Shown: positions 1 to 64,000 of the stretch, piece by piece | Layout of the letters: each line of letters begins with the position of its first letter | Numbering within the stretch: the first letter of the stretch is position 1 | Notes under the pieces: generated by a model | What the model was told of the DNA's origin: nothing | Databases searched by the model: none | What the model saw: only the letters and a program-made list of their open reading frames with translations | Assembly (NCBI RefSeq): GCF_001684965.1 | Contig: NZ_MAYG01000001.1 | Coordinates: 2,852,001 to 2,916,000 of the forward strand | Source of the DNA: Chryseobacterium arthrosphaerae | GTDB taxonomy: Bacteria; Bacteroidota; Bacteroidia; Flavobacteriales; Weeksellaceae | Reading direction: 5' to 3' | Length of the DNA stretch: 64,000 nucleotides | Program-made: the position numbers and the translations under genes

Positions 1-2
1 AG

Positions 3-743
3 TATGAGCTGATCAGACCTGAAAACCTTCACCTGATCCTCAGAAATCCTGGAAAAATCTCTAAAATAGCTGAAGAATTTCCCCAATCAAAAATTTCCAC
101 CTTTGATGAAGTCAGTGACCTGGATGCTGACCTGATCATTATTGCTGTAAAGCCTCAGGATTTTCAGACGGTATCCCAGAACATCCGGTTTACCTTTAAA
201 GAAAACCAGATGATCTTATCCATCATGGCGGGAATCAATATTGAAAAAATTCAAAAACTCCTGAACCATCCTCTTGTGGTAAGAGCCATGCCCAACTCTC
301 CTACTCTTCTTGGAATGGGAATTACAGGCTATACAGCAGCCAATGGCATTTCATTCAGTCAGCTTATCAGTATAGAAAGGCTGCTGAACAGCACAGGAAG
401 ATCTGTTTATCTGGAAAATGAAGAACTTCTGGATGGTGTGACCGCTCTGTCCGGAAGCGGACCTGCTTATTTTTATTATATCATTGATGCTATGATCAAA
501 GCGGGAATTGAAATGGGAATTGAAGAAAACCTTTCCAAACTTTTTGTAAAACAGACCATGCTGGGAGCTTATCACCTGATCAATAATTCTGAGAAAAATC
601 TTGAGGAACTGATCAAAGATGTAGCCTCTAAAGGCGGAACAACAGAAGCTGCCTTAAAAACTTTTGAAGAAAACAGTTTCAAAGACATTTTAAAGCAGGG
701 AATTCTGAATGCTGAAAAACGCGCGAAAGAACTCAATAGTTAA
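3..743 (+). CDS. proC: pyrroline-5-carboxylate reductase (5' end outside window)
   Basis: Last step of proline synthesis: NAD(P)H-dependent reduction of 1-pyrroline-5-carboxylate in the cytoplasm. The frame is open from base 3, giving 246 residues of a family usually about 270 long, so only the N-terminal start and the GxGxxG dinucleotide loop are missing. Seen: the Rossmann segment IIIAVKPQDF, the MAGIN and VRAMPNSP segments, and the P5CR signature DGVTALSGSGPAYFYYIIDA in the C-terminal helical half. The stop overlaps the convergent VanZ-like gene by 11 bp. An internal ATG at 210 would cut the Rossmann fold and is not the start. Confidence 0.95.
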   Translation, partial: YELIRPENLHLILRNPGKISKIAEEFPQSKISTFDEVSDLDADLIIIAVKPQDFQTVSQNIRFTFKENQMILSIMAGINIEKIQKLLNHPLVVRAMPNSPTLLGMGITGYTAANGISFSQLISIERLLNSTGRSVYLENEELLDGVTALSGSGPAYFYYIIDAMIKAGIEMGIEENLSKLFVKQTMLGAYHLINNSEKNLEELIKDVASKGGTTEAALKTFEENSFKDILKQGILNAEKRAKELNS

Positions 744-1146
744 ACCTCTTTTCAATATACCTGCACATAAGCCATCCCAGATATACCCCAAAAGTATTCA
801 GGATGATATCGTCTACCTCAAATATTCCCATTCGGGTAAAATACTGGAGAGCTTCCACGATGACAATTGTAGAAATAAATGCAAAGATGAGTGTCTTAAG
901 ATCTTTCAGCTCAGGAAAAACCCACCCTGAAAACCCAAATGGAATAAACATAATGATATTACCGAAAACAATCATGAGGATATATTTCCAGTCTAAACTG
1001 TTCTGAATAAACTCTATGGTAGAAAATACAGGTTCCACCCTGATCAGGTTGTCCTCATACTGAAAACGGCCCATCCCCAGAAACATCAGGTAGAGCAGAA
1101 ACAAAGTATAGGGTACAATAACGGCCTTGTAAATTTTCTTTAACAT
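733..1146 (-). CDS. VanZ-like family membrane protein
   Basis: A 137-residue integral membrane protein with about four hydrophobic segments. It ends with the family signature: VEALQYFTRMG followed by VDDIILNTFGVYLG. In glycopeptide-resistance clusters VanZ gives teicoplanin resistance, but most family members are chromosomal housekeeping proteins of unknown role, and nothing here suggests a resistance cluster. It converges on proC with an 11 bp overlap of the 3' ends and is divergent from lnt with about 55 bp between the starts. Confidence 0.8.
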   Translation of the reverse strand: MLKKIYKAVIVPYTLFLLYLMFLGMGRFQYEDNLIRVEPVFSTIEFIQNSLDWKYILMIVFGNIIMFIPFGFSGWVFPELKDLKTLIFAFISTIVIVEALQYFTRMGIFEVDDIILNTFGVYLGWLMCRYIEKRFNY

Positions 1147-1176
1147 CAGGTGCTAATATATTCATTTCAAAAACAT

Positions 1177-1184
1177 TAAATTTG
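1177..1184 (+). promoter_or_regulatory. -7 promoter element for lnt
   Basis: TAAATTTG matches the Bacteroidetes -7 consensus TAnnTTTG exactly and lies 17 bp before the lnt ATG. No clear TTTG lies at -33. Found by eye. Confidence 0.5.
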
Positions 1185-1201
1185 TGTATTAAAATAATTT
1201 A

Positions 1202-2836
1202 ATGAAATACGTTCTGCTTACACTTATTTCAGCAATGCTGCTGTCGGTCTCATGGCCAACTTATGGGGTTCCGTTTTTTATATTTTTCGCACTTGTTCCG
1301 CTTCTGATGATGGAACATGGCGTTTCAAAATTTTCAGATTATAAAAGGAAAGGCTGGGTGGTCTTCTGGCTGTCTTACCTTTGTTTTGTTATCTGGAATA
1401 TAGTGACTACAGGATGGCTTTATGGCTCTAAAAATCCTGACGGAAGCCACTCTCTGATGGCCGTTGTATTTCCTGTAATGGTCAACTCCCTGCTCTACTC
1501 ACTGGTATTCCAGTGTTACCATTGGTATAAAAATGCCCAGGGAACCTATTGGGGACTGGGTTTCTTCATTGCGATCTGGATGAGTTTTGAAAAATTCCAT
1601 CTGGGCTGGGAACTGACATGGCCCTGGCTGAATTTAGGAAATGTATTTTCAGAATACCCTAAGCTGATCCAGTGGTATGATACGCTGGGAGCCACCGGGG
1701 GAAGCTTCTGGATCCTCCTGATCAATGTTTTGATCTTTTATACGGTCAGAACATGGGAAGCCGGCAGAAAAAGAAAGGACCTGATTAAAAATTCATCAGT
1801 TGTAGCAGCTTTGATAGCACTTCCGATGATTATTTCAGTCATTAAGTACAATAATTTTGATGAAAAACCTACCGGACAGGTTAATGTATTGATGCTGCAG
1901 CCGGACCTTGATCCTTATGCTGAAAAATATTCTAAAGACAGCCTTACGATCGAACAGGATTTACTTTCACTTGCTGAAAAAAACTCAACCGGTAAAATTG
2001 ATTACTATATGGCTCCTGAGACGGCGCTTCCAGGCAGGGGCTCCATTTCTGAAACCGCTTTTGAAAAAAGTTTACTTTTAAATAACATCAAAGGATTCCT
2101 GACCAAACATCCGGGATCTGTTTTTGCAACAGGAATTTCATCACACCGTTTTTACCGTGATCCGGCAACAATGCCTAAAGAAGCCTATGAAATCAACCTG
2201 GGACTCTGGATCACCAGTTACAATACAGCGATTCAGCTTGCCCCGAATCAGAAAGTACAGGCCTATCATAAAGGGAAACTCGTTCCCGGGGTTGAAATTT
2301 TCCCTTACATCACCGTTCTGAAACCTATTTTAGGTAATGCTATGCTTAATCTTGGCGGTACGGTAGCTTCCTTAGGGACGGACAAAGAAAGAGTTGCTTT
2401 TTCAAACCCTTATAATAAAGGTAAACTGGCTCCTATTATCTGCTATGAAAGCATCTATGGGGAGTTTGTAACGGATTATGTAAAAAAGGGAGCTAACTTT
2501 TTAGGAATTATGACCAATGATTCTTGGTGGGGAGTGACGGAAGGCCACAAACAGCTTCTATCCTATGCCAGATTAAGAGCCATTGAAACGAGAAGAGAGA
2601 TTGCCCGTGCTGCCAACAGTGGTATTTCTGCCCATATTGACGCAAAAGGAGAAATAACAGCCGATACTTTTTATGGAGATCAAACCGCATTGTTTGCCAA
2701 AGTAAACCTGTATGACACGATGACCTTTTATACAAGAGCCGGGGATCTGCTTTCAAGATTTTCAATATTTGCATTAGGCTTTTTACTGTTTTATTATCTT
2801 ATTGAAAAATTCCGAAACAGAACAAAAAAATCATAA
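1202..2836 (+). CDS. lnt: apolipoprotein N-acyltransferase
   Basis: Transfers an acyl chain from phospholipid to the N-terminal cysteine of lipoproteins in the inner membrane, the third step of lipoprotein maturation. At 544 residues it fits the family. An N-terminal block of hydrophobic helices (about 1-220) is followed by a nitrilase domain (about 225-505) and a final transmembrane helix. The likely catalytic triad is visible: E273 in MAPETALPG, K357 in YHKGKLVPG and C414 in IICYESIYGE. The start is placed by a -7 element just upstream. Several lipoproteins in this window (at 21176, 24258, 40713 and 45266) would be substrates. Confidence 0.93.
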   Translation: MKYVLLTLISAMLLSVSWPTYGVPFFIFFALVPLLMMEHGVSKFSDYKRKGWVVFWLSYLCFVIWNIVTTGWLYGSKNPDGSHSLMAVVFPVMVNSLLYSLVFQCYHWYKNAQGTYWGLGFFIAIWMSFEKFHLGWELTWPWLNLGNVFSEYPKLIQWYDTLGATGGSFWILLINVLIFYTVRTWEAGRKRKDLIKNSSVVAALIALPMIISVIKYNNFDEKPTGQVNVLMLQPDLDPYAEKYSKDSLTIEQDLLSLAEKNSTGKIDYYMAPETALPGRGSISETAFEKSLLLNNIKGFLTKHPGSVFATGISSHRFYRDPATMPKEAYEINLGLWITSYNTAIQLAPNQKVQAYHKGKLVPGVEIFPYITVLKPILGNAMLNLGGTVASLGTDKERVAFSNPYNKGKLAPIICYESIYGEFVTDYVKKGANFLGIMTNDSWWGVTEGHKQLLSYARLRAIETRREIARAANSGISAHIDAKGEITADTFYGDQTALFAKVNLYDTMTFYTRAGDLLSRFSIFALGFLLFYYLIEKFRNRTKKS

Positions 2837-2879
2837 TTTCCAGGTAAGATTAAACAATCAAAAAATTACTCTTTTAGAT

Positions 2880-3312
2880 ATGGTCATCAAATATTTCACC
2901 TTTAGTATTTCAATAACATTTATTTCCTGGATTGTTGGAATGTTTGTGAATGCCTTTCTAAAAAATACAACTTTCTATAATAAAAACTCTCCAATCTGAA
3001 TTTTATAAAAAGTGAAAAATTTAATAAATCTATTGGGTTATTTTTTTTAAATTCTTTAATCAAAAATTGAAACTTAAAAGCAAAATTCAGAAAAGTAATT
3101 TAATCATTTTAAGAAATGAAATGACAAAATCTGAAATAGATCATTTGATTGGATTTGTTTTTGTAAGTGTTTTTGCTTTTCTTAAAATTTTAGGAAACAA
3201 TTTTATTTTTGCAATGATCATCATGATTGTAAATATAATGATGAATTTGTACCCATCTTTACTGCAGCAAGAAAATAAAAGAAGAATTGATAAATTCATA
3301 AAAAAAATATAA
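2880..3312 (+). pseudogene. decayed CrtO-like acyltransferase (two frameshifts)
   Basis: Three overlapping reading frames each hold a consecutive part of what looks like one small membrane protein. Frame A (2880-2999) gives MVIKYFTFSISITF to NTTFYNKN. Frame B (from about 2987 to 3067) gives LSNLNFIKSEKFNKSIGLFF. Frame C (from about 3043 to 3312) gives FFKFFNQKLKLKSKIQKSNL, RNEMTKSEIDHLIGF and NLYPSLLQQENKRRIDKF. The last two segments recall the conserved C-terminal motifs of small CrtO-type glycosyl-diaponeurosporenoate acyltransferase-like proteins. The A-to-B shift falls in an A5 run at 2982-2986, the B-to-C shift in T/A-rich sequence near 3040-3066. The region is more AT-rich than its neighbours. 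Family assignment is from memory of motifs and is moderate; the split frames are seen directly. Confidence 0.55.
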
Positions 3313-3338
3313 TGTAAACCTTTATTACATAAATAAAA

Positions 3339-3370
3339 GAGAAAAGCCAGCTGGACGTCTGGCTTTTCTC
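3339..3370. terminator. bidirectional hairpin terminator
   Basis: Perfect 12-bp inverted repeat GAGAAAAGCCAG / CTGGCTTTTCTC with an 8-base loop. The T-rich flank lies on the minus-strand side, so it mainly ends the FG-GAP gene at 3397, but it also lies after the plus-strand pseudogene. Confidence 0.75.
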
Positions 3371-3396
3371 ATTGATAGAAGATAGAATTGATTCAA

Positions 3397-5106
3397 TTAC
3401 TTAATCGTAAGTTTTCTGGTGGTTATTTCGTTTTTTATCTTCAGTTTTAGTAAATATACTCCTTTAGGTAAGTGAGAAACATCAATTGACTGGTCCCCAT
3501 TTACAATAATATTCAGTTTTTTTCCGTCCATTGAATACATTTCAGCTTCAGAAACTTTTTCGCCTCTTATATATACTTTATCAGATACAGGATTCGGGTA
3601 GATAACAAGTTTTGTTGCAGCCTTGATGTCTTTTACCCCCAGTGTATTGTTGACAGAAGCATCGGAATATACTTTGGAGGCATCAATCGATTTTACACTC
3701 CAGTATACATTTTCTACGGCCGGGTCAAGGTCAAGGAACCATGAAGGAGTCGTTACTATATATTTGGCGATATCCTGGGCTCCCTGCGTTGTTCCTACCG
3801 TTATTTCATACCTTAAAGCATTCACCGGGGTTTTGTCATCTGTAGCGCCACTCCATGAAAAATTGAACCGGTTTCCGTTTCTGGTCAGATTCAGATCTGT
3901 AGGAGGAGTTGGTTTTAAATTGGCTTCTGTTGAATTATTTTTAAAAACTTTTGTCAGAGACGGCAGGTCTGTTTTATCCCAGTCGAATCCACCCATTAAA
4001 ATATCCAGGTGATGATCATTATTAAAATCAAACAGATGTACGGTACCAGGCCCTCCAAGATTGGATAAACCGTTGATTGTACCTTCCGTAAACTGTTGAT
4101 TGGAAACATTATAAATATATGTCTTCACTACTGCCGTGTAATTTTCATTCCCTGTGACAATAAAGTCATAATAACCGTCATTATTCAGATCTCCAACGCT
4201 TAAAGAAACATCAGAAATATCGGGCATACTGATCTGTTGGGCTGTGAGCGTTCCCGTACCGTCATTCATCAGGACGGCAAAATATCCGTCATCATTTCCA
4301 TCCCTTCCTATGACAACAAGATCCTGAAAACCGTCAGCATTAAAATCTGCAAACTCAATTTTACCTGCTGATAAGGGATCAAGGTCCTGCGCCGGCACCA
4401 ATGTTCCTGCCTGATTCATATAAACCTTACTGACCGGGTTCTGGTTGACATCTGATCCTATAATCACAAGATCCAGAAGCCTGTCGTTATTGAGGTCTAC
4501 CAGCTTAAAACTACCGCTCTGGGTCCCTTCCAGCCAATGCCCGGTCATATCAAAACCCGTCCCGGTATTCTGATAATAGTCCAGGGTATTCCTGAAACCT
4601 GCTCCATTGATATATTGAGTACCGTTAAGTGCATAATCCGATTTCCCGTCATGATTGAAATCAAAAACTTCCAATGAACTGTAAACTTTCCCGGGAATTT
4701 CAGCTTCTTTCACAAATCCTGTTCCTGTATTTCTGAAACGGTACTGTTTATAATTCACAATATCCATATAGCTGAGTCCTGTAGAAACAATATCCATCAG
4801 GCCATCATTATTAAAATCCATAAAACGGATATCTCCCATATGGGTTACATCTCCGCCCAGACCTGCATACGGCAGCAATGTTGAACCATTATTCTGATAT
4901 ACTTCATTATACGTGCTGTCTACATTTCCGTCACCATCAGAATCTATAGCTCCATTCAGTACAATATCCAGTGTCCCGTTGTTATCAATATCAGCAATAT
5001 CAGCTGCTGAGTAATAAAAGTTTTTCATACCGGTCTGTACTTCAGTAAAGTTCTGTGCAGCCAGACCTACAGGAAGCATCGACAATAAAATATAAATTCT
5101 CTTCAT
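3397..5106 (-). CDS. secreted FG-GAP/VCBS repeat protein with T9SS sorting domain
   Basis: A 569-residue exported protein. It has a signal peptide (MKRIYILLSMLPVGLAAQ), then about seven repeats of the form D(F/I)N(N/H)DGxxDIVxxG typical of FG-GAP/VCBS beta-propeller units that bind calcium. A fibronectin-like region follows (about 395-490), then a type A T9SS C-terminal sorting domain (VIYPNPVSDKVYIRG to GVYLLKLKIKNEITTRKLTI). It is probably attached to the cell surface or released by the type IX system. The start is at 5106 rather than 5136, because the -7 element at 5134-5141 would lie on the longer start. Its ligand is unknown. Confidence 0.82.
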   Translation of the reverse strand: MKRIYILLSMLPVGLAAQNFTEVQTGMKNFYYSAADIADIDNNGTLDIVLNGAIDSDGDGNVDSTYNEVYQNNGSTLLPYAGLGGDVTHMGDIRFMDFNNDGLMDIVSTGLSYMDIVNYKQYRFRNTGTGFVKEAEIPGKVYSSLEVFDFNHDGKSDYALNGTQYINGAGFRNTLDYYQNTGTGFDMTGHWLEGTQSGSFKLVDLNNDRLLDLVIIGSDVNQNPVSKVYMNQAGTLVPAQDLDPLSAGKIEFADFNADGFQDLVVIGRDGNDDGYFAVLMNDGTGTLTAQQISMPDISDVSLSVGDLNNDGYYDFIVTGNENYTAVVKTYIYNVSNQQFTEGTINGLSNLGGPGTVHLFDFNNDHHLDILMGGFDWDKTDLPSLTKVFKNNSTEANLKPTPPTDLNLTRNGNRFNFSWSGATDDKTPVNALRYEITVGTTQGAQDIAKYIVTTPSWFLDLDPAVENVYWSVKSIDASKVYSDASVNNTLGVKDIKAATKLVIYPNPVSDKVYIRGEKVSEAEMYSMDGKKLNIIVNGDQSIDVSHLPKGVYLLKLKIKNEITTRKLTIK

Positions 5107-5133
5107 TCTATTTTTATTTAGATTAATTAAAAA

Positions 5134-5141
5134 CAAAGATA
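5134..5141 (-). promoter_or_regulatory. -7 promoter element of the FG-GAP gene
   Basis: On the minus strand this reads TATCTTTG, an exact TAnnTTTG match, 27 bp before the start codon at 5106. It decides the start choice for that gene. Confidence 0.55.
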
Positions 5142-5280
5142 GAATATTAAATTATTGCGGGTAAAAAAAGCCTGTATGAAATATATCAGCACTGATTTTC
5201 TGTGAGATCCCGGAAATTCGGGTATTTTAAAAATTCAATATTATTAATCAGCCACTTATTTGCAAATATTTTCCAAAAGA

Positions 5281-5312
5281 TTTGTCTATCTAAAAAATTC
5301 TTTGTTATTTTG
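5281..5312 (+). promoter_or_regulatory. promoter of the rpmB-rpmG-DUF4295 operon
   Basis: TTTG at 5281-5284 is followed after 21 bp by TATTTTG at 5306-5312, close to the TTTG / TAnnTTTG pattern of Bacteroidetes. It lies about 37 bp before rpmB. Confidence 0.45.
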
Positions 5313-5348
5313 CACTCTCAAATATTATACAAATAAGAACATCGAGAT

Positions 5349-5591
5349 ATGTCAAGAATTTGCCAAATAACAGGAAAGCGTGCAATGGTTGGTAACAACG
5401 TTTCTCACGCTAATAACAAAACGAAGCGTCGTTTTGAAATTAACTTATTAGAGAAGAAGTTTTACCTTCCGGAGCAAGATAAGCACGTAACACTGAAAGT
5501 ATCAGCTCATGGATTGAGAGTGATTAACAAGATTGGAATCGAGGAAGCTATTGAAAGAGCTACAAGAAACGGATTGATTAAAAAGAATTAA
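5349..5591 (+). CDS. rpmB: 50S ribosomal protein L28
   Basis: An 80-residue protein of the large ribosomal subunit. It begins [20 protein letters not shown], the L28 signature, followed by the basic [12 protein letters not shown] segment. First gene of an rpmB-rpmG-DUF4295 operon; 6 bp separate its stop from the rpmG start. Confidence 0.96.
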
Positions 5592-5597
5592 TAAATC

Positions 5598-5780
5598 ATG
5601 GCAAAAAAAGGAAACAGAGTTCAAGTAATCCTTGAATGTACAGAGCACAAAGAAAGTGGTATGCCAGGAATGTCAAGATACATTTCTACAAAAAATAAAA
5701 AGAACACTACAGAGAGATTGGAATTGAAAAAATACAATCCTGTTCTTAAGAGATCTACCATTCACAAAGAAATTAAGTAA
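5598..5780 (+). CDS. rpmG: 50S ribosomal protein L33
   Basis: A 60-residue large-subunit protein. The family core is visible as [34 protein letters not shown] and [12 protein letters not shown]. It keeps one Cys but not the four zinc-binding Cys of C+ paralogues, so it is a zinc-independent form. It lies between rpmB and the DUF4295 gene. Confidence 0.96.
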
Positions 5781-5800
5781 TTTATAAATAATAACTTACC

Positions 5801-5953
5801 ATGGCAAAGAAAGTAGTAGCAACCCTACAAAGCGGTCAGTCTAAAAAAATGACTAAGGTGGTGAAAATGGTGAAGTCTTCTAAATCAGGAGCTTACGTTT
5901 TCGAAGAAAAAGTAATGAATGCTGATGAAGTAGATGGTTTTTTGAAAAAATAA
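5801..5953 (+). CDS. DUF4295 family small basic protein
   Basis: A 50-residue, lysine-rich protein starting MAKKVVATLQSGQSKKMTKV and ending DEVDGFLKK. It matches the DUF4295 family, found in Bacteroidetes directly behind rpmB-rpmG. It lies 20 bp after rpmG and shares the operon and its terminator. Its function is unknown; the constant position and the charge suggest a ribosome-associated role (inference). Confidence 0.85.
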   Translation: MAKKVVATLQSGQSKKMTKVVKMVKSSKSGAYVFEEKVMNADEVDGFLKK

Positions 5954-5974
5954 TCAATACTTTATTTACAATAT

Positions 5975-6006
5975 AAAAAACTACTCATATTTTGGGTAGT
6001 TTTTTT
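5975..6006 (+). terminator. terminator of the rpmB operon
   Basis: Inverted repeat AAAAAACTAC / GTAGTTTTTT with an 11-base loop, continuing into a T-run. It starts 21 bp after the DUF4295 stop. Confidence 0.8.
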
Positions 6007-6008
6007 GT

Positions 6009-6016
6009 TATCTTTG
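6009..6016 (+). promoter_or_regulatory. -7 promoter element before the RidA-family gene
   Basis: TATCTTTG, an exact match to TAnnTTTG, 26 bp before the ATG at 6043 and directly after the upstream terminator. Confidence 0.5.
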
Positions 6017-6042
6017 TGCACCAGATTATTAATCAGTAAAGT

Positions 6043-6510
6043 ATGAGAAAGATTCTTGTTCTGGTTGGCACCGCAACTTTTCTATTTTCATTCAGTCAGA
6101 AAACAATGAACCCTACAGCGTATAAAAGTTCGTCAAAAGTTTTCAGCATCAAAGGGCTGTCACAGTCAGTAAGTATTGATTGCGGAAGCGCTGCAATGAT
6201 TTTATTATCCGGTCAGGTTCCTCTGGATTCGGAAGGTAACCTTGTGGGAAAAAATGTAGAGGAACAGACTCAGCAGGTTTTCAAAAATATTGAGAATATT
6301 CTGAAGGAATACGGAGGAACAGGAAAAGACGTAGTAAAGCTGGGAATCTTTATGACAGATATCTCCAAAGCTCCTGATTTCAGAAAGGTCAGGGATATGT
6401 ATGTCAATCTTCAGAATCCTCCTGTAAGCAGCCTTGTGGAAGTAAGCAGGCTTTTCAGAGATGATGTCCTTATAGAAGTGGAAGCCACAGCAGTGATTAA
6501 AAATAAATAA
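6043..6510 (+). CDS. exported RidA (YjgF/YER057c/UK114) family protein
   Basis: 155 residues. A signal-like N-terminus (MRKILVLVGTATFLFSFSQ) precedes a RidA fold (about 30-153). The family segments ILLSGQVPLDSEGNLVGKNV, EEQTQQVFKNIENILKEYGG and VEVSRLFRDDVLIEVEATAV are clear. Classical RidA hydrolyses reactive enamines/imines and uses an Arg in the last segment; here the equivalent stretch reads VSRLFRDDVLIEVEA. The apparent export signal is unlike cytosolic RidA, so the substrate is uncertain. It lies 15 bp upstream of ftsY and may be co-transcribed with it. Confidence 0.82.
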   Translation: MRKILVLVGTATFLFSFSQKTMNPTAYKSSSKVFSIKGLSQSVSIDCGSAAMILLSGQVPLDSEGNLVGKNVEEQTQQVFKNIENILKEYGGTGKDVVKLGIFMTDISKAPDFRKVRDMYVNLQNPPVSSLVEVSRLFRDDVLIEVEATAVIKNK

Positions 6511-6525
6511 GAATAAACTAAAACT

Positions 6526-7479
6526 ATGAGTTGGTTTAAAAATATTTTCAAAAAGGAAGAAAAAGAAACCTTAGATAAAGGATTGGAAAAATCCAGCCAG
6601 GGATTCTTTGAAAAAATGACGAAAGCCGTAGTCGGCAAAAGTAAAGTAGATGATGAAGTCCTGGATGATCTGGAAGAAGTTCTGATTGCATCTGATGTAG
6701 GAGCCTCTACCACAATCAAAATCATAGAAAGAATTGAAGAGCGTGTTGCCAGAGACAAATATGTAGGGGTAAACGAGCTGGATACGATTCTTCGTGAAGA
6801 GATTTCAGGATTATTGCTGGAAAACCCTCATGCCGGTACAGGAAATATTGATACGTCCAAAAAGCCTTATGTTATCATGGTAGTAGGGGTAAACGGAGTT
6901 GGAAAGACCACCACGATCGGAAAACTGGCCCATCAGTTTAAATCAGAAGGCAAAAAAGTTGTTCTGGGAGCAGCTGACACCTTCAGGGCTGCGGCAGTTG
7001 ACCAGCTTACCATCTGGAGTGAAAGGGTTGACGTTCCCATCGTAAAACAGGGAATGGGCTCTGATCCCGCATCGGTTGCATTTGACACTGTACAAAGTGC
7101 TGTAGCTCAAAATGCAGATGTTGTGATTATTGATACGGCAGGAAGGCTGCATAACAAAATAAACCTGATGAATGAGCTTTCCAAGATCAAGAGAGTGATG
7201 CAGAAGGTAATTCCTGATGCACCGCATGAGATTCTATTGGTTCTTGACGGTTCTACAGGGCAGAATGCTTTTGAACAGGCCAAGCAGTTTACAGCCGCTA
7301 CGGAAGTGAATGCCCTGGCCGTAACCAAACTGGACGGAACAGCAAAAGGAGGTGTTGTTATCGGGATCTCTGATCAGTTTCAGATTCCTGTAAAATATAT
7401 AGGCGTTGGCGAGAAAATGCAGGACTTACAACTTTTTAATGGTACGGAATTTGTAGACTCATTCTTCAAGAAAAGATGA
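6526..7479 (+). CDS. ftsY: signal recognition particle receptor FtsY
   Basis: GTPase that docks SRP-ribosome complexes at the inner membrane. At 317 residues it has a four-helix N domain (about 25-100) and a G domain with P-loop GVNGVGKTTT (121-130), DTFRAAAVDQL (151-161), DTAGRLHNK (203-211) and TKLDGTAKGG (267-276). The long acidic A domain of E. coli FtsY is absent; the N-terminus is a short amphipathic lysine/glutamate-rich segment starting MSWFKNIFKK, which probably binds lipid. Confidence 0.96.
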   Translation: MSWFKNIFKKEEKETLDKGLEKSSQGFFEKMTKAVVGKSKVDDEVLDDLEEVLIASDVGASTTIKIIERIEERVARDKYVGVNELDTILREEISGLLLENPHAGTGNIDTSKKPYVIMVVGVNGVGKTTTIGKLAHQFKSEGKKVVLGAADTFRAAAVDQLTIWSERVDVPIVKQGMGSDPASVAFDTVQSAVAQNADVVIIDTAGRLHNKINLMNELSKIKRVMQKVIPDAPHEILLVLDGSTGQNAFEQAKQFTAATEVNALAVTKLDGTAKGGVVIGISDQFQIPVKYIGVGEKMQDLQLFNGTEFVDSFFKKR

Positions 7480-7550
7480 TTTATATCATATTTTCCCTTG
7501 TTTAGCAAACAAATCACTTTTAAATATTAACAATTAAAAAATTTGAAACT

Positions 7551-7805
7551 ATGGGAATTTTAACCTGGATCATATTTGGTCTTATCGCAGGAGCTATTGC
7601 AAAATTAATAATGCCGGGTACTCAGGGAGGCGGATGGCTCATGACAATTATCCTGGGAATCGTAGGAGCATTTGTCGGAGGATTTGTAGGAAATTTAATC
7701 GGCTGGGGAACAGTTGACAGTTTCGACTTCAGAAGTATGCTGCTTGCCATCGGAGGGTCACTCATTGTCCTCTGGATTTACGGAATGGCAACAAGGAAAA
7801 GCTGA
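7551..7805 (+). CDS. GlsB/YeaQ/YmgE family stress-response membrane protein
   Basis: 84 residues, three glycine-rich transmembrane helices, beginning MGILTWIIFGLIAGAIAKLI and containing PGTQGGGWLMTIILGIVGAF, the hallmark of the transglycosylase-associated (GlsB/YeaQ) family. Members are often induced by general stress; the molecular role is not known. Monocistronic, with its own terminator. Confidence 0.88.
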   Translation: MGILTWIIFGLIAGAIAKLIMPGTQGGGWLMTIILGIVGAFVGGFVGNLIGWGTVDSFDFRSMLLAIGGSLIVLWIYGMATRKS

Positions 7806-7827
7806 TATAGCAACGCTTAAAAAAAAT

Positions 7828-7860
7828 AAAATCCCGGATCTCAATTCAGACCCGGGATTT
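7828..7860. terminator. hairpin terminator between the GlsB gene and sppA
   Basis: Inverted repeat AAATCCCGG / CCGGGATTT between two convergent genes. It is flanked by an A-run on the left, so it can act on both strands. Confidence 0.7.
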
Positions 7861-7883
7861 CTGTGTACAATATATAAATTTAG

Positions 7884-9641
7884 TTAGTTGTTGATTCTGA
7901 TCTGGTAAGGCATTTCCATTTTTACTTCAGCCTGCAGTTTCTTATCTGTGATCTGTTGTAAGATCTCATAATTGGATTTTCCAATTTTATTTTTAATGAT
8001 TCTCGCAGAAACATCCTCTTCATTCAGATCTTTGAACAGCTGCTCAAACGGCGACATTTTCTTAGGATAACCTTCTACGTGGTAAGATTTCAATCCTGCT
8101 TTCTGAGCGGCAAACTTTACTGCGTCATTCAATGTTCCCAGTTCATCCACCAGACCAATCTGCTTGGCACGGACTCCGCTCCATACTCTACCGCCTCCTA
8201 CACTATCAATCTGCTCGAAAGTTTGCTTTCTGTTTTGAGTAACGAAGTGTACAAACCTTTTATACGTTCCCTCCACACTTCTCGTCATCATATTCACTCC
8301 ATAAGGTGTCACCCCGTTCAATCCTGAATAATACATAGAATTGGCATTGGTAGCCACCACATCTGCACGGATTCCGTTTTTGTTGGCAATATCCTTATAA
8401 TAAGGCAATACTCCGAAAACTCCTATGGAACCGGTAAGCGTATTAGGTTCTGAATAAATTTTATCAGCTGCCATAGCCACATAATATCCTCCTGACGCTG
8501 CATAATCACCGAAAGAAACAACCAAAGGCTTTTTCTTTTTCAGTTGCTGCAATTCAAATAAGATCTCATCTGAAGCATTGGCACTTCCACCCGGAGAATT
8601 GATCCTGAAGATCACAGCCTTCACTTTATCATCTTCCTGAAGCTTCTTGATGTATTTCACATACTTCTCTGCGTGAATATCATTATAGCCGTCTCCGTTA
8701 TTAATAGATCCGGAAGCATACAGCACTGCCACTTTTTCACCGGATTTATCATCATCAGCATAAGAACTGATATAATTAGCCAATGAAATTTTATTCAGTT
8801 TCTCTTTATCCTTCAGGCTTAATTTAGTCTTAAGAAGATTTTCGTATTCGGACTTCTGGATCAGCTTATCCGCAAGTTTATATTTCAATCCCTGTTCAGG
8901 AATCATTCCGTATAAACTGTCAACAATTGTTCTGAACTGAGCAGTATCAATCTTTCTTGAAGCAGCCATCTTATAAGAGGTATTTTTCCAAAGGTCATTC
9001 AAGAGCGTACTCAACTGCTCTTTATTTTCAGGAGAAATATCATTTCTTAAAAAAGGTTCTACAGCCGATTTGAATTTACCGTGACGGATCACTTCAATCC
9101 CGATTCCGTATTTATCAGCAAAATCCTTAAAAAATGTAACCTCAGTAGAAAGTCCCTTCAGTTCGATACCTCCTGCAGGGTGCAGATAATACTGGTCAGC
9201 TACTGATCCCAGATAGTATGCAGACTGAGATACACCGTTTCCGTAAGCATACACAAATTTTCCGCTTTTTTTGAAATCTTCAATAGCATTTCTAAGGTCA
9301 TCAATCTGAGTAAGACCTGCATTCAGATCATCAGCTTCAATACTTATCCCTTTAATATTATCATCGGTTTTCGCTTTGTTAATTGCTTCCAGGACATCAT
9401 ACAGAAGAACATTTTTGTTCTGACTGCCTATATTAAACAGTCCCATTTCCTCCTCGGTAGGGCTGTCTATGATATTTGTCTTTAAATTAATCGTAAGAAC
9501 CGAATTCTTTTTTACCACCACAGACTTTTCATTCCCCATAGAACTAAACACAAGCATCATAATGAAAAAGATGAAAAAAACAGCGCAAAGTAGGAGTATT
9601 GCTACTATATTTGCTAAAACATTTTTAAAAAAGCTTCTCAT
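7884..9641 (-). CDS. sppA: signal peptide peptidase SppA, 67K type
   Basis: 585 residues, membrane-anchored serine protease that degrades cleaved signal peptides. One N-terminal transmembrane helix (about 10-35) is followed by two ClpP-like domains as in the double-length E. coli type. The likely catalytic dyad is K191 in KFKSAVEPFLR and S383 in DYAASGGYYVAM; the SPGGSA segment (349-354) precedes the Ser. The start is 20 bp from the divergent folK start, so the two promoters must overlap each other or the coding ends. Confidence 0.94.
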   Translation of the reverse strand: MRSFFKNVLANIVAILLLCAVFFIFFIMMLVFSSMGNEKSVVVKKNSVLTINLKTNIIDSPTEEEMGLFNIGSQNKNVLLYDVLEAINKAKTDDNIKGISIEADDLNAGLTQIDDLRNAIEDFKKSGKFVYAYGNGVSQSAYYLGSVADQYYLHPAGGIELKGLSTEVTFFKDFADKYGIGIEVIRHGKFKSAVEPFLRNDISPENKEQLSTLLNDLWKNTSYKMAASRKIDTAQFRTIVDSLYGMIPEQGLKYKLADKLIQKSEYENLLKTKLSLKDKEKLNKISLANYISSYADDDKSGEKVAVLYASGSINNGDGYNDIHAEKYVKYIKKLQEDDKVKAVIFRINSPGGSANASDEILFELQQLKKKKPLVVSFGDYAASGGYYVAMAADKIYSEPNTLTGSIGVFGVLPYYKDIANKNGIRADVVATNANSMYYSGLNGVTPYGVNMMTRSVEGTYKRFVHFVTQNRKQTFEQIDSVGGGRVWSGVRAKQIGLVDELGTLNDAVKFAAQKAGLKSYHVEGYPKKMSPFEQLFKDLNEEDVSARIIKNKIGKSNYEILQQITDKKLQAEVKMEMPYQIRINN

Positions 9642-9661
9642 AAATCAATCAATTTTCCAAT

Positions 9662-10078
9662 ATGTCGCAGCAAAAGGTAGTTTTGTTACTAGGAAGTAAC
9701 CTCGGAGAGCAAAAAAAAAATATTGACCTTGCATTACAGAAAATACGTGATGCCGGAAACAAAATATCACAAACCAGCGAATATTTAATGTCTGATCCCG
9801 TAGAATTTGCCAGTTCCAATATTTTTTGTAATATTGCAACAATAATATTCACGCATCTTTCACCAATTCAACTGCTTGATTGTATTAAGAATATTGAAGT
9901 TGAAATGGGAAGAATTAATGATTCAAAGGTATCCGGAGGTTATACTGACAGGATTATAGATATTGATATCATTAAGTATAATGAATTAAATTTTATATCA
10001 GAAAGATTAGAAATCCCTCATAAAAAGCATCTTTTTGAAAGGGATTTTTCCAGAGTATTATTAAAGGATTTTATATAA
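9662..10078 (+). CDS. folK: 2-amino-4-hydroxy-6-hydroxymethyldihydropteridine diphosphokinase
   Basis: Folate pathway: pyrophosphorylates 6-hydroxymethyl-dihydropterin. 138 residues, slightly short for the family. Seen: LLGSNLGEQKKNIDLAL near the N-terminus, the FCNIATIIF strand, and TDRIIDIDIIKYN, which holds the two metal-binding aspartates (D-x-D). FolB of the same pathway lies at 57180, not in the same operon. AT-rich compared with the genes around it. Confidence 0.9.
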   Translation: MSQQKVVLLLGSNLGEQKKNIDLALQKIRDAGNKISQTSEYLMSDPVEFASSNIFCNIATIIFTHLSPIQLLDCIKNIEVEMGRINDSKVSGGYTDRIIDIDIIKYNELNFISERLEIPHKKHLFERDFSRVLLKDFI

Positions 10079-10095
10079 AACATAAAACATATTGT

Positions 10096-11211
10096 ATGAA
10101 ATTAGGTTTATTATTATTGGCTACAACATTGCCGATTGCCGCTTTCGCACAGAACAGCAGCACTACAGTAAACTCTTCTACCGAGTATCCTAACACATTC
10201 TCATCGGGATCAGCTAACGTACAAACTTTCGACAACAAATCCAGACGCTTCAGAGACTGGTCTATTTCTGTTGGAGGAGGTCCTGCATTTATGGTACATT
10301 CTGACCTGAAGTCTATTCGTAAAGATAAGACCAACTGGGGATATAATGCTTACGTAAGTGTAGATAAGCAGATCACACATGCATTCGCTTTAAGCGTAAT
10401 GTATATGCGAGGAGAAACAAAACAGACGGCACAACTTCCAGGCGCTGCAGGTCAGACATCAGGAATTGCTACTGCTACCACACAATTCGATAATATATCT
10501 TTATTGGGAGATATCAATTTCTCGAACCTTTTCAGAAGAGTTGATAACCACTCTCCATACAGATGGGCTTTCCACGGATATATGGGTATCGGTGTGCAGG
10601 GATTCAGAACTTCATTGCATGATAATGATCAATTCAGATGGAGTAACGTTCCAAGAAGAACTCCTTTATTCATTAAGCAGGACATTGATATCAACTCTAT
10701 CTTCTATCAGGGAGGTATAGGGATCAAATACAATGTTTCCAAACTTATTGACATTGAAGCAAGAACCATGTACATCATCAGTGGTGATGATGAATTTGAT
10801 GGTGGCGGATGGGCAGATCCTAACGATTATGACACTTCTACCCCAGGTTCAAAATACAATATGCTGAACGCAAGAAGATCAGACAATGCATGGACAGTAA
10901 GTTTAGGGTTATCTTTCAAATTAGGAAAACACCCTTCTCACCTGGCATGGCATGATCCGCTTCAGGAAGCATATTACAGAACAAACGTCTTAGAAAATGC
11001 CTCAACTGATTTTGTGGTTTGCGAAAAAGGTGATGCAGATAATGACGGAGTATGTGATGACTGGGACAGACAGCTTGATACTCCTGCAGGAGCAAGAGTA
11101 GACGGAGCCGGAGTTGCTTTGGATATGGACCTTGACGGTGTTATTGACCTTTATGATAAATGTGTAACAGTACCTGGACCTGTTGAAAACAACGGATGTC
11201 CGGTGAAATAA
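10096..11211 (+). CDS. outer-membrane barrel protein with TSP3 repeats, no OmpA domain
   Basis: 371 residues. Signal peptide MKLGLLLLATTLPIAAFAQ, an outer-membrane beta-barrel of about 270 residues with alternating aromatic strands, then two thrombospondin type 3 calcium-type repeats (DADNDGVCDDWDRQ and DMDLDGVIDLYDKC). It stops at ENNGCPVK, exactly where the two paralogues downstream continue into an OmpA peptidoglycan-binding domain. First of three tandem paralogues; it is the most divergent in the barrel. Probably an OprF/OmpA-type surface protein without the cell-wall anchor. Confidence 0.82.
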   Translation: MKLGLLLLATTLPIAAFAQNSSTTVNSSTEYPNTFSSGSANVQTFDNKSRRFRDWSISVGGGPAFMVHSDLKSIRKDKTNWGYNAYVSVDKQITHAFALSVMYMRGETKQTAQLPGAAGQTSGIATATTQFDNISLLGDINFSNLFRRVDNHSPYRWAFHGYMGIGVQGFRTSLHDNDQFRWSNVPRRTPLFIKQDIDINSIFYQGGIGIKYNVSKLIDIEARTMYIISGDDEFDGGGWADPNDYDTSTPGSKYNMLNARRSDNAWTVSLGLSFKLGKHPSHLAWHDPLQEAYYRTNVLENASTDFVVCEKGDADNDGVCDDWDRQLDTPAGARVDGAGVALDMDLDGVIDLYDKCVTVPGPVENNGCPVK

Positions 11212-11256
11212 TACCACTCATTTTCTTTAAGAAAAAAAATCAAATAATAATACACG

Positions 11257-12320
11257 ATGAAATTAAGTTTAGCAATTGTTGCTTTAACTTTGGCTTTCCC
11301 TGCCTTAAGTTATGCACAAGACTCAACGGCAGTTTCCACCGGAGGATATCCCAATACATTCTCATCAGGATCTGCCAATGTTTCCCCATTCACCAATCAA
11401 TCCAAGAGATTTAATGACTGGTCTGTATCAGTAGGAGCTGGTGTTCCGCTTCTTCAGTCAGCAGATTTAACGTCTATCAAAAATGGTAACGGTAAAAATC
11501 TTTTCGGATATTCTGCATATATAAGTATTGATAAAGCAATTACCCATGCTTTCGGAATCAATTTACAATATGACAGAGGTGAAACCAGACAGGGATGGTT
11601 CAATACCAAAGATGCAGCACCTGATGCTTCTGCAATAGCTGGTAGAACTCAGTATGATGCCATCTCTTTATTAGGGGATGTTAACTTTTCTAATCTGTTA
11701 AGAAGAGTTGATAACCATTCTCCTTACAGATGGGCACTTCACGGTTATGCAGGTATTGGTACTATCGCTTACAGAGCTTATCAGAAAACAAGCCAGGGTC
11801 AGCAGTTAATGACTGAAATAAAACCTTTCCAATTAGGTTCATTATTCATGCAGGCTGGTGCCGGTTTGAAATTTAAAGTCAACAGAAGAATCGACATTGA
11901 AGGTAGATTGATGTATGTTGTAACCGGTGACGATGAATTCGACGGAGGCGGTGATGCGTACAGTGCTGTCAATAAACGTTCTGAGCAGGTTTCTGACAAC
12001 TTCTTCAACGCAACTTTAGGTCTTTCCTTAAAATTAGGAAAACATGAGTCTCACTTAATGTGGCATGACCCGTTACAGGAAATCTATTACAAACTGGATG
12101 TACTGGCTAACAAAAACCAGGATATCGAAGTATGTAAGAAAGGAGATGCTGATAACGACGGAGTGTGTGACGATTGGGACAGACAGCTTGATACTCCTGC
12201 AGGTGCAAGAGTGGATGGTGCCGGAGTTGCTCTTGACACAGACCTTGATGGCGTAATTGACCTTTACGACAAATGTGTAACAGTACCAGGACCTGTTGAA
12301 AACAACGGATGCCCGGTAGA
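11257..12320 (+). repeat. direct repeat copy 1 (OmpA paralogue 2 barrel/TSP3 region)
   Basis: Repeated at 12994-14057, offset 1737 bp. Differences are scattered in the first 380 bases. From 11636 to 12272 (637 bp) I found no difference from 13373-14009 on line-by-line reading. Similarity ends abruptly after the shared CPV codons. Confidence 0.9.
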
Positions 12321-12783
12321 GAAAAAAGATAATAATCAGACTGCAGTAGAAGTAGAGAAAACTCTTAAAGATATCTACTTTAACTTCAACAAAGCTACGA
12401 TCAGACCTGAATCTAACAGTAAGCTTGATCTTGCAGCTTCCATCATCAAGGAAAATGGAGGAAACTATCTGCTTACAGGACATACCGACATCAAAGGAAA
12501 TGCAGCTTACAATCTTAGACTCTCTAAAGAAAGAGCGGCCGCTGTAGTAGGCGCTTTAGAAAACAGAGGAGTCAGTGAAAATGTACTGAAATCAAGAGGG
12601 GTAGGTTCTGCAGAGGCTACTATCCCGGCTTCAGCTTCTGATGCGGAAAGAATGGCAGACAGAAAAGTTACTGTAAAGTTCATAGAAAGTTCACAATGGG
12701 ATGCGATCCAAAAGAAAGATTATGAAGATGCTCCTGTGAAAAAAACGGTAAAAAAAGGACCGGCTAAGAAAAAGAAAAAATAA
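11257..12783 (+). CDS. OmpA/OprF-type outer-membrane protein (paralogue 2)
   Basis: 508 residues: signal peptide (to about SYAQD), N-terminal outer-membrane barrel (about 25-275), two TSP3 repeats (about 295-345), then an OmpA-family peptidoglycan-binding domain (about 367-475) with IYFNFNKATIRPESNSKLD, LTGHTDIKGNAAYNLRLSKE and RMADRKVTVKF. The tail is strongly basic and ends in KKKKK. Links the outer membrane to peptidoglycan. Bases 11257-12320 are nearly the same as 12994-14057, while the OmpA domains differ. Confidence 0.92.
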   Translation: MKLSLAIVALTLAFPALSYAQDSTAVSTGGYPNTFSSGSANVSPFTNQSKRFNDWSVSVGAGVPLLQSADLTSIKNGNGKNLFGYSAYISIDKAITHAFGINLQYDRGETRQGWFNTKDAAPDASAIAGRTQYDAISLLGDVNFSNLLRRVDNHSPYRWALHGYAGIGTIAYRAYQKTSQGQQLMTEIKPFQLGSLFMQAGAGLKFKVNRRIDIEGRLMYVVTGDDEFDGGGDAYSAVNKRSEQVSDNFFNATLGLSLKLGKHESHLMWHDPLQEIYYKLDVLANKNQDIEVCKKGDADNDGVCDDWDRQLDTPAGARVDGAGVALDTDLDGVIDLYDKCVTVPGPVENNGCPVEKKDNNQTAVEVEKTLKDIYFNFNKATIRPESNSKLDLAASIIKENGGNYLLTGHTDIKGNAAYNLRLSKERAAAVVGALENRGVSENVLKSRGVGSAEATIPASASDAERMADRKVTVKFIESSQWDAIQKKDYEDAPVKKTVKKGPAKKKKK

Positions 12784-12798
12784 TCAATATAACCCTTT

Positions 12799-12832
12799 AA
12801 ACCGGAAAGAATTTGTCTTTTCGGTTTATTTT
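12799..12832 (+). terminator. terminator after OmpA paralogue 2
   Basis: Inverted repeat AAACCGGAAAG / CTTTTCGGTTT (one mismatch) followed by a run of T residues, 16 bp after the stop codon. Confidence 0.75.
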
Positions 12833-12993
12833 TTTTCTACTACGAAATTTTTTACATACCTTTATATCATTTTCAGGGCAATACGTATTGATTAAATTGA
12901 ATATCAGAACTATTGTTTTGAAAAATATTATACAAAAATCACTTTTTAACGTAAAAAATCATTTAAAATAACTTAACTAAAAAAAATAACACT

Positions 12994-14057
12994 ATGAAAT
13001 TAAGTTTAGCAATTGTTGCTTTAGCTTTGGCTATTCCTACTGCCAGCTATGCACAAGACTCAACGGCAGTTTCAAATGGAGCGTATCCCAATACATTTTC
13101 TTCTGGGTCTGCCAATGTTTCCCCATTCACCAATCAATCCAAGAGATTTAACGATTGGTCAATTTCTGCCGGGGTTGGTGTTCCACTTCTTCAGTCTGCA
13201 GATTTAACGTCTATCAAAAATGGTAACGGTAAAAACCTTTTCGGATATTCTGCTTATGTAAGTATTGATAAAGCAATTACCCATGCTTTCGGAATCAATT
13301 TACAATATGACAGAGGTGAAACCAGACAAGGATGGTTCAATACCAAAGATGCAGCACCTGATGCTTCTGCAGTAGCTGGTAGAACTCAGTATGATGCCAT
13401 CTCTTTATTAGGGGATGTTAACTTTTCTAATCTGTTAAGAAGAGTTGATAACCATTCTCCTTACAGATGGGCACTTCACGGTTATGCAGGTATTGGTACT
13501 ATCGCTTACAGAGCTTATCAGAAAACAAGCCAGGGTCAGCAGTTAATGACTGAAATAAAACCTTTCCAATTAGGTTCATTATTCATGCAGGCTGGTGCCG
13601 GTTTGAAATTTAAAGTCAACAGAAGAATCGACATTGAAGGTAGATTGATGTATGTTGTAACCGGTGACGATGAATTCGACGGAGGCGGTGATGCGTACAG
13701 TGCTGTCAATAAACGTTCTGAGCAGGTTTCTGACAACTTCTTCAACGCAACTTTAGGTCTTTCCTTAAAATTAGGAAAACATGAGTCTCACTTAATGTGG
13801 CATGACCCGTTACAGGAAATCTATTACAAACTGGATGTACTGGCTAACAAAAACCAGGATATCGAAGTATGTAAGAAAGGAGATGCTGATAACGACGGAG
13901 TGTGTGACGATTGGGACAGACAGCTTGATACTCCTGCAGGTGCAAGAGTGGATGGTGCCGGAGTTGCTCTTGACACAGACCTTGATGGCGTAATTGACCT
14001 TTACGACAAGTGTGTAACAGTACCAGGACCTGTTGAAAACAACGGATGCCCGGTAGC
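12994..14057 (+). repeat. direct repeat copy 2 (OmpA paralogue 3 barrel/TSP3 region)
   Basis: Second copy of the repeat that starts at 11257. A single base differs in the last 680 bases (14010 G versus 12273 A). The 5' third holds more differences, including changes in the signal peptide. Confidence 0.9.
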
Positions 14058-14430
14058 TACAACAGGACCAGTAGTAGAAACAGAAACTAAACTGGAAGGA
14101 ATTGAGTTTGACTTAAATTCTGACAGAATCTTACCTTCAAATACTCCAATCCTGAACAATGCTGTAAACTATATCAATTCTTCAAATGGTTCTTACAGCG
14201 TAATCGGTGCCACTGATACAAGAGGTACTGATGCATACAACCAGAAACTATCTGAAAGAAGAGCCAACAACGTTAAGAACTATCTGATCAAAAACGGGGT
14301 TCAGTCTGGTAAAATCAACGCTATCGGTAAAGGTGAAAAAGACCTTAAATACCCTGAGTGTGAACCGGCAACAAAATGTCCTGAATGGAAAAACAGAGCA
14401 AACAGAAGAGTATACTTCGAAGCTAAATAA
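12994..14430 (+). CDS. OmpA/OprF-type outer-membrane protein (paralogue 3)
   Basis: 478 residues, same plan as the gene before it: signal peptide, barrel, two TSP3 repeats, OmpA domain (about 366-478). The barrel and TSP3 part is almost identical to paralogue 2. The OmpA domain is different: IEFDLNSDRILPSNTPILNN, ATDTRGTDAYNQKLSERRAN and WKNRANRRVYFEAK, with an extra pair of Cys (PECEPATKCPEW). It has its own upstream region of 210 bp and its own terminator, so it can be expressed apart from paralogue 2. Confidence 0.92.
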   Translation: MKLSLAIVALALAIPTASYAQDSTAVSNGAYPNTFSSGSANVSPFTNQSKRFNDWSISAGVGVPLLQSADLTSIKNGNGKNLFGYSAYVSIDKAITHAFGINLQYDRGETRQGWFNTKDAAPDASAVAGRTQYDAISLLGDVNFSNLLRRVDNHSPYRWALHGYAGIGTIAYRAYQKTSQGQQLMTEIKPFQLGSLFMQAGAGLKFKVNRRIDIEGRLMYVVTGDDEFDGGGDAYSAVNKRSEQVSDNFFNATLGLSLKLGKHESHLMWHDPLQEIYYKLDVLANKNQDIEVCKKGDADNDGVCDDWDRQLDTPAGARVDGAGVALDTDLDGVIDLYDKCVTVPGPVENNGCPVATTGPVVETETKLEGIEFDLNSDRILPSNTPILNNAVNYINSSNGSYSVIGATDTRGTDAYNQKLSERRANNVKNYLIKNGVQSGKINAIGKGEKDLKYPECEPATKCPEWKNRANRRVYFEAK

Positions 14431-14453
14431 TAAACTTATTAATTTATTATATG

Positions 14454-14480
14454 AAAGTCACGCACTGCGTGGCTTTTTTT
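14454..14480 (+). terminator. terminator after OmpA paralogue 3
   Basis: Hairpin AAAGTCACGCA / TGCGTGGCTTT (one G-T pair) followed by seven T residues. Confidence 0.75.
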
Positions 14481-14508
14481 GTTGTCATACTTTCCTTATT
14501 TTTACAAC

Positions 14509-16416
14509 ATGATTTCTCCACAGGATTTTCAAAAACTAAAATATGATACTCTTAAGTATTTCTGGGGCTATACCGGCTTCAGGGATTCTCAGGAAGAAAT
14601 CATCGATGCTGTCATCAAAGAAAAAGATACATTGGTCCTGTTACCTACAGGGGCAGGAAAATCATTATGCTATCAGCTACCGGCCTTGTTGAAAGAAGGA
14701 ACCTGTCTGGTAGTCTCTCCCCTGCTGGCTCTCATGAAAGATCAGGTAAACCAGCTTAAGTTCAGAGGCATAGAAGCAGAATATCTATCTTCCGAACTTG
14801 ATGAATATGATGCCGAAGATATTTATAACCGCTGCAAGGAAGGACTCACAAAATTACTTTATATTTCTCCTGAAAGATTGACCAATACTCAGTTTCTTCA
14901 GAACATACAAGATATTCAGCTCTCGTTTATAGCAGTAGATGAAGCCCACTGTATCTCAGAGTGGGGGCAGGATTTCCGTCCGAGTTATCAGAATATCAAA
15001 GGGTTCAGAAGTAATAATCCTGAAATTCCTTGTCTGGCTCTGACGGCAACCGCAACTCCCAAAGTATTGGATGAGATTAAAAACAAACTGGAGCTGAGAA
15101 ATCCATCTGTTTTTCAGAAAAGTTTTAAAAGAAACAATATCAGAATTTTCACAGAAGAAGTTTCTGATAAATTCCAACGTGTTTTCGATATTTTAAAATA
15201 TAATAACGACTCCGGAATTGTATATGTGAGAACCCGGAAAGAAGCGGAACAGCTGTCAGAATTTCTGAAAAAAAATCAGCTGAAAAATGTGGATTATTTC
15301 CATGCCGGACTGACCACTAAAGAGAAAAATGCAAAACAAAATCTCTGGAATAACAGCGACAATCACGTTCTGATCTCAACCAATGCTTTTGGAATGGGAA
15401 TTGACAAAGACAATGTACGTTTCGTTATTCACTATTCTCCTGCTGCCTCCCTGGAAAATTATTATCAGGAGATCGGAAGATCCGGAAGAGACGGAAAAGA
15501 AAGTTTTGCGTTTATGCTCTGGAATAAACAGGAGCTATTGAATTTTGATCAGATCTTAAAAAATCAGATTCCCAACAAGGCAGAATTTCTGAAAATAATC
15601 AGTTATCTCTACTCTATTTTCCAGGTTGCAGAATTCGAGCTTCCGGAGAAAACTTTCCAGTTGAACATCAACGGTATTCAGAATTTCACAAGATTGTCGA
15701 AGGCAAAAATCAGTAATGTCCTGAATTTCCTTCATAATCAGGAAATCATCTATTATAATGACAACAAGAGTTTATCTTCGTTGGAACTGTTCATTAAGTC
15801 GGATGAAATAGATCAGCTGCCACAGAAAGATGCTTATTTTATAGAGCTTTTATTTCGTACCGTATCTGGACTTACCACTCATAAAGTGATGTTCAGTGAA
15901 CAGCAGGTGAGCAATAAGATCAATGTCAGCACTCCCCTGATCAAAGAGCGTCTGAAGGAACTTCAGCAAAAAAATTATCTTGAATATATCGACGGTGCAC
16001 TGTCTAGTATAAAGTTTCTGAAACCCCGTGATGAAAGAGCTGTCCATAGTGCTTACTGGAAGTTGTTTGAGCATATTCAAAGAAATAAAATCCAGAAATG
16101 GGAAGAAATGAAGTTTTATACAGAGAACAACAGTTACTGCAAAATGAAGCTCATTCTCGCTTATTTTGGAGAAAAAAACTCAAAAAACTGTGGCCACTGC
16201 TCTGTTTGTGAAAAGAATAAACAATCTATTTTCGGAAAGAATATTTCCCAGCAGATCATCAATCTGTTGGCAAAAAAACCTTCCACTATCGAAGAACTTT
16301 CTATACAGCTGAGTTATCATTCTAAAGAAAATATTCTGGAAAACCTGATCTTCCTTTTGGATTCGGGGAAAGTAAGAATGCTGAATTTCAGAACTTATAT
16401 GCTTAATCATGAGTAA
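14509..16416 (+). CDS. recQ: RecQ-type ATP-dependent DNA helicase
   Basis: 3'-to-5' DNA helicase of recombination and repair, 635 residues from the ATG at 14509. An in-frame ATG 30 bp upstream lies next to the preceding terminator and adds no conserved residues. Seen: motif 0 GYTGFRDSQEEII, Walker A LPTGAGKSLCYQLPA, DEAHCISEWGQDFRPSY, LTATATPKV, motif VI QEIGRSGRDG, then a zinc-binding RQC region with CKMKLILAYFGE, CGHCSVC. The C-terminal segment is short and no HRDC domain is obvious. Several Bacteroidetes carry more than one RecQ, so the gene name is by family. Confidence 0.92.
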   Translation: MISPQDFQKLKYDTLKYFWGYTGFRDSQEEIIDAVIKEKDTLVLLPTGAGKSLCYQLPALLKEGTCLVVSPLLALMKDQVNQLKFRGIEAEYLSSELDEYDAEDIYNRCKEGLTKLLYISPERLTNTQFLQNIQDIQLSFIAVDEAHCISEWGQDFRPSYQNIKGFRSNNPEIPCLALTATATPKVLDEIKNKLELRNPSVFQKSFKRNNIRIFTEEVSDKFQRVFDILKYNNDSGIVYVRTRKEAEQLSEFLKKNQLKNVDYFHAGLTTKEKNAKQNLWNNSDNHVLISTNAFGMGIDKDNVRFVIHYSPAASLENYYQEIGRSGRDGKESFAFMLWNKQELLNFDQILKNQIPNKAEFLKIISYLYSIFQVAEFELPEKTFQLNINGIQNFTRLSKAKISNVLNFLHNQEIIYYNDNKSLSSLELFIKSDEIDQLPQKDAYFIELLFRTVSGLTTHKVMFSEQQVSNKINVSTPLIKERLKELQQKNYLEYIDGALSSIKFLKPRDERAVHSAYWKLFEHIQRNKIQKWEEMKFYTENNSYCKMKLILAYFGEKNSKNCGHCSVCEKNKQSIFGKNISQQIINLLAKKPSTIEELSIQLSYHSKENILENLIFLLDSGKVRMLNFRTYMLNHE

Positions 16417-16460
16417 TGAGTGATGAATGATGAATGATGAGTGATGAGTAATGGGTAATA
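16408..16460 (+). repeat. degenerate 7-bp simple repeat (TGATGAA/TAATGAG type)
   Basis: Starts in the last codons of recQ and continues as units such as TGAGTGATGAATGATGAATG. Low-complexity tract of slipped-strand origin; no coding role seen. Confidence 0.7.
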
Positions 16461-16587
16461 AGAAGCAGAGCTCAACCAGGTATTGAAGCCTGATATTTTC
16501 ATTCACAAGATACACTTTTCAAACACTCCTGCCCTCAAACCCTCTCACTCTCTGGCTCAGCCATCTTTCTACGTCAAATCAAAAACT

Positions 16588-16595
16588 TATCTTTG
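16588..16595 (+). promoter_or_regulatory. -7 promoter element directly before fmt
   Basis: TATCTTTG ends only 4 bp before the ATG at 16600; a weak -33 (TTTC at 16566-16569) lies 18 bp upstream of it. The transcript would start at or next to the ATG, so fmt mRNA may be leaderless. It also rules out the in-frame start at 16483. Confidence 0.5.
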
Positions 16596-16599
16596 CATT

Positions 16600-17550
16600 A
16601 TGAAATCATTGAAAGTTGTTTTTTTAGGGACTCCTGAGTTTTCCAAAACTTCATTGGAAGCCATTCACCAATCTCACCATCATGTAGTAGGAGTAGTAAC
16701 TGTTGCTGATAAAGCCAGCGGACGGGGACAGAAAATTCATCAGTCACCGGTAAAAGTATATGCATCCGAAAATAATATTCCTGTTTTCCAACCTGAAAAA
16801 TTAAGAAATCCAGAGTTTCTGGAAGAGCTCAGAAAGTTGGAAGCCGATGTTTTCGTTGTGGTCGCATTCAGAATGATGCCTAAAGTTCTTTTTGAAATGC
16901 CTGCAATGGGAACATTCAACCTTCACGCCTCTTTACTTCCGGATTACCGTGGAGCAGCTCCTATCAATTACGCAGTCATCAATGGAGAAGAAAAAACCGG
17001 AGCAACCACATTCTTTATCAATGAAAAAATTGACGAAGGAAATATCCTTCTTCAGGAAGAACTGCCCATATTACCGGACGAAAACGCAGGAAGCCTTCAT
17101 GACAGACTGATGGAAATGGGTGCTAAATTGGTGGTTAAGACATTGGATGGTCTTGCAGAAAATGCAATTGAAGAAAGGCCTCAGCCACAGGTTGCTGAAC
17201 CTAAAAATGCTTATAAAATATTTAAAGAAGATACCAGGATCAATTGGAATGCCCCTTCGAAAACCGTTCATCAGTTTATCCTTGGAATGTCTCCCTATCC
17301 TGCTGCTTTCACTACTTTAAAAATAGGAAATGAGGAAAAAGGACTAAAGATATTCGGCGGAAGATTTGAATTGTCAGATCATGCCCAACATTCTGCAACG
17401 CTGGAGATTTCAAAGAATGAATTTAAAATCTATACAGAAGACGGTGTCTATTATCCACAGGAACTTCAGCTGGAAGGGAAAAAAAGAATGAATGTGAAAG
17501 ATTTCCTGAACGGTTTCAGAAACTTTGACGAAATCAGCTTATTAGATTAA
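16600..17550 (+). CDS. fmt: methionyl-tRNA formyltransferase
   Basis: Formylates initiator Met-tRNA with 10-formyl-THF. 316 residues from 16600. N-terminal catalytic domain starts MKSLKVVFLGTPEFSKTSLE, and has ADKASGRGQKIHQSPVK and the formyl-transfer signature NLHASLLPDYRGAAPINYAV with the Asn/His/Asp set. The C-terminal domain (about 205-316) has INWNAPSKTVHQFILGMSPY. The start at 16600 is set by the family N-terminus and the -7 element. A strong terminator follows. Confidence 0.95.
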   Translation: MKSLKVVFLGTPEFSKTSLEAIHQSHHHVVGVVTVADKASGRGQKIHQSPVKVYASENNIPVFQPEKLRNPEFLEELRKLEADVFVVVAFRMMPKVLFEMPAMGTFNLHASLLPDYRGAAPINYAVINGEEKTGATTFFINEKIDEGNILLQEELPILPDENAGSLHDRLMEMGAKLVVKTLDGLAENAIEERPQPQVAEPKNAYKIFKEDTRINWNAPSKTVHQFILGMSPYPAAFTTLKIGNEEKGLKIFGGRFELSDHAQHSATLEISKNEFKIYTEDGVYYPQELQLEGKKRMNVKDFLNGFRNFDEISLLD

Positions 17551-17636
17551 TATACCTGTCAGTTTTAACTGCAAAAGATAAAGATGAAACACTTAAGTTT
17601 TGAAAATATTTGATTTTTATCCTTTCGTGAACTCTC

Positions 17637-17672
17637 AAAAAAAAGGTTTAGAAAAATTCTAAACCTTTTTTT
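17637..17672. terminator. bidirectional terminator between fmt and ribBA
   Basis: Perfect inverted repeat of AAAAAAAAGGTTTAGAA with TTCTAAACCTTTTTTT around a 3-base loop, with A-run and T-run on the two sides. Serves both convergent genes. Confidence 0.85.
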
Positions 17673-17719
17673 AATGGTAAACAATCATGTACAGGAAGTA
17701 AACCTGAATTGACTGTATA

Positions 17720-18841
17720 TTATAGCTGTACCAGCTCGGTAACCTCTACATCATATCCTCCAACCTGAGGTTTGATATTTGGGTTTTGAGTAATTACTTT
17801 AAATTTATTAATTCCCAGATTCTTTAAAATCTGTGTTCCGATACCATAATCCCTGTAGTTATAGGCTAATGTAGGATGCTGCTCCTGCCCATCCTGATAG
17901 TTCAGGAACTGCTGAAGTTTTCTTAATGTATTTTCAGAGTTCGAAACATTGTTGATAAAGATGATCGCTCCTTTTCCTGCTTCATTCACCATATTGGTAA
18001 CTTTTTCCAGCAGAGGTTTTTCGCCGTTATTCAGTCTTGTCAATACATCGAAATACGAATCAGAAGACTGCACTCTTACTAAGACCGGTTCATCTACCGT
18101 CCATGCTCCTTTTGTCAAAGCAAAATGGATCTGATCATTGGAAGTCTCTCTGAAAGCATAAAAATCAAACTCACCATAGTGCGTTTTCACTTTTTTCTCT
18201 TCAAGTCTTTCAACCAGATTTCCTTTTTTAAGCTGATAATGGATCAGGTCTTCAATAGAAACGATTTTCATATCGTGTTTCTGCGCGAAAGCCTGAAGAT
18301 CAGGCAAACGTGACATCGTACCATCTTCATTCATGATCTCACAGATCACTCCGCCTTCTTTTAAACCAGCCAAATGGGTAAGATCAATGGCAGCTTCCGT
18401 ATGTCCTGCTCTTTTCAGAACGCCTCCTTTTCTTGCACGAAGCGGGAAAATGTGGCCAGGTCTCATGAAATCTGTAGGCTTGGATTTTTCATCCATCAAT
18501 GCTAAAATAGTTTTAGCTCTGTCTCCTGCAGAAATACCTGTAGAAGTTCCGTTCCCCAAAAGGTCAACAGACACGGTGAAAGCAGTTTCTTTAGGATCGC
18601 TGCTTCTGCTTACCATTACTTCAAGCCCAAGCTCATCGCATCTTTTTTCAGGAAGCGGCATACAGATCAGCCCTCTTCCGTGGAGTGCCATAAAATTGAT
18701 AATTTCCGGCGTTGTCAGTTCCGCCGCACAAAGAAAATCTCCTTCGTTCTCTCTGTCTTCATCATCTACTACTATGATTATTTTCCCATTTCTAAGGTCT
18801 TCGATGGCCTCCGGAATAGTATTTAATTTAATATCAGACAT
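17720..18841 (-). CDS. ribB: 3,4-dihydroxy-2-butanone-4-phosphate synthase with degenerate RibA domain
   Basis: Riboflavin pathway: turns ribulose 5-phosphate into dihydroxybutanone phosphate plus formate. 373 residues. The RibB half (1-205) keeps IIVVDDEDRENEGDFLCAAE and RAGHTEAAIDLTHLAGL. The second half (about 210-373) follows the GTP cyclohydrolase II fold but I see no zinc-binding Cys triad, no RCDCG-like motif and no RQEGRGIG motif; the matching part reads YRDYGIGTQILKNLGI. It is probably active only as RibB. A true RibA should be elsewhere in the genome. Confidence 0.9.
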   Translation of the reverse strand: MSDIKLNTIPEAIEDLRNGKIIIVVDDEDRENEGDFLCAAELTTPEIINFMALHGRGLICMPLPEKRCDELGLEVMVSRSSDPKETAFTVSVDLLGNGTSTGISAGDRAKTILALMDEKSKPTDFMRPGHIFPLRARKGGVLKRAGHTEAAIDLTHLAGLKEGGVICEIMNEDGTMSRLPDLQAFAQKHDMKIVSIEDLIHYQLKKGNLVERLEEKKVKTHYGEFDFYAFRETSNDQIHFALTKGAWTVDEPVLVRVQSSDSYFDVLTRLNNGEKPLLEKVTNMVNEAGKGAIIFINNVSNSENTLRKLQQFLNYQDGQEQHPTLAYNYRDYGIGTQILKNLGINKFKVITQNPNIKPQVGGYDVEVTELVQL

Positions 18842-18859
18842 CTTTACTTTTTATTTGTG

Positions 18860-18867
18860 CAAAGATA
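18860..18867 (-). promoter_or_regulatory. -7 promoter element of ribB
   Basis: Minus strand reads TATCTTTG, exact TAnnTTTG, 18 bp before the ATG at 18841. I see no FMN riboswitch: the leader is too short. Confidence 0.5.
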
Positions 18868-18908
18868 CTCATAAAAATAAGCATCTGCCAATTAATATGA
18901 ATGGTTTA

Positions 18909-19913
18909 TTACGCTTCGGATAAAGAGTTCACAGCTTCCCTGAAAATCTCGTAAGATCTCAGTCTTTTCCGGTGATCATAAATATGTGAGTTGATCATCA
19001 GCTCATCTACATTAAATCTTTCCTGAAAATCTTTAAGTTTCTGCTCAACTTCAGCCTGATCTCCTATAAAGGTATATCTCAGCTTCTGCAAAACCATTGA
19101 TTTTTCCATAGGTGACCAGATCTCATCCATATCATCTACCGGTGGGGCAAAAGGTTTTCTGTCATTTCTTACGATATTGATGAATGCCTGGAATAAAGTG
19201 GTGGAAATTTTGTGGGCCTCTTCAGAAGTATCCGCTGCCACACCGTTTACACAGGCAATAATATAAGGTTGATCAAGATATTTTGACGGTTCGAAATGCT
19301 CCCTGTAAATTTTAAAAGCCATTTCCATCTGCTCAGGAGCGAAATGTCCTGCGAAAGCATAAGGCAATCCTAATTCAGCGGCCAGCCAGGCACTATCTGT
19401 ACTGGATCCTAAAATATACAGCGGAATATCCAGGCCTTCTCCCGGAATAGCCCGAACCATCGCATCTGCATTCTCTTTGGAAAAATATCTCTGAAGTTCC
19501 AGAATCTGTCTTGGGAACTGCTCATTGATGATAGCAGGATTTCTTCCCAAAGCCTGGGCCGTTAATCCATCTGTACCGGGTGCTCTTCCCAGTCCAAGGT
19601 CAATTCTGCCCGGGAACAGGGATTCCAGTGTACCGAATTGCTCTGCGATGATCAGCGAACTGTGATTCGGAAGCATAATTCCTCCGGAACCTACTCTGAT
19701 GGTCTTAGTTCCGTTGGCAATGAAACCAATCAAAACTGAGGTAGCAGAACTGGCAATGCTTTCCATATTATGGTGCTCTGCCAGCCAGAATCTTTTATAG
19801 TTTAAATTTTCAGTGTGATTAGCTAATGATAAGCTGTCCTGAAAAGTATCATGAATGCTTTTATCCTGCTTCACCGGGGCAAGATCTAAAACAGAAATTT
19901 CAAAATTTTTCAT
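18909..19913 (-). CDS. LLM-class flavin-dependent oxidoreductase (luciferase-like)
   Basis: 334 residues, TIM-barrel of the bacterial luciferase-like monooxygenase superfamily, single-component type. Seen: EISVLDLAPV near the start, YKRFWLAEHHNMESIASSAT, VGSGGIMLPNHSSLIIAEQF, LGSLF-type FPGRIDLGLGRAPGTD, and ILGSSTDSAWLAAELGLPYA. Probably uses reduced FMN; the substrate cannot be told. Monocistronic, divergent from the gene at 20222. Confidence 0.9.
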   Translation of the reverse strand: MKNFEISVLDLAPVKQDKSIHDTFQDSLSLANHTENLNYKRFWLAEHHNMESIASSATSVLIGFIANGTKTIRVGSGGIMLPNHSSLIIAEQFGTLESLFPGRIDLGLGRAPGTDGLTAQALGRNPAIINEQFPRQILELQRYFSKENADAMVRAIPGEGLDIPLYILGSSTDSAWLAAELGLPYAFAGHFAPEQMEMAFKIYREHFEPSKYLDQPYIIACVNGVAADTSEEAHKISTTLFQAFINIVRNDRKPFAPPVDDMDEIWSPMEKSMVLQKLRYTFIGDQAEVEQKLKDFQERFNVDELMINSHIYDHRKRLRSYEIFREAVNSLSEA

Positions 19914-20198
19914 ATGAGATATTCATTTTTCTAAAGATGAACGAAGCCGTCTTTACCGATTTTATAATTTTAAATTGTTTTTTAAAATCAAAAACAAATT
20001 TATAACATAAAAACTGCATTAGTTACTTTTTGTAATTAATAAAAACAATGGGTTAATTCAGGGAAAAACTATTGGATAAACACTCAAAATTTCCTGAGAT
20101 AAATATATAAATGTTAAATTTCTACAATAAATTTCCACAGATAAGTAAAAAACAGAGAAAGTTTTTCAAATCCAATTTCGTTATTCATTTTTCATTTA

Positions 20199-20206
20199 TA
20201 TATTTG
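20199..20206 (+). promoter_or_regulatory. -7 promoter element before the interrupted gene at 20222
   Basis: TATATTTG, exact match to TAnnTTTG, ending 15 bp before the ATG. The rest of 19914-20198 is AT-rich intergenic sequence in which I see no other signal. Confidence 0.45.
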
Positions 20207-20221
20207 ATCATAACCACTACC

Positions 20222-20959
20222 ATGAAAAAACTTATTCTTATACTAATCTCTATAAAGTGCTTAATCTGTTGTCATTCAAAAAATGCAGAGGAAAGTCTTT
20301 CTAAAAAGAATCCAAAATCAAAGTATTATACAAAACTGGATACGGTAGTCATTACGACGGAAACTGATGATACCATTAAATACAGCCAAAAAAAATTCAA
20401 TGAATTGATAGATAATCATCCTGAATTTATTGATGATTTCCCTGAAAACCCAGACAGGCTTTATTTCTGTTTTGGCAATAATTTAGAATTTGGAAGTGAA
20501 GCGGGACAGGATTACTATTATACTTTATATTCCTATTTTTTGAAGCAGCGAAATGGGATTGATAAACATGCAGAACAGCGTAAGAAACTTATTGTCATTT
20601 TCTCAAACATCAATTCAATATTTGGCTATGTTGCGTATGGAGGGACCTATTTTGTTCATCAGCAGAACAGAATTCCTGGATACGCCGAATATTTAATTTA
20701 TTTGGGTTCAACGGATAAAGAAAAAGAGAATAATAAAGATCCTTATGATATTTCAAAACAAAAAAAGCTTTATATGTAGACTTTAAGGCAAATCATTGAA
20801 GATGAAAATAAAATTGATTTTGAATCTCCGGGACAAAATAAAATTGAAAGAATAAAAAAGATGAATGCTCTTGTTGATCAAATTGACCATTTGATTACCA
20901 ATTCTTATTATCTCCGGTCTGCTCAATATTTCCACTATCAATATTACCCTAATCTTTAG
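20222..20959 (+). pseudogene. lipoprotein-like hypothetical gene interrupted by an in-frame TAG
   Basis: The frame from 20222 gives 185 residues and stops at TAG 20777-20779, then stays open for another 59 codons to TAG 20957-20959. The extension (TLRQIIEDENKIDFESPG, IERIKKMNALVDQIDHLI) is hydrophilic, helical and of normal composition. The simplest reading is one nonsense mutation in a 245-codon gene. The N-terminus MKKLILILISIKCLICCHSK looks like a signal peptide with a poor lipobox. Product not recognised; the middle part has tyrosine-rich segments such as EAGQDYYYTLYSYFLKQ. It may still make the 185-residue form. Confidence 0.55.
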
Positions 20960-21175
20960 TTCAAAAGAGCTAATTGTCAATATTAAAATTTCTATAATAA
21001 GAGTCTCTCACAGTCATTGGCCAAACCTTTTTATTTCAACATACAACAGTAAATCCACCTCAATACGCATATGAATTATAAACTTATTAGCAGAATAAGC
21101 ATTTCAGTGTGATTAATTCATTTAAAAGAGAATTATTTATTAAATTCGTATAACCAACCATTTTAAAATATTAAT

Positions 21176-22018
21176 ATGAAAACAAAACCTAGTGTATTTT
21201 TTTACTCCAAAGCATTGGCTGTAAAAGTAATGGGACTGAGCCTTATGACGGCTCTCTTATTTTCCTGTGATAAAAGCAATGACGACCTGATGACAAGCCC
21301 GGATCAGTCTTCCCGGAAGGAAGAAGTCAGAAAAGGGCAATTAAACGGACAGCCTGTTACTTATATCAAAAAAGACGGACTGAATTTTTTCCAGGGTGAT
21401 ATTGTTCTTTCGGATAAACAGCTGGAAGAAGGTGCAACAGCCAATAAAGGCGGTGCCAGTTTTTCAAGATGGCCTGGAGGTAAGATTTATTATACCGTTG
21501 CCGGCAATATGGGTTCCATCAACGCCAATAAAATCACCAGCGCTGTTAATGAATATAATTCCAAAACCAATACGCAATGGATTCCCCGTACCACACAGAG
21601 CAATTATGTAGAATTTATTTTCGGAAGTTCATCCGGATCAGACGGATGGGCTCATATCGGCTATCAGGGAGGTAAGCAGAACATTTCCCTGGATCAGTAT
21701 ATTTCTGTGGGATCAGTCATTCATGAAATGGGCCATACTGTTGGACTTTATCACGAGCATTGCCGTAAAGACAGGGATCAGTATCTCAGCATCCAATGGG
21801 GTAATATTCAGGACGGGCAGGCCTATAATTTCAATATTTACAGCTCAGGAACGGATATAGGGCCTTTTAATATCAATTCAGTAATGATGTACTGGCCTAA
21901 TTCTTATTCTAAAAACGGACTGCCTACGATTAAAAGAGCGAACAACACAACCTTTACTTACAACAGAACAGGCTTCACAACAGGAGATATCAACACCATC
22001 AATGCGATGTATCCTTAA
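21176..22018 (+). CDS. astacin-like M12A metalloprotease lipoprotein
   Basis: 280 residues. Lipobox LLFSC (C31) after a hydrophobic signal, a short pro-region (about 40-95), then an astacin domain. Zinc motif HEMGHTVGLYHEH at 183-195 supplies three His ligands and the catalytic Glu; the Met-turn is SVMMYWP and the conserved astacin N-terminal stretch is FSRWPGGKIYYTV. Similar in plan to flavastacin and myroilysin type peptidases of flavobacteria. It should sit on the outer membrane or surface. Own terminator; no linked inhibitor gene. Confidence 0.9.
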   Translation: MKTKPSVFFYSKALAVKVMGLSLMTALLFSCDKSNDDLMTSPDQSSRKEEVRKGQLNGQPVTYIKKDGLNFFQGDIVLSDKQLEEGATANKGGASFSRWPGGKIYYTVAGNMGSINANKITSAVNEYNSKTNTQWIPRTTQSNYVEFIFGSSSGSDGWAHIGYQGGKQNISLDQYISVGSVIHEMGHTVGLYHEHCRKDRDQYLSIQWGNIQDGQAYNFNIYSSGTDIGPFNINSVMMYWPNSYSKNGLPTIKRANNTTFTYNRTGFTTGDINTINAMYP

Positions 22019-22032
22019 AGAAACCTCCGTAT

Positions 22033-22069
22033 AAAAAGAAAAGAATCCGTTACGAATTCTTTTCTTTTT
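22033..22069. terminator. bidirectional terminator between the astacin gene and the helicase gene
   Basis: Inverted repeat AAAAAGAAAAGAAT / ATTCTTTTCTTTTT with a 9-base loop. The right arm overlaps the last codons of the minus-strand helicase. Confidence 0.75.
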
Positions 22070-24176
22070 TATAGTTATAGTGGTTGATCAGAATTCTGAT
22101 CTCATTAAATTCAAAATTACTTGGCAGCGCATTCTTCCACTCTGTTAAGGTTTCATGTGGATTTTTGTAGAATTCTGTTTCGAAAGCTTTGATCTTATCT
22201 GAGGTAATGACTCTTGAAATATCCAGCAATCCCTGCTCGGCAAATTTAGCAAGATGCCCGATGACGGTTTCTTTTACCAGACCTCTTTCCAATGCAATTT
22301 CGCCAATGGTTTTTCCCTGTTCAAACAGCTGGAACGTCAGAACCTGAGAAGGAACTTTGGCAATTTTCAAACTGACTTCCTTATCATTTTTTTCATCTAA
22401 AAGTTTTGTTTCAAGAAGATGAACGTCTTTTAAATTATTTAAATATTCCTCGATATCTTCCAGCCAGCTTTTAAATTCTTCGTTGTATTGCTTTAAACCT
22501 TTAGCTCCTTTGATCTCAGCATAAAACTCTTTCAAAGGATCGAAGATCTTATTCCTGGTTTCTGTAAAGAAAAAATTAACCGCTCCTTTTGATTTGCTTT
22601 CAATTTCCGACCATTCTTCTTTCTGCTCAATAAAGTTATTGACTTTCTGAAAGATCACCCGTTCCAGTTTTTCAAAGATTTTCCCGAGATTAACCGCTTC
22701 ATGTTTTAGCTGAAGATAAAGCTGATTGGTTTTGACATGATCGAGGTTTTTGGTAACGATCGAAAGGTTATTCCAGTCTTCGACTTCTTTTAGAAACCAG
22801 AGACAGTCTACCGTACGAAGTACTTTTCTTATGCTGTAATCATATTTTTCCTGGTTCAGGATGGCTTCAACACGATCATTGGCTACTGTATCCGTATGGA
22901 AATGCAGAATCCTGTCATCTTTAAAAATAACTTCAGGAGTAATTTTTGATTTTAAAACAATTCCTTCCAATGTTCTGCAGCGGGACAAAGCCACATATAC
23001 CTGACCTGCAGTAAAACTTTTTCCTGCATCAATGATCACTCTGTCAAACGTCAGACCCTGGCTTTTATGGATTGTAACCGCCCAGGCCAGTTTTATCGGG
23101 AACTGCTCAAAACTTCCCAGTACTTCTTCCTGAATGTTCTTATCTGTATCAAGAAAGTATTTTTTCTGCTCCCAGGTCTCCCTCTTTACAATAATTTCTT
23201 TTTGACTTCCGTCAAGAGCTACCCGGATTTCATTTTCATCCAGCCCTATGATTTCTCCCAGCTTCCCGTTGAAATATTTCTTTTCTCCTGAAATATCATT
23301 TCTGATAAACATGATCTGTGCTCCGATCTTCAGTTCGAGAAACTGCTCATTCGGGAACTGATTTTCTTTAAAGTCTCCTACAAGCTTCGCCTCATAAGTT
23401 TGGGCATCCACTTTGATCTCTGCTAATTTTTCCTGATTGATCTCATCTGCCATTTTATTGTGAGAGCACAGATAAACATAGGATTCTTTTCCCATATCAA
23501 AATCAGGATCGTATCTTTTATTAAGATGATCAAAATCGATATTGGCCACATCACCATCCCGAATGGCGTTCAGGATCTCAAGGAATTCTTCATCAGACTG
23601 GCGATACACTTTTGTAAGCTCAATGGTAACCACCGGAATATCTTTGATTGCATGACTATCGAAAAAGAACGGTGAGTTGTAATACATTTTCAGGATATGC
23701 TCATCCCTTACCACCGGCGGCAGCTGGTACAGGTCACCAATGAACAGCATCTGCACCCCTCCGAATCTTTGGTTATTTCTCCTGATAAACCGTAAAGAAA
23801 AATCCATCATATCCAGCACATCAGCTCTCAACATGGAAACCTCATCAATAATAATGATCTCAACTTCTCTTAAAAGCTTGAGCTTATCTTTTCTATATTT
23901 AAAATGAGGCATCAGATCGGCAATATTATTGGCCAAACTGGTATCTATCCTTTCTGTAGTAGGAAGAAAGGTTCTCAACGGAAGGCCAAACATAGAGTGA
24001 ATGGTCACCCCGCCCGCATTGATCGCAGCAATTCCTGTAGGAGCTACCACAATATGCTTTTTTTTGGTCCGTTTTACAAAGTCGTTAAGAAATGTCGTTT
24101 TCCCTGTTCCGGCTTTCCCCGTCAGAAAAACGCTTCTGCTGGTGTACTCTAATAAGTCAAAAAAATGATTGTTCAT
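22050..24176 (-). CDS. Pif1/RecD-like helicase with C-terminal HTH domain
   Basis: 708 residues from the ATG at 24176. SF1 helicase core: Walker A FLTGKAGTGKTTFLNDF, IVVAPTGIAAINAGGVTIHS, Walker B IIIDEVSMLRADVLD, GDLYQLPPV, KLAWAVTIHKSQGLTFD and GQVYVALSRCRTLEGIVL. After a long helical region the C-terminus has a helix-turn-helix segment (FEQGKTIGEIALERGLVKET) like the HTH_40 module found at the end of such helicases. The -7 element at 24183-24190 decides against the longer start at 24200. Likely acts on G-rich or RNA-DNA structures, by analogy with Pif1. Confidence 0.88.
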   Translation of the reverse strand: MNNHFFDLLEYTSRSVFLTGKAGTGKTTFLNDFVKRTKKKHIVVAPTGIAAINAGGVTIHSMFGLPLRTFLPTTERIDTSLANNIADLMPHFKYRKDKLKLLREVEIIIIDEVSMLRADVLDMMDFSLRFIRRNNQRFGGVQMLFIGDLYQLPPVVRDEHILKMYYNSPFFFDSHAIKDIPVVTIELTKVYRQSDEEFLEILNAIRDGDVANIDFDHLNKRYDPDFDMGKESYVYLCSHNKMADEINQEKLAEIKVDAQTYEAKLVGDFKENQFPNEQFLELKIGAQIMFIRNDISGEKKYFNGKLGEIIGLDENEIRVALDGSQKEIIVKRETWEQKKYFLDTDKNIQEEVLGSFEQFPIKLAWAVTIHKSQGLTFDRVIIDAGKSFTAGQVYVALSRCRTLEGIVLKSKITPEVIFKDDRILHFHTDTVANDRVEAILNQEKYDYSIRKVLRTVDCLWFLKEVEDWNNLSIVTKNLDHVKTNQLYLQLKHEAVNLGKIFEKLERVIFQKVNNFIEQKEEWSEIESKSKGAVNFFFTETRNKIFDPLKEFYAEIKGAKGLKQYNEEFKSWLEDIEEYLNNLKDVHLLETKLLDEKNDKEVSLKIAKVPSQVLTFQLFEQGKTIGEIALERGLVKETVIGHLAKFAEQGLLDISRVITSDKIKAFETEFYKNPHETLTEWKNALPSNFEFNEIRILINHYNYKKEKNS

Positions 24177-24182
24177 CGTTGT

Positions 24183-24190
24183 CAAAAATA
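24183..24190 (-). promoter_or_regulatory. -7 promoter element touching the helicase start codon
   Basis: Minus strand reads TATTTTTG (TAnnTTTG), only 6 bp before the ATG at 24176. The mRNA would have almost no leader. Confidence 0.45.
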
Positions 24191-24257
24191 CGGAAATCAA
24201 TTGAATTTCTTACCTTGGCATAAGTTTTGAAAATTCTTAAAAAGAAAAAAGTCTGTC

Positions 24258-24710
24258 GTGAAAAAAATTTTATCATACACTTCTGTCTTAGTATTATCTA
24301 CTACACTTACGTTGGTTTCCTGTAATACCTCGAAAAACCTCAACACGAATCTTCCGGTTGATATTGCAGACAGACCCATTGATGAAGACAGTCAGAAATA
24401 TGATCAGGCTCAGCTGGATAAATTAAAAGCATCTATTGAATCTGAAGTGAGCGGGCTGGAATGTAAAGATGCAACCGAATGGACATTTGCTCCCATGGGA
24501 ACAAAAGCCTGCGGCGGGCCTCAGCAATATATTGCCTATCCTAAAAAAATAGAAGAGACTTTTTTACCCAGAGTGAATGAATATACGGATAAAGTAAGGG
24601 TTTTTAATGAAAAATATAATATTGCATCAGACTGTATGGCTATCCTGCCTCCTACCTCTCTGAAATGTATTAAAGGAAAAATCAGGCTTATCACAGCTGA
24701 CAACAAATAA
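24258..24710 (+). CDS. hypothetical lipoprotein
   Basis: 150 residues. Signal peptide with lipobox LVSC (C22). The mature part has four Cys: GLECKDATEW, TKACGGPQQY, IASDCMAIL and SLKCIKGKIR, which could form two disulfides. I do not recognise the family; the WTFAPMGTKACGGPQQYIAY segment should be useful for a search. Own terminator. Confidence 0.75.
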   Translation: MKKILSYTSVLVLSTTLTLVSCNTSKNLNTNLPVDIADRPIDEDSQKYDQAQLDKLKASIESEVSGLECKDATEWTFAPMGTKACGGPQQYIAYPKKIEETFLPRVNEYTDKVRVFNEKYNIASDCMAILPPTSLKCIKGKIRLITADNK

Positions 24711-24738
24711 AAACAAAACAAAGGTTTTATATCAAATC

Positions 24739-24770
24739 GAAAAAAGCTCTGTCTCAGGACAGAGCTTTTA
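24739..24770 (+). terminator. terminator after the lipoprotein gene
   Basis: Inverted repeat AAAAGCTCTGTC / GACAGAGCTTTT with a tight loop, followed by a TA-rich stretch. Confidence 0.75.
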
Positions 24771-24847
24771 TATATTCCGATCAGTATCAATCCGTAAAAA
24801 ACGGACCATTACAAAGAATAGATTATTTATTGGTTTCCAATAGCAGA

Positions 24848-25384
24848 CTACAATTGATGATCCTTCACATTCTCTTTATACCAGGACGAGTATTTCACAT
24901 AATTGTCTGCAATCCTGTTTACCTCACCTTCTAACAGCTGGGCATTGATATCTTTAATCTTTTTCGCAGGAACACCACCCCAGACTTCTCCGGATTTGAT
25001 ATGGGTTCCCTGAGTTACTACTGAGCCTGCTCCTACAATAGAGTTTTCTTCTACCAGGCAATCATCCATGACAATAGCTCCCATTCCGATCAGTACATTA
25101 TCTTTGATCGTACATCCGTGAACAATCGCATTGTGCCCGATAGAAACATTATTCCCAATATTCAGCGGGTGTTTCTGATAAGTACAGTGCAGCATTGCAT
25201 TATCCTGCACATTGACCTTATCTCCCATTCTGATATAGTGAACATCTCCTCTGATGACAGCATTATACCAAACGCTGCAATCTCTTCCCATTACTACATC
25301 TCCGATGATCGTAGCGGTTTCAGCTAAAAAAGTATTCTCTCCGATCTGTGGTATTTTCCCTAAAAGTTCTTTTACAAGTGCCAT
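24848..25384 (-). CDS. gamma carbonic anhydrase family protein
   Basis: 178 residues from the ATG at 25384. Left-handed beta-helix hexapeptide repeats (MGRDCSVWYNAVIRGDVHYI, INIGNNVSIGHNAIVHGC-type). The His ligands expected for the zinc are present in MLHCTYQKHPLNI and GHNAIVHGCTI. Also includes VGAGSVVTQGTHIKSGEVWG and GVPAKKIKDI near the end. Some members are active CO2 hydratases, others have unknown substrates. Confidence 0.9.
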   Translation of the reverse strand: MALVKELLGKIPQIGENTFLAETATIIGDVVMGRDCSVWYNAVIRGDVHYIRMGDKVNVQDNAMLHCTYQKHPLNIGNNVSIGHNAIVHGCTIKDNVLIGMGAIVMDDCLVEENSIVGAGSVVTQGTHIKSGEVWGGVPAKKIKDINAQLLEGEVNRIADNYVKYSSWYKENVKDHQL

Positions 25385-25518
25385 AGTTTTAATTTGAAAA
25401 TTTGAAAAGCCCATTTGAGAATAATGATTACTGTCTTCTGAATTCAGGTATATAACTTCTAAATTACAGCGATAGCAAAAATCTAACTCCCAATTTTCAG
25501 CTTCTGACTTCTAATGCG

Positions 25519-25526
25519 TATTTTTG
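25519..25526 (+). promoter_or_regulatory. -7 promoter element before the NifU-like gene
   Basis: TATTTTTG, exact TAnnTTTG, 21 bp before the ATG at 25548; it lies on the longer in-frame start at 25524 and so rules that out. Confidence 0.5.
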
Positions 25527-25547
25527 TATCTCAAATTTAACGAAAAA

Positions 25548-26426
25548 ATGCGTACCGTACTTATAGAACCAACCGAAAACCCGAAAGTGATGAAATTTGT
25601 TGCAGATTACAACTTGATTCCGGGGTCTTTAGAGTTGGACAGAAACTCAGATATTTCAGAAATTCCTTTGGCACAGGAACTTTTCAACTATCCGTTTGTG
25701 GAAAGAATTTTCATTACTGCCAATTTTGTAGCAGTGGCCAAACAGGATACTATTGAATGGGAACATGTAGCAGAAAGTCTGAAAAATGTAATTGAGGATG
25801 AATTATTGGCCAACCCGAGAATTTATCTTCAGAAGAAGAAAGAAATGTATCAGATCTATGCTGAAATGACCCCGAATCCTAATGTAATGAAATTCGTTTC
25901 AAGTAAATTGCTGATGGACGGTTTTGTGGAAGTGAAATCGAAAGAAGCTGCTGAAGAGGTTCCTTTGGCACAGGCTATTTTCAAAGAATTTGATTTTGCA
26001 ACGGAAATTTTCATTTCTGATAATTTCGTGGCCGTTACCAGAGACAATTCTGTAGAATGGCACCAGGTGATGATGACCGTTCGTGCCCTTATTGCCGAAT
26101 ATCTTCAAAACGGAGGTGAAATCTCAAAAATTGAGCCTCAGAAACATGAAAATCCGGTTGAAAAAATCATTAACAGAGAGTATACGGAGGATGAGCAGAA
26201 GATTTCTGACATTTTAAATGAATATGTAGCTCCAGCTGTAGAAAATGACGGCGGAAAGATTTCTCTTATGGAATATGATCAGGAGAATAAAACGGCAAAA
26301 ATGCTTTTACAGGGTGCATGTTCAGGCTGCCCAAGCTCTACGGCCACTTTAAAGAACGGAATTGAAAATATTTTAAAGCAATTCGTTCCTGATTTGGTTG
26401 AAAGAGTGGAAGCCGTAAACGGATAA
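25548..26426 (+). CDS. NifU-like Fe-S scaffold protein with two Nfu N-domains
   Basis: 292 residues. Two tandem Nfu N-terminal domains are visible: EPTENPKVMKFVADYNL with PLAQELFNYPFVERIFITAN, and MTPNPNVMKFVSSKLLM with PLAQAIFKEFDFATEIFISD. Each is about 90-100 residues long. A C-terminal NifU domain follows (about 215-292) with the cluster-binding motif CSGCPSS. It probably carries or delivers [4Fe-4S] clusters. Start chosen at 25548 from the promoter and the family N-terminus. Followed at 14 bp by the FMN reductase gene, then hemH, perhaps one operon. Confidence 0.88.
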   Translation: MRTVLIEPTENPKVMKFVADYNLIPGSLELDRNSDISEIPLAQELFNYPFVERIFITANFVAVAKQDTIEWEHVAESLKNVIEDELLANPRIYLQKKKEMYQIYAEMTPNPNVMKFVSSKLLMDGFVEVKSKEAAEEVPLAQAIFKEFDFATEIFISDNFVAVTRDNSVEWHQVMMTVRALIAEYLQNGGEISKIEPQKHENPVEKIINREYTEDEQKISDILNEYVAPAVENDGGKISLMEYDQENKTAKMLLQGACSGCPSSTATLKNGIENILKQFVPDLVERVEAVNG

Positions 26427-26440
26427 AACCAGTTGTCAGA

Positions 26441-26968
26441 ATGCAGTCCGGAAAGAAAATTCTGGTGATCATTGGAAGTGCTACCAGAAACTCCAGCAAT
26501 CAGAAACTCATGGAACAGGTATTGAAACACTATCCCGGGATTGATTTTCAGAGGTATGATGATCTTTCAGTCCTTCCGCATTTTGATACTGCATTGACGG
26601 ATTCTGACATTCCGGAGGAAGTCGTTAAAATCAGAAAAGACATTGATGATTCGGCAGGGATTATATTTTCCACTCCTGAATATATCTTCAGTATCCCCGG
26701 CAGGTTGAAGAATTTGCTGGAATGGTGTGTTTCCACAACAGTTTTTTCCGAAAAACCGGTCGCTGTGATTACAGCTTCTGCCAATGGAGAGAAAGGCCAT
26801 GAAGAACTGTTATTGCTTTTAACAACACTGGGAGCTCAGACTGATGATAAACATCAGCTTTTAATAAAAGGAATAAAGGGTAAACTGGAGCCTGATGGCT
26901 CGGTTGAAAGTGATACCTTTGCCAGAGTATCAGAATTAGTAACAGATTTTACAACTTCTGTTTTATAA
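26441..26968 (+). CDS. NAD(P)H-dependent FMN reductase family protein
   Basis: 175 residues, flavodoxin-like fold. Phosphate-binding loop IIGSATRNSSNQKLME at the N-terminus, then TPEYIFSIPGRLKNLLEW, the NADPH-dependent FMN/chromate reductase signature, and VAVITASANGEKGHEEL. Electron acceptor unknown. Placed between the NifU-like gene and hemH with short gaps. Confidence 0.88.
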   Translation: MQSGKKILVIIGSATRNSSNQKLMEQVLKHYPGIDFQRYDDLSVLPHFDTALTDSDIPEEVVKIRKDIDDSAGIIFSTPEYIFSIPGRLKNLLEWCVSTTVFSEKPVAVITASANGEKGHEELLLLLTTLGAQTDDKHQLLIKGIKGKLEPDGSVESDTFARVSELVTDFTTSVL

Positions 26969-26983
26969 TTAAAATATAAAATA

Positions 26984-28018
26984 TTGAATAACAAAGGAAT
27001 TTTACTGGTAAATCTCGGATCGCCGAGGTCTACTGCTGTAAACGATGTAAAGGAATATCTTGATGAATTTTTGATGGATGAAAGGGTAATTGATTACCGT
27101 TGGATCTTCCGTGCACTTCTTGTTCAGGGTATTATTCTGAAAACAAGACCTGCAAAATCTGCCGAAGCTTACAAAACAGTCTGGACAGATGAAGGCTCAC
27201 CACTGGTGGTCATTACAGAAAAGATTCAGAAAAAGCTTCAGAAACTGGTAGATGTTCCGGTAGAAATCGGGATGCGTTATGCACAACCCAGCATTGAAAC
27301 CGGTATTCAGAAACTGGTAGACCAGGGAATTACAGAAATCGTTCTTTTCCCTTTATACCCTCAATATGCGATGAGTACGACGGAGACTGTCATTGAAAAA
27401 GCTGAGGAGGTAAGGAAAAAGAAATTCCCGCAAGTGAAGATCAATTACATCCAGCCTTTCTACAACAGGGATATTTACATCAACTGCCTGGCAGACAGCA
27501 TTAAAGAAAAACTTCCTGAAAATTTCGATGCTCTTCAGTTTTCCTATCACGGAGTTCCGGAAAGACATCTTTACAAAACCGATCCTTCCAATACCTGTAA
27601 AATTGATGATGCCAACTGTATCAACAGCCAGGTGGATACCCACAATGCATATTGCTACAGACACCAATGTTATAAAACAACGGAAGCTGTGATTGCCAGG
27701 ATGGGACTTCCAAAAGAAAAGACCATTGTTTCTTTCCAGTCAAGATTAGGAAAAGATAAATGGATTGAGCCTTATACGGATGAAACACTGGAAACCATTC
27801 CTAAAAAAGGAATCAAGAATCTTGCTATCGTATGTCCGGCTTTTGTTTCGGACTGTCTTGAGACCCTGGAAGAAATTTCTGAGGAAGGAAAAGAACAGTT
27901 TATGCATGGAGGCGGTGAGAATTTTCACTATATCCCTTGTCTGAACGATGAAGACCGATGGATAGATGTTGTAAAAATACTTTGCGAAGAAAAGCTGAAT
28001 GATTTTTATCTCGTATAA
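26984..28018 (+). CDS. hemH: ferrochelatase (TTG start)
   Basis: Inserts Fe(II) into protoporphyrin IX (or coproporphyrin III) in haem synthesis. 344 residues, starting with TTG: MNNKGILLVNLGSPRS; no in-frame ATG fits. Family segments: VEIGMRYAQPSIETGI, LFPLYPQYAMSTT, FSYHGVPERHLYKTD (catalytic His) and CPAFVSDCLETLEEI (conserved Glu). A segment not found in the short enzymes holds four Cys at 205, 212, 224 and 229. Last gene of the possible operon and followed by a strong terminator. Confidence 0.94.
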   Translation: MNNKGILLVNLGSPRSTAVNDVKEYLDEFLMDERVIDYRWIFRALLVQGIILKTRPAKSAEAYKTVWTDEGSPLVVITEKIQKKLQKLVDVPVEIGMRYAQPSIETGIQKLVDQGITEIVLFPLYPQYAMSTTETVIEKAEEVRKKKFPQVKINYIQPFYNRDIYINCLADSIKEKLPENFDALQFSYHGVPERHLYKTDPSNTCKIDDANCINSQVDTHNAYCYRHQCYKTTEAVIARMGLPKEKTIVSFQSRLGKDKWIEPYTDETLETIPKKGIKNLAIVCPAFVSDCLETLEEISEEGKEQFMHGGGENFHYIPCLNDEDRWIDVVKILCEEKLNDFYLV

Positions 28019-28038
28019 ATCGCATTCATCCAAAATAT

Positions 28039-28076
28039 ACAAAAGGCCACAAGAAATACTTGTGGCCTTTTTGAAA
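28039..28076. terminator. bidirectional terminator between hemH and the M4 protease
   Basis: Perfect inverted repeat AAAAGGCCACAAG / CTTGTGGCCTTTT with a 5-base loop between two convergent genes. Confidence 0.85.
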
Positions 28077-28096
28077 AAATATACTAAAAATTTGGT

Positions 28097-30052
28097 TTAC
28101 TTTTTAATAAGGCTTCCTGCCTTTTCTCCGTTCACCATTACAATATATACCCCTGGAAGGATATTGGACGGAATCTGTATTTCCACCCTGTTCGTTCCAT
28201 CAGCTATATTTACTTTTTCAGAGATTTCTCTTTTCCCTGTAAGGCTGATCAGTTCTACAGCTCCTTTTCCTGCTTTTCCTTCAAAACTTACCGTAAATCT
28301 GTCTGTTGCCGGATTTGGGCTTATGGTATAAGAGGAAGCATTATTGGCAGCTGCCACAAGTCCTGCAGAAGAAATTCCTCCGCCTACCCCTACTGCATTC
28401 CATGCATTGGTAACCTGAGTCACCTCATTACTGCCGGCTCCGTAAAGATCTGCTGCAGCCTGAAGAGAATAAGTTCTTGTATTTGCATAGGTAGAGGTAG
28501 AAGTAAGATACGTCGTCAGGGTTCTGTAGGCAATAGCTCCGGCCTTATCCAATCCTATTCCTGAAACATTATAGGCGAAACCGTTATCATTGGTTCCTGA
28601 TCCTCCGGTTACCAATAAATAATACCAGAAATTCAGAACTCCGGAATTGGTGTGTACTCCGCAATAGTCATTCGTTGTCTGTCCCGGAACGGCACATCCT
28701 GTAGTGGTTGCATCTTTCCAATAGGTTCCTTTATAGGTATCCGGCTGACGGTAAGCATTAGGGTTTGACATATCTCTGATCACATAACTGAAATCTTCTC
28801 CTAATGTCCAGCTTGCCTTAGTAGGTCTTGCCCAGCGTTCTATTGTATTCCCGAAAATATCTGAAAAACCTTCATTCAAAGCTCCGGGCTCTCTCTGGTA
28901 TACAAGATTAGCCGTTTTGGTAGTCAGCCCGTGAGTGATTTCGTGACCGCAGACATCAATGGCTGTCAATGGTTTTCCTCCGTTTGTGGTGGAACTGCCA
29001 TCGCCATAAAGCATTCTCGATCCGTCCCAATAGGCATTGAATATATTATTTCCATAATGTACATAGGATTTTATTGCAAAATTATTGTTGTCTATACTTT
29101 TGCGCCCGAACTTTGAATAGTAATAATCCAGGGTCATTTCAGCTCCCCAATGGGCATCGGTAGCATACTGGTCTTTATTGGTATTCACATTATTCCATAC
29201 ATTATCTGAATCTGTAAAATCTACCGCTCCGGATAAGTTGGTACTTTTTCTCGCATTATAGGTTTCTACAGCCGTTCCTGCGTTCCTTCCTGTTTCTCTC
29301 AACCTGTAACTTCCGTTGTAAGAATCTGTAACAATATCCCTGTTTCCGCTGTATACTGTTGTTGCAGTTCCGGGTGTATTCACTTCATGAATAATGGCAT
29401 CTGTCCCCAGCACATTTCCATTTTTGGCATCTACAAAAACGTATTGTCTGCTGATGGGCTTTTCTGAGTAAATGTCAAATTTATAAGCCAGTTTCAGGTC
29501 TTTTAATTTTTCATCTGAAGGATCCGAATAGTAAACCAGTTCTCCTTTGGGTGCGAAGCTGGCCTCTGCGCTATTCATTTCTTTTTTTAAAAAATCCTCT
29601 TCTTCTTTATTCTGCCATTTATAGGAGTCTGCCCCTACAAATGCCAATGCACTCTGCAGTGCTATCTTTTCAGAAATATTGGCTTTCTTTTCTGCCTTAG
29701 GACTTGTAAGGACCCAGCTTCCGGACTGTCCTACAATTTTACCGTCTCTGGTCTGTACAGCCATCATACCGTATTCTACAGGAATATCATTGATCGTCTG
29801 CTGAAAGCGGTGGGTTTCAAATCCCAGTGCGTCTTTTTCATGTCCCAGTTTAAGTCCCTGCCCCGGAGAAAGTCTTTGGGTAGCTTCATCAAATAAAACA
29901 GGACTTCCCTGAAAAGTGGGGCCGTTTTTATCAAAACGCATAAATTCTGCATGTAATCCGCTTTTTCCCGGAATTATTCTGGATGGTGTATTTTGTCCGG
30001 ACATAAAAGAGCAGGCAGCAATGCTTGCCACTAAGATAAATTTTGTTTTCAT
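28097..30052 (-). CDS. M4 family (thermolysin-like) metalloprotease with T9SS sorting domain
   Basis: 651 residues from the ATG at 30052. Signal peptide MKTKFILVASIAACSFMSGQ, FTP/PepSY propeptide (about 30-220), catalytic M4 domain with zinc motif GHEITHGLT, third ligand Glu in GALNEGFSDIFG, and the catalytic His region CGVHTNSGVLNFWYYLL. The C-terminus is a type A sorting domain (YTISPNPATDRFTVSFEG to LPGVYIVMVNGEKAGSLIKK). A secreted broad-specificity protease activated after removal of the propeptide. The longer frame adds an unlikely N-terminus. Confidence 0.92.
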   Translation of the reverse strand: MKTKFILVASIAACSFMSGQNTPSRIIPGKSGLHAEFMRFDKNGPTFQGSPVLFDEATQRLSPGQGLKLGHEKDALGFETHRFQQTINDIPVEYGMMAVQTRDGKIVGQSGSWVLTSPKAEKKANISEKIALQSALAFVGADSYKWQNKEEEDFLKKEMNSAEASFAPKGELVYYSDPSDEKLKDLKLAYKFDIYSEKPISRQYVFVDAKNGNVLGTDAIIHEVNTPGTATTVYSGNRDIVTDSYNGSYRLRETGRNAGTAVETYNARKSTNLSGAVDFTDSDNVWNNVNTNKDQYATDAHWGAEMTLDYYYSKFGRKSIDNNNFAIKSYVHYGNNIFNAYWDGSRMLYGDGSSTTNGGKPLTAIDVCGHEITHGLTTKTANLVYQREPGALNEGFSDIFGNTIERWARPTKASWTLGEDFSYVIRDMSNPNAYRQPDTYKGTYWKDATTTGCAVPGQTTNDYCGVHTNSGVLNFWYYLLVTGGSGTNDNGFAYNVSGIGLDKAGAIAYRTLTTYLTSTSTYANTRTYSLQAAADLYGAGSNEVTQVTNAWNAVGVGGGISSAGLVAAANNASSYTISPNPATDRFTVSFEGKAGKGAVELISLTGKREISEKVNIADGTNRVEIQIPSNILPGVYIVMVNGEKAGSLIKK

Positions 30053-30299
30053 AATAATACTTGTTAAATGTGAAAACGAATTTATAAACTTTTCACAATA
30101 CAAAAGCACATACATTGAATAAAATTCAATTGAAAATATAAATCATTAAACAAAACACAATAATGATTTTAAAAAGAAGAGAATTAATTAATAATAATTT
30201 TATCTTTATGAATATTTTTGATTAATTTAATTAATTAAAATCACAATTTTGTGATTATTATTTTTTCACTATTCAGTGCATTATAATTTTTAAGTAAAA

Positions 30300-30335
30300 A
30301 AATAAAGGCTATCTCCTGAGAGACAGCCTTTATTT
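30300..30335. terminator. hairpin terminator downstream of the T9SS plug gene
   Basis: Inverted repeat AAATAAAGGCT / AGCCTTTATTT, extended by TCTC/GAGA around a CTGA loop. Ends the minus-strand gene at 30388. The stretch 30116-30299 is very AT-rich with no gene. Confidence 0.7.
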
Positions 30336-30387
30336 CTATTTTAAATGCAAATCTGTAAAATTATTCAAGATTCACCAAGAAATCAAA

Positions 30388-31608
30388 TTAACGTTTACTG
30401 GAAACAGGTGTTCTGAATTCTCCATACCCCATCAGCCCATCATAATTTCTTCCGAAAGGAGCATAATACAGGAAGGCCTGATAAAGGTTTTCCGTCTGCC
30501 AGAAGTTTCCGTTAACTTCCCCGAAATTTAAAGGTCCGTTCCCTTCTCTGGTCACCAGAACATAGTTATAAAAACCCTGTTTCAGAAATATTCTGGCAAC
30601 GTATTGCTTGGTTGCAGCATCATATTGCATCTGGTTTTCTTTGCTTGGTGTAAAGTTGTTAAACCCTCCCAGCACATAAATCTCTTTATCTACAGGATCA
30701 GATTCCAGATAAAAGTGCACCCATGAGTAATCGGCTTCTCTTTCGGCATCCCTTTCTCTTCCCAGATCATTTCTTCTGTAATACCATGCCCCGTTTACAT
30801 CAGGCTGATACTGATAATTCAGCGGAAACGCCCATACCGGATGCAGATAGGTCTGGTTGACATCATCTTTTATTTCAGTAGCACGAACCATATCTGCGGC
30901 CATATTCATGTTTTTATTATCGAAATAATAAAATTCATTGTCTCCCGGAAATACCAGGTTCATCTGCTGGAAAAGCAGCTGATTTCCCAAAACAGTACTT
31001 GCCTTCTGATTGGCTATCACCATATTCGGGTTATTGTTCTGCATGACATTCAGGGTCATAGAGTTGACATTGGAGGAAATATCTCCTCCTTTCGGAGAGG
31101 CTTTCACTTCTACCCTCTGATTCAGGTTGGGATTCTTTGCATCAGCAATCCTGGAGATATTCAATCCCAGAGTGGCCATATCTTCTACCAGATAAAATCT
31201 TCTTTTGAAAAGAGGTTTATCGGCTGAATCTTTATAGACAATCAGTTCATAGTTACCTGAAATCTTCGGCTGAATCTTATCGTTCGGGAAAGTAAGTTTG
31301 TAATGGGTATACGCCTGCAGGGTATTGAAAGAATACTGAAACTGATCCAGAAGCGCATTCATACTTCCGGTTGCAAATTCTGTAAAAAACAGATTATCGT
31401 CATTCCAGTTTCTGTCATAATGCTTGATGGTGTACCTGTAGATATCACTTCTGTTGGTAAGATCGTCAAAGCTTAAAACCAGTTGTTCACCGAATTTGAT
31501 GACCGGTGTTTCATCATTGGTCTGTGGGTTAAACAGCTGGATACTCTGGATATTTTGTCCATAAACCAGTCCGCCCAAAGAGAGTAAGAGTATTCGCAAA
31601 GTTTTCAT
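30388..31608 (-). CDS. DUF5103 / type IX secretion system plug-type protein
   Basis: 406 residues with signal peptide MKTLRILLLSLGGLVYGQ. The segments IQSIQLFNPQTNDETPVIKF, DIYRYTIKHYDRNWN, FDNKNMNMAADMVR and FNYVLVT-type strands fit the DUF5103 family, which includes the protein that plugs the SprA translocon of the T9SS. Role assigned by family. It fits the two T9SS cargo genes in this window. A near-consensus -7 (TATCTTCG on the minus strand, 31614-31621) lies just upstream. Confidence 0.82.
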   Translation of the reverse strand: MKTLRILLLSLGGLVYGQNIQSIQLFNPQTNDETPVIKFGEQLVLSFDDLTNRSDIYRYTIKHYDRNWNDDNLFFTEFATGSMNALLDQFQYSFNTLQAYTHYKLTFPNDKIQPKISGNYELIVYKDSADKPLFKRRFYLVEDMATLGLNISRIADAKNPNLNQRVEVKASPKGGDISSNVNSMTLNVMQNNNPNMVIANQKASTVLGNQLLFQQMNLVFPGDNEFYYFDNKNMNMAADMVRATEIKDDVNQTYLHPVWAFPLNYQYQPDVNGAWYYRRNDLGRERDAEREADYSWVHFYLESDPVDKEIYVLGGFNNFTPSKENQMQYDAATKQYVARIFLKQGFYNYVLVTREGNGPLNFGEVNGNFWQTENLYQAFLYYAPFGRNYDGLMGYGEFRTPVSSKR

Positions 31609-31652
31609 TATGACGAAGATAGCGAAAAATCGTCATTTTCTTAATAATATTG

Positions 31653-31660
31653 TATTTTTG
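31653..31660 (+). promoter_or_regulatory. -7 promoter element before the MBL-fold gene
   Basis: TATTTTTG, exact TAnnTTTG, 21 bp before the ATG at 31682. Confidence 0.45.
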
Positions 31661-31681
31661 AAATAAAAAAATAATTCAGAT

Positions 31682-32320
31682 ATGCTTCAGATCCAAGGCT
31701 TCGTCTTCAATTTCGCCAGCGAAAATACATACATCATTTACAACGAAAATAAAAATGCATGGCTCATCGATCCGGGAAACATGAACCCGCAGGAAACGCA
31801 GGCTATTGCCAGCTTCATTACAGAAAAAGACTTAACGATCCGGAAAATACTTCTTACCCATGCCCATATTGATCACGTATTGGGACTTCAGTGGGCTGTT
31901 GACACGTTTAAGGTTCCGGTAAGCATGCATGAGGAAGACCAGGAAGTTTTGGATATGCTTCAGGCAAGCGGAGTAAGATTCGGGATGAAAGTTGATCCTG
32001 TACAAGCAGATATTGAATATGTAAAAGAAGGTGACGAACTGGAACTGGATGGAGAGAAATTCAAAATCTATCATGTTCCGGGACATTCTCCGGGAAGTGT
32101 GGTTTATCATAATGAAAACCAGAAATTCATGATCTCAGGTGATGTCCTTTTTGAAGGCAGCATCGGAAGAACAGATCTGTATAAAGGAAACTACGAGCAA
32201 CTGATCGACGGGATCAAAACCAAACTATTTGTTTTAAATGATGACACTCAGGTTTTCTCCGGTCACGGAAATCCTACTTCGATTGGATTTGAAAAGCAGT
32301 ATAATCCGTTTTTCAGATAA
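31682..32320 (+). CDS. MBL-fold metallo-hydrolase (glyoxalase II-like)
   Basis: 212 residues. Zinc motif HAHIDH (H60, H62, D64, H65), further ligands in HVPGHSPGSVVYH, ISGDVLFEGSIGRTDL and FSGHGNPTSIGFEKQYNP. The small size and GHG(N/P)T end resemble the glyoxalase II / YcbL-like hydrolases. Substrate probably a thioester such as a hydroxyacyl-thiol conjugate (inference). Single gene. Confidence 0.9.
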   Translation: MLQIQGFVFNFASENTYIIYNENKNAWLIDPGNMNPQETQAIASFITEKDLTIRKILLTHAHIDHVLGLQWAVDTFKVPVSMHEEDQEVLDMLQASGVRFGMKVDPVQADIEYVKEGDELELDGEKFKIYHVPGHSPGSVVYHNENQKFMISGDVLFEGSIGRTDLYKGNYEQLIDGIKTKLFVLNDDTQVFSGHGNPTSIGFEKQYNPFFR

Positions 32321-32451
32321 TGATTGGGTTTGACTATCTGAGAGTTTGATTTAAATTTGATATACTTCCAATAATTGAAAAGACTCCCGCAGATTGAGCA
32401 GATGACGCAGATATTTTTACGAACAGATCATCTGTATCATCCATAAAAACA

Positions 32452-32480
32452 GAAACCGTCAGGAAAATCCTGCCGGTTTC
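32452..32480. terminator. hairpin terminator between the MBL gene and the TonB receptor
   Basis: Imperfect inverted repeat GAAACCGTCAGGA / TCCTGCCGGTTTC with an AAA loop. Lies between convergent genes. Confidence 0.65.
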
Positions 32481-32502
32481 ATTGTTTATAAAGAAATAGA
32501 GT

Positions 32503-34944
32503 TTAAAAATCTAAAGTGATAGAGGCTCTGGCAGCTGCACCCATAATAGGTCTTGCCATTCTGATGTTCCCAACAGAAGAGGTTGATCTTGGATCTCCTT
32601 CCGTAATCCCTATCGTATTAAAGATATTGGTTCCGTCTACAGCAAAACGGATTTTCCCAAGCTGATAAGACATTCCTGCTCCAAATTCGGTGAACGAAGG
32701 CAGAATATTATCATCCGTATTTCCTTCATTCTGGAAACGCTTGCCATAGTAATTCATACTTACATAAGCTCTCCATTCTTTGGTAATATTCACGGCTGGG
32801 GAAATATTAAAATAGAACTTCGGCATTCTTCGCACTACATTTCCATCGTAATCAAAGGTGCTTCCGTCTGCGTTTCTTCCTCTGAAATCTTTGTATTTCG
32901 GATTCTGAATTGTTCCGTTAAAAGTAACTTCAAGAATATTGTTGAACAGTCTTGTATACCCTTCAATTTCTACCCCAAGATTGGTGGTATTGGCAAATTT
33001 GTTCTCAGAAGTTCCGTCTGAAAAGACATCTGTAAATGAAAGGTTTTTCAATGTGGAATAAAACGGAATCACCGCAATATCAAATGTACGGGAATAGTAT
33101 TTATATCCTACTTCAAGCTGATTGGTGGATACTGGTTTGATCTGGCTCAGATCTGCCATATTGTTGTAATATGCTTCTTCGTTAGGAGACCTGAAACCAC
33201 TGGAAAAACGGGCATACACTGCATTTTCTTTATTGATCTTATAATTGGTGGCTAAAGTATAGGAAACCTTATTTACATCATAATACCAATACGTGTACTG
33301 ATTTCCCAAAACAGACATATTGTCATCTGCTGTTGTGGTAGCAAAGCTGTGTGTACCGTCAATGGTCAGCCCGGAATTATTAAGATTCGCCTTTGTTGTA
33401 TTCACGCCATAACCTTTATAATAATCACGGCTATAGCGGATTCCGCCGTTAAAGCTCCAGTCATCTGTGATATTATAATCTAAATTCAGGTAGACATCAT
33501 TCAGACTTCCCTGGATTTGTGAATTTCTGATCAGAAAAGACATACTCGTAACACCGTTATATGTTTTGGAGTAACCATTGTCTGAAGGAGTAAGAGAGGT
33601 ATCTACCAGATTCAGCAATTGTGGTCTGTCTGTAGCTGTTGTTAAAATATTACTCCAGTTCCAGTATTGGGTCGATTTCCAGTTTGATTTATAAAAACCT
33701 GCGGTCACATTTCCTTTATCAAATTTATAACTGAACTGAAGGTCATTCACAAAATTATTCATCTTTTTGTCAATAGCCCAGAACCCCAGTTCCTGAACAT
33801 TGGCAGGATTCACCACTGCTCCGCCGCTCACTAATGAATACTGATAATTATTTCCGGCAATACCGCTTCGTTTCGCAAAATCACCAGCGGTATACGGAGC
33901 TCCTGCAGGGAAAATCCCTGTATAATTCATATCGATATTGGTGTAACGGGTCTTATTTAAAACTGTGAAATTACTTCCCAGGTCATATTTAAACTCCCCG
34001 CCTACAACATCCACTTTCGGATGGATCCCGTTTTCCAGGTCTCTGCTGAAAAAGCCGCCTCCGGCCTGCGGAATAGTAAGCTGCCCGATTCCTCTGTAGC
34101 TGTATGTTCCGTAATTGGCATCAAACCCTGGAAATTCTTTCAGGGTATTTCCATCCTGAAGTAAAGGGATTGGGAGATAGAATGTATTTCTGTCATCCAG
34201 CTTTTTATAATACATTTTCACATAGCCTTTATCAAAGACATATTTCAGGTTCATTCTGATCTGTCCTCCGTTATTGGCTTTAAACCCTGTTTTTCTGATT
34301 CCGTCATCCGTTCTGTAAAAACCTCCGACATTGAAAAACAGCTTATCTTTTACCAAAGCTCCACCAAGATTAAGGTCTGCGCGCATAAGTCCATAAGTAC
34401 TGGTTTCAAGCTTGGCAGTTCCTTTAAAATCATTAGATCCTTCCTTTGTAATAAAATTGATAAGACCGCCGGGTGAATTATTGGCATAGATTGAACCTGA
34501 GCCTCCTCTCAAAGCTTCCAGACGGCTCACGGAATTATCTACCCGGAAGAAATTATCTGCATTGGCAAACTGAAGTGCCCCATCCTCAAAAACCGGAAGA
34601 CCGTCTTCCTGTACCTGTACAAATTCATAAGCCCCGGCAGAAGGAATTCCTCTTGCAAAAAGGTTATTCCCCACTTCTCCACCTGAAGTTTCCACGGCAA
34701 AACCGGGAACTCTCTGCAGCAGGGCAGCAGCACTTATCGGATTCTGTTTCTGAATTTCTTTGGCATTAAAAGTAGAAATGGCAGTACTGGATTCTATTTT
34801 TTTCTTCGGATTGGAATTTCCGGTAATGACAATCTGATCGATAGAGGATACTTTCGCAGAATCCTGCGGAGTTTCCTGGGCATAAGCATTATTAAAATAT
34901 AACGTAGCTGTTGCGGCGATTAAAAAGATTGATTTTTTTTTCAT
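32503..34944 (-). CDS. TonB-dependent outer-membrane receptor
   Basis: 813 residues from the ATG at 34944. Signal peptide MKKKSIFLIAATATLYFNNA, TonB-box/plug region with IDQIVITGNSNPKKK and PISAAALLQRVPGFAVET, GSGSIYANNSPGGLINFIT at the end of the plug, then a 22-strand barrel ending in a C-terminal Phe (ASITLDF). No carboxypeptidase-like N-terminal domain and no SusD partner, so it is not a SusC type. Last gene of a cluster with trehalase and an MFS transporter; trehalose or a glycoside containing it is a reasonable substrate, by inference only. Confidence 0.88.
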   Translation of the reverse strand: MKKKSIFLIAATATLYFNNAYAQETPQDSAKVSSIDQIVITGNSNPKKKIESSTAISTFNAKEIQKQNPISAAALLQRVPGFAVETSGGEVGNNLFARGIPSAGAYEFVQVQEDGLPVFEDGALQFANADNFFRVDNSVSRLEALRGGSGSIYANNSPGGLINFITKEGSNDFKGTAKLETSTYGLMRADLNLGGALVKDKLFFNVGGFYRTDDGIRKTGFKANNGGQIRMNLKYVFDKGYVKMYYKKLDDRNTFYLPIPLLQDGNTLKEFPGFDANYGTYSYRGIGQLTIPQAGGGFFSRDLENGIHPKVDVVGGEFKYDLGSNFTVLNKTRYTNIDMNYTGIFPAGAPYTAGDFAKRSGIAGNNYQYSLVSGGAVVNPANVQELGFWAIDKKMNNFVNDLQFSYKFDKGNVTAGFYKSNWKSTQYWNWSNILTTATDRPQLLNLVDTSLTPSDNGYSKTYNGVTSMSFLIRNSQIQGSLNDVYLNLDYNITDDWSFNGGIRYSRDYYKGYGVNTTKANLNNSGLTIDGTHSFATTTADDNMSVLGNQYTYWYYDVNKVSYTLATNYKINKENAVYARFSSGFRSPNEEAYYNNMADLSQIKPVSTNQLEVGYKYYSRTFDIAVIPFYSTLKNLSFTDVFSDGTSENKFANTTNLGVEIEGYTRLFNNILEVTFNGTIQNPKYKDFRGRNADGSTFDYDGNVVRRMPKFYFNISPAVNITKEWRAYVSMNYYGKRFQNEGNTDDNILPSFTEFGAGMSYQLGKIRFAVDGTNIFNTIGITEGDPRSTSSVGNIRMARPIMGAAARASITLDF

Positions 34945-34967
34945 AGCCTTATTTTTTATTGTTAGTT

Positions 34968-36449
34968 TCAGTTTTGCTGTAATTGTAAATACACTCCATT
35001 CGTCCAACCGAATCCGTCCTGATTAGGGTATTCCCCGCCGCCTGCTATTGTTTCTGTATCTAATGCATTGTATTTTTCCATCAGTTTTCCGGTGTTTATG
35101 TAGACTCTTTCCACATTGGAACACCAGTTATTTTTAATTTTTTCTGCCAGTTCATGGAACCCGTAGTTCTTCATTGCTTTGAAGCCCAGCCACTGATAAG
35201 GTGCCCATGCATTGGGAAGATCCCACTGCTGTCCTGAGTTTTTGGTAGTGGTCACCAGCCCGCCGGGATATAAAAACTTTTCGGCAAGAGCCTGTGCTAC
35301 AGCTTCGGCCTGATCCTGATCTGCAATTCCGAGGAATAAAGGGTAAAGAGCAGCAATATGTTCAGACGGGGTTGTTGTGTTTTTTTTAATATGATAATCT
35401 TTGTAAATCTTCATTCTTTCATCCCAGAAGTATTTGTTGATCATCTGTCTTCGCTTTGCTGCTCTTTCAGAAAAATATTTTTCTTTTTCAAAAAGATTCT
35501 GAAGCGCCGAGGATTTTGCCAGGGTTATTTCCAGATGCCATAAAAGGCAGTTGAGGTCAACCTGTGCAAGGTTCAGCGTTTCTATCGTCTGTATATGTTC
35601 TCCGTCTGCGAACCAACGGCTGGAAAAATCCCAACCGGATTCACAGGCGCTTCTTATATTTCTGTAGAATTCATCTCCTGAAGCTTTTTCATGATCTTCG
35701 ATATCGATCAGATAACTTTCAGGGCGGGGAGCATTTTCTGCATCATAATAACGGTTCAGGATATTTCCGTCTTCCGTTCTGATGACTCTTTTAACTCCTG
35801 AATTATTTTCAGGTTCTTCTTCACCATTCATCCAGAAAGCATATTCTTTTTCCAGCGTATCATGGTATTGTATATAAATGTCTTCTTTATGGGTGGTTTC
35901 AAAAAGCAGGTCGAGCATCAGCGAAAAATAAGGGGGCTGTGACCGGCTTAAAAAATGAGTTCTGCTTGCATTCGGAACAAACCCTACATTTTGAATCAGG
36001 TAAGAACAGTTTTCAACAATGTTTTCCATCATTTCTACCCTGTCTGAGGCTTTTAATCCCAACATAATAAAATAGCTGTCCCAGTAGAAAAATTCATTGA
36101 AACGCCCTCCCGGCACTACATAAGGTTTAGGCAACTTCAAGAGGGTACCTCTTTCTTCATAAGCAGTACGGGTCAGTTCATCCCAGAGCTTTTCAATATG
36201 TTCCTTGATCGGAAGATGGTCTTCTCTTTGGATGGAAATTTTTGCGCCCAGAAAATCAAAATGAGCCAGTACAAAATCTTTCAGGTCAAAACCTTCAGCA
36301 TCTTTTGCCTTTTCATAGTCTTCATTGATCTTCGCAATTGGGAATAGCGGAACCGCATCGGTCATCATTTTCTGGTCTTCAAAAATCTCAGATCTCTGAA
36401 CGGCATCAAAAAGATTTTGAATTTCGCTGATGTATAGCTGATTACTCAT
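34968..36449 (-). CDS. trehalase (glycoside hydrolase family 37), no signal peptide
   Basis: 493 residues. Hydrolyses trehalose to two glucose. Both GH37 signatures are present: PGGRFNEFFYWDSYF (113-127) and QWDLPNAWAP in the C-terminal third, with GGGEYPNQDGFGWTNGVYL near the end. The N-terminus has no signal peptide, so it is cytoplasmic like TreF. Lies 2 bp after the MFS transporter and 23 bp before the TonB receptor gene, so all three form one operon. Confidence 0.92.
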   Translation of the reverse strand: MSNQLYISEIQNLFDAVQRSEIFEDQKMMTDAVPLFPIAKINEDYEKAKDAEGFDLKDFVLAHFDFLGAKISIQREDHLPIKEHIEKLWDELTRTAYEERGTLLKLPKPYVVPGGRFNEFFYWDSYFIMLGLKASDRVEMMENIVENCSYLIQNVGFVPNASRTHFLSRSQPPYFSLMLDLLFETTHKEDIYIQYHDTLEKEYAFWMNGEEEPENNSGVKRVIRTEDGNILNRYYDAENAPRPESYLIDIEDHEKASGDEFYRNIRSACESGWDFSSRWFADGEHIQTIETLNLAQVDLNCLLWHLEITLAKSSALQNLFEKEKYFSERAAKRRQMINKYFWDERMKIYKDYHIKKNTTTPSEHIAALYPLFLGIADQDQAEAVAQALAEKFLYPGGLVTTTKNSGQQWDLPNAWAPYQWLGFKAMKNYGFHELAEKIKNNWCSNVERVYINTGKLMEKYNALDTETIAGGGEYPNQDGFGWTNGVYLQLQQN

Positions 36450-36451
36450 TT

Positions 36452-37681
36452 TTATTGTTTAGGATTAATTTTTAATTTATTCATGAACACGGCGGCCGTG
36501 ATCAGTAATGAAAGCGGAATCAGGGAAAGATAAAATGCCTGCTGCCCACTGAACTCCTGGAATACAAAACCCGTAATTACTGATCCGATGGTTCCTCCAA
36601 TCGCTGAAAAAACAACGATCAGCCCGGACATGGCACTGTGTAAATATTTGGGTATTGATGCCAGAATCACTGAATTGATACTTGGATAAATAGGGGCCAG
36701 CAACCCACCCATCAAAGGAAATAAATACACTACCAGGGGAGCATTCAGCCAATTTGTTTGGGTATCAATATGAATATTGTGCGTAAGTGGTAAAACAAGA
36801 AGTAAGCTTATTGCAAAACCAATGACACAGAATGAAACCACATAGATCCAGCTGAATTTCTTAGAGAAAAATCCGGATAAAAATCTTCCCAAAGCAAAAG
36901 CACCCGCCAAAACAGCCCCTGCCTGAATACTCATTGAGGTCGGAACTTTTAAAATTTCTTTATAGAAAGTAGGTGTCCAGGTCTGAAAGCTCTGCTCTAC
37001 CAGTACAAATAGGAAAGCACATAGCAAAAAGCACAATACTTTTTTGTAGCTGAACAGGCTTATACTGTTTTTCAGATCGCCCAAGAGATCCGTTTTTTCA
37101 CTTTTCGCTTCTTTTTCATTCAATTCAGAAAAGAATAAAAACAAAAATGATAATGATGAAAGCCCGCCAAGCAGCCAATAAACATTCAGCCAGTGAGTAG
37201 ATTTCGGATTATGATCATCAATATATAAACTGAACAGAACGTTTCCTGCCAATACCCCGATCATAAAGAACCCTTCTAAAAATCCCATAAAACTGGAATG
37301 TTCCTTATCCGTTTCCGTTACCAGACCAATGGAGGTAAAAACAGATATTTTGATCAGTGCAAAGGAAACTCCTACCATTGCAAATAATAATTTAAAGAAC
37401 CAGAAATCATTGGCAAACGGCATCACAAAGCACATACCGCTTACCAGCAGCAAAGCCGTCAGCATGGAATTTTTGATCCCGATCTTCGGAAGAAATGATG
37501 CCAGAATGAAAGAACATATCGCAATCGGAAGGTCCTTGAATCCTTCCAGAACACTGGCCGAAGATTTTGAAATTCCAAAATTCTGCTGTACCTGCAGGAT
37601 AACTGTTCCCACAGAATTAAGGAGAATGGCAAAGACAAAATAGTTTAAAAATAAAACGGCCTTGATGTTACTGTTTTTCAT
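36452..37681 (-). CDS. MFS transporter, probably sugar import
   Basis: 409 residues with 12 hydrophobic segments, starting MKNSNIKAVLFLNYFVFAIL. Loop sequence GLVTETDKEHSSFMGFLEGF and the end TGFVFQEFSGQQAFYLSLIP fit FucP/sugar-transporter-like MFS proteins. Its stop is next to the trehalase start; likely carries trehalose across the inner membrane (from context). First gene of the minus-strand operon and divergent from the AraC regulator. Confidence 0.85.
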   Translation of the reverse strand: MKNSNIKAVLFLNYFVFAILLNSVGTVILQVQQNFGISKSSASVLEGFKDLPIAICSFILASFLPKIGIKNSMLTALLLVSGMCFVMPFANDFWFFKLLFAMVGVSFALIKISVFTSIGLVTETDKEHSSFMGFLEGFFMIGVLAGNVLFSLYIDDHNPKSTHWLNVYWLLGGLSSLSFLFLFFSELNEKEAKSEKTDLLGDLKNSISLFSYKKVLCFLLCAFLFVLVEQSFQTWTPTFYKEILKVPTSMSIQAGAVLAGAFALGRFLSGFFSKKFSWIYVVSFCVIGFAISLLLVLPLTHNIHIDTQTNWLNAPLVVYLFPLMGGLLAPIYPSINSVILASIPKYLHSAMSGLIVVFSAIGGTIGSVITGFVFQEFSGQQAFYLSLIPLSLLITAAVFMNKLKINPKQ

Positions 37682-37804
37682 TCAGGATATTTCTTGCTGG
37701 CTAAGATATAAGCATTTGTGTTCACAATAATTTAACACAGTAAATCAATATTTGAACTATATTAATATAATTAGTATTTTTAGTAATTAAATATGATTAA
37801 TTAA

Positions 37805-38710
37805 ATGAAAGTCACTTTTGAAAGAGTAATCCCTAATGATAAAAGCTCATTCCGGACGATTCACAACAATTCCCCTATTTCGGAATTCAAATGGGAGTAT
37901 CATTATCATCCCGAAATTGAGCTGGTATGCGTTGTTTCCGGAAGTGGTACCCGGCATGTGGGCTATCATAAAAGTAATTATTCCAATGGTGACCTGGTGC
38001 TGATCGGTTCCAATATTCCGCATTCGGGATTTGGCCTGAATTCTATTGATCCACATGAGGAAATCGTTCTTCAGTTTAAAGAAGAAATTCTTCAGTTCCC
38101 CGAGCAGGAAGTGGAAGCCAGATCGATCAAAAATCTACTCGAACTTTCAAAATACGGGATACATTTTCATCCCAAAGTAAAAACACACATGCTTCCCAGG
38201 CTGAAACTGATGCTTGAATCGGAAGGTTATAAAAGATATCTGCTGCTGCTTGAGATCCTTTTTGAACTTTCGAAATGTGAAGATTATGAACTTTTGAATA
38301 AAGAGATCATGCCCTATACCATTATTTCGAAAAATAAAACCCGTCTTGAGAATATTTTCACTTATGTAGAACATCATTATGATAAAGAAATAGATATTGA
38401 AGAAGTTGCAAAACTGGCCAATCTGACCTTGCCTGCTTTCTGTAATTTTTTTAAAAAGGCCACACAGATCACTTTTACTGAATTTGTGAACCGCTACCGC
38501 ATCAATAAAGCATGTTTACTGATGGCTCAGGACAAATCCATTTCAGAATGCAGCTACCACTGTGGTTTTAACAATGTGACCTACTTCAACAGAATGTTTA
38601 AAAAGTATACGGGAAAGACACCTTCTGAGTTTATTAAGAATTATTCTCATAATAAGGTGAATGTAGATCTGAAGGTTGAAAAAGAGACTAAAACTAAGGT
38701 AAGTTTCTGA
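37805..38710 (+). CDS. AraC family transcriptional regulator
   Basis: 301 residues. N-terminal cupin-type sensing domain (WEYHYHPEIELVCVVSGSGT, IGSNIPHSGFG) and a C-terminal pair of HTH motifs (EVAKLANLTLPAFCNFFKKA and SECSYHCGFNNVTYFNRMFK, followed by KYTGKTPSEF). Divergent from the MFS-trehalase-TonB operon with 123 bp between; likely its sugar-responsive activator. The shared intergenic region is AT-rich, with no clear palindrome that I can name. Confidence 0.9.
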   Translation: MKVTFERVIPNDKSSFRTIHNNSPISEFKWEYHYHPEIELVCVVSGSGTRHVGYHKSNYSNGDLVLIGSNIPHSGFGLNSIDPHEEIVLQFKEEILQFPEQEVEARSIKNLLELSKYGIHFHPKVKTHMLPRLKLMLESEGYKRYLLLLEILFELSKCEDYELLNKEIMPYTIISKNKTRLENIFTYVEHHYDKEIDIEEVAKLANLTLPAFCNFFKKATQITFTEFVNRYRINKACLLMAQDKSISECSYHCGFNNVTYFNRMFKKYTGKTPSEFIKNYSHNKVNVDLKVEKETKTKVSF

Positions 38711-38725
38711 CAGATAAGCTATACT

Positions 38726-38792
38726 GAGACTCCTACGGAATAAAGTATATGAATAGAGCGTACTTTCATATTCATCATACCATAGGAATCCA
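38726..38792. repeat. degenerate copy of the TCCTACGGAAT inverted-repeat element
   Basis: Arm GAGACTCCTACGGAAT and an imperfect opposite arm near ATACCATAGGAATCC. It resembles the better conserved element at 46768-46834. Confidence 0.4.
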
Positions 38793-38896
38793 ACCTTACA
38801 AAACTACGTGTCATAAAAAAAGCCACTCCGAAAGAGCAGCTTTATACTATAATAATAAGAACCAGCAACTATACAAACAGCAACCGGCATAATTAC

Positions 38897-39451
38897 TTAC
38901 TTCCACTTAATATTACATCCCATACTTGGTCTCTGAATTTCCTCCTGCGGTTCCCCTGCCAAAAGATTTTCAAAAGCGATGATCAGGTCTTCTCCCGTTA
39001 CATCTTTATTATTTCCCGGTCTTGAATCATCCATCTGCCCTCTGTAGATAAGATCCAGTTTATCATCAAAGAAATAAAAGTCCGGTGTACATGCTGCATC
39101 ATATGCCTTTGCGATTGCCTGGCTTTCATCAAACAGGTAAGGAAAATCAAATCTCCTTTCGATCTGGAATTCAATCATTTTTTCAGGAGAATCAGCCGGA
39201 TATTTTTCAATATCATTGGCATTGATCGCAATAAATTCAATCCCTTTATCATTATAATCTTCGTATAGCTCATTGATCTTATCGATCACATGAAGAACAA
39301 ACGGACAGTGGTTGCACATGAAGATCACCAATGTTCCTTTTTCTCCTTTCAGCTCTTCCAAAGACTGAAGTTCATTCGTTTTTGACGGGTTAGGAAGCTC
39401 AAAAAACGGAGCCTTGGTTCCTAATGCCAGCATATTTGATGGAGTATTCAT
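38897..39451 (-). CDS. thioredoxin-family / peroxiredoxin-like protein
   Basis: 184 residues, thioredoxin fold without signal peptide. Redox motif CNHCP (C46, C49) in LVIFMCNHCPFVLHVIDKIN, then IEFIAINANDIEKYPADSPE, FPYLFDESQAIAKAYDAACT and TPDFYFFDDKLDLIYRGQMD. This fits the cytosolic AhpC/TSA-like 'PRX-like 2' group. Substrate unknown. A -7 element on the minus strand lies 20 bp upstream. Confidence 0.88.
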   Translation of the reverse strand: MNTPSNMLALGTKAPFFELPNPSKTNELQSLEELKGEKGTLVIFMCNHCPFVLHVIDKINELYEDYNDKGIEFIAINANDIEKYPADSPEKMIEFQIERRFDFPYLFDESQAIAKAYDAACTPDFYFFDDKLDLIYRGQMDDSRPGNNKDVTGEDLIIAFENLLAGEPQEEIQRPSMGCNIKWK

Positions 39452-39470
39452 ACCTTTTTTCTTTAGTTCA

Positions 39471-39478
39471 CAAAGATA
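39471..39478 (-). promoter_or_regulatory. -7 promoter element of the thioredoxin-family gene
   Basis: Minus strand reads TATCTTTG, exact TAnnTTTG, 20 bp before the ATG at 39451. Between here and 39690 I see nothing else in the intergenic region. Confidence 0.45.
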
Positions 39479-39717
39479 ATTATTTCTTTTATTAATTGAA
39501 ATGAGTTCTGCAAACAGGCATTTTATTTTTGTAGGATAAGGAAGATTTGAGTCCTCAAAAAATAGTTATAGTCAAATTCTATTAATGGTATTTTTTTGAT
39601 CCAAACCAACTTCCAGCCCCATTCTTGCAGGTTCCTGCCTTTGAACAATTTTTCTTTAAATAGTTGCCTCGTCTGTAAAACTTACAATATCTCTTGGAAG
39701 TTATATTAAAAAGTTTG

Positions 39718-39738
39718 TAGTTTTGCTAACACTGTTAG
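39718..39738 (+). promoter_or_regulatory. tetR promoter -7 with overlapping operator (site 1)
   Basis: TAGTTTTG (TAnnTTTG) at 39718-39725 runs straight into the palindrome CTAACACTGTTAG at 39726-39738. A repressor bound there would cover the start of transcription, so the TetR gene very likely represses itself. Confidence 0.65.
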
Positions 39739-39750
39739 TAAAAAAATATC

Positions 39751-40347
39751 ATGGGCCTACATGAACGTCGTCAAAGAGAAAAAGAATCCATCCGTGCAAA
39801 TATCCTGCAGGCGGCTTTTACTTTGGCTAAAACTGAAGGCTGGGGTTCACTTTCCATCAGGAAGATCGCTGATGCTATTGAATACAGTGCTCCGGTGGTA
39901 TATGATTATTTTGAAAACAAGGAGGCTATTTTGTTTGAGATTTCTCTGGATGGCTTTCACAAGCTGCATATTGAACTCTTAAAAGCTCAGCAAAAGCATG
40001 ATACCCCTGAGGAACAACTTGTTGCCATAGTGGATGCCTACTGGAACTTTGCTTTTAAGAATAAAGAATATTACCAGCTTATGTTTGGATTGGGAATGCA
40101 ATGCTGCGGAAAAGGCCAGATGAAGAAGGAATTTTCTTCATTCCAGGATCTGATCTACGAATGCACTTATAACATTATCAAGAAAAACGGATCGAATACG
40201 GATAGTGCATGTCATATGTCTCATGCTTTGTTTTCAGCAGTTCACGGAATGATTTCCATTATGATGATGCGTACTGCAGATATCCCTTCAACAATGAATA
40301 AAACAACTTTGGACGAAACTGTTTCGGCTTTTGTGAAGTCTTTGTAA
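39751..40347 (+). CDS. TetR/AcrR family transcriptional regulator
   Basis: 198 residues. N-terminal HTH (ILQAAFTLAKTEGWGSLSIR, KIADAIEYSAPVVYDYFENK) and an all-helical ligand domain with a WHG-type C-terminal part (MFGLGMQCCGKGQMKKEF, ALFSAVHGMISIMM). Directly upstream of a tripartite RND pump, as for AcrR/NfxB-type repressors. Four matching palindromes around the gene are its probable operators. The inducer is unknown. Confidence 0.92.
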   Translation: MGLHERRQREKESIRANILQAAFTLAKTEGWGSLSIRKIADAIEYSAPVVYDYFENKEAILFEISLDGFHKLHIELLKAQQKHDTPEEQLVAIVDAYWNFAFKNKEYYQLMFGLGMQCCGKGQMKKEFSSFQDLIYECTYNIIKKNGSNTDSACHMSHALFSAVHGMISIMMMRTADIPSTMNKTTLDETVSAFVKSL

Positions 40348-40366
40348 ATTTTTTTTGAATTAAAAA

Positions 40367-40379
40367 TTAACACCGTTAG
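40367..40379 (+). promoter_or_regulatory. putative TetR operator, site 2
   Basis: TTAACACCGTTAG followed by GAAAAATAACAC. It matches the 13-bp palindrome in the tetR promoter at 10 or more positions. A T-run ending TTTG lies 13 bp upstream. Confidence 0.55.
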
Positions 40380-40496
40380 GAAAAATAACACTGAATTAAT
40401 TCAGATCATTCTAACGAACAAATTGAAAACTAAAAATATTGTTTAAGTAAAACAGATACATTCAGGGGTTAAAAGTAATCATTTTTTACTTATCAA

Positions 40497-40509
40497 TTAA
40501 CACCGTTAG
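40497..40509 (+). promoter_or_regulatory. putative TetR operator, site 3
   Basis: TTAACACCGTTAG followed by CAAAATTAACACA. 130 bp after site 2. Confidence 0.55.
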
Positions 40510-40629
40510 CAAAATTAACACACCTTACACCTTCATTATATATTTAAATTATTAAAAACAATTTTCACTTATGGAAGCTATTGACATTATCGGACATTAA
40601 AAATTCTGTAATTTTTTTTGAACAAATCA

Positions 40630-40642
40630 TTAACACTGTTAG
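40630..40642 (+). promoter_or_regulatory. putative TetR operator, site 4
   Basis: TTAACACTGTTAG followed by GAAAAAAAACAGC, 133 bp after site 3 and 70 bp before the pump operon. It is preceded by a T-run ending TTTG like site 2, so these sites may be copies of one promoter-operator module. Confidence 0.6.
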
Positions 40643-40712
40643 GAAAAAAAACAGCATTTATCACAAGAACTTTACTTACAATCTAACACTTCATTAAAAA
40701 AATTAAACCAAA

Positions 40713-41873
40713 ATGAAAATACCTGGAAAAACAAGATTAATTGTACTTATTTCAAGTATCATTCTTTTACAGAGCTGCACCAAAGCCGCAGAAGGATCCA
40801 ATGCCGCACCACCGGCTCCAGAGCTTCCGGTTTATACCGTTATCACCTCCCCCGCAACTACCTATCAGGAATTCCCCACTGCTTTAGAAGGGAAAAACAA
40901 CGTTGAAATCAGATCCCAGGTAGATGGTTACCTGGACAGAATATATGTAGAGGAAGGAGCTTATGTAAGAGCCGGACAGCCGTTATTTAAAATAGACTCC
41001 AGAAGCTATGGCGAACAGATGAATATGGCACAGGCCAACCTGCAGGCAGCCAACGCCAATATACAGAAAGCAAGAGTGGAGGTAGACAGACTTCAGCCTC
41101 TGGTAGCCGCTAAAGTAGTCTCTGATGTACAGCTGAAAACAGCGAAAGCCAATTACGAAGCAACCGTTGCAGCCGCAGCGCAGGCCAGAGCATCTGTAGG
41201 AAGCGCCAGAATCAATGTAGGATTTACTACCATTACAGCTCCGGTAAGCGGATATATTGGAAGAATTCCTTACAAAAAAGGAAGCCTGATCTCCAGAACA
41301 GATCCCAATCCGTTGACGCTATTATCCGACATCAGTGAGATCTATGCTTATTTCTCTCTGAGTGAGCTTGATTTCATTGCATTTCAGAATAAATATCCGG
41401 GTGCTACTTTAGAAGAAAAACTGAAAAATATGCCTATGGTAGATCTGGTGATTGCCGACAACAGCACATATCCTGAAAAAGGAAAACTGAGTATTGTAGA
41501 CGGACAGTTTGATAAAACCACCGGAGCCATCAGTGTACGTGCAGTATTCCCTAATGCAAGCGGAACCCTGAGAACCGGAAACACAGGAAGAGTACGTATG
41601 CCTCAGCTGATTTCCAATGCAGTGGTCATCCCACAGGAATCTACTTTCGAAATTCAGGATAAAACCTATGTATACATCATGGATAAGAACAAAAAAGTAA
41701 CCGGAAGACCTATTAAAATCTCAGGAAAAACAGACAGCTATTACTTCATTTCCGAAGGGCTTTCTCCGGGAGAAAAAATTGTATTCACAGGGATTGGAAA
41801 CTTAAAGGACGGTGCCTCTATCAACCCGAAGAATATTTCTTCCGACAGCTTGCTGAGAGCTAAACCTTTGTAA
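40713..41873 (+). CDS. RND efflux periplasmic adaptor (membrane fusion protein)
   Basis: 386 residues, AcrA/MexE-type. Lipobox ILLQSC near residue 22. Biotinyl-lipoyl half-motifs EGKNNVEIRSQVDGYLDRIY and FTTITAPVSGYIGRIPYKKG flank a helical hairpin with many Ala (about 95-150). It bridges the inner-membrane pump and the outer-membrane channel. First gene of the adaptor-pump-channel operon under the TetR operators. Confidence 0.94.
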   Translation: MKIPGKTRLIVLISSIILLQSCTKAAEGSNAAPPAPELPVYTVITSPATTYQEFPTALEGKNNVEIRSQVDGYLDRIYVEEGAYVRAGQPLFKIDSRSYGEQMNMAQANLQAANANIQKARVEVDRLQPLVAAKVVSDVQLKTAKANYEATVAAAAQARASVGSARINVGFTTITAPVSGYIGRIPYKKGSLISRTDPNPLTLLSDISEIYAYFSLSELDFIAFQNKYPGATLEEKLKNMPMVDLVIADNSTYPEKGKLSIVDGQFDKTTGAISVRAVFPNASGTLRTGNTGRVRMPQLISNAVVIPQESTFEIQDKTYVYIMDKNKKVTGRPIKISGKTDSYYFISEGLSPGEKIVFTGIGNLKDGASINPKNISSDSLLRAKPL

Positions 41874-41913
41874 TTCTTTTTGAATACAGAAGACTTAAAA
41901 AAATAAACTTCTT

Positions 41914-44900
41914 ATGTTAAAACAATTTATAGAACGACCGGTCCTTTCAACGGTCATCTCCATCATACTTTTATTATTGGGAGCTTTATCTCTCTTTAAT
42001 TTACCGATTGCCCTCTTCCCGGATATTGCCCCGCCCAGTGTACAGGTAACGGCTTTCTATCCGGGAGCCAATGCTGAAGTGGTGGCCCGTTCGGTGGCAA
42101 CGCCTATTGAAGAAGCAGTGAACGGGGTTGAGAATATGACCTACATGACCTCTAACTCCAGTAATGACGGTACCATGACCCTGAGTGTTTTCTTCAAACA
42201 GGGAGCTGATCCGGATAATGCTGCGGTCAACGTTCAGAACCGTGTATCCAAAGCCATGAGCCAGCTTCCCCAGGAAGTAGTGCAGGCCGGAATCTCTACG
42301 CAGAAAGTACAGAACAGTATGATCATGTTCATGGGACTGACCAGTGAAGATGCCAAACAATATGATGAGTTATTCCTTCAAAATTACCTGAAGATCAACG
42401 TTATCCCGCAGATTCAGCGTATTCCGGGGGTGGCTCAGGCCCAGGTATTCGGAACAAGGGATTATTCCATGAGGATCTGGCTGAAACCGGATCGTCTGGC
42501 CGGCAACAATCTTTCTCCACAGGAAGTTCTGGGAGCCATCAAAGACCACAATCTTGAAGCAGCGCCGGGTCGTCTTGGCCAGGGAAGTAAGGAAACTTAC
42601 GAATATATCCTTAAATACAAAGGTAAACTGAATAAGGATGAAGATTATGAAAATATTGCGATCAAAGCAAACAGTGACGGCTCTTTCCTAAGGTTAAGAG
42701 ATGTAGCAAGGGTAGAATTCGGTTCTTATACTTATACTGCGACAAACAGAGTAGACGGAAAACCGGTTGCGGGATTTGCCATCTTACAAACAGCAGGATC
42801 CAATGCCAATGAAATCCTGACTGAAATTGAGAAACAGGTTGAAGTAATGGAAACCACTCTTCCAAAAGGAGTAAAACCCATTATCATGTATAACTCGAAA
42901 GACTTTCTGGATGCTTCGATCCATCAGGTAGTGGAAACACTTGTTATTGCTTTTATTCTTGTATTTATTGTTGTTTATATTTTCCTTCAGGATTTCAGAT
43001 CAACATTAATTCCGGCCATTGCAGTACCGGTAGCCATCATCGGAACGTTCTTCTTCCTGCAGTTGTTTGGTTTCAGTATCAATATGCTTACACTGTTTGC
43101 ATTGGTTCTGGCCATTGGTATTGTAGTGGATGACGCCATTGTTGTGGTAGAGGCCGTCCATTCAAAAATGGAACAGACGGGAATGCCTGTAGAACATGCC
43201 ACGATGAATTCCATGAGTGAAATTTCAGGTGCTATTATTTCCATTACACTGGTAATGTGTGCCGTATTTATTCCGGTTGGTTTCATGCAGGGGCCTGCAG
43301 GGGTTTTCTACAGACAGTTTGCCTTTACATTAGCTATTGCGATTTTAATCTCAGCAGTGAATGCATTAACATTAAGTCCTGCCTTATGTGCTATGTTCCT
43401 GAATGATCCTCAGGGGGAACACGGTGAACACGGTCAAAAGAAAGGTTTTGGAGCAAGATTTTTCAATGCCTTCAATGCGAGCTTCAACAGCATGACCAGA
43501 AAATATATCTACAGCCTTAAATTTTTAATTAAAAACAAATGGGTAGCGATAGGAGGTCTTGTTGTCATTACAGCAGCCAGTGTCTTCCTGATCAAAAAAG
43601 CTCCGTCAGGATTTATACCTACTGAGGACCAGGGATTTGTATTGTACGCCGTGAATACTCCTCCGGGAAGTTCACTGGAAAGAACCCACAGGGCTACGGA
43701 ACAGATCGATAAGATCATCAACGGAGAAAAAGCAACCAATCACCTTTGGGTGGCAGACGGGATGAACTTTATCAGTAATGCCAACGCATCTCCTTATTCT
43801 GCAGGGTTTATTAAACTTAAAGATTACGACAAACGTGGAGAAATGAAGGACCCTGATCAGATTGCAGCAACCCTGACAGGGAAAGTAAGCCAGGTAAAAG
43901 ATGCCAATGCATTCTTCTTCAACTTCCCTACGGTACAAGGTTTCGGTAACGTCTCCGGGTTTGAATTCATGCTGCAGGATAAAACGAACGGGTCTTTTGA
44001 ACAGCTGGGAACAACCACTCAGCAATTCATTGGAGAACTGATGAAACGTCCCGAGATAGCTTTTGCTTTCACCACTTATGCTGCAGGAAATCCGCAATAT
44101 ACGATTGATGTGGATACGGATAAAGCGAATCAATTGGGCGTTTCCGTTACAGAGCTTATGCAGACTATGCAGATCTATTTCGGAAGTAGTTTTGTATCGG
44201 ACTTCAACAGATTCGGAAAATATTACAGGGTAATGGCCCAGGCTGATATTCCTTACCGTACGGATGTAAACTCTTTAGAAGGAATTTATGTAAAAAACAA
44301 ATCCGGAGAAATGGTTCCTGCTAAAACATTGGTAACCCTGAAAAGATCTTTCGGTCCTGAAACAGTGACAAGAAATAACCTTTTCAATGCCGTAACGATT
44401 AACGGAACTCCAAAACCCGGATACAGTACAGGAGATGCTATTAAAGCTGTAGAAGAAGTAGCCCAGCAATCCCTTCCGAGAGGATATGGATATGAATGGA
44501 CCGGGATTACCCGTGAAGAGATCAAAACCAGCGGGCAGACTGCATTTATTTTCTTCCTGAGTATTCTGTTTGTATACTTCCTTCTGGCTGCTCAATATGA
44601 AAGTTATATCCTTCCGTTTGCCATTATTCTTACAATTCCTACAGGAATTTTCGGAGTATTTGCCTTTACGGGATTAGCCGGAATCGATAACAATATTTAC
44701 GTTCAGGTAGGATTGATCATGCTTGTCGGGCTATTGGCGAAGAATGCCATCCTGATTGTTGAATTTGCCGTACAGAGAAGAAAGGCAGGAAAAACATTGA
44801 TTGAATCTGCCCTTCAGGCATCAAGATTACGTTTAAGACCGATCTTAATGACCTCTTTTGCCTTCATCGTGGGAATGCTTCCGCTGGTATGGACTCAGGG

Positions 44901-45096
44901 TGCTTCTTCAAAAGGAAACCACTCTATCGGTTACAGTACTGTAGGAGGAATGCTGACAGGAGTTGTATTCGGAATCTTTATTATTCCTGTGATGTACGTA
45001 GTCTTCCAGTACCTGCATGAAAAAATGCCGAGCAGAAAAAAGAAAAGACTTCTAAAAAAACAGATGGAAGAAGAACTTTTAGCTGCTACACACTAA
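41914..45096 (+). CDS. RND multidrug efflux inner-membrane transporter (AcrB/MexF type, HAE1)
   Basis: 1060 residues, 12 transmembrane helices and two large periplasmic loops. Starts MLKQFIERPVLSTVISIILL. In TM4 the proton-relay pair is present: GIVVDDAIVVVEAVH. PGSSLERTHRATEQ lies in the second porter region and LVGLLAKNAILIVEFA is the repeat signature. Proton-driven drug/proton antiporter of the HAE1 family. Lies 40 bp after the adaptor. Confidence 0.95.
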   Translation: MLKQFIERPVLSTVISIILLLLGALSLFNLPIALFPDIAPPSVQVTAFYPGANAEVVARSVATPIEEAVNGVENMTYMTSNSSNDGTMTLSVFFKQGADPDNAAVNVQNRVSKAMSQLPQEVVQAGISTQKVQNSMIMFMGLTSEDAKQYDELFLQNYLKINVIPQIQRIPGVAQAQVFGTRDYSMRIWLKPDRLAGNNLSPQEVLGAIKDHNLEAAPGRLGQGSKETYEYILKYKGKLNKDEDYENIAIKANSDGSFLRLRDVARVEFGSYTYTATNRVDGKPVAGFAILQTAGSNANEILTEIEKQVEVMETTLPKGVKPIIMYNSKDFLDASIHQVVETLVIAFILVFIVVYIFLQDFRSTLIPAIAVPVAIIGTFFFLQLFGFSINMLTLFALVLAIGIVVDDAIVVVEAVHSKMEQTGMPVEHATMNSMSEISGAIISITLVMCAVFIPVGFMQGPAGVFYRQFAFTLAIAILISAVNALTLSPALCAMFLNDPQGEHGEHGQKKGFGARFFNAFNASFNSMTRKYIYSLKFLIKNKWVAIGGLVVITAASVFLIKKAPSGFIPTEDQGFVLYAVNTPPGSSLERTHRATEQIDKIINGEKATNHLWVADGMNFISNANASPYSAGFIKLKDYDKRGEMKDPDQIAATLTGKVSQVKDANAFFFNFPTVQGFGNVSGFEFMLQDKTNGSFEQLGTTTQQFIGELMKRPEIAFAFTTYAAGNPQYTIDVDTDKANQLGVSVTELMQTMQIYFGSSFVSDFNRFGKYYRVMAQADIPYRTDVNSLEGIYVKNKSGEMVPAKTLVTLKRSFGPETVTRNNLFNAVTINGTPKPGYSTGDAIKAVEEVAQQSLPRGYGYEWTGITREEIKTSGQTAFIFFLSILFVYFLLAAQYESYILPFAIILTIPTGIFGVFAFTGLAGIDNNIYVQVGLIMLVGLLAKNAILIVEFAVQRRKAGKTLIESALQASRLRLRPILMTSFAFIVGMLPLVWTQGASSKGNHSIGYSTVGGMLTGVVFGIFIIPVMYVVFQYLHEKMPSRKKKRLLKKQMEEELLAATH

Positions 45097-45265
45097 TAAA
45101 AAATGAATTACAAAAACTTAGAGAAAATTTTAAGATCAAAGGATCAATTATTCACTGTCCTTTTCTTAATGGTTCAAAAAGCTAACTATTTTCTCCTACT
45201 AAAGATAATTTTTGTATCAACAGAACCTCTCTAAGTTTTGTATTCAGTTCAAAAGTTTAAAAACT

Positions 45266-46678
45266 ATGAAAAGAGTAAAAAATATTATTTTAACATTTGC
45301 GATAGCCATAGGTTCTGTTTCGTGCGTGTCAAAACTGGCTTACACAGAACCGGACCTTCCGCTTCCTGAAAAGTTTCAGTATACGGCAACTGCTGACACA
45401 GCCAGTATTGCCAACCTGGAGTGGAAACAGTTTTTCAACGACCCTATTCTGCAGGAACTGATTGAAAAAGGAATTAAAAATAATTATGATCTTCAGATTG
45501 CCTTAAAGCAGGTAGCCGCTTCACAGGAAAAACTGAAACAGGCAAAATATATGCAATATCCGGATGTTGGGTTCGGAGTAAGCGGACAGATTTCAAAACC
45601 TTCCAAAAACAGCATGAACGGACAAAGCTTAAATTTATTTTTAGGATCAAGCCATGTTGAAGATTATAATGCAGCCTTCAACCTTTCATGGGAAGCAGAT
45701 ATCTGGGGAAAAATCAAAAACCAGCAGGAAGTTGCAAGAATGCAGTATCTTCAGACTTATGAAGGCTCGAAAGCTGTTCAGACTCAGGTGGTAGCAGCTA
45801 TTGCGCAGGGATATTACAACCTGCTGATGCTTGACAAACAACTGGCTATTGCAAAATCCAATCTGGAACTGACCAGCAATACCCTGTTAATGACTCAAAA
45901 AATGTGGGAAAGCGGTGATAACACTTCTTTGGGAGTACAACAGGCAGCAGCACAGAAGCAAGCAACGGAACTTCTGATTGCCCAGCTTGAACAGAATATT
46001 GCGATCCAGGAAAATGCATTGAGTATTCTGGTAGGCGAACTTCCTAATAAAGTAAACAGAACGATTGAAATGTCTGATACTTCTCTTCCTCAGACTATCA
46101 CGGCAGGACTTCCGGCAGCTATGGTAAGCCGCAGACCGGATGTCCGTCAGCAGGAACTGGCTTTGCTGGAATCCAATGCGATGGTGGGAATTGCCCAGGC
46201 CAGCATGTATCCTTCATTAAAGATTACAGCCAATGGTGGGGTCAACTCATTTAAATTTGATAACTGGTTTCAGATTCCTGCCTCACTGTTCGGATCAGTT
46301 CTGGGAGGACTTACGCAACCGATCTTCCAGAAAAGACAGTTGAAAACTGATTTCGAAGTAGCTAAAATTCAAAGAGAGAAAAATGTACTGGCATTCCGTC
46401 AGTCTGTACTGAACGCTGTAGGTGAAGTTTCCGATGCGCTGGTTTCCAATGAAAATTTAAAAATTCAGGAGCAAAAGGCCACAGAACAATCTACTACCCT
46501 TAAAGACGGAATAAAAAGTGCGCAGCTTCTTTACAAAGGAGGTTCAGCCAATTACCTGGAAGTGATTACAGCACAGGGGAATTCATTACAGGCAGAACTC
46601 AATCTTGCTTCCATCAAAAGACAGAGATTAAGCAGCATTGTAGATTTATACAGAGCGCTGGGCGGCGGTTGGAAGTAG
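45266..46678 (+). CDS. RND efflux outer-membrane lipoprotein channel (NodT/OprM type)
   Basis: 470 residues from the ATG at 45266. Signal peptide with possible lipobox SVSC, then a duplicated helical-barrel TolC fold: WKQFFNDPILQELIEKGIKN, ALKQVAASQEKLKQAKYMQY, FNLSWEADIWGKIKNQQEVA, and RRPDVRQQELALLESNAMVG, the NodT family signature. Completes the tripartite pump. About 170 bp separate it from the pump gene, a gap with no clear terminator. Confidence 0.93.
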   Translation: MKRVKNIILTFAIAIGSVSCVSKLAYTEPDLPLPEKFQYTATADTASIANLEWKQFFNDPILQELIEKGIKNNYDLQIALKQVAASQEKLKQAKYMQYPDVGFGVSGQISKPSKNSMNGQSLNLFLGSSHVEDYNAAFNLSWEADIWGKIKNQQEVARMQYLQTYEGSKAVQTQVVAAIAQGYYNLLMLDKQLAIAKSNLELTSNTLLMTQKMWESGDNTSLGVQQAAAQKQATELLIAQLEQNIAIQENALSILVGELPNKVNRTIEMSDTSLPQTITAGLPAAMVSRRPDVRQQELALLESNAMVGIAQASMYPSLKITANGGVNSFKFDNWFQIPASLFGSVLGGLTQPIFQKRQLKTDFEVAKIQREKNVLAFRQSVLNAVGEVSDALVSNENLKIQEQKATEQSTTLKDGIKSAQLLYKGGSANYLEVITAQGNSLQAELNLASIKRQRLSSIVDLYRALGGGWK

Positions 46679-46767
46679 TAAATTTAATTATATTGTTTGA
46701 GGTGCGGTTCTTTTCAGAGCCGCATTTTTGTATTGTTTCTGTTTATTACAATATGAATTTAAACTTA

Positions 46768-46834
46768 GATTCCCACGGAATGACATAGTGTATGGATAAA
46801 CTAAGCATCCCAGTTTGTCATTCCGTAGGAATCT
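46768..46834. repeat. palindromic intergenic element (REP-like)
   Basis: 19-bp arms with one mismatch, AGATTCCCACGGAATGACA / TGTCATTCCGTAGGAATCT, 29 bp apart, in the gap between convergent genes. A decayed relative lies at 38726-38792. It may also act as a terminator. Confidence 0.65.
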
Positions 46835-46874
46835 ATATTTTCAATGTTTAAAGTGTTTAATAATATAAAAATAT

Positions 46875-47795
46875 TTACTTTTCAAACTCCTCCGCAATCC
46901 ATTGCAGCAAATCTTCAAAGTCTTTTTCAGAATACCCTAATGGTAAATAATGAATATCATCCGCTTTCCTGTACCAGGTCAGCTGACGTTTCGCATATCT
47001 GCGGCTATTTTTTTTGATTTCTGAAACGGCAAAATCAAGATCCCATTCTCCATCAAAATATTTGAATAGCTCAGCATATCCAACCGTGTTTAAAGCGGCA
47101 AGCCCTTTGAATTTTTCCAATCCCCTCACCTCATCCAGCAGCCCTTTCTCCATCATGATATCTACTCTGCGGTTGATTCTGTCATACAACTCTTCTCTCG
47201 GAGCATCTATTCCTATCCTGATTACGTTGAAATCCCTGGAGTCCTGTGAAACGGCAATCTGTTCCGAATATTTTTTATCCGTTTGCCAGATAACATCTAT
47301 CGCACGCAGAAGCCTTCTGTGATTGTGAATATCCACTATACTGAAATAATCCGGATCGAGCTCCTTCAAAATATTCTGAAGCTTTTCAATACCTTCCTCA
47401 TCCATTATTTTCTGAAGTTTCTCCTGGTTTCCGGCATTGGCTTCAGGAAGATCATTCAAACCTTCAATCACGGCTTTTTCATACATCATGCTTCCACCAA
47501 CCAGGATAACGGTATCATGGGTTTTAAAAAGTTCACTGAGTTTTTGTAAGGCATCTTCTTCATATTGCCCTATGGAATAATAGTCTTCCACAGAAAGATT
47601 TCCGATAAAATGATGAGGTGCGGCCGCCAGCTCTTCCTCGGAGGGTGCTGCTGTTCCGATTTTCATTTCTTTAAAAAACTGTCTGGAATCACAGGAAACA
47701 ATCTCCGTATTGAAATGCCGGGCAAGATCAATGGCCAGTTTTGTTTTACCAATTCCGGTGGGACCTACTACAGAAATCAAATTTTTCTTTTTCAC
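46875..47795 (-). CDS. miaA: tRNA dimethylallyltransferase
   Basis: Adds a dimethylallyl group to A37 of tRNAs that read UNN codons. 306 residues. P-loop VVGPTGIGKTKLAIDLA (9-25), substrate motif VSCDSRQFFKEMKIGTAAPS, HHFIGNLSVEDYYSIGQYE, and RRYAKRQLTWYRK near the end. Divergent from yicC. Confidence 0.95.
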   Translation of the reverse strand: MKKKNLISVVGPTGIGKTKLAIDLARHFNTEIVSCDSRQFFKEMKIGTAAPSEEELAAAPHHFIGNLSVEDYYSIGQYEEDALQKLSELFKTHDTVILVGGSMMYEKAVIEGLNDLPEANAGNQEKLQKIMDEEGIEKLQNILKELDPDYFSIVDIHNHRRLLRAIDVIWQTDKKYSEQIAVSQDSRDFNVIRIGIDAPREELYDRINRRVDIMMEKGLLDEVRGLEKFKGLAALNTVGYAELFKYFDGEWDLDFAVSEIKKNSRRYAKRQLTWYRKADDIHYLPLGYSEKDFEDLLQWIAEEFEK

Positions 47796-47941
47796 TGCGC
47801 TAATTTACAAAAATGAGTTTTAATTTACCGGCGGATGTAAGTCTGAGGCCGGAGATATCATTTATATTCACAGCAATCTTCCTGCTTTCTGTCTCCATCT
47901 TACAGCTATTCAACATTAACCAAAATATAGACTTAAATGTA

Positions 47942-47949
47942 TATCTTTG
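47942..47949 (+). promoter_or_regulatory. -7 promoter element of yicC-gmk
   Basis: TATCTTTG, exact TAnnTTTG, 17 bp before the yicC ATG. Confidence 0.5.
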
Positions 47950-47966
47950 TAGAACAATAAAAAACT

Positions 47967-48824
47967 ATGATTTTATCAATGACTGGCTTCGGTAGAGCCG
48001 AAGGTGTTTTTGAAGGAAAAAAAATAACAATAGATATTAAATCTCTGAACAGCAAAAGCTTTGATTTGAATATCAAAATTCCTTTACGTTATAAAGAGAA
48101 AGAATTTGAGATCAGAAAAATTCTTAATGATAGAATTATCCGTGGAAAAGTAGACTGCTACGTCAATTTAGAGAATCTTGAAGAATCTAATGATGTAAAA
48201 ATCAATAAAAGCTTAATTGATTCTTATATCAATGAACTTAAAAACATTGCTTCAGACGGTCCCGATTTCGAATACCTTAAAATGGCGGTAAGACTTCCTG
48301 ATGCGATCAGCTCAAGACCTGATGAACTGACTGATGGTGAATGGGAAGCATTGGCTAAGATCGTCAATGCCGCTGTAGACCGTTTCGAAGAATTCAGAAA
48401 AACCGAAGGCAATATTCTGCATGAAGAACTGAACAGGAACATTGAAAATATTGAAAAATATCTTGGTGAAGTGATTCCTTTTGAAGAAGAAAGAATTGTA
48501 AGCGTAAAAGAAAGGTATCAAAAGGCTCTGAAAGAATTTGAAAACGTAGATGAAACCCGTTTCTACCAGGAAATGGCCTATTTCACTGAGAAGCTTGACA
48601 TTTCAGAAGAAAAGGTAAGGCTTACCCAGCATTTGAAATATTATAAAGATGTAATGGATAATGAATCTTTCAACGGAAAAAAACTGGGCTTCATTTCTCA
48701 GGAGATCGGAAGAGAGATCAATACATTAGGTTCAAAAGCCAACCATGCAGCGATCCAGAAACTGGTCGTGATGATGAAGGATGATCTGGAAAAAATAAAA
48801 GAGCAAACGTTAAACGTATTATAA
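47967..48824 (+). CDS. YicC family endoribonuclease-like protein
   Basis: 285 residues. Signature N-terminus MILSMTGFGRAEG and LNSKSFDLNIKIPLRYKEKE; C-terminal DUF1732 part EKLDISEEKVRLTQHLKYYK and GFISQEIGREINTLGSKANH. YicC of E. coli is an RNase acting on the sRNA RyhB; the role in flavobacteria is not known. Lies upstream of gmk, the usual order. Confidence 0.93.
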   Translation: MILSMTGFGRAEGVFEGKKITIDIKSLNSKSFDLNIKIPLRYKEKEFEIRKILNDRIIRGKVDCYVNLENLEESNDVKINKSLIDSYINELKNIASDGPDFEYLKMAVRLPDAISSRPDELTDGEWEALAKIVNAAVDRFEEFRKTEGNILHEELNRNIENIEKYLGEVIPFEEERIVSVKERYQKALKEFENVDETRFYQEMAYFTEKLDISEEKVRLTQHLKYYKDVMDNESFNGKKLGFISQEIGREINTLGSKANHAAIQKLVVMMKDDLEKIKEQTLNVL

Positions 48825-48828
48825 GTTA

Positions 48829-48898
48829 CAGGATTAGGGATGCGAGGTAATTCCGGATGCAAAGACTGCAGAATTACAGCCTGAAACTCACAATCCTG
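48829..48898. other. imperfect inverted repeat between yicC and gmk
   Basis: Two nested pairs of arms, CAGGATT / AATCCTG (48829 and 48892) and GTAATTC / GAATTAC (48847 and 48871). It could form a long hairpin before gmk. Role unknown. Confidence 0.4.
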
Positions 48899-48916
48899 AA
48901 ACCCGAACCAAAAAAA

Positions 48917-49480
48917 ATGGATAAAGTAATTATATTTTCAGCACCATCAGGGAGCGGAAAAACTACATTGGTAAAACATTCTCTGGAAACATTTCCTGAG
49001 CTGAAATTTTCGATTTCCTGTACAACGAGGCAACCGAGAGGAAGTGAAGTGCATGCCGTGGACTATCATTTCCTAACGCCCGATGAATTCAGACAAAAGA
49101 TTTCAGAAGATGCCTTTGTAGAATTTGAAGAAGTGTATACTGATAAATATTACGGTACTTTAAAATCTGAAGTGGAAAAGATCTGGAATCAGGGAAAAGT
49201 TGTTATTTTTGATGTGGATGTAAAAGGTGGGATTTCACTGAAAAAATATTTCGGAGAAAAAGCATTGTCTATTTTTATAGAACCCCCTTCCATTGAAGAA
49301 TTGGAACGGAGATTGATCTCCAGAAACACAGATGATGCAGAAACCATCAAAACCCGTGTAGCAAAGGCAGAAGAAGAAATGTCCTATGCCGGCGAGTTTG
49401 ACAGGATCGTTATCAATACCGATCTTGATGTAGCAAAAAAAGAAATAGAAAGTTTAATAAAAAGTTTTATCAGTAATTAA
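48917..49480 (+). CDS. gmk: guanylate kinase
   Basis: Phosphorylates GMP to GDP. 187 residues from the ATG at 48917: MDKVIIFSAPSGSGKTTLVK with the P-loop, then FSISCTTRQPRGSEVHAVDY (GMP site), VEFEEVYTDKYYGTL and IFDVDVKGGISLKKYF. The longer frame from 48857 runs through the intergenic hairpin and is not used. Confidence 0.95.
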   Translation: MDKVIIFSAPSGSGKTTLVKHSLETFPELKFSISCTTRQPRGSEVHAVDYHFLTPDEFRQKISEDAFVEFEEVYTDKYYGTLKSEVEKIWNQGKVVIFDVDVKGGISLKKYFGEKALSIFIEPPSIEELERRLISRNTDDAETIKTRVAKAEEEMSYAGEFDRIVINTDLDVAKKEIESLIKSFISN

Positions 49481-49530
49481 TGGCTGGAAAATGGAAGCCA
49501 GAAGATGGAAGTAATCAAATACTCTCAAAA

Positions 49531-49566
49531 TCTAACTTCTGATTTCTAACCTCTAACTTCTGATCA
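49531..49566. repeat. CTAACTTCTGA-type simple repeat
   Basis: Three related copies of TCTAACTTCTGAT. A similar string (CTTCTGACTTCTAAT) lies at 25500-25515. Probably a low-complexity intergenic repeat. Confidence 0.5.
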
Positions 49567-49584
49567 TAAAAAATTGAGGTTGAT

Positions 49585-50604
49585 ATGAGTACCGAAACAT
49601 TAGAAAAAGCTAAATCTGCAATTCCTGTAAAAGGTTTTCTGGATATAAAAGATATTGCCATTCCTCAGGGAGAAGAACTGGTAAAAGCTATTCTTAAGCT
49701 TAAAGAAGAAAAGAATGCTGTCATTCTTGCTCACTATTACCAGCCGGGAGAAATTCAGGATATCGCTGATTTCCTTGGAGATTCTTTACAGCTGGCAAGA
49801 CAGGCTAAAGAAACAAATGCTGACATGATCGTATTCTGTGGAGTACACTTCATGGCTGAAGCTGCCAAAATCCTGAACCCAACTAAAAAAGTAGTTCTTC
49901 CGGATACTATGGCAGGCTGCTCTCTGGCAGACGGATGTTCCGGAGAAGGACTGAGAAAGATGCGTGAACAGCACCCCAATGCCCTGATCGCCACTTACAT
50001 CAACTGTAATGCAGAAACCAAAGCCGAAAGTGATATCATCGTCACCAGCTCAAATGCTGAAACAGTAATTGAAGCCCTTCCAAAAGACAGACCTATCATT
50101 TTTGCACCGGATAAAAACCTTGGAAGATATCTTTCTAAGAAAACCGGCCGTGATATGATCCTTTGGGATGGCAGCTGTGTAGTGCATGAGGCATTCTCTA
50201 TGGAAAGAATTGCAAAACAACTGGCAGACAACCCGGATGCAAAACTGATTGCGCACCCTGAAAGTGAAGAGGCTGTTCTTAAGCTGGCCCACTTCATAGG
50301 TTCTACTTCTGCCCTGTTGAATTATGTAGAGAAAGACGACTGCCAGAAATTCATCATCGCTACAGAAGAAGGTATTCTGCACGAAATGAGAAAACGTGCT
50401 CCTCATAAAGAATTAATTCCTGCCCTTGTTTTTGATGAAAGCTGCAACTGTTCAGAATGTTTCTACATGAAACGCAACACCATGGAGAAACTGTACTTAT
50501 GTATGAAGTATGAACTTCCTGAGATTCTCATCGACGAAGAATTAAGATTAAAAGCATTGAAACCTATTGAGGCCATGCTTGATCTTTCAAAAAGCATAAA
50601 ATAA
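49585..50604 (+). CDS. nadA: quinolinate synthase A
   Basis: NAD synthesis: condenses iminoaspartate with DHAP to quinolinate, using a [4Fe-4S] cluster. 339 residues. The three likely cluster Cys are C112 (MAGCSLADGC), C198 (WDGSCVVHEAF) and C292 (CNCSECFYMKRN). Also AHYYQPGEIQDIADFLGDSL and YINCNAETKAESDIIVTSSN. No nadB or nadC beside it. Followed by a terminator. Confidence 0.95.
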   Translation: MSTETLEKAKSAIPVKGFLDIKDIAIPQGEELVKAILKLKEEKNAVILAHYYQPGEIQDIADFLGDSLQLARQAKETNADMIVFCGVHFMAEAAKILNPTKKVVLPDTMAGCSLADGCSGEGLRKMREQHPNALIATYINCNAETKAESDIIVTSSNAETVIEALPKDRPIIFAPDKNLGRYLSKKTGRDMILWDGSCVVHEAFSMERIAKQLADNPDAKLIAHPESEEAVLKLAHFIGSTSALLNYVEKDDCQKFIIATEEGILHEMRKRAPHKELIPALVFDESCNCSECFYMKRNTMEKLYLCMKYELPEILIDEELRLKALKPIEAMLDLSKSIK

Positions 50605-50608
50605 AACG

Positions 50609-50642
50609 AAGCGGCTGCCTCAGAAAGGCAGCAGCTTTATTT
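50609..50642. terminator. terminator between nadA and the peptide cluster
   Basis: Inverted repeat AAGCGGCTGCCT / AGGCAGCAGCTT (one mismatch) with T-rich sequence on both outer sides; can end nadA and the minus-strand peptide operon. Confidence 0.75.
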
Positions 50643-50664
50643 TTGTTGAGGTCATAATCTTTTT

Positions 50665-50868
50665 TTAAGACACTCCCCCATCCATACATTCTATACTTAC
50701 GATAACGCACATTTTGCAGCGTAAAGGAAGCATATGATAGGCATCACACGGAGCATCATTAGGACCGTTTCCATAAGTTGTATTTCTTGGACATCCTGTA
50801 CAGTTGGCCCCTGCAGCTCCCTGTAATTCGCCCAGTTGCTGCCTGCTCAGTTTCTTTAAATTTTTCAT
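50665..50868 (-). CDS. Cys-rich bacteriocin-like peptide 1
   Basis: 67 residues. Leader MKNLKKLSRQQLGELQG is of the LSRxxL type with a degenerate cleavage site (GAAG at 17-20). The mature part has six Cys at 23, 26, 41, 51, 54 and 61: CTGCP, YGNGP, CDAYHMLPLRC, KMCVIVSIEC. The pattern (spacing 3, 15, 10, 3, 7) is nearly the same as in peptide 2. Last gene of a four-gene minus-strand row. A secreted peptide is likely; activity unknown. Confidence 0.78.
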   Translation of the reverse strand: MKNLKKLSRQQLGELQGAAGANCTGCPRNTTYGNGPNDAPCDAYHMLPLRCKMCVIVSIECMDGGVS

Positions 50869-50909
50869 AGCCGTTTTTAATTTATCCGTTAATATCGACC
50901 TTTAATTTT

Positions 50910-51119
50910 TTAGTTATAAAAGTCAGAATAATCAGGGCCATAGCAATCTGCACTTACATCTACACAGTTTCTGCAGTTAGCCGGTAAACTCCAGTAGTTC
51001 CAGCAGTTATGGGTATATTCAGGTCCGTCCCCATAGTTTCCTGTTGTTGGGCATCCTGCGCATCCTGCCATTCCTTTACCTTTAATATCTTTTAATTTTG
51101 TTCTTGATAATTTTCTCAT
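50910..51119 (-). CDS. Cys-rich bacteriocin-like peptide 2
   Basis: 69 residues. Short leader MRKLSRTKLKDIKGKGMAG, then CAGCP, YGDGP, CWNYWSLPANC, RNCVDVSADC. Cys at 20, 23, 39, 49, 52 and 59 (spacing 3, 16, 10, 3, 7). Aromatic acidic tail ending DYSDFYN. Clear paralogue of peptide 1, 41 bp upstream of it. Confidence 0.78.
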   Translation of the reverse strand: MRKLSRTKLKDIKGKGMAGCAGCPTTGNYGDGPEYTHNCWNYWSLPANCRNCVDVSADCYGPDYSDFYN

Positions 51120-51153
51120 ATTGTTAAGTTTATTTGATTTATTTTAATACATA

Positions 51154-51324
51154 TTACAGCATCGGAGCATAGCAGGTTCCTCCCGGCTTCAGCCAGCAGC
51201 CCCATCCGCCTTGACGGAAGCATACAAACTGTTCACCGCCACAGGCTTCAATCTGGATAGCAGTAAAGCCGCCACTGATACTTTTCTTTTCCTCCCTTGA
51301 TAATTTTTTAATGACTGTTTTCAT
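51154..51324 (-). CDS. double-glycine leader peptide 3 (short ORF)
   Basis: 56 residues; found by hand. Leader MKTVIKKLSREEKKSISGG ends in a canonical double glycine at 18-19. The mature part (37 residues) has four Cys at 28, 35, 43 and 51 and is rich in Gly and Trp (GGWGCWLKPGGTC). It does not share the scaffold of peptides 1, 2 and 4. Gaps to neighbours are 34 and 50 bp. Confidence 0.75.
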   Translation of the reverse strand: MKTVIKKLSREEKKSISGGFTAIQIEACGGEQFVCFRQGGWGCWLKPGGTCYAPML

Positions 51325-51374
51325 GATTTATTGATTTTAAGTTGATAATGGATTTAATTTTCTATTACTTTTCC

Positions 51375-51572
51375 TTAACGGGGGTCAAAGCATTCATAGC
51401 TTACCAAAACCCTCATTTTGCAGCACTCAGGTAAAGCATAATAATCGGCGCATGATCTCGGCTGATCCGGTCCGTAAGGTCCGGCAGGACAATATTCAAA
51501 ACAGTCGTTGATATCATGACCACCATTAATTGATTTTAAATTCTCTCTGTTTAATTTCTTTGATTTTTTCAT
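51375..51572 (-). CDS. Cys-rich double-glycine leader peptide 4
   Basis: 65 residues. Leader MKKSKKLNRENLKSINGG with GG at 17-18. Mature part CFEYCP, PYGPD, CADYYALPECC, KMRVLVSYEC. Cys at 24, 28, 41, 50, 51 and 61. It fits the scaffold of peptides 1 and 2, except that the Cys expected at 54 is Arg and an extra Cys stands at 50. Probably the first gene of the operon 4-3-2-1. Confidence 0.78.
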   Translation of the reverse strand: MKKSKKLNRENLKSINGGHDINDCFEYCPAGPYGPDQPRSCADYYALPECCKMRVLVSYECFDPR

Positions 51573-51650
51573 AATGTTTTGATTTAGTTTGTTTTATAAA
51601 TATAATAAAAACATTGTACTGTAAGCAAAAATTAATCACAATCGGTAGAA
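51573..51650 (-). promoter_or_regulatory. promoter region of peptide operon 4-3-2-1 (copy A)
   Basis: On the minus strand: TTTG, about 20 bp, TATATTTA, then the leader and ATG. The whole stretch is similar to the region before peptide 5, including AATTAATCACAA-type flanks. Confidence 0.5.
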
Positions 51651-51725
51651 ATAATAGAAAAGCACCGTAAAATATCGCTTTCTGATATTGAGTCTCAGGT
51701 CCTGAATCAATCTTGATCAATCTTT

Positions 51726-51923
51726 CTAACCTTCAAGAACCATACAGCTCCCCGGAACAGACGGATCATAAGGATAAAGATAAAAACAGACTTTACGTCC
51801 TCTTAAATCTGTGCATATTGCACAACCTTTCGGCCCGCAGTCAAGATCAACAGCACAGCTGTCCATTGTACCCCCAATAATAGCTCTTAAACTTTCTCTG
51901 TTTAATTTTTTTGAATTTTTCAT
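51726..51923 (-). CDS. Cys-rich double-glycine leader peptide 5
   Basis: 65 residues. Leader MKNSKKLNRESLRAIIGG (GG at 17-18) nearly the same as that of peptide 4, but the mature part is different: DSCAVDLDCGPKGCAICTD, GRKVCFYLYPYDPS and a last Cys at 60; six Cys in all (23, 29, 34, 37, 46, 60). It has its own promoter copy and a gap of about 150 bp to peptide 4. Confidence 0.75.
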   Translation of the reverse strand: MKNSKKLNRESLRAIIGGTMDSCAVDLDCGPKGCAICTDLRGRKVCFYLYPYDPSVPGSCMVLEG

Positions 51924-51990
51924 AATGATTTGATTTAGTTTGCCTTATAAATATAACAAAACATTTTGTGGTATGCAAAAAATTAATCAC
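51924..51990 (-). promoter_or_regulatory. promoter region of peptide 5 (copy B)
   Basis: Minus strand: TTTG, 20 bp, TATATTTA, leader, ATG. Second copy of the promoter upstream of peptide 4; the duplication therefore took in promoter and leader-peptide codons. Confidence 0.5.
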
Positions 51991-52237
51991 AACCATAAGA
52001 TTTAACAATAAAGGATTGTAAAAATGTTTTTAATTAGGTAAGGGAGTGCTACAATTTTCACGACTGAATTTAAAACAGAATCGTCCCGATTATTCGATAT
52101 GAAACATGATGCAAAAGAATTCATCAATAATTGCTTTTAACTTATATTATTGGAAAACAAAACACCCTTTTAACACAGGTAATTGATTTTTAATGATTTA
52201 ATTTTTGAAGAAAACGTGCCTGTTTCAAAAAAATTTG

Positions 52238-52245
52238 TACATTTG
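52238..52245 (+). promoter_or_regulatory. -7 promoter element of the threonine operon
   Basis: TACATTTG, exact TAnnTTTG, 10 bp before the leader-peptide ATG at 52256. Between 51990 and 52237 I see no gene. Confidence 0.5.
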
Positions 52246-52255
52246 TTCCGTTACA

Positions 52256-52360
52256 ATGAGTTTATTTAGAAACATATCTGATATTTCTATCCTGAAATCA
52301 CCTATTTCAGGAGTATCTTCTGTTTCTACATTCACAACAACTACAACAACTACCCCATAA
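52256..52360 (+). CDS. thr operon leader peptide
   Basis: 34 residues, MSLFRNISDISILKSPISGV then a tail reading STFTTTTTTTP. Eight of the last ten codons are Thr or flank a Thr run (ACA ACA ACT ACA ACA ACT ACC in a row). A ribosome short of charged tRNA-Thr would stall here. Directly followed by hairpins and then thrA, so this is very likely an attenuation peptide. Named by role, not by homology to E. coli thrL. Confidence 0.82.
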   Translation: MSLFRNISDISILKSPISGVSSVSTFTTTTTTTP

Positions 52361-52415
52361 CGGGGTAAATTTTCACATATTATTTCCGGTACCCTGTACT
52401 CTTTTTTTGAAGAGT
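52351..52415 (+). promoter_or_regulatory. putative Thr attenuator hairpins
   Basis: TACCCC (52351-52356) can pair with GGGGTA (52362-52367); GGGTA can instead pair with TACCC (52390-52394), which is followed 7 bp later by a run of seven T (52402-52408). ACTCTT and AAGAGT flank that T-run. Mutually exclusive folds at the Thr codons fit transcription attenuation; the exact terminator fold is not certain. Confidence 0.5.
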
Positions 52416-52453
52416 AACTATTTCACTTTTACCTAACCCTAAATAAATAATTG

Positions 52454-54904
52454 ATGAAAATCTTAAAATTCGGCGGAACATCTGTCGCCAATGCTCAAAA
52501 TATTATTCTTGTAGAAAAGATTATAAAAAAAGAATCACTGAAAGACAGGATTGTTGTAATTGTATCTGCACTTCACGGCGTTACCGATCAACTGATCAAA
52601 GGGGCAGAATCTGCTTCTGCGAAAGATGAAACTTATCTTCAGATCATCAAAGCCCTCGAAGAAAAACATATTAATCTCGTAAAAGAACTGATCCCCGTGT
52701 TGGCACAAAGTTCATGGTTAAGCTTTGTTAAAAAACATTTCAATGATATTGAAGACATCTGCAATGGTATTTTTGTGCTGGGTGAACTGACAGATAAAAT
52801 AAAAGACAGAATTACTTCCTATGGCGAATTTCTTTCTTCCAGCATTATCGCAGCAAGACTTCAGCATGAAGAGCTGGACTGTTTATGGATGAACTCTGCA
52901 GAACTTATCAAAACAGACAGCAATTTTACAAATGCCAAAGTAGATTTCGCCATCACCGAAAATAATCTAAAAATCTATCTCAACGAACATCAGAACGCTG
53001 TCATTATCGGACCGGGATTCGTTGCCAGTGATCAGAAAAATAGCCCGACAACATTGGGAAGAGGCGGTTCTGATTACACAGCCTCTATCATTGCGGCAGC
53101 TATTGATGCAAAAGAATTACAGATCTGGACAGATGTAAGCGGTATGATGACTGCTGATCCCCGTCTGGCAACCAATGCCAAACCCATTGCAGAGATCTCT
53201 TATCATGAAGCGATGGAACTTTCTCATTTTGGAGCCAAAGTACTCTATCCGCCATCCATTCAGCCTGTAATGATCAGAAACATTGATCTTTTTATAAAAA
53301 ATACATTTGCTCCTGAAGCACCGGGAACGTTGATTTCTCATCATCCTAAAGTGTCAGAAAGTGAAAAACAGCAGGTAGCAGTAGGAGTTTCCAATATGAG
53401 CCGTATTGCCCTCCTTACTTTAGAAGGCAGCGGAATGGTAGGTATTCCGGGAATTTCCGCAAAGTTATTCCATTGTCTCAGCCAGGAAAAAATCAATGTC
53501 ATTCTTATCACACAAGGATCTTCCGAACATTCTATAACAATTGCCATTCATGAAAAAGATATTTTCCAGGCAGAAAATGCTATCAATTCGGCATTCGCTG
53601 ATGATATCAATATGAAAAGAGTGTATGCTGTAAAAATTGAAACCGGACTCTCTATTGTAGCACTGGTAGGAGAAAATATGAAAAGCAGAAGCGGTGTAAG
53701 CGCCAGAATGTTCAGCTGCCTCGGAAATAACGGCATCAATATAAGAGCCATAGCACAGGGCTCGTCCGAAAGGAATATCAGTATTGTCATTACAGAAAAG
53801 GACAGTAAAAAAGCGGTGAATGTACTTCATGAAGAATTCTTTGAGTCGGAAATAAAGCAAATCCATCTTTACATCTGCGGAATCGGAAATGTAGGTTCAA
53901 AGCTGATCCAGCAGATTTATGATCAGAATGCTTATCTGCAGGAAAACTTTTCAATCAATCTTAGAATTGCGGGGATCTCCAACAGCCGTAATATGCTGTT
54001 TTCAGATCAGGGGATTTCTTACGAAAACTACCTCAGCTGGAATGATCAGAGTACAAAAGCCTCTGTTCAGGATTTTGCCGGGGAGATCATATCTCGGAAC
54101 TTAAGAAACTCCGTATTTGTTGACGTCACAGCAAGCCCCGAAGTCCCGAAGGTCTATCAAAGCTTATTGGAAAGAAGCATCAATATCGTAGCCTGCAATA
54201 AAATAGCGGCTTCATCAGATTTTGAAGTGTATAAAGCACTCAAAAATACCGCCAGAAACCACAACTGCAGTTTCTATTTTGAGACCAATGTAGGAGCAGG
54301 ACTTCCGGTTATAGGAACCATCAGTGATCTGATCAAAAGTGGTGACAAAATCAACTCGATTCAGGCAGTGCTGAGCGGAACGTTAAACTTTGTCTTCAAC
54401 CATTATGACGGCAGCAGAACATTCTCTGAAGTAGTGGCACAGGCGCAGAAAGAAGGATATACAGAACCGGATCCAAGGCTTGATCTTTCCGGGACTGATG
54501 TGGCCAGAAAGATCCTGATCCTTGCCCGTGAAGCAGGATATCCTCTGGAGTTTAAAGATATTGAGAATATCGGTTTTCTGCCGGAAGAATGCATGCAGGG
54601 AGATGTAGATGATTTTTATGAAAAGCTGACACAGTATGAGGATCATTTTAAAAACCTTTTTAATAATGCCAAACAGGAAGGCAAAATATTAAAATATACG
54701 GCAGAGTTCAAAGAGGGAAAGGCAAAAGTAGGATTACAGCATGTAGCCCCTGACAGTGATCTCTACCATCTTTACGGCAAAGACAATATCGTCATTTTTA
54801 AAACCATTAGGTATTCTGAACAGCCATTAGTGGTAAAAGGAGCAGGAGCGGGAGCTGAAGTAACCGCCAGTGGAGTTTTTGCAGATATTATCCGTTCAAT
54901 TTAA
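52454..54904 (+). CDS. thrA: bifunctional aspartokinase / homoserine dehydrogenase
   Basis: First and third steps from aspartate to threonine. 816 residues from the ATG at 52454. Aspartokinase half (1-460): KILKFGGTSVANAQNI, TTLGRGGSDYTASIIAAAID, two ACT domains (SMVGIPGISAKLF-type and GENMKSRSGVSARMFSCLGN) for feedback by threonine. Homoserine dehydrogenase half (about 465-816): LYICGIGNVGSKLIQQ nucleotide loop, NIVACNKIAASSDFEVYKAL, FYFETNVGAGLPVIGTISDL. First structural gene of thrABC, behind the leader peptide. Confidence 0.96.
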   Translation: MKILKFGGTSVANAQNIILVEKIIKKESLKDRIVVIVSALHGVTDQLIKGAESASAKDETYLQIIKALEEKHINLVKELIPVLAQSSWLSFVKKHFNDIEDICNGIFVLGELTDKIKDRITSYGEFLSSSIIAARLQHEELDCLWMNSAELIKTDSNFTNAKVDFAITENNLKIYLNEHQNAVIIGPGFVASDQKNSPTTLGRGGSDYTASIIAAAIDAKELQIWTDVSGMMTADPRLATNAKPIAEISYHEAMELSHFGAKVLYPPSIQPVMIRNIDLFIKNTFAPEAPGTLISHHPKVSESEKQQVAVGVSNMSRIALLTLEGSGMVGIPGISAKLFHCLSQEKINVILITQGSSEHSITIAIHEKDIFQAENAINSAFADDINMKRVYAVKIETGLSIVALVGENMKSRSGVSARMFSCLGNNGINIRAIAQGSSERNISIVITEKDSKKAVNVLHEEFFESEIKQIHLYICGIGNVGSKLIQQIYDQNAYLQENFSINLRIAGISNSRNMLFSDQGISYENYLSWNDQSTKASVQDFAGEIISRNLRNSVFVDVTASPEVPKVYQSLLERSINIVACNKIAASSDFEVYKALKNTARNHNCSFYFETNVGAGLPVIGTISDLIKSGDKINSIQAVLSGTLNFVFNHYDGSRTFSEVVAQAQKEGYTEPDPRLDLSGTDVARKILILAREAGYPLEFKDIENIGFLPEECMQGDVDDFYEKLTQYEDHFKNLFNNAKQEGKILKYTAEFKEGKAKVGLQHVAPDSDLYHLYGKDNIVIFKTIRYSEQPLVVKGAGAGAEVTASGVFADIIRSI

Positions 54905-54916
54905 AAAATACAGTAT

Positions 54917-55849
54917 ATGAAAAAAGTAAAATTAAAAGTACCCGCCACTGTAGCTAACCTGGTGTGTGGATTTGACATTCTGGGAATGGCTGTACATAAT
55001 CCTTATGATGAAATGGAATTTAAATTACTGGATACTCCTGAGATCATCATCAAGCATCAGGATGCATTCGGGCTTCCTGAAAAAGCTTCGGAAAATGTTG
55101 CAGGGATTGTCCTGCTAAAGATTCAGGAACACCTTAACCTGTCCCATGGTTTTGAAGTAATAATCCGGAAACATATAAAACCCGGGAGCGGGCTCGGCTC
55201 CAGTGCGGCAAGTGCCGCAGGAGCCGCCTTTGGGGCCAATCTTTTATTAAAAAACATTCTATCAAAAGACGAAATGGTTCATTTTGCCATGTTTGGAGAA
55301 GAACTTGCTTCCGGAGTCCGTCATGCAGATAATATTGCTCCATGCCTTTACGGAGGAATCACCTTGGTAAAATCTGCTGATCCTGTTGATATCATCCCCT
55401 TGAATGCTCCCCAACTATTCGTAGCTGCCGTGCATCCTCAGGTTGAAGTGAAAACTTCAGATTCCAGACAGATCTTGAAGAAAAATATTTCTTTGAAAAG
55501 CGCTGTGGAGCAGTGGGGAAATATTGCCGGACTGATAGCCGGAATTCAGAAAAATGATTTTTCACTGATAGGAAGAAGCCTTCATGATGTCATCATAGAA
55601 CCTGTCCGCAGCATTCTGATTCCGAAGTTTGACGAAATCAAACTGAAAAGCCTTGAAATGGGAGCTTTAGGAGGAGGAATATCAGGATCCGGCCCTTCAG
55701 TATTCATGCTTACCGAACAAAAAGAAACTGCGGAAAAAATTTCACAGATGATGAAATCTGTCTATGACAGCACAGGCATTGAAAGCTTTGTCTATGTTTC
55801 TAAAATAAACCCTTCGGGAATTCAGATTGTCGAAGAAGCTTACCCATAA
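54917..55849 (+). CDS. thrB: homoserine kinase
   Basis: GHMP-family kinase that phosphorylates homoserine. 310 residues. N-terminal KVPATVANLVCGFDILGMAV, ATP loop KPGSGLGSSAASAAGAAFGA and C-terminal GALGGGISGSGPSVFML. 12 bp after thrA and 21 bp before thrC. Confidence 0.95.
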   Translation: MKKVKLKVPATVANLVCGFDILGMAVHNPYDEMEFKLLDTPEIIIKHQDAFGLPEKASENVAGIVLLKIQEHLNLSHGFEVIIRKHIKPGSGLGSSAASAAGAAFGANLLLKNILSKDEMVHFAMFGEELASGVRHADNIAPCLYGGITLVKSADPVDIIPLNAPQLFVAAVHPQVEVKTSDSRQILKKNISLKSAVEQWGNIAGLIAGIQKNDFSLIGRSLHDVIIEPVRSILIPKFDEIKLKSLEMGALGGGISGSGPSVFMLTEQKETAEKISQMMKSVYDSTGIESFVYVSKINPSGIQIVEEAYP

Positions 55850-55870
55850 CCTTTACCAATACAACAGAAA

Positions 55871-57175
55871 ATGATATACTATAATTTAAAAGATCATCAG
55901 GAAAAAATTGATTTCAAAAATGCAACAATAAAAGGACAGGGAAATGAAAAAGGACTTTTCTTCCCGGAAAGGATTCCTCAGTTTGAAGAGGAATTTATTC
56001 ACAATCTTCATCGCTATACCCACGAAGAAATTGCATACCGGTGTATGAAAGATTTTGTGGGTGATGAGATCCCTTCGGAAATTTTGCAGGAAATTGTTGC
56101 AGAAACTGTGAACTTTGATATTCCTTTGGTAAAGATCAATAATCAAATTGCTGTTTTAGAATTATTTCACGGTCCCACTTTAGCATTTAAAGATATAGGA
56201 GCCAGATTCATGAGCCGCTGCCTCTCCTATTTTCTGAAGGATCAAAAGAAAAAAGTGACCGTTCTTGTAGCAACTTCAGGCGATACGGGAGGAGCTGTCG
56301 CACATGGATTCTATAAACTTCCGGGGATCAATGTGGTCATACTTTATCCCAAAAACAGGGTAAGTCCGGTTCAGGAAAAGCAGCTTACCGCATTAGGAGA
56401 AAATATTTCCGCTCTGGAGGTTGACGGCAGTTTTGACGATTGCCAGAATATGGTGAAACTGGCTTTTGCAGATGCGGAAATCAATGCAAAGCTGCTTTTG
56501 ACATCTGCCAATTCTATTAATGTAGCCAGATGGCTGCCTCAACAGATTTATTATCTTATCGCTTATCAGCAATGGATTCAGCAGCAGAATGAAAATCCGG
56601 TCATCAGTGTTCCCAGCGGAAACTTCGGAAATATCTGTGCAGGGCTTCTTGCCCATTTCAGAGGGATGCCTGCAGACCATTTCATCGCAGCATGTAACGA
56701 TAACCATGTCATTCCAGACTATCTGGAAACACAGAAGTTTCAGCCGCATACAGCAGTGCCTACCCTATCCAATGCAATGGATGTGGGGAATCCAAGCAAT
56801 TTTGTAAGAATTATGGAACTTTTCGGAAATCAGTTTGATGCTTTAAAAAATACAGTATCTGCCTACTCTGTCAATGATCAGGAAACCATGAATACCATTA
56901 CCAGGATATATCAAAAGTATAACTATCTCCTTGATCCTCATACTGCCGTAGCATTTGCTTCCCTTGAAAAATATCTGGAAGAGAATCCAGGAAAAAAAGG
57001 ATTCATTCTGGGTACCGCACACCCGGTAAAATTCCCTGATGCGGTGGAAAAAGCCATTCATACCAGCATAGAAATTCCCGGATCTCTGAACGGGCTGATG
57101 AAAAAGGAGAAAAAAACTGTAGAAATAAATTCAGATTTTGAAGAATTAAAACGATTTTTGCTTCATAAAATTTGA
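55871..57175 (+). CDS. thrC: threonine synthase
   Basis: PLP enzyme that turns phosphohomoserine into threonine. 434 residues. PLP lysine in FHGPTLAFKDIGARFMSRCL, VATSGDTGGAVAHGFYKLPG, SVPSGNFGNICAGLLAHFRG, and GTAHPVKFPDAVEKA near the end. Its stop is 4 bp from the folB start, so folB is in the operon. Confidence 0.95.
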   Translation: MIYYNLKDHQEKIDFKNATIKGQGNEKGLFFPERIPQFEEEFIHNLHRYTHEEIAYRCMKDFVGDEIPSEILQEIVAETVNFDIPLVKINNQIAVLELFHGPTLAFKDIGARFMSRCLSYFLKDQKKKVTVLVATSGDTGGAVAHGFYKLPGINVVILYPKNRVSPVQEKQLTALGENISALEVDGSFDDCQNMVKLAFADAEINAKLLLTSANSINVARWLPQQIYYLIAYQQWIQQQNENPVISVPSGNFGNICAGLLAHFRGMPADHFIAACNDNHVIPDYLETQKFQPHTAVPTLSNAMDVGNPSNFVRIMELFGNQFDALKNTVSAYSVNDQETMNTITRIYQKYNYLLDPHTAVAFASLEKYLEENPGKKGFILGTAHPVKFPDAVEKAIHTSIEIPGSLNGLMKKEKKTVEINSDFEELKRFLLHKI

Positions 57176-57179
57176 AACA

Positions 57180-57548
57180 ATGAGCAAAATATATCTTGAA
57201 GATGTAAAAATATATGCTTACCATGGCGTTCTTCCCGAAGAGAACATTATCGGTACCTATTATATTCTCAATGCAGAGCTTCATACCGACCTGTGGAAGG
57301 CTGCCGGATCTGATGATCTGCATGACACGATAAGTTATGCAGACATCAATGATATTCTGCACAATGAAATGAAGATAAAATCTAAACTTCTGGAACATGT
57401 GGCAGGAAGGATTATTACCAAAATTCACGACAGTTTTCCACAGATCGATTATATAAAACTGAGAATCACCAAAACCGCTCCACCCATGCAGGGGGAAATG
57501 AAAGGTGCCAGTGTAGAATTGGAAAAAAGCTTCAAACCTCAAAATTAA
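57180..57548 (+). CDS. folB: dihydroneopterin aldolase
   Basis: Folate pathway: cleaves 7,8-dihydroneopterin to the hydroxymethyl-dihydropterin used by FolK. 122 residues. VKIYAYHGVLPEENIIGTYY holds the conserved Tyr-His-Gly and Glu, and ITKTAPPMQGEMKGASVELE has the conserved Lys. Joined to thrC by a 4 bp gap, so its expression probably depends on threonine supply (inference). Confidence 0.93.
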   Translation: MSKIYLEDVKIYAYHGVLPEENIIGTYYILNAELHTDLWKAAGSDDLHDTISYADINDILHNEMKIKSKLLEHVAGRIITKIHDSFPQIDYIKLRITKTAPPMQGEMKGASVELEKSFKPQN

Positions 57549-57584
57549 AATCCTTATTTTTTCATTCTTAAAAAAACATAAAAA

Positions 57585-58949
57585 TTGAAACTCGTTAAAT
57601 TATTATTTTTAGTAGTCTTTATCAATGCTTTTGGCCAGACCGGTGTTGATAATCAATTGGCCAGCTATAATTTTCCAAAGATCAGATCCAGTATTACAAT
57701 GCCGGTTACCATTCCTCTTTCGGAATTAAGCAATATGATCAATGCTTCCGTAAAAGATCTGATTTATCAGGATGATTCTTATACGGATAACAATAATGAT
57801 CAGTTTAAAGTAAAAGTTTGGAAAACAAGACCGATCCGTCTGGTAGGCGGTACCAGTCAGAATTTACTGATTGAGGTTCCTTTAAAGATCTGGGCAGAAA
57901 AAGGCATCGGTACTTTAGGAGTGTATACCTATCAGAATACCACTTTCGAAACGGTAATGTCTTTTAACACAACCGTTAATTTTAAAAATAACTGGACCAT
58001 TACGACCAATACCCGGCCCAACGGGTTCAGATGGGTTTCCAAACCTGTACTTGATTACGGAAGGATCCAGATTCCCATTACTTCTATTGTTGAAAAGAGC
58101 TTAAAAGAACAGCAGGAAAAATTCTGTAAAACAATAGACCAGCAGATGGCTACCCAACTGAATTTTCAGCAATATGCATTAATGGCGTGGAATACCTTCC
58201 TGCAGCCATTCAATATTTCGGAAGAGTACAATACCTGGCTGAAGGTGAGCCCTGTGGGGGTCAATATCACTCCTCTAAAATTCTACGGAAACCAGATCAA
58301 TGCCACTCTGGGAGTAGATATTTATTCAGAAACCTTTACCGGAAGTAAGCCGGCAGCTTCTTCGCCGGTAACATCTGTGGCCAACTTTAATTTCAGTCCT
58401 ACAGTTGCGGATAAATTTATTTTACAAACTACGGCCAATATTCCTTTTACTGAAGCGAGCAGCATGGCCAGAAAAACTTTTTTAAATAAGGAATTTGACA
58501 TCCGGGATTCTAAAGTGAAGGTAACTGATATCAGGGTTTACGGTCTTGATAACAGGGTTGTTATTGAAGCTCAGACAGACGGTTACATCAAAGGCACCTC
58601 TATCATTTCAGGAATTCCTGTATATGATGAAGCTAAGAGAAAAATTGTCTTATCAGAAACCAAATTTAAACTGAAAACAACCAATATCCTTTATAAAACA
58701 GCTTCAGTTCTTTTCCAGGGAAAGATTGTAAAAATGATTGAAGAAGAATATGGCATCCCTACTCAGGAACTGGAAGAAACTTCAAGAAAGAGTATTGAAG
58801 AAGCTTTCAATAAAGAATACTATAAAGGATTAAAGATGAACGGAAAAGTCTTCAACCTTAAACCAAGTAAAATTCTGCTCAGCAATACAGGAATCACGGC
58901 AGTAATTGATACGAATGCCTCATTAAAATTGCTTGTCAACGGATTTTAA
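57585..58949 (+). CDS. DUF4403 family exported protein (TTG start)
   Basis: 454 residues from TTG, with signal peptide MKLVKLLFLVVFINAFGQ. The body resembles DUF4403: SSITMPVTIPLSELSNMINA, QFKVKVWKTRPIRLVGGTSQ, LNFQQYALMAWNTFLQPFNI and QTTANIPFTEASSMARKTFL. These proteins are beta-rich and predicted to bind lipid-like ligands in the periplasm; no function is established. Lies 36 bp after folB; the TTG is the only start that keeps the full signal. Confidence 0.8.
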   Translation: MKLVKLLFLVVFINAFGQTGVDNQLASYNFPKIRSSITMPVTIPLSELSNMINASVKDLIYQDDSYTDNNNDQFKVKVWKTRPIRLVGGTSQNLLIEVPLKIWAEKGIGTLGVYTYQNTTFETVMSFNTTVNFKNNWTITTNTRPNGFRWVSKPVLDYGRIQIPITSIVEKSLKEQQEKFCKTIDQQMATQLNFQQYALMAWNTFLQPFNISEEYNTWLKVSPVGVNITPLKFYGNQINATLGVDIYSETFTGSKPAASSPVTSVANFNFSPTVADKFILQTTANIPFTEASSMARKTFLNKEFDIRDSKVKVTDIRVYGLDNRVVIEAQTDGYIKGTSIISGIPVYDEAKRKIVLSETKFKLKTTNILYKTASVLFQGKIVKMIEEEYGIPTQELEETSRKSIEEAFNKEYYKGLKMNGKVFNLKPSKILLSNTGITAVIDTNASLKLLVNGF

Positions 58950-58980
58950 AATGATAACTAAAAAAACTAATACCTAAACC

Positions 58981-59490
58981 ATGAGAAAATATTTAGTAGT
59001 TGTGGATCGAAACAGAGCCCCAAAGGGAACAAGATTCGCTAATTTTATTATTGATAGATTTATTATTACGCTTATCTTTTTTGCTGCCGGGTTTATTTCA
59101 TCTTTATTATATGAATGGGCAGACATTGATATTTTCGTCAATATGATCCGAAAGTTGTCACAGGTAAACAGAATTACTGATATCCTGATCACCTCTGTAG
59201 TATATTTTATATTTACTTTTTTTATAGAATATCTTACCAAAGGAAGAACCGTCGGGAAGTATATTACGGGAACTAAAGTTATCCGCATCGATGGTACCGA
59301 GCCTACAATGAAGGATTATTTTATCCGGAATATTTCAAGAATTGTTCCTTTTGATGCCCTTTCTTTTTTAGGTGAAAACGGATGGCATGACAGTTGGAGC
59401 GAAACAAGGGTGGTAAACCTTAAAAAATATATCGCTGAAACTCAAGCCAAAAGCGAAATAGACAACATTGGAGCAAAAGAAATTGCTTAA
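58981..59490 (+). CDS. RDD family membrane protein
   Basis: 169 residues, begins near RNRAPKGTRFANFIIDRFII, with the RDD-type Arg..Asp arrangement, two to three transmembrane segments, and TKGRTVGKYITGTKVI plus FIRNISRIVPFDALSFL, the second family motif. Function unknown, possibly transport. 31 bp after the DUF4403 gene. Confidence 0.88.
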   Translation: MRKYLVVVDRNRAPKGTRFANFIIDRFIITLIFFAAGFISSLLYEWADIDIFVNMIRKLSQVNRITDILITSVVYFIFTFFIEYLTKGRTVGKYITGTKVIRIDGTEPTMKDYFIRNISRIVPFDALSFLGENGWHDSWSETRVVNLKKYIAETQAKSEIDNIGAKEIA

Positions 59491-59495
59491 AAATT

Positions 59496-59525
59496 TTTGT
59501 TCAAAAAGAATTTTTACTATATTTG
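59496..59525 (+). promoter_or_regulatory. promoter of tRNA-Cys
   Basis: TTTG at 59496-59499, 18 bp spacer, TATATTTG at 59518-59525: both Bacteroidetes elements are perfect. It lies 23 bp before the tRNA. The best promoter in the window. Confidence 0.7.
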
Positions 59526-59548
59526 CACACCTCAAAAATGGTAAAAAT

Positions 59549-59619
59549 GGTACTTTGGCCGAGCGGCTAGGCAGTGGTCTGCAACACCATCTACAGCGGT
59601 TCGAATCCGCTAGGTACCT
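59549..59619 (+). tRNA. tRNA-Cys (GCA)
   Basis: 71 nt cloverleaf: acceptor GGTACTT / AGGTACC (G-T pair), D arm GCCGAGCGGCTAGGC, anticodon loop CTGCAAC with GCA in stem GTGGT/ACCAT, T loop TTCGAAT with stem AGCGG/CCGCT. U73 is the discriminator, as expected for Cys. CCA is not encoded. Followed by its own terminator. Confidence 0.95.
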
Positions 59620-59623
59620 CAGA

Positions 59624-59656
59624 AAAAACCTCTAATGTATTTTAGAGGTTTTTTTG
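59624..59656 (+). terminator. terminator after tRNA-Cys
   Basis: Hairpin AAAAACCTCTAA / TTAGAGGTTTTT followed by T-run. Confidence 0.85.
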
Positions 59657-59824
59657 TTTTCTATGATGTAGGTCAGACTCCTTACAGTGAACCTTTATAT
59701 TTTTCATTAACTAAAATAACAGTATAACAGCTCATTAAATTTCTATATAAAATTCAATAACAGACAAGCTGCAACCACATATATATTTATATTTGTTGAA
59801 AAATAATACCCATTAAAACTGACC

Positions 59825-59965
59825 ATGCTTTTATCAATATCATCAACACATATTATAATTTCACTAATTCTATTACTGTCCATCACCTTCTTTAGCATTT
59901 ATGGATTTTATAAATTAATAAAAAAAACCGTTAAAAGATGGATCCGAGAAACAGAAAGAGAATAA
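59825..59965 (+). CDS. small single-span membrane protein (46 aa)
   Basis: 46 residues, MLLSISSTHIIISLILLLSI then TFFSIYGFYKLIKKTVKRWI and a charged tail ending RETERE. One hydrophobic span and a basic cytoplasmic end. Not recognised. It is the only credible coding frame between the tRNA and 60200. No clear promoter. Could be a small membrane peptide, or chance. Confidence 0.4.
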   Translation: MLLSISSTHIIISLILLLSITFFSIYGFYKLIKKTVKRWIRETERE

Positions 59966-60188
59966 ACTTTCCATTGCTTTTTCTACCTACGCTTCCTCAT
60001 TCTGTGTGGTTTTAAGTACATAAGTCACTCAGCTTTTTTCATTTATCCTACATAAAACAAGCTCTTCATTATGGGAAGAGCCTGATAAATAATGCAAAAA
60101 GTGATGATGGATTGAAAATTATCTTACTCAAAGATAGAAGAATAGCTCAGCCTGAGTTTATGAGCAGCGTCATATAGCACAAAAAAAA

Positions 60189-60282
60189 ATCCTCGGAAAT
60201 TCCGAGGATAAAAACTAATAACCATGAAAACTCAAATTAAACATGAGTTACATATCTATATTGAAAAATCGTGCCAAGAATG
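60189..60282. other. hairpin plus mini-ORF module 1
   Basis: Perfect hairpin ATCCTCGGAA/TTCCGAGGAT (60189-60209). On the minus strand it is followed by nine T, so it can terminate minus-strand transcription. On the plus strand a 19-codon ORF (MKTQIKHELHIYIEKSCQE) begins at 60224, 15 bp after the hairpin. See modules 2 and 3. Confidence 0.5.
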
Positions 60283-60582
60283 ATAATTTTCAAAAAAAAA
60301 ATTTGTTTTATCATTGCCCGTCGTTTTTTATCATTTAATCATTTTATTTCATTTTTATTGTATTTTTAAAAACAGGATCATAATTATTTATAATAAATTC
60401 AAATAAAACCAGAACTCAATCAAAATCATTAGAAATAAAATAATTCATTTTTACTTAAAATAAAATTCACATAGAGAAATAAAATACTCTCACATGGCAT
60501 TAAAAATAATAATTATAAAAGCAAAACAGAGAAATTGGCATAATTTATTCTGTCTGTAATCTAACCCACAAAATTTAATATC

Positions 60583-60810
60583 ATGGCACAAAAAACTTTT
60601 AGCAAAGAAGATTTCGTTCAAAACAATGAAAAAGAATATCAGCTGGGTTTTAAAGTAAGTGAAATAGGTAAAGGCTCCAATCTTATTGTAGAAAGATTAA
60701 ATGAAAAAGGGGAATATGAGATCGTTCAGTCACCTTTAAGAAAACTCAATGATCAGATATTTATCATTTGGGATTCTCCATTCAATGGCAGAATATTGTT
60801 TGATGTATAA
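60583..60810 (+). CDS. hypothetical small protein, 75 residues
   Basis: MAQKTFSKEDFVQNNEKEYQ, GSNLIVERLNEKGEYEIVQS, IIWDSPFNGRILFDV. Soluble, mixed charge, no signal and no motif I recognise. The upstream region 60283-60582 is very AT-rich with no gene; a hairpin module follows 40 bp after the stop. Confidence 0.65.
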   Translation: MAQKTFSKEDFVQNNEKEYQLGFKVSEIGKGSNLIVERLNEKGEYEIVQSPLRKLNDQIFIIWDSPFNGRILFDV

Positions 60811-60845
60811 AATATCCTTTTTACCGGAGAGGATAATGAAAAAGC

Positions 60846-61068
60846 CTCCCGAAGGAGGCCTCAAAAAACACAAATGATGAAAAAAAATTTTATATCAGAA
60901 ATAAAAATTATTTTATCCCTTAATCTGTTTCCAAATTTATACCACACATTTTTTTTATTTTATGAGTGTAATCATAAAATTGTTTTTTTATTACCTGTAG
61001 CAGTCACAAAAAACTCTTCAGATCGTGGAGTCTTTTGGCTTCGATCAGTTATCATATCTACCTTTTAA
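60846..61068. other. hairpin plus mini-ORF module 2
   Basis: Hairpin GCCTCC-CGAA-GGAGGC (60846-60861), then CAAAAAACACAAATGATGAA. On the minus strand the hairpin is a TTCG-loop stem followed by TTTTTC, a strong terminator shape. The ORF on the plus strand from 60874 could give 64 residues (MMKKNFISEIKI...), of atypical composition, low confidence as a gene. Confidence 0.5.
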
Positions 61069-61082
61069 AAAAGAAACGACCT

Positions 61083-61200
61083 CCTTGCGGAGGCCTAAAA
61101 AACACAAATGATGAAAAAAATCTATTTAGAAAAATCCAAACAGAATATTGTTATGTATAATTACTTTTCCTTCCTGTTACAGGATGAGTAATTATCTATT
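61083..61200. other. hairpin plus mini-ORF module 3
   Basis: Hairpin ACCTCC-TTGC-GGAGG (about 61079-61093) then CTAAAAAACACAAATGATGA as in module 2. The ORF starting about 61108 is short (MMKKIYLEKSKQN...). On the minus strand the hairpin is followed by a T-rich tract. Confidence 0.5.
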
Positions 61201-61261
61201 TCAGATTAATGTCCCATTTTGAGGGTTTGTAAAGTTAGGTAAATATTTTGTTTTCACAAAC

Positions 61262-61705
61262 TTATTCTTCCCATGCAATCGGAACATAGATCGTAATGTA
61301 TCCGTCAGCATCAAGATTATCATCAGAAACAGTAGCAACAACCGTTCCATAACCTACCCATCCTCCTTGTCCCTGGATCCCGGAAAAAGTATAGGTTCCT
61401 TCAGGAAGGTCTTCTTCTGAATACTGAGGAAGTACGGGCTGATAACCGATACTGAAATACTGCTCTCCTGTAACCGTATTTTCTGCAACAAAACCACCAA
61501 GATCATAACCTGACCCGGAAAGAATTTTTGTTCCGTTTTTTGAAAGAAGACCATAACGAACCGGATAGGTTTTCGTTTTTGCATCTTTATGAGATACTTC
61601 TGTGCGGTCTTTAGATGGAACTTCTACCACATCTGTAGAAGAAAACGAAGTTGTAACAGCCAATAATCCTACAACAGCTGATACTGTAAAAATTGATTTT
61701 TTCAT
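61262..61705 (-). CDS. hypothetical exported protein
   Basis: 147 residues with signal peptide MKKSIFTVSAVVGLLAVTTS. The mature part is beta-rich and acidic: PVRYGLLSKNGTKILSGSGY, GEQYFSIGYQPVLPQYSEED, PEGTYTFSGIQGQGGWVGYG, and ends with ITIYVPIAWEE. No Cys, no T9SS tail. Family not recognised. Minus-strand -7 element TATTTTTG at 61727-61734 lies 21 bp upstream. Confidence 0.72.
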   Translation of the reverse strand: MKKSIFTVSAVVGLLAVTTSFSSTDVVEVPSKDRTEVSHKDAKTKTYPVRYGLLSKNGTKILSGSGYDLGGFVAENTVTGEQYFSIGYQPVLPQYSEEDLPEGTYTFSGIQGQGGWVGYGTVVATVSDDNLDADGYITIYVPIAWEE

Positions 61706-61726
61706 ATGTAAAGTAATTTAGTATTT

Positions 61727-61734
61727 CAAAAATA
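61727..61734 (-). promoter_or_regulatory. -7 promoter element of the exported protein gene
   Basis: Minus strand reads TATTTTTG (exact TAnnTTTG), 21 bp before the ATG at 61705. The rest of 61735-61997 shows nothing else. Confidence 0.45.
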
Positions 61735-61997
61735 GCTAACTCAAATGAATTCAACAAAAATTATTGATTAACTATATTTTACAATTACTTCAGAAAAAAA
61801 TTAACGGAAATGCAGGAAACAAACTTTATGCCCGGATTGCTGAATCTCCCTTCAATAGTAGAAAATTTATCAGAAATTATCATTCATACTCCATTATATT
61901 ATCAACTTTAACATTCATTAACTAAAATTTGGCTTCATAATTGAAAATAAAACTAAAACTAAAGCCGTTTTGGCTTAAGCTTATTAAAATTTGAATT

Positions 61998-62549
61998 ATG
62001 AAAAAGATAGTATTAGCAGGATTTTTATCCGTTTTTTTAATGACGGCCTGCAAGAAAGATGATGCAATAGCAGAAAAGTCGCTGGAAGCACAAAAGCTTG
62101 AATTCCAGGCAAGACAACTTGAAATAGAAAAACAGAAGCTGGCTATTGAGAAAGAAAAACTGGTATATGAAGCCCAGAAAAAGGCAGACAGTATCTCAGA
62201 AACCAAAAAAGCAAAAGCTGCAGCAGCGAGTAATTCAAAACCACACGTGATAAGAGAAACGAGAACGGTATACAGAGACAGAAACTCAGGTTCCGGCTCA
62301 GGAAGCAGTAATGGAGGATATGCTGACAATGGAGGTGCTTCGCAGGGAACCACTCAGAAAAAAGGAATGAGTAAGGCTGCTAAAGGAACGATCATTGGAG
62401 CTGTAGGGGGCGCTGCTGCCGGAGCAATCATTGCTAAGAAAAACAGAGGACTTGGTGCTGTAATCGGAGGTGTTGTAGGAGGTGCAACAGGATATACCAT
62501 TGGTAGATCTCAGGACAGAAAAGACGGACGAGTACAACCCCGCAGATAA
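61998..62549 (+). CDS. lipoprotein with coiled coil and glycine-zipper domain
   Basis: 183 residues. Lipobox LMTAC (C17). A highly charged helical stretch (about 25-75, KLEFQARQLEIEKQKLAIEK) looks like a coiled coil. A Ser/Gly linker follows, then a glycine zipper: GTIIGAVGGAAAGAIIAKKN and GLGAVIGGVVGGATGYTIGR. Belongs with YMGG/Gly-zipper outer-membrane lipoproteins. Function unknown. Terminator directly after. Confidence 0.85.
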   Translation: MKKIVLAGFLSVFLMTACKKDDAIAEKSLEAQKLEFQARQLEIEKQKLAIEKEKLVYEAQKKADSISETKKAKAAAASNSKPHVIRETRTVYRDRNSGSGSGSSNGGYADNGGASQGTTQKKGMSKAAKGTIIGAVGGAAAGAIIAKKNRGLGAVIGGVVGGATGYTIGRSQDRKDGRVQPRR

Positions 62550-62570
62550 TATTTTTAACCATAAGATATA

Positions 62571-62601
62571 AAGATTGCTTATTTTTAAGCAATCTTTTTT
62601 T
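62571..62601 (+). terminator. terminator touching the next start codon
   Basis: Hairpin AAGATTGCTT / AAGCAATCTT followed by seven T; the last T is next to the ATG at 62602. A terminator for the Gly-zipper gene. Confidence 0.75.
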
Positions 62602-64000
62602 ATGATACTGATTCTTCTTTCCTCCGTTTTCATTATTTCGGTCTTAATGGGCTGGGGAAAGATCATGGAAAACATTTCAGGAAGTTTGTCCGGCGGAATT
62701 TCCGGAAAAATCCTTTCCGGAATACTGAGCATCAGCCTTCTATGGACAGTGATTGCATTCTTTGCACCCTTGAATATTTATATTGAAACCCCTACGGTAT
62801 TGCTGGGTCTGTTCTGTTTTTTTAAATATAAACTCTACCAGGATCTGTACAGGTTTTCAAAAAAAGACTGTTTGCTGGTAAGTGTTATTTCCTTTATCAT
62901 TTTACTGGCGGGATCTTTTCATCCTTATATATTAGATCATTTCGGGTATTATGTGCCCACAATTAAATGGCTTACAGAATATGGAATAGTCAAAGGGATC
63001 TCCAATCTGGATCTTACACTGGGACAGATGTCTCTCTGGCATATTTTTCAGTCCGGCTTTTCGAATTTTTCTGATCCTTTTTTAAGAATCAATACTGTTT
63101 TACTGATTTTCTATGCTCTTTACAGTATTGAAAGAAAACATTGGATACATCTGTGTTTTTTGCCGGTTCTGCTATTATTCTCACAATCTCCGAGCCCCGA
63201 TCTCCCGGTCATTATTTTTTCTTTAGTTATTTTAAATGAAGCTATAGCCGGAAATAGAAACACCACTTTCCTCTTTGCATTTTCCATCTTTGTTTTTGCT
63301 ATAAAACCTACCATGATCTGGCTTCCGGTGTTTATTTTTTTGTACAGTATTTTTATTCTTAGATCAAATTTCCGGCAACTGCTTTTGGGAATATCGGTTC
63401 TTATTATATTCTTCATTAAAAATATATGGACATTCGGGTATCCTGTTTTCCCTGTAGCGATTGCAGATCCGGATGTTTTCTGGAAGCCCAATCCTGAAGT
63501 ATTGAAAATTTCGTCACAATATGCCGTCATGAAAACCTATGATATGCAATATACATATGAAGAAATTCAAAGGTTTTCAACGGCTGATTATATTAAAAAC
63601 TGGCTTACATTACCAGGCATCAAATCAAAGATCAATATTCTTTTTATCGCCGGCCTTGCTTTGTTTTCAGTATTCACCTGGATCAAAAAAAGAAAACTTA
63701 TCACTTTCATCTGCATTTCGCTTTTGATAAAAAGTATACTGGTCCTGATGTTTTCAGCACAGTACAGATTTTTCATAGATGTTTTTTTCGTCATTTTCTT
63801 TGTGATGTTTTACAGGTACTTTGATAAAAAAAAATCAATAGCAGTATGCTCCGGTCTCGGATTACTCATCATTTCAATATTATCTTTTCCGGGCATTATC
63901 CAAACATATATTCCCAGCTTCAGAGTGGGTGGCTTCATGGCTGGTTTAAAAAAAGAACAGCTCTACCGGCCGTCAGCGTATGAATACAGAAAGTTCAATT
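62602..64000 (+). CDS. large multi-spanning membrane protein, LIC_10190-like (3' end outside window)
   Basis: Open from ATG 62602 to the window end: 466 codons without a stop. At least 10 hydrophobic segments: MILILLSSVFIISVLMGWGK, LLWTVIAFFAPLNIYIETPT, VFIFLYSIFIL and others, with SFHPYILDHFGYYVPTIKWL between. This is the layout of the LIC_10190-type family of membrane proteins, probably a glycosyltransferase-like (GT-C) fold, though I recognise it only loosely. The ATG sits right after the terminator, so either it is read through or transcription starts from an unseen promoter. Confidence 0.75.
   Translation, partial: MILILLSSVFIISVLMGWGKIMENISGSLSGGISGKILSGILSISLLWTVIAFFAPLNIYIETPTVLLGLFCFFKYKLYQDLYRFSKKDCLLVSVISFIILLAGSFHPYILDHFGYYVPTIKWLTEYGIVKGISNLDLTLGQMSLWHIFQSGFSNFSDPFLRINTVLLIFYALYSIERKHWIHLCFLPVLLLFSQSPSPDLPVIIFSLVILNEAIAGNRNTTFLFAFSIFVFAIKPTMIWLPVFIFLYSIFILRSNFRQLLLGISVLIIFFIKNIWTFGYPVFPVAIADPDVFWKPNPEVLKISSQYAVMKTYDMQYTYEEIQRFSTADYIKNWLTLPGIKSKINILFIAGLALFSVFTWIKKRKLITFICISLLIKSILVLMFSAQYRFFIDVFFVIFFVMFYRYFDKKKSIAVCSGLGLLIISILSFPGIIQTYIPSFRVGGFMAGLKKEQLYRPSAYEYRKFN

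Follow-up and report, generated by a model that had tools for sequence, protein, structure and literature searches.

The window analyzed here is a stretch of 64,000 nucleotides from the genome of Chryseobacterium arthrosphaerae (the source genome). At positions 50665 to 51923 of the window, five leader-peptide genes follow one another on the minus strand, and all of the open reading frames (ORFs) that an earlier note on this DNA had claimed are present. Their leaders are 15 to 19 aa long and their cores 37 to 54 aa. On both sides lie genes of another kind, which we take to be nadA (quinolinate synthase) and a fused aspartokinase/homoserine dehydrogenase gene ("thrA" here). The features are as follows, with lengths from the ORF translations.

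49585..50604, plus strand: presumed nadA, flanking gene and conserved anchor of the array
50614..50632, no strand assigned: GCTGCCT-TTCTG-AGGCAGC stem, then a T-rich stretch, read directly from the sequence
50665..50868, minus strand: peptide 1, 67 aa, scaffold subfamily I, leader MKNLKKLSRQQLGELQGA, Cys spacing 3-15-10-3-7
50910..51119, minus strand: peptide 2, 69 aa, scaffold subfamily II, leader ending in GK, Cys spacing 3-16-10-3-7
51154..51324, minus strand: peptide 3, 56 aa, separate four-Cys class FTxxQIxxCGG..VCF..GG..WGC..PGGxCYxPM
51375..51572, minus strand: peptide 4, 65 aa, scaffold subfamily III (CxxxCPxGPYGP...LPECCKxRVLVSxEC), homologues found
51573..51647, minus strand: upstream block of peptide 4, near-copy of the peptide 5 block, read by eye
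51726..51923, minus strand: peptide 5, 65 aa, separate six-Cys class CxVDLDCGPxGCAxCT...
51924..51998, minus strand: upstream block of peptide 5 with the TATATTTA element, candidate promoter, read by eye
52451..54904, plus strand: presumed aspartokinase/homoserine dehydrogenase gene, the other anchor

The TATATTTA block, nearly repeated ahead of peptides 5 and 4, is probably a promoter, and the stem between peptide 1 and the convergent nadA appears terminator-like. Just ahead of the aspartokinase/homoserine dehydrogenase gene lies a Thr-rich frame (52205-52360, ending TTTTTTTP), which we take to be thrL-like in its resemblance to a threonine attenuation leader peptide; the same kind of frame precedes the aspartokinase gene in all 12 loci read.

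The earlier note had given the five leaders a single pattern. They are of one type overall but do not follow that pattern letter for letter, peptide 3 having K at an expected L and peptide 1 having L at an expected I. The GG ending ascribed to three of them is found in peptides 3, 4, and 5; peptide 1 has GA and peptide 2 has GK, an ending that is unusual for C39 cleavage. The leader is that of the NCBIfam model NF047798 (leader_Chryseo, "bacteriocin-like protein"), the cut-off of which is a whole-protein score of 23.5 bits; peptides 1, 4, and 5 pass it with 32.3, 25.0, and 23.6 bits, and peptides 2 and 3 miss it with 13.4 and 20.8 bits. The cysteine scaffold had been called uncatalogued, and there is indeed no accepted Pfam or NCBIfam model for it; the leader is already catalogued. 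Several relatives already bear the name "bacteriocin-like protein"; the model itself consists of 18 leader residues only and is silent on core, export, and function. In the wider family, the leader is found in 64 of 197 genomes and in 8 of 33 genera.

Peptides 1, 2, and 4 were said to share a cysteine scaffold. The Cys spacings of peptides 1 and 2 are exactly as claimed, and so is the swapped Cys of peptide 4, which keeps six Cys, the fifth (CKMC) being replaced by one four residues earlier (CCKMR). The three peptides are homologous with the leaders removed: core-only subfamily profiles align with probabilities of 98.3 (I-II), 97.2 (I-III), and 94.3 (II-III), against a maximum of 21.1 in 30 column shuffles per pair. 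Because leaderless core profiles align far above the shuffles, the common scaffold reflects homology and not leader similarity.

A search with peptide 1 returned 8 proteins, and a profile of peptides 1, 2, and 4 with their relatives returned 69 at an E-value of ≤10 (P0002 to P0013 are homologues of peptide 1); the organism is Chryseobacterium wherever the source name shows one. The scaffold proteins form three subfamilies with intermediates (P0015, P0019, and P0033); judged by their cores, the relatives of peptide 2 group with peptide 1. Five Cys are invariant in an alignment of 62 sequences, the sixth standing at position 54 in subfamilies I and II or at position 50 in subfamily III. P0001, which comes from other sequence data, is almost identical to peptide 1 but has Trp in place of the first scaffold Cys and so retains five. 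No accepted Pfam match was found to the five peptides, and the frequent family matches among the 62 scaffold members are to leader models only, with stray core matches being weak. NF047792 (CCPGW putative bacteriocin, cut-off of 80 bits) reached at best 24.3 bits, in the leader part only (best E-value among the 62 members, 2.3e-5), and PF10439 (Bacteriocin_IIc, cut-off of 27.1 bits) scored 13.7 and 16.3 bits with peptides 4 and 5, with none listed for the others. The core-profile search of the genus, with peptide 2 as its top match (E-value of 1.7e-23), detected the scaffold in 109 of 148 genomes, so the homologues in other genomes on which the earlier note had staked its reading do exist.

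The location of the array is conserved as well. In 14 named Chryseobacterium loci, which came from the peptide 1 search and are not an unbiased sample, the array adjoins nadA, and the aspartokinase gene lies at the other side in 12. The class of peptide 3 is matched in 12 of these 14 loci (67 to 78% identity in the 10 aligned), and that of peptide 5 has relatives at 4 other loci. Each of the 148 genus genomes has one nadA match. The scaffold matches listed number 150 in 90 genomes, with 19 more matching genomes not included. For 146 of these matches, the distance to nadA is no more than 8 kb; two of the remaining four are about 10 to 11 kb away and two are in a genome with nadA at a contig end. 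The nadA arrays hold 1 to 9 leader genes each (74 in 15 genomes), 73 of the 74 with an even number of Cys (genes with fewer than 3 core cysteines left out); in one genome (G029), both anchors are separated by a gap of 325 bases with no leader gene between them. Recurrent nonleader ORFs in the nadA intervals listed, as read by eye, are the Thr-rich ORF of the aspartokinase gene and, in 2 of the 14 loci, a secreted-looking ORF of 160 to 167 aa between array and nadA (L064, 8135-8638; L066, 6244-6726).

The earlier note had read the peptides as a family under diversification. If this is meant as fast-changing cores, it is not supported: the ortholog-like ones are strongly conserved. The median omega is 0.11 for the cores (221 usable of 244 ortholog-like pairs, none above 1) and omega is likewise 0.11 for the leaders (169 usable of 244), values that are biased low by the selection of pairs at ≥62% identity and that were obtained at 0.58 synonymous differences per site, near saturation. 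These values indicate purifying selection on the ortholog-like cores and argue against fast diversification. The diversity arises rather at a fixed locus, where genes are duplicated in tandem and whole gene classes are gained or lost.

The array in the window is one of many in its genome. NF047798 gave 57 matches at an E-value of ≤10, 30 of them above the cut-off; two of the weak matches sit in long frames and were taken as chance, leaving 55 short precursors, which occupy 35 sites (separated by more than 3 kb) and form 40 core classes by a shuffle-based threshold. The number of Cys is 2, 4, 6, or 8 in 53 precursors and 5 in two, and 51 even versus 2 odd counts among 53 scored correspond to a p of 3e-13 under a coin-toss null that ignores kinship among copies. 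One of the precursors (L007, 1501-1785) has a core with a long Gly/Val repeat followed by four cysteines. An Rfam cis-regulatory motif, RF02914 (DUF805b RNA), precedes leader-peptide genes, with six sites in the source genome (L005, 1577-1609; L006, 1575-1607; L015, 1447-1479; L018, 1446-1479; L035, 1050-1082; and L040, 7431-7463) and 21 matches in 13 of 13 machinery loci searched (L069 to L081); at the gathering threshold it has no match in the window or in 12 nadA loci. RF02914 may be a regulatory element of part of the leader-peptide set.

Where, then, are the factors for export? The earlier note saw no transporter or protease in the window, placed these factors elsewhere, and advised a search of the genome for a peptidase-containing ABC transporter. 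For C39 and VKOR, all matches in the source genome are indeed on other contigs. There are two C39 matches, both outside the window. One is an exporter of the NHLP type, with 1049 bits to TIGR03796. The second lies on contig C32 and is flanked by two leader genes in an operon with the order ATP-grasp and SPASM enzymes, VKOR-thioredoxin fusion, leader peptide, exporter, leader peptide, and HlyD. This exporter, presumably a peptidase-containing ABC transporter of the PCAT1/ComA type, matches the bacteriocin transporter 4ry2 from end to end (374 bits, residues 2-723), and its C39 Cys and His motifs are visible. Two of the 55 precursors lie at the exporter and 53 away from it.

We examined 20 machinery loci, 17 chosen for closely spaced matches and three exceptions. 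The order VKOR-thioredoxin fusion, leader gene(s), exporter, and HlyD is kept in all 17 chosen loci and in the source locus, and VKOR lies within 8 kb of C39 in at least 99 of the 110 genomes with both listed. In L040 (955-3130), grasp-with-spasm maturases of the ATP-grasp (TIGR04192) and SPASM (TIGR04193) types are encoded directly upstream of the VKOR fusion. A separate locus (L052, 328-9942) encodes a second export system, of the NHLP type, with two ABC proteins, HlyD, and an outer-membrane efflux protein, together with regulators of the cNMP-binding and AraC types and a small ORF whose nitrile-hydratase-alpha match falls just below the cut-off.

The VKOR-thioredoxin fusion beside the exporter on C32 is a protein of 503 aa with the hallmarks of the disulfide-forming VKOR-DsbA type, namely, VKOR and thioredoxin domains, a loop Cys pair, and two CxxC motifs; its VKOR and thioredoxin part has six redox cysteines. 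The N-terminal part is better conserved than the rest, with a mean majority identity among 40 homologues of 91.6% for residues 1-110 (96.5% for residues 20-75, the best conserved) versus 87% for the VKOR and 77% for the thioredoxin domain. It is also devoid of Cys: the first Cys of the reference homologue is residue 175, and the first 130 residues are Cys-free in 24 of the 25 homologues listed, the exception having a Cys at 125, after the domain. The source fusion matches C39 weakly at its N terminus (13.1 bits). A divergent homologue in G053 matches PF03412 above the cut-off (22.9 bits, profile positions 47-132), leaving out the N-terminal region with the catalytic Cys; a scan of 8 further homologues gave a C39 match in L079 only, below the cut-off. 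In a comparison of the N terminus with the C39 profile, 1 of 20 shuffles scored higher. Structure prediction, at low model confidence, gave a helix followed by strands, which is compatible with C39, and a fold search barely covered this part. The N-terminal part of the fusion may be a C39-like domain, weakly matched, that lacks cysteines and would be peptidase-dead. Peptidase-dead C39-like substrate-binding domains are known from HlyB.

Leader genes and machinery occur together across the genus. At least three leader matches (E-value of ≤0.01; match counts per genome are lower bounds) are present in 135 of the 148 genomes, and all 135 have a C39 match with an E-value of 1.3e-34 or better and a VKOR match. 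The same combination is found in 3 of the 13 leader-poor genomes (G029, G053, and G089); the other 10 have no VKOR and no C39 match better than 4e-32. The association has a Fisher p of 3e-13 with thresholds chosen after the data were seen. In a nadA tree of 28 genomes, 9 of the 10 machinery-less genomes fall into one clade and the tenth stands beside G053, and because they mostly share one clade, few independent events lie behind the co-occurrence. A relaxed leader search of the 13 leader-poor genomes, followed by reading of 11 fetched loci, recovered at least one weakly scoring six-Cys leader precursor each in G029 and G089. It also recovered one in G087, which has no VKOR and a weaker C39 match, making this precursor an orphan (L089, C1:411967-412020); the other eight places read held no leader precursor. 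G053 has a C39 exporter and a divergent VKOR fusion, and no leader gene was found in it by the relaxed search and locus reading. G029 and G089 (L087 and L088) keep the VKOR fusion, the exporter, and HlyD with few leader genes detected; from fusion to exporter on the operon strand of L087, no leader-like ORF is among those listed.

The precursors, the machinery operon, their co-occurrence, and the even Cys counts are all read from the sequence itself. Together they make it fairly probable, in our view, that the system is one of leader-addressed export and oxidative folding in which one machine serves many precursors, operating like the bacteroidetocin systems, the closest that have been worked out. 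The array of five genes would then be an outlier in a genome-wide set of about 55 precursors that share a single type of leader, and this leader would direct every precursor to one machine, the genes of which are on a different contig. The C39-type ABC exporter would cut after GG or GA and export the core together with HlyD, the membrane VKOR-thioredoxin fusion would oxidize the core cysteines, and the Cys-free C39-like N terminus of the fusion would probably dock the leader. The roughly 55 scattered genes thus seem all to depend on a single export and disulfide machine encoded elsewhere, and the five peptides are probably secreted and disulfide cross-linked.

What could the peptides do? Antibacterial action like that of the bacteroidetocins is the single likeliest activity, at somewhat below an even chance, and signalling or contact with surface or host would then come next. 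A narrower proposal is that they are classical class II bacteriocins engaged in narrow-spectrum killing and an arms race, with each array a weapon cassette. The leader type, the NCBI name, the bacteroidetocin precedent, and the Bacteriocin_IIc matches, weak and below the cut-off as they are, speak for it, whereas the nadA intervals listed contain no obvious immunity gene (as read by eye; the L062 interval is unbounded), the cores are conserved, and the scaffold keeps to a single locus throughout the genus. The absence of an immunity gene is neutral with respect to killing, because bacteroidetocins are also without one; core conservation and the fixed location argue against a fast arms race, and we regard this proposal as unlikely, if worth keeping in mind. 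The peptides might instead be signals or surface or host-interaction peptides, conserved for receptor recognition in kin or host. Purifying selection of the same strength in leader and core, the fixed locus, and the many classes per genome fit this idea; however, reading of the nadA interval turned up neither a regulator nor a receptor gene in the array, and 40 core classes in one genome are many for signals, which leaves the idea possible but rather doubtful.

It is improbable that the genes encode RiPP precursors modified by grasp-with-spasm enzymes with Cys destined for thioethers. In the source genome, the VKOR fusion does have genes for both enzymes just upstream, but of the 17 chosen machinery loci, 6 have similar genes detected (two of these six with partial SPASM matches only, and locus ends may hide some) versus leader genes in 17 of 17, short ORFs beside those enzymes in L082 carry a different leader, and the even Cys counts fit disulfides better. 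Functionless duplicates, relic or neutral, would explain why gene number varies from 1 to 9 per array and why the nadA site of G029 has no leader gene, but are very hard to reconcile with the low core omega without a single ratio above 1 in 221 pairs and with a scaffold kept in 109 of 148 genomes.

Returning to leader-addressed export and folding, we tentatively hypothesize, without quite favoring it over its negation, that the set is a venom-like library. The leader would be a general shipping and folding label, read by the C39 domain of the exporter and by the dead C39 domain of the VKOR-DsbA oxidase, so that any new Cys-rich core placed behind it, wherever in the genome, would be folded and secreted. 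The nadA arrays would be nurseries in which tandem duplication yields new scaffolds, including the Cys that moved four residues between subfamilies. If this is true, a single line lets one bacterium secrete dozens of distinct disulfide-rich peptides, as a bacterial counterpart of animal venom libraries. Natural disulfide scaffolds could then be drawn from it, leader-guided oxidative folding and export would be available as a portable system, and the idea that a dead C39 domain can be a leader receptor could be tested directly. It would also mean that genome mining of exporter neighborhoods misses most precursors, as 2 of 55 adjoin the exporter in the source genome.

Several known systems share parts of this arrangement. 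The exporter is like PCAT1/ComA-type transporters; in Chryseobacterium, it would serve many unlinked precursors. Pediocin-like class IIa bacteriocins use the same exporter type. They also resemble our peptides in a GG-type leader and in the YGNG string of peptide 1, which is not kept in the subfamilies. Membership in this class was rejected, as the motif YGNGVxC, described for it (PMC6671954), is absent, peptide 1 having YGNGP and the other subfamilies YGDGP and GPYGP. Chryseobacterium also makes chryseoviridin graspetides, for which several diverse precursors and tandem precursor duplication are described and GG motifs are discussed (PMC8939145). Graspetides are ATP-grasp-modified; in the short nadA intervals, we saw no gene of the ATP-grasp type.

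Killing of Bacteroidales with BamA as the target is among the traits that define the bacteroidetocins. In their description, exporter, thiol oxidoreductase, five-TM protein, and peptide gene lie in one region, and activity is attenuated when the thiol oxidoreductase gene next to the exporter is deleted; migration under reducing conditions points to disulfides, leaders are 15 to 16 aa long, 4 Cys are present in bacteroidetocins A and B, and an immunity gene was not found (PMC6671954; see also PMC8546649). The criteria for the group are a GG leader of 15 to 16 aa, a mature peptide of 42 to 48 aa, and at least 2 Cys; the five peptides all have at least that many Cys, with leaders of 15 to 19 aa, GG in three of five, and cores of 37 to 54 aa. 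The neighbors typical of bacteroidetocin genes are a TM protein, a C39 exporter, and mostly a thiol oxidoreductase, and the window has no C39 or VKOR match. The two systems are alike in belonging to Bacteroidota, in the short double-glycine leader and Cys-containing core, in a C39 ABC exporter encoded together with a thiol oxidoreductase, and in having no obvious immunity gene. Chryseobacterium differs in its roughly 55 precursors at 35 sites, 53 of 55 away from the exporter, in leaders of mostly 15 to 25 aa, in Cys counts of 2 to 8, and in the VKOR-thioredoxin fusion and HlyD. The leader and the exporter logic are already known, whereas the cysteine scaffold and the scale on which one machine is shared look new.
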